Origin: Treponema sp.
GTDB lineage: Bacteria; Spirochaetota; Spirochaetia; Treponematales; Breznakiellaceae
Direction of reading: 5' to 3'
Length of the DNA stretch: 9,822 bases
Assembly (NCBI GenBank): GCA_031254385.1
Contig: JAIRUO010000019.1
Span: forward strand, 1-9,822
The position numbers were made by a program, and so were the translations under genes. Shown here piece after piece: positions 1-9,822 of this stretch (its first letter is position 1; the number at the start of each line of letters is the position of its first letter). The notes beneath the pieces are model-generated. The model made no database searches. It was not told the origin of the DNA and was given only the letters and a program-made list of their open reading frames with translations.

Positions 1-921
1 CGCCTTGAAAAATACTTTAGCCCTGATACAGCCGCGATTCTTGCTGCCGGGGGGCTTGTGGGTGTTTCCACCGGAATCGAAGTACCAACTGCCAGCGGCC
101 TTGAGCGTATGCACAAAGGTGTTACGCTTAATGAAATGGTCAGAGCCTGCGCCGCCTTTAAGGAGGCCGGCATCCTTGTTCACGGTTATTTGATTTACGG
201 CTATTGGGATCAGGGTGAAGAAGAAATCATTGACGCAGCAGAAATTGTCAGGCAGTTCTTTGAACAAGGTCTGCTGGATTCTGCCTTCTGGCACAAGTTT
301 ACCCTTGGCTGCCATTCGAGGCTTTGCGTTGAAAAGGCGCAGGGTCTTCATCCGGGACTGCAAATCCTTTATCCCGAAAATGAACCGTTTGCCTTAAATA
401 ATCTTTTCTTTAAGGGCGAAGATAAATATGACAAATACGCAGAACCCTTGGAAACCCTTTTATCCTCATGGATGAAAAATAAGGTGACTGTCACCTTTTT
501 AACGCCCACGGTTGCACCTGATTTGATTCAGATGATTCTTGATGAATACGCCAAAGATAGAAATAAAAGACAAAAACTGCCCCCAGAAAAAATCCGGTAT
601 AACGCGGAAATGGAAATAAACGGAAAACTTATTTTTCTGAGTTCTATGCCTATATTACAATCCGATCAAAAGACCCTTATGTGGCGCTGGCGTTTATCTG
701 ATCACAGGCTTAAGACCAAAGGTCTTGAGGTCGGCGGTCAAAAGACCAAAGGTCTTAAGGAAGCCGACAAACTGATAAACCTTCTAAATAGTGCCTCTGA
801 TAAAGGCATGGATATTATGCACTTTTATGATGAGCTTGTAGCAATCCTTGGGAAAGAAGCTGCGGTCAAGGCCTGGAAAACCTTGAGATCTGGGGGATTG
901 GTTTTAAGCAATGTTAAATGA
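1..921 (+). CDS. B12-binding-type radical SAM protein, C-terminal part (5' end outside window)
   Basis: The frame is open from base 1 to the TGA at 919-921, giving 306 codons; the GTG at 58 is internal. The stretch TGIEVPTASGLERMHKG (residues 24-40) followed by HGYLIYGYWDQ (61-71) and FWHKFTLGCHS (96-106) resembles the C-terminal half of the TIM-barrel and the post-barrel region of radical SAM enzymes that carry an N-terminal cobalamin-binding domain. The CxxxCxxC cluster motif and any B12 domain would lie upstream of the window, so the reaction cannot be read from here. The C-terminal ~130 residues look like a helical or winged-helix tail. Residues 237-253 contain a duplicated KTKGL motif encoded by a palindromic repeat, probably an in-frame insertion. 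The gene converges on the lipoprotein gene, with 31 bp between the stops. The family call is from remembered sequence patterns; the substrate is unknown. Confidence 0.75.
   Translation, partial: RLEKYFSPDTAAILAAGGLVGVSTGIEVPTASGLERMHKGVTLNEMVRACAAFKEAGILVHGYLIYGYWDQGEEEIIDAAEIVRQFFEQGLLDSAFWHKFTLGCHSRLCVEKAQGLHPGLQILYPENEPFALNNLFFKGEDKYDKYAEPLETLLSSWMKNKVTVTFLTPTVAPDLIQMILDEYAKDRNKRQKLPPEKIRYNAEMEINGKLIFLSSMPILQSDQKTLMWRWRLSDHRLKTKGLEVGGQKTKGLKEADKLINLLNSASDKGMDIMHFYDELVAILGKEAAVKAWKTLRSGGLVLSNVK
709..759. repeat. In-frame palindromic repeat within the radical SAM gene
   Basis: The 15-mer AAGACCAAAGGTCTT, itself a palindrome of 6-bp arms around AAA, occurs at 712-726 and again at 742-756, exactly 30 bp (10 codons) apart. 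The outer edges CTTAAGACC (709-717) and GGTCTTAAG (751-759) are perfect reverse complements, so the whole 51-bp (17-codon) block is bounded by an inverted repeat. It encodes two KTKGL motifs. This is what the sequence shows; that it is a mobile or genome-wide dispersed element is inference. Confidence 0.6.
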
Positions 922-933
922 AGAGTGGACAAT

Positions 934-974
934 ATTGTTAATTGTTCCCTGCTCATTGTACATTGCCATTCACC
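934..974. repeat. Degenerate heptamer repeat at the convergent gene ends
   Basis: Between and across the convergent stops the plus strand reads in roughly 7-nt phase: ATTGTTA, ATTGTTC, CCTGCTC, ATTGTAC, ATTGCC, ATTCACC. The last units also encode the C-terminal NGNVQ of the lipoprotein, so the repeat has entered the coding region. It resembles the degenerate heptanucleotide arrays found between genes in several bacterial groups. No intrinsic terminator with a T-run was seen in this 31-bp gap. Confidence 0.45.
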
Positions 975-2113
975 ACCCTTATCGTGTTATTGGTTGTACT
1001 CAGATCGCCCGACCTATTCCATGTACTGCCGCTAAAGGTTCCTCGCTGGGCTGTCGCATCAGAAAGCACATACAATGCCGCCCCTGAATTAGTGGCGGTA
1101 TTTCTAAGGCTCGTGTTAGGCTCATTCGAGCCGTAGATTGTCCCGTTGACTATGCGGAAGGTTCCTATGACACCCACCCCACCGCCACCGCCATCGGTTG
1201 AATTTTCGGAGATTTCACCGCCATTCATGGTAAAGGTTCCTAAAACACCTACCCCACCGCCACCGTAAACTGCTGTATTGCTAAATATTTTACCGTCATT
1301 CATGGTAAAAACTCCTGACACATATACCCCACCGCCACCGCTGCCGTAAGCTATATTGCCGGAGATATCACCACCATTCATGACAAAAGTTCCAGACACA
1401 AGCGCTCCGCCGCCAGCATAAGCTGTATTGCTGAATATTCTACCGCCGTTCATGGTAAAGGTTCCGTACACTTCCACCCCACCGCCACCATAAGCTGTAT
1501 TGCCGAAAATTTCACCGCCGTTCATGGTAAAGGTTGCGTTATTAACAAGCACCGCGCCGCCACTGCCGGTTGTTGTATTGGAGATAATCTTGGACCCATC
1601 ATCCATTACCAGGGTTCCGCCTGAGTTTACCTGGACTAAACTAGCGTTATTGTCGCTCCGACCCTGTAAAGTGATGTTATTACCAAGGGTCAGGGTAACC
1701 TCGCTTACTATCGTAAATAACGAGCCGTTAGACGAAAGACTGATGGTTCGTACCTCGCCTATACCAATTAGGGTTATATTTATATTAGTTAAACCGCTAA
1801 AGGAAAAGGTTGTGGGGTTGATGCTTTCATCGGCATTTATCTCAATGGTATAGTCGGTGTTGGTTTGGGCGTAGGTCTGGAGCCATGATAATTTTTCCGT
1901 AAGGCTTGAGCCTGGGCCTGGATAAACCGGTGGTGGTACTGGTACTGGCTGTGGTGGTTGTAGTGGTGCTGGCGCTTGTACATGTGATTCATCTAGTTGT
2001 ACTGAAGATGTTGGTGTTGGTGTTGGTGTTACCGAACAAGTAACGAAGCTAAACGCCATGATTATTGCCGTAATGATGACCGCAGTTTTTGCGAGAAGGC
2101 CGTTTCTTTTCAT
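953..2113 (-). CDS. Repeat-rich beta-helix-type surface lipoprotein
   Basis: A 386-residue protein. It starts MKRNG, has a hydrophobic stretch (11-24), and reaches a lipobox-like FVTC with C26 as the likely lipidated residue; the T at -1 is unusual, but spirochaetal lipoboxes are loose. A Pro/Thr-rich linker follows (29-68), then a lead-in domain starting LTEKLSWLQ. Next come about five repeats of 24-26 residues of the form GTFTMNGGEIFGNTAYGGGG, and a Ser/Thr/Asn-rich tail. The repeat form resembles right-handed parallel beta-helix or Pmp-like adhesin repeats. No autotransporter barrel is visible, so outer-surface display by lipid anchor is inferred. The ATG (2111-2113) has AAGGA (2121-2125) 7 bases upstream, which fixes the start. 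A 17-G tract about 77 bp upstream may control expression. Ligand and role are unknown. Confidence 0.85.
   Translation of the reverse strand: MKRNGLLAKTAVIITAIIMAFSFVTCSVTPTPTPTSSVQLDESHVQAPAPLQPPQPVPVPPPVYPGPGSSLTEKLSWLQTYAQTNTDYTIEINADESINPTTFSFSGLTNINITLIGIGEVRTISLSSNGSLFTIVSEVTLTLGNNITLQGRSDNNASLVQVNSGGTLVMDDGSKIISNTTTGSGGAVLVNNATFTMNGGEIFGNTAYGGGGVEVYGTFTMNGGRIFSNTAYAGGGALVSGTFVMNGGDISGNIAYGSGGGGVYVSGVFTMNDGKIFSNTAVYGGGGVGVLGTFTMNGGEISENSTDGGGGGVGVIGTFRIVNGTIYGSNEPNTSLRNTATNSGAALYVLSDATAQRGTFSGSTWNRSGDLSTTNNTIRVVNGNVQ
1190..1540 (-). repeat. Coding tandem repeats of 72-78 bp
   Basis: The block containing TTCATGGTAAAGGTTCC (plus-strand view) recurs with the preceding C at 1222, 1297, 1375, 1447 and 1519, giving periods of 75, 78, 72 and 72 bp, all whole codons. 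Each unit encodes one beta-helix turn pair of about 24-26 residues. Similarity between units is high enough at DNA level to allow unequal recombination and copy-number change. Confidence 0.8.
2011..2030 (-). repeat. Hexamer microsatellite encoding Thr-Pro repeats
   Basis: The plus strand reads TTGGTG three times plus TT; on the coding strand this gives the PTPTPT segment just after the lipidated Cys. Whole-codon slippage would change linker length without breaking the frame. Confidence 0.6.
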
Positions 2114-2169
2114 CTTTCTTTCCTTGGTTTTTTGGGTGATGAGAAATGAATAGAGAAATAATGTGCTTT

Positions 2170-2206
2170 TTTATATAAACCTATACTGCGGGGGGGGGGG
2201 GGGGGG
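2170..2206 (-). promoter_or_regulatory. Poly-G(17) tract and probable promoter region of the repeat lipoprotein gene
   Basis: Seventeen consecutive G occupy 2190-2206 (poly-C on the transcribed-gene strand), 77 bp upstream of the lipoprotein ATG. Just downstream on the minus strand are TATAGG (2180-2185) and an AT-rich TATATAAA (2170-2177), either of which could be a -10 box. In both cases the homopolymer would fall in or next to the spacer or -35 region. Length change in such a tract could alter promoter spacing, as described for poly-G tracts upstream of T. pallidum tpr genes. The exact promoter is not resolved, and the run length may be affected by sequencing error. Confidence 0.5.
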
Positions 2207-2326
2207 AGATTACATATTGTTTAACGCAGCTTGCCGCCATATCAGACATGATAAAATTATACAGGAATTCGGAAGATTATTCAAGTCAAGGTAGGAGCGT
2301 TTGGTTTGCTTATGGGCAACAAGGGG
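2207..2326. other. Intergenic stretch without recognisable gene
   Basis: Part of the 272-base gap between the lipoprotein start and the small gene at 2386. It holds no supported reading frame. A 7-bp arm CGTTTGG at 2298-2304 is the reverse complement of CCAAACG at 2358-2364 and brackets the terminator hairpin. It may also hold upstream promoter elements of the lipoprotein gene. Confidence 0.4.
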
Positions 2327-2350
2327 AAAAAACCGTCTGAGGGCAGACGG
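2327..2350 (-). terminator. Intrinsic terminator after the peptidase-like locus
   Basis: On the minus strand a perfect 7-bp stem CCGTCTG/CAGACGG with a 4-base loop (CCCT) is followed directly by six T (plus-strand A at 2327-2332). It lies about 35 bases past the stop of the small gene at 2386 and would end transcripts coming from the 4329-2386 direction. Confidence 0.85.
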
Positions 2351-2385
2351 CTTGATCCCAAACGGTAGAGAACTCGCCGGGAAGG

Positions 2386-2598
2386 TCAATTCAAAAACAA
2401 ATCTGGCTTAGTTGCCGCCAATGCCCTTTCCTTGAGTACCATAGTTTCCATTTTGCCAGGTTCTCCATGGTTTTTGAAACACCATTCATTGCTTGCCTTA
2501 ATTTCTTCCGGTGTAAATTTTAGCGGTTCGCCTTCTCTTTTTACAGCAACGGCTTTAAAAAACTCTTTTTCCAGCCGCGCATTTAATTTAGCGTCCAT
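2386..2598 (-). CDS. Small unknown acidic/basic protein, downstream partner of the peptidase-like gene
   Basis: About 70 residues, starting MDAKLNARLEKEFF. It is highly charged, without a signal peptide or membrane segment. The central REGEPLKFTPEEIKASNEW part suggests helices, and a single WCFKNHGEPG stretch is the most distinctive. I chose the ATG at 2596-2598: AAGGAG (2609-2614) is 10 bases upstream of it but only 1 base from the other in-frame ATG at 2605-2607, which would add three residues. The start overlaps the 3' end of the preceding gene by 16 bases (25 with the longer start), indicating translational coupling, and the terminator follows. No family recognised. A co-expressed partner or regulator of the upstream protein is possible but only inferred from position. 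Confidence 0.6.
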   Translation of the reverse strand: MDAKLNARLEKEFFKAVAVKREGEPLKFTPEEIKASNEWCFKNHGEPGKMETMVLKERALAATKPDLFLN

Positions 2599-4145
2599 TT
2601 GCTCCATTCTCCTTTTAGGTTATTTCTGTAAGTTTGCATTTTAAACGGAATTATTTCAATAGGGTCTTCTTTCCATATTAAATCATCATGCTCAAATAAG
2701 TATTTATCAAGTGTGTAAAAAATCAAAGAACTAAACGATTTTCCGTCTCCGGTTGCGTCAATTATTAATAAGCCAGAACAATAACTGTCCTTTACAAATT
2801 TTTCCCTTTCATATATTTCACATACCCAGACGAACCTTGGCATAGCAATAGTTAAAAAATTCTTCTTAAAATCAGCATCCATTTTTTCATCGCGTTCAGA
2901 AATAAACTTTTTAAACGAATGGCTACTTGTCAGCATCAGTCTGGTAATCCAATTCCTTCCTATCTTTTTAAAACCGACTGTGGGATTATCAAAAACTTTC
3001 TTTAACCAGTCATAAGCTATTTCGGCAGAAAGATATGTATGCGTCGGCAAGGGAACAATAAAAGAATGGATAATTAAACCACGGTATTTTAAACAAGGTT
3101 TACTATCTTTTTCACCAGGTTCTAGTTTTTCGCTATAATAGGGCGGTAGGTTATCATCTATAAAAATAAGTTTTTTATGTATCAGCAAAGATACATCCAC
3201 CCATGGCTCTGAATTATACTTTGCCCATGGATCATCCTGTCTATAATATATTAAATCATTTTCTTCATGCCCAATTACTAATACCGCATGGCCTACAGTT
3301 TCACCTTCCAAAAATAGCAGTAAAGGAATTCCTGATTCTATATATATATTTATTAGCTGATAAAAAGGTTTATCTTCTGAATACTCAGAAACTGTATAAA
3401 CTAAAGATTGAAACCCGTTTGAATTTAAGCATTTTGCCAGTTCTTTATCAGTTAGTCCCCTAGAGGGTAATATCCGCTGCTCTGCATTATTTTGAAGCGG
3501 TTTAATAATTTGTGAAGGTAATAATGGTTTATACTGTGAATATTTTGAACCGTAATACTCATATAAACACCATAATGCGCTTTCGGCACACGAGTGGGTT
3601 TCTACATCCTGGGCAGTGTGCGGAAATCCGCAAACTTCTAATTCGATTCCTAATAATGAAACCCGATCTTTTATAAGGCAGCATACAAATTCTTTATCCT
3701 TGAACGCTTTCGGAGAGATTAATGATCTGCCTAACATATGCCATATCAATGGGCGGATAATGAAAAAACCATAGTATTTACTGCTAAGTTTCGATACTTT
3801 CTTACCGTTTTTAGGAGCGTTTTCATCACTTGAATTAACAGGGGCTTCTATTTTAAAAATATCATCCTTATTTACCTTTCCTTCAAATAAATGAATTCGA
3901 AGACAATCTCTGTCAATCTGTACAAATTTTGAAGAATAAAGGGAATAATAAGTATCCCGATAATGGCGATCCACATACGGATATTCAATTACAAATGATA
4001 GCTCATCCATAAGTTTGGCGGTCAATGTTTCTATACGTTTAAACAAAGAGGGTTCTTCTTCTTTTATTTTAGGTATTTTTAGAAGCGAAAATATTTTCTT
4101 TTTCAAGGTCTGCCTTGAAGCAGTCCTTATGTATAAAATTTGCAC
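2583..4145 (-). CDS. Papain/C39-like cysteine peptidase-type protein, main part of a probably frameshifted gene
   Basis: About 520 residues if begun at the GTG at 4143-4145, which has no visible ribosome site; real translation more likely began further upstream. A conserved-looking core runs IIRPLIWHMLGRSLISP (129-145), then FPHTAQDVETHSCAESALW (174-192), then SGIPLLLF (271-278), GHAVLVIGH (285-293) and FIDDN (328-332). C186, H286 and D330 or D331 are spaced like a papain-fold or C39-like Cys-His-Asp triad; this assignment is by pattern only. No signal peptide or membrane segment is seen, so it is probably cytoplasmic. The C-terminal ~180 residues form a second region of unknown type. The gene is AT-rich compared with the glycosidase next door. 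The small gene at 2386 overlaps its end. Peptidase activity is unproven; a peptide-processing or toxin/effector role is speculation. Confidence 0.65.
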   Translation of the reverse strand: MQILYIRTASRQTLKKKIFSLLKIPKIKEEEPSLFKRIETLTAKLMDELSFVIEYPYVDRHYRDTYYSLYSSKFVQIDRDCLRIHLFEGKVNKDDIFKIEAPVNSSDENAPKNGKKVSKLSSKYYGFFIIRPLIWHMLGRSLISPKAFKDKEFVCCLIKDRVSLLGIELEVCGFPHTAQDVETHSCAESALWCLYEYYGSKYSQYKPLLPSQIIKPLQNNAEQRILPSRGLTDKELAKCLNSNGFQSLVYTVSEYSEDKPFYQLINIYIESGIPLLLFLEGETVGHAVLVIGHEENDLIYYRQDDPWAKYNSEPWVDVSLLIHKKLIFIDDNLPPYYSEKLEPGEKDSKPCLKYRGLIIHSFIVPLPTHTYLSAEIAYDWLKKVFDNPTVGFKKIGRNWITRLMLTSSHSFKKFISERDEKMDADFKKNFLTIAMPRFVWVCEIYEREKFVKDSYCSGLLIIDATGDGKSFSSLIFYTLDKYLFEHDDLIWKEDPIEIIPFKMQTYRNNLKGEWSKWTLN

Positions 4146-4329
4146 TTATAGCCCTAAATTCTTTATAGACCAATGAATTTATCGGTCTAATTATGATATT
4201 AAATGATAGCCAGAATTCAGGAGATCTGTCAATATTGCGAATTGAGTAAATGCTTTTTTTATCGATATCAATATTAGAACGTAGTAACCAATACGTTATT
4301 GCCCAGTTTTTTCTACCCTCTTTATTCAT
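4069..4329 (-). CDS. N-terminal piece of the peptidase-like protein, out of frame with the rest
   Basis: An 86-residue frame starting MNKEGRKNWAITYWLL and stopping at 4069-4071. It overlaps the 520-residue frame by 77 bases in a different register. Removing one base from the T5 run at 4076-4080 (A5 on the coding strand) joins the two as ...NIFASK-IPKIKEEE..., giving one protein of about 581 residues. This fits the absence of a ribosome site for the downstream frame. The ATG at 4327-4329 directly follows an in-frame TGA and also lacks a clear Shine-Dalgarno, so the true 5' end may be damaged or missing. Alternatives are a sequencing error in the homopolymer, a real pseudogene, or a separate small protein. 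The segment itself has no recognised domain. Confidence 0.5.
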   Translation of the reverse strand: MNKEGRKNWAITYWLLRSNIDIDKKSIYSIRNIDRSPEFWLSFNIIIRPINSLVYKEFRAISANFIHKDCFKADLEKENIFASKNT

Positions 4330-4373
4330 TCATAAAAATCATATATCATTCTATGTAACCACAGGAGGCATTT
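4330..4373 (+). promoter_or_regulatory. Short divergent spacer with strong ribosome site for the GH3 gene
   Basis: Only 44 bases separate the divergent starts at 4329 and 4374. A perfect AGGAGG (4363-4368) sits 5 bases before the GH3 ATG and fixes that start. The spacer is AT-rich, but no convincing -35/-10 pair is contained in it, so the promoter of the GH3 gene probably lies inside the 5' part of the peptidase-like locus. Confidence 0.6.
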
Positions 4374-6458
4374 ATGAACAGAGAAGAACGCATAAAAGAC
4401 CTTATTTCCAAAATGACTTTGGAAGAAAAGGTATCCCAGTTATTGTATACCAGTCCGGCGATTCCTCGTTTGAATATCCCTGAATACAACTGGTGGAATG
4501 AATGTCTCCATGGGGTTGCACGGGCAGGGCTGGCAACGGTTTTTCCCCAGGCCATTGCGCTGGCAGCCACGTTTGATGAGGCCTTTGCCCGCCAGGTGGC
4601 AGAAGCCATTTCTGATGAAGGCAGGGCCAAGTATAACGAGGCGGTCAAAAAAGGCAACCGGGGCCAGTACCACGGGCTTACCTTCTGGACGCCGAACATC
4701 AATATTTTCCGCGATCCGCGTTGGGGCCGGGGCCAGGAAACTTATGGGGAAGACCCCTATCTTACAGGCCGCATCGGCCTTGCCTTTATGAAGGGGCTTC
4801 AGGGCGATGACCCAGAAAACCTTAAATCTGCGGCCTGCGCCAAACATTACGCGGTTCATTCTGGCCCGGAAAAATTGCGCCATACCTTTGACGCGGTCGT
4901 GTCCAAAAAAGACCTTTACGAAACCTACCTTCCGGCTTTCAAGCTGTTAGTTGAAAACGACGTTGAGGCGGTCATGGGCGCATATAACCGCACCCTGGGA
5001 GAAGTATGCTGCGGCAGCAATCTTTTGCTAAAAGAGATTTTACGGGACGCATGGAGCTTTAAGGGCCATGTGGTTTCCGACTGTTGGGCCATCAGGGACT
5101 TCCACGAGAACCATAAGATATGCAAAACGCCGGAAGAAGCTGCGGCCCTAGCCCTTAACGCGGGCTGCGACCTTAACTGCGGTTGCACCTACCCTTATCT
5201 TAATGCGGCCTTTAAACAGGGCCTTGTTACAGAAGAGGCCATTAACACAGCCCTGACCCGCCTGCTCCGCACCCGCTTTAAGCTCGGGATGTTTGACCCT
5301 CCGGAACAGAGCCCTTGGGCTTCCCTTGGCCGTGAAGTCATCAACTGCGAAAAACATCAGAAGCTTGCGCTGGAAGCGGCGCAGAAATCCATCGTGCTTC
5401 TTAAGAATGAAGGGAACCTTCTGCCCCTGGACGACTCCGCTAAAAGGATAGCCGTAATCGGCCCAGGCGCGGCGAATATCAATACCCTTCTGGCAAATTA
5501 TTATGGGGTTTCTTGCCAGCTAATTACTCCGCTGGAAGGGTTAGGTGAAAAGATCCGCGACAAGCACGCGATCAATCTTGAGTATCGCCAGGCCTGCCTC
5601 CAGTATCAAAGAAATCATCCTTCTAATGTAGGCTTTGGATCGGCTAATCCGCCCGACCTTATTATAGCGGTGTTCGGTCTGGACAATGCAATGGAAGGCG
5701 AGGAAGGGGATGCCATAGCGTCAGACTCCAACGGCGACAGGGATTATATTGAGCTTCCACCCTGGCAGCTTGAGTATCTCCGCTCAGTAAAGAAGAGCGG
5801 AAAGCCCGTTGTCCTTGTCCTTACCGGCGGCAGCGCCATCGCCGTTCCCGAAGACATTGCGGACGCGATTCTCTTTGCCTGGTATCCCGGCGAACAGGGT
5901 GGCCGTGCGTTAGCGGACATCATCTTTGGCGATGTGAACCCTTCGGGCAAACTGCCCATCACCTTCCCTGTTTCCACGGCCCAGCTTCCCCCTTATGAGG
6001 ATTACAACATGAAAGGCCGCACCTACAGGTACATGACCGAAAAGCCACTTTGGCCCTTTGGCTTTGGCCTTTCCTATACCACGTTCCGTTTTGATTCTAT
6101 TGAAGCTTCAAGTCCCAAGATTGAAAAGGGCGGCTCTGTCAAAATCAAAGCGATGCTGACTAACACAGGAAAACGCGATGCCGAAGAAGTGGTTCAGTTT
6201 TATATCAGTCGGGATGAGCGCAAAGAAGACGAAGCGCAAGCATCGCTTAAAGGCTTTAAGCGTGTTCTTGTTCCAGCGGGAAAAACCGTCAATGTCGAAA
6301 TTGATATTCCGGCCTCCGCGTTTGAGACTATTAATGCTGAAGGTCAAAGCGTCCTGCTGCCCGGTTCCTATACGGTTATTGCAGCAGACGCGGCTCCGCT
6401 TCCTGTTGCCGTTGAAAAAGGCGCGGCAAAGCCTGTAAGCGTGAAGGTAAGTGTTTAG
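4374..6458 (+). CDS. Glycoside hydrolase family 3 beta-glycosidase (beta-xylosidase/beta-glucosidase type)
   Basis: A complete 694-residue GH3 enzyme with three domains. The TIM-barrel domain (about 1-310) carries WWNECLHGVAR (40-50), FWTPNINIFRDPRWGRG (104-120), GEDPYL (125-130), KH (157-158) and VVSDC (233-237), with D236 the expected nucleophile. The alpha/beta sandwich domain (about 355-535) carries AMEGEEGD (439-446) followed by GDR and ELP; one of the Glu residues there is the likely acid/base. NPSGKLPITFP (522-532) and WPFGFGLSYTTF (560-571) lead into a fibronectin-III-like domain (about 575-670). The WWNE..HGVA start is typical of the xylosidase-like branch, but the exact sugar cannot be told from sequence alone. 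There is no signal peptide, so it should act on imported oligosaccharides in the cytoplasm. The epimerase gene follows after 30 bases. The gene is GC-rich compared with the locus to its left. Confidence 0.95.
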   Translation: MNREERIKDLISKMTLEEKVSQLLYTSPAIPRLNIPEYNWWNECLHGVARAGLATVFPQAIALAATFDEAFARQVAEAISDEGRAKYNEAVKKGNRGQYHGLTFWTPNINIFRDPRWGRGQETYGEDPYLTGRIGLAFMKGLQGDDPENLKSAACAKHYAVHSGPEKLRHTFDAVVSKKDLYETYLPAFKLLVENDVEAVMGAYNRTLGEVCCGSNLLLKEILRDAWSFKGHVVSDCWAIRDFHENHKICKTPEEAAALALNAGCDLNCGCTYPYLNAAFKQGLVTEEAINTALTRLLRTRFKLGMFDPPEQSPWASLGREVINCEKHQKLALEAAQKSIVLLKNEGNLLPLDDSAKRIAVIGPGAANINTLLANYYGVSCQLITPLEGLGEKIRDKHAINLEYRQACLQYQRNHPSNVGFGSANPPDLIIAVFGLDNAMEGEEGDAIASDSNGDRDYIELPPWQLEYLRSVKKSGKPVVLVLTGGSAIAVPEDIADAILFAWYPGEQGGRALADIIFGDVNPSGKLPITFPVSTAQLPPYEDYNMKGRTYRYMTEKPLWPFGFGLSYTTFRFDSIEASSPKIEKGGSVKIKAMLTNTGKRDAEEVVQFYISRDERKEDEAQASLKGFKRVLVPAGKTVNVEIDIPASAFETINAEGQSVLLPGSYTVIAADAAPLPVAVEKGAAKPVSVKVSV

Positions 6459-6488
6459 GATTTTAGGGGATAAAAAAAGAGGAATAAA

Positions 6489-8009
6489 ATGTCAAAACAA
6501 CGTGTGTTTTTAAGCGGGGCTACCGGCACTATGGGCTTTCCGACTATGAAAGCCCTATTGGAAGATGCGGACGAAATAGAGCTGGTTGTACTGGCCCGTC
6601 CGTCTGAAACAAACAAAAAAACCATGGGGGCGTTTTCCGGTATCCCCAGCCTGAGTATTGTATGGGGCGACTTAACCAACTACGAAGATGTAAAAAACTG
6701 TGTCAAGAATGCAGACCTGGTACTGCATGTAGGCGGTTTTGTATCACCCAAGGCGGACTATTATCCTCAACAGACAATGCAAGTTAATTACGGCTCCACG
6801 ACCAATATAGTCAGGGCTATCAAAGATTTGGGACAGGCAGAGAAGACACGGTTGGTGTTTATCAGTTCGGTAGCCGTAACAGGCGATCGTATGCCGCCTA
6901 TTCATTGGGGGCGGGTCGGAGATCCAATCAAGCCAGCTGTCTTTGATTATTATGCCGTGAGCAAAACCGGCGGGGAACGGTGTGTGGCCGAGTCTGGCTT
7001 GCCCTATTGGACCAGCCTACGGCAAACAGGCATCATGGGACCCGCCATGGCTGGCATTGAAGACGCGATCATGTTTCATAACGGCCTTGATAATGTGTTG
7101 GAATATATCTCTGACCGGGACTCGGCATTACTACTTCGCAATCTCTGTAAGAAAGAACGCCAGGGTGTGTTGGGCAGTAATTTCTGGGGGCACATTTTTA
7201 ATATAGGCGGTGGCACCAGCTGCAGGGTGAGTACATTTGATTTGTACACAAAGCTTTTCAGATATATTGGCATAACCAATCTTTCTTATCTGATGGATTC
7301 CAAATGGTGCGCCACTCGTAATTTCCACGGACAGTATTACCTTGATTCAGATAAACTCAACGATATTTTGCAGTTCCGCAACGATAGCATGGAATACTTC
7401 TATGCGGCATATCTTAAAGTCCTCGGCGGTATTACCACAGCGGCAAAAACCATTACTAAGCTGCCGGGCGGACAAAAGCTGATGGGCAGTATACTAAAAA
7501 AGCGTTTCACCAAATTACTGCGAACTGAGCATGGCACCTTACGCTTTGTAGAAAATAATATGCAAGACCATATTGCCTCTTATTGGGGTTCAAGAGAAGC
7601 GTACGAGGCCATCCCGCCGTTAGATGAATTTAAGCCTTTTTCGGATTGGAATACGGTCATACACATTGATCACGGATATGACGAGGACAAGCCAGAAGCG
7701 GAATTGAACCTGCATGACATAAAAGAAGCCACCAAATTTCGTGGCGGAGAATGTCTGTCAGGTGATATGAAAACCGGAAACTGGACAGAAAAACTTAAAT
7801 TCCGCTGCGCTTTTGGGCATGAATTTGAGGCAAGCCCCCGGCTAGTACTGGAAGGCGGGCATTGGTGCCCGGTGTGTGCAAGGGAAGGCTGGAACTACTA
7901 TGAGCGTGCCAAAGTTGATCCCTTCTTTGCCCAGGTATGGTATCCGCTGCACGATAAAAATGAAAAAGAGTGGGAGTACCAGAAAACGCTTTTCTTTCTT
8001 GATATTTAG
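6489..8009 (+). CDS. NAD-dependent epimerase/dehydratase-like protein with C-terminal zinc-ribbon-like module
   Basis: A 506-residue protein. The N-terminal part is an extended short-chain dehydrogenase (SDR): dinucleotide loop SGATGTMG (9-16), GDL (60-62), HVGG (80-83), active-site region ISSVAVTG (125-132), and YxxxK as Y155/K159; S127 probably completes the triad. FNIGGGTS (237-244) fits the substrate end of the fold. The C-terminal ~100 residues go beyond a normal epimerase (~310-350 residues) and contain C440-x3-H444 and C460-x2-C463 in RCAFGHEF...HWCPVC, a treble-clef or zinc-ribbon pattern. The natural substrate (a nucleotide sugar, sterol-like or other alcohol) cannot be told. An AAGAGGA (6477-6483) 5 bases before the ATG fixes the start. 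The 30-base gap after the GH3 gene, without a terminator, suggests co-transcription. Confidence 0.85.
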   Translation: MSKQRVFLSGATGTMGFPTMKALLEDADEIELVVLARPSETNKKTMGAFSGIPSLSIVWGDLTNYEDVKNCVKNADLVLHVGGFVSPKADYYPQQTMQVNYGSTTNIVRAIKDLGQAEKTRLVFISSVAVTGDRMPPIHWGRVGDPIKPAVFDYYAVSKTGGERCVAESGLPYWTSLRQTGIMGPAMAGIEDAIMFHNGLDNVLEYISDRDSALLLRNLCKKERQGVLGSNFWGHIFNIGGGTSCRVSTFDLYTKLFRYIGITNLSYLMDSKWCATRNFHGQYYLDSDKLNDILQFRNDSMEYFYAAYLKVLGGITTAAKTITKLPGGQKLMGSILKKRFTKLLRTEHGTLRFVENNMQDHIASYWGSREAYEAIPPLDEFKPFSDWNTVIHIDHGYDEDKPEAELNLHDIKEATKFRGGECLSGDMKTGNWTEKLKFRCAFGHEFEASPRLVLEGGHWCPVCAREGWNYYERAKVDPFFAQVWYPLHDKNEKEWEYQKTLFFLDI

Positions 8010-8054
8010 TTTTTGAGGCAATACGTTATATTGAGAGTATTGAGGAGCTACATT

Positions 8055-8225
8055 ATGATAAAAGACAGGCGAATTGCCATTACTTTCCGGTTAATCTGCT
8101 TCTTAGGCTGATGTATTACACAATACAGAGTAATATTTTAGCGCTTTTTATGTTTGGCTTTTTGTTGGTAAAAACAATTATGGGCTATGCCCGGGAAGGC
8201 AAGTATGGAGAGACGGCCAGTGCCG
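8055..8225 (+). pseudogene. Truncated, frameshifted 5' remnant of a membrane protein gene (Pr6Pr-like)
   Basis: A good ribosome site (GAGGAG, 8042-8047) sits 7 bases before the ATG at 8055, but that frame ends after 18 codons (MIKDRRIAITFRLICFLG) at a TGA (8109-8111). In another frame the protein continues as LMYYTIQSNILALFMFGFLLVKT... from 8108, so a one-base change near 8100-8108 has split it. The joined text, a basic start then hydrophobic helix, then YYTIQSN, then helix, resembles the first two membrane segments of Pr6Pr-family membrane proteins; this is from memory of the family. The similarity fades around AREGKYGETASAAE (to about 8225), where the opposite-strand lipoprotein gene begins to take over. 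Only the 5' end is left. It follows the epimerase gene by 45 bases and may have been the third gene of that unit. Confidence 0.5.
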
Positions 8226-9255
8226 CTGAAGTAAGTATATATGCTACACTAACAACGATGTCATTTTCTATTGAGAACCTAACCCAACGGTATGATTCTC
8301 CGCCATCTCCTCCCCACATATATATTAAGTCTTCTCCATCTTTGCGCCAATAGCTACTGCCGAATGCTGCTATTATATCTTCAGAGTAAGCCCCGATGAT
8401 GGGCATTGTAAATCTATCCAGATTTCTTTTTGCAACAACATCAACATACATTTGACCGCCGCTAGAAAAAACATAATACCTGTGTATAAAGTCTTCGTAG
8501 CTTATCTCCCTGATGCCTGTTAAATAACCTTGCCCTTCATACCTTTTCCCGTCAGAATAATCTATTATTTCATCTTTTATCGGTTCGCCGTATATGGCTA
8601 TAACTGCGTTTTCATCGTCTATATCACTCTGAAATATAATGCCATTTAATACTTCATTATGTATAAAATCTTTAAGCTTGTTTTCATAAGACGATTCGAT
8701 GTTTCGTCTTTCCAAGACTTCTTCCATAGTCCTTTTATAGAATGTAAAATGAACTCCAGATGCTTTAAACTGTAAACTACGGGCATCCAACTTATCAATA
8801 GAAATGGCGGCCCCTGATGAAAGAAAATAAGCATTTAGGTAATACTCGAAATTGTTGCTTTTGTCTGCATCATCTATGATTAGTTTATTTTCTTCTATTT
8901 TATACGGATAAAAATTTTCATCAATAAGACTGTCATCTAGATCGAATTCCCTTATATATAGAATATCATCATTTGTAAATTTTATCTCTATAGATGAAAA
9001 AGCATTACCCATAAACCATGTCCCTATAATGTCCTCTTGAGAATAGATTGTTTGGTTTACTATAACGGGAATATAAGGCTCTATGATGTTTACCTGGGGA
9101 ACAATATCGGGCATTATGACTGGTTCTTGAAAAGGTTTGCCTTCGGCTATTTCTAATTTAATATAGGCTCGCCTTTGTTCGGCTTTGTTTTGGGCCTGCT
9201 TTTGGCAGCTACAGAAAGCGACTATTAGTGCTATAATAAGCAAAAATTTATTCAT
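8185..9255 (-). CDS. Lipoprotein with lipocalin-like N-terminal part, function unknown
   Basis: 356 residues from the ATG at 9253-9255, which has GGAGGA (9261-9266) 5 bases upstream. The longer frame back to 9369 has no ribosome site and would bury the signal peptide. MNKFLLIIALIVAFCSC is a clear lipoprotein signal, with C17 the probable lipidated residue. Residues ~75-160 (DIIGTWFMGNAFSSIEIKF...) have the GTW start and alternating strands of small lipocalin-like beta barrels. A second region (~205-340) contains YGEPIKDE, GYLTGIRE and WGGDGGESYRWVRF, and may be a compact alpha/beta domain; I do not recognise it. The last ~15 residues (SAALAVSPYLPSRA) are encoded antisense to the membrane-gene remnant, so the natural C-terminus was perhaps shorter. 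AT-rich; probably periplasmic-facing or surface-attached. Confidence 0.8.
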   Translation of the reverse strand: MNKFLLIIALIVAFCSCQKQAQNKAEQRRAYIKLEIAEGKPFQEPVIMPDIVPQVNIIEPYIPVIVNQTIYSQEDIIGTWFMGNAFSSIEIKFTNDDILYIREFDLDDSLIDENFYPYKIEENKLIIDDADKSNNFEYYLNAYFLSSGAAISIDKLDARSLQFKASGVHFTFYKRTMEEVLERRNIESSYENKLKDFIHNEVLNGIIFQSDIDDENAVIAIYGEPIKDEIIDYSDGKRYEGQGYLTGIREISYEDFIHRYYVFSSGGQMYVDVVAKRNLDRFTMPIIGAYSEDIIAAFGSSYWRKDGEDLIYMWGGDGGESYRWVRFSIENDIVVSVAYILTSAALAVSPYLPSRA

Positions 9256-9330
9256 GGCCTTCCTCCGGCTGTTTGATAAAGGGTTTCTATATATAAAGAT
9301 AATGGGTTCGGAAAGGAAAGTCAGGCTTTT

Positions 9331-9402
9331 ATAAATGAAAAATGAAAAGTCCCCCTTTCTTCTTCTCATTTCTAATCCATAACCCCTAATCCCTAATCAT
9401 TT
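9331..9402. repeat. Degenerate A/T-rich heptamer-like intergenic repeat
   Basis: The plus strand holds AAATGAAAAATGAAAAGT (9333-9350) and then TCTAATCCATAACCCCTAAT followed by CCCTAATCATTTTTT. The CCCTAAT/CCTAATC unit recurs at about 7-base spacing (9371-9399). It lies between the divergent lipoprotein and ABC permease genes. The remaining intergenic sequence (9256-9550) shows no other gene. Confidence 0.45.
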
Positions 9403-9454
9403 TTTATGACTTTCTTTTAGTTCATCTTGGTTTCTAAAGGTATTATCCAAATTT

Positions 9455-9497
9455 TTGTTGTTTTTCGTGTTGGCTGAATATATGTTCATTATATATT
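9455..9497 (+). promoter_or_regulatory. Candidate promoter(s) for the ABC permease gene
   Basis: Two sigma70-like pairs fit: TTGTTG (9455-9460) with TATATG (9479-9484) at 18-base spacing, and TTGGCT (9470-9475) with TATATT (9492-9497) at 16-base spacing. Both precede the ATG at 9551 by about 55-70 bases. The region is generally AT-rich, so chance matches are likely. Confidence 0.3.
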
Positions 9498-9550
9498 GAA
9501 GTATTAGGGATTTTGCCATTGGCTGATAACAAAATTGGAGAATATCATTA

Positions 9551-9822
9551 ATGAGAAAAAGAAAAAAACGATGGACAAAAGATGATACCCAGTTTTCGTT
9601 GCTCGCGCTTCCAACCACTATTTGGTACCTGCTGTTTTGCTATTTGCCCATGTTTGGAGTGGTTCTTGCTTTCAAAGAATTTCGCATAAGCGGCAGTTTT
9701 ATAAAAAGCGTCTTTGAAAGCCGGTGGGTCGGGTTTAGTAACTTTGCATTCCTTTTTGGGAACCGTGATATTTGGATGATAATCCGTAATACTCTTGGGT
9801 ATAACGCGGTGATGATCGTACT
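9551..9822 (+). CDS. LplB-type ABC sugar transporter permease, N-terminal part (3' end outside window)
   Basis: The first 90 codons of a binding-protein-dependent permease. A basic cytoplasmic start (MRKRKKRWTKDD) leads into the first membrane helix (about 15-41, including LALPTTIWYLLFCYLPMFG), then FKEFRI (41-46), the periplasmic WVGFSNFAFLFG (59-70) and IIRNTLGYN (77-85). This layout is typical of LplB/YteP-like permeases (MalF class), which pair with a YtcP/LplC permease and a large solute-binding lipoprotein to import oligosaccharides; those genes would be expected just right of the window. GGAG (9537-9540) lies 10 bases before the ATG. The substrate cannot be told from here. Confidence 0.85.
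   Translation, partial: MRKRKKRWTKDDTQFSLLALPTTIWYLLFCYLPMFGVVLAFKEFRISGSFIKSVFESRWVGFSNFAFLFGNRDIWMIIRNTLGYNAVMIV

Follow-up and report, generated by a model that had tools for sequence, protein, structure and literature searches.

The question raised by this locus is whether a long homopolymer lying in front of a surface lipoprotein gene is a phase-variation switch and, if so, at which step of expression it acts. The window, i.e. the whole stretch of 9,822 nucleotides that was analysed, had been read from its letters alone as carrying a tract of 17 G residues about 77 bp before the lipoprotein start, with a role in transcriptional switching of the kind known from the Treponema pallidum tpr genes. 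The tract is real: 17 G residues occupy positions 2190–2206 of the plus strand exactly, and 76 nt (2114–2189) separate them from the ATG of the lipoprotein ORF (953–2113, minus strand), in agreement with the distance first given. However, as the ORF lies on the minus strand, the sense strand of the gene carries C17 and not G, so that the description of a G homopolymer holds for the plus strand but not for the gene's own strand. The claim that such a tract is very unlikely to arise by chance is upheld, since Markov models of orders 1 to 4, built on the window without the tract, predict between 2.5e-6 (order 1) and 3.3e-8 (order 4) runs of G or C that reach 17 nt, roughly 3e-8 to 3e-6 per window. 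Apart from the tract, the window has just one run of G or C that reaches 6 nt, a single G6.

The best promoter predicted for the gene does not lie at the tract. A sigma70-type promoter is predicted at 2256–2284 on the minus strand (−35 box TTGAAT at 2284–2279, a 17-nt spacer and −10 box TATAAT at 2261–2256), 49 nt upstream of the tract, and the tract should therefore be transcribed as part of the leader. Its weight-matrix score was 12.8 against 6.6 for the runner-up within 2113–2330; an automatic scan of the window for sigma70 sites found this one only, a yield that by itself does not exceed chance (1.5 expected). The TATA-like −10 candidates next to the tract, to which the sequence-only reading had pointed, are thus not the best promoter. 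Further upstream, a probable intrinsic terminator of the preceding minus-strand genes (2327–2350, minus strand; stem CCGTCTG/CAGACGG followed by T6), which was read by eye and was absent from the output of the automatic scan, suggests that the lipoprotein gene is its own transcription unit and would leave about 210 nt for promoter and leader. A putative leaderless leader ORF spans the tract (2181–2249, minus strand): its ATG (2249–2247) lies 6 nt after the −10 box, its frame is open into the C tract, reading MSDMAASCVKQYVI, and with C17 it has 14 codons followed by Ser/Pro codons across the tract and then Ala-Val before TAG. Beyond the tract the three frames are 2, 26 and 6 codons long. The 26-codon frame (f1; 2110–2189, minus strand) ends in a TGA that overlaps the lipoprotein ATG (ATGA, 2113–2110), an arrangement that is not rare by itself; C17 puts the leader into the 2-codon frame, and entry into the 26-codon frame needs tract lengths divisible by 3. 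The predicted fold of the leader RNA was no better than that of shuffled sequences (z −0.01).

The gene encodes a product of 386 aa, with no match in Pfam, that carries a signal peptide in which a lipobox-like FVTC was recognised by eye; a Pro/Thr linker and a repeat domain with TMNGG repeats follow. An AlphaFold model (27 sequences; mean pLDDT 89.2, pTM 0.82) consists almost entirely of short strands, and in it the repeat domain takes the form of a beta-helix; a fold search with this model against solved structures gave no match at E up to 0.001 (best 4e-3), and many of the weak matches listed first are beta-helix enzymes and tailspikes. The coding repeats (1158–1535, minus strand; 72–75 bp, about 4–5 diverged copies, 70–71% matches) had been proposed to be length-variable and to give size variation of the antigen, a proposal that is not supported because units only about 70% alike are too diverged. 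Homologues numbered 1786 at E up to 0.001 among 7986 scored, and the relatives are mostly from draft genomes labelled Treponema, Spirochaetaceae and Fibrobacteria. A run of at least 9 G or C close to the 5′ end occurs in only seven of 80 relatives, the sense strand carrying C in six of them and G in one, and such a tract is found in only three of the 30 Spirochaetes relatives with at least 300 nt of upstream sequence; the low count among the 80 indicates that the tract is not conserved with the lipoprotein gene. The epimerase encoded in the window has relatives of 90% and 84% identity that are metagenome proteins only, named Treponema sp. relatives at 74% and, among the genomes compared, a best match of 61% (G453); we infer that the source of the window is a gut treponeme belonging to the family of the loci L023 and L002. 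Two other minus-strand ORFs of the window may be mentioned here: a 520-aa protein (2583–4145) with no Pfam match, in which a Cys and an HAVLVIGH segment recall, by eye, a papain-like peptidase, and a further lipoprotein-like ORF of 394 aa (8185–9369), also with no Pfam match and with no long tract upstream.

Very probably the window's tract belongs to a large set of slippage tracts carried by the family of G001 (the genome that contains L023). When the pattern H-G12 was counted over whole genomes, a match was found in 130 of the 392 genomes of a phylum sample, and tracts of G12 or more were present in 174 of the 195 genomes of G001's family, at least 10 per genome in 114, at least 50 in 23 and at least 100 in 7 (median 14; maximum 271, in one draft genome). 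By comparison, the family of G393 had a match in 28 of 139 genomes and at most 7 in each. Six of the seven genomes reached via lipoprotein relatives belong to the list for G001's family. Outside that family, G346 carries 32 tracts on a single contig of 2,889,390 bp, which argues that the feature is not merely an effect of draft assembly. In G001, G307 and G005 many draft contigs start or finish in poly-G/C, so that tracts probably break assemblies and are undercounted. Loss of mutS was considered as the cause of the tracts and rejected, as mutS was present in all 16 genomes tested. Among the literature titles and abstract openings listed, none gives an account of such tracts in G001's family, which does not prove their absence from print.

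The placement of tracts was analysed in four sampled genomes (G365, G307, G346 and G001), with genes called by a custom script; 213 tracts were located, 159 of them with at least 400 nt on both sides. Of these 159, 22 lay within called genes. Where an intergenic tract stood between tandem genes, the following gene had C on its sense strand in 51 cases and G in 13 (20:3, 18:7, 12:2 and 1:1 by genome); an additional sample of 28 tracts, taken from other members of the family, gave 2:1 among those with at least 300 nt on both sides, a number too small to judge. Runs of at least 12 A or T numbered 2, against 213 of G/C, in the same stretches, which had been chosen for G tracts. A neutral run would not show such a bias of place and strand; the reading of the window's tract as a phase-variation tract is therefore supported, though by analogy only, along with the family-wide occurrence and the presence of mutS, whereas the tpr-type promoter switch that formed part of that reading is not.

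Tracts in these genomes occur in several settings. Of the G346 tracts, 12 of 32 pass a −35 match of 5/6 and a −10 match of 4/6 around the G tract (spacer type); in six of the 12 both boxes are perfect, with spacers of 16–20, and in 10 of the 12 the next gene is on the same strand. Tracts of C in G346 precede chemoreceptor genes, and MCPsignal scored above the cut-off in all 10 proteins scanned (nine of the 11 proteins listed for the C-tract group, plus L324). This complete genome (loci L303–L333) thus presents two tidy sets, G spacer promoters and C tracts before chemoreceptors. A ‘tract at start site’ arrangement of promoters in G346 is doubted, as the same bases also form SD-TTGACATGAAT, in which a ribosome site is followed by an initiation codon a few codons ahead of the tract, and either reading may apply. 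Coding-start tracts, before or after the signal peptide, occur in G365, where SD, ATG, signal peptide and tract follow one another (e.g. L260), and in the lipoprotein relatives L023 and L002, where the signal peptide follows the tract immediately and no ATG intervenes. At six G365 loci (L244, L148, L280, L281, L265 and L277) the open frames from tract to gene are made up of in-frame repeats of about 7 or 14 residues.

The layout found in the window recurs elsewhere in the family. We defined a class, after the window and the loci L009 and L020 had been seen, by a promoter score of at least 10, an ATG placed 4–9 nt beyond the −10 box and a reading frame that stays open as it enters a C tract. 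Among 226 distinct tracts of at least 10 residues, each flanked by 200 nt on either side and with duplicates recognised by their 25-nt flank and removed, this layout was present on the C strand in 24 and on the G strand in none; the window, which has all three of these features, belongs to the 24. The layout occurred at 0.51% of 4150 random positions (binomial P 4e-24), a contrast that is inflated because random positions are largely coding DNA, and the G-strand and offset controls are free of this flaw. Moving the ATG to other offsets gave 4 to 13 matches against 24 (threshold 10), the counts held across promoter thresholds from 8 to 13, and just one of 433 positions upstream of tract-free genes had the layout. 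The 24 tracts come from 11 genomes or records (8 from G365 and 4 each from G346 and G307), and some share leader sequence. Promoters scoring at least 10 within 170 nt upstream were found on the C strand of 80 of the 226 tracts and on the G strand of 19, with a peak of ATG codons 6–9 nt after the −10 box at 28 of the 80 C-strand promoters. A start with a Shine–Dalgarno sequence reads into a further 42 of the 226 tracts, compared with 19 on the G strand and 10% at random. L009 and L020, both from one draft genome, have a common promoter and a similar leader peptide (MKFEKTFKTTNHSQQS / MEYKRTFKSANHSQES) and different downstream sequence.

For the frames that leave the tract, 66 tracts entered by a Shine–Dalgarno or leaderless ORF were considered, 54 of which had a called gene within 700 nt. 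In these 54 a post-tract frame ran into the gene in 16, ended in ATGA/TAATG in 6 and ended near the start in 11, leaving 21 with none, against 18, 4, 7 and 71% in controls; a gene-reaching frame was thus present in 33 of 54, compared with 29% of controls. The window, whose frame f1 ends in the lipoprotein ATGA, is counted among the 21 misses because the automatic gene caller missed the lipoprotein start. The assembled tract length delivers the gene-reaching frame in 6 of the 33 and another frame in 27. Without the entry condition, a clear excess of gene-reaching frames was seen in G365 (17/37 against 17% in controls), a weaker one in G346 (7/23 against 13%) and G001 (3/8 against 12%), and none in G307 (7/27 against 28%). 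Conservation of leader peptides was sought before the tract (13 pairs) and after it (18 pairs) and was not seen: leader sequences before the tract gave no codon-position bias (47/45/44) and 8 of 13 indels were not multiples of 3, nor was there codon-position bias in the frames after the tract, where an excess at position 3 appeared only in two pairs in which the frame is the gene itself.

Our tentative explanation, the best single one although we give it somewhat less than an even chance, is that slippage in the tract shifts the point at which leader ribosomes stop and so gates expression of the lipoprotein. In proposing it we infer promoter use, leader translation, slippage, variation in tract length and an effect on expression. 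The promoter about 50 nt upstream would start the message at or beside an ATG, ribosomes starting at this leader ATG would translate a short leader into the C tract, and the number of C residues would set the frame in which they exit. In one frame they would stop exactly at the lipoprotein start (ATGA), favouring re-initiation and shielding the C-rich RNA; the other two frames would make them stop 8 or 19 nt beyond the tract, with lower expression of the lipoprotein. As C17 delivers the short frame, the assembled state would be the low one. Against this explanation, a search for a Shine–Dalgarno sequence of the leader ORF found none, leaderless starts are not an established feature of these bacteria, and the lipoprotein has a Shine–Dalgarno-like AAGGA of its own (2121–2125, minus strand) 7 nt before its ATG. 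More doubtful is the generalization that the standard switch of the family is poly-C placed close behind the promoter within a short translated leader, in many cases a leaderless one, slippage moving the leader stop onto or off the start of the next gene. One genome may then have more than 100 such switches, acting on lipoproteins and repeat proteins and, in one spirochete, on chemoreceptors. If the leader explanation is true, these uncultured symbionts would have one of the largest sets of slippage switches seen (up to 271 tracts of at least 12 in one draft genome, against 18–39 phase-variable genes in Campylobacter jejuni), with a strand preference opposite to that of C. jejuni and acting at a different site. 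Existing reads would then allow a direct test of bet-hedging in a gut community that is not pathogenic, and the annotated start of many lipoproteins of these genomes would be out of frame.

Other explanations have to be weighed against a switch in the leader. The tract could be a neutral run, driven by mutation and without function, and its rarity among the Spirochaetes relatives of the lipoprotein and the leader peptides with no sign of selection fit such a view; we nevertheless consider it unlikely, given the enrichment in G001's family over that of G393, the 51:13 preference for C, the small share of tracts inside called genes, the near absence of long A/T runs and the retention of mutS. 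Transcriptional phase variation, in which the tract tunes a promoter at or beside itself, either in the tpr manner or as a −35/−10 spacer, is also unlikely. In its favour, spacer-type G tracts exist in a related spirochete, G346, and AT-rich bases come after the window's tract. Against it, the best predicted promoter lies upstream and the sense base is C, and neither strand has a TTGACA-like box with a fitting −10 beside the tract. The T. pallidum genes tprL, tprE/G/J and tp0126 resemble the window in that a long G/C homopolymer stands upstream of a surface protein gene in a spirochete. Their poly-G tracts are sense-strand G inside the promoter, the tprL start site lying 4 nt downstream of the tract and the tp0126 tract between −35 and −10 (PMC7864442), whereas the window has sense-strand C downstream of its best predicted promoter; the lengths differ as well, with 17 residues against 7–11 for tprL (PMC7864442). 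Likewise, in the poly-G spacer promoter of Neisseria porA a homopolymer controls a surface protein, as is proposed for the window, but that tract is described as lying between −35 and −10 (PMC7864442), a layout found in G346 and not in the window, where no −35/−10 pair flanks the tract. Switching of the tpr type is unlikely here.

Control through an untranslated leader, in which tract length would alter how a small RNA or Rho binds the C-rich leader and so grade expression, we regard as decidedly unlikely. Rho prefers C-rich untranslated RNA, which speaks for such control; it does not, however, predict the ATG peak after the −10 box, nor open frames running into the tract. A further point in its favour is that the position in the 5′ leader, predicted for the window from the promoter alone, is the same kind of place as that of the Helicobacter pylori tlpB repeat, a leader G-repeat read by the small RNA RepG, whose length sets expression (PMC8295292). 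The tlpB repeat is of G and its control by RepG is graded, and the window has C. A very improbable alternative is that the tract belongs to the lipoprotein's own coding frame, with classical translational phase variation behind the signal peptide. The relatives L023 and L002 and the G365 cases such as L260 provide precedents, but in the window a stop interrupts the lipoprotein frame 6 codons past the tract, ahead of the ATG and signal peptide that the lipoprotein itself has; barring an assembly error in 2114–2189, the sequence contradicts this arrangement. Least probable of all is an artefact of assembly or sequencing: many tracts of draft genomes do lie at contig ends, but the window has ordinary sequence on both sides of the tract and a single-contig genome of 2.89 Mb has 32 of them.

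Likeness to the Campylobacter phasome lies in the many G/C tracts per genome and in slippage within reading frames (PMC6321876). That study gives 18–39 phase-variable genes for C. jejuni; ORFs contain most of the Campylobacter tracts, and in 5% of the tracts so placed the coding strand has C (PMC6321876). The spirochete tracts, by contrast, are mostly outside called genes, with C as the sense-strand base. Frame transitions by phase variation and those by translational coupling are put into distinct classes in PMC3711429. In its proposed working the window most resembles a blend of the Campylobacter, tlpB and PMC3711429 cases, and on the tests made it belongs to none of them. A minor observation concerns L037, an Oscillospiraceae relative, in which a sense-strand G12 (4260–4271) stands beside a TTGACA in a spacer-promoter-like arrangement before an 882-aa ORF.
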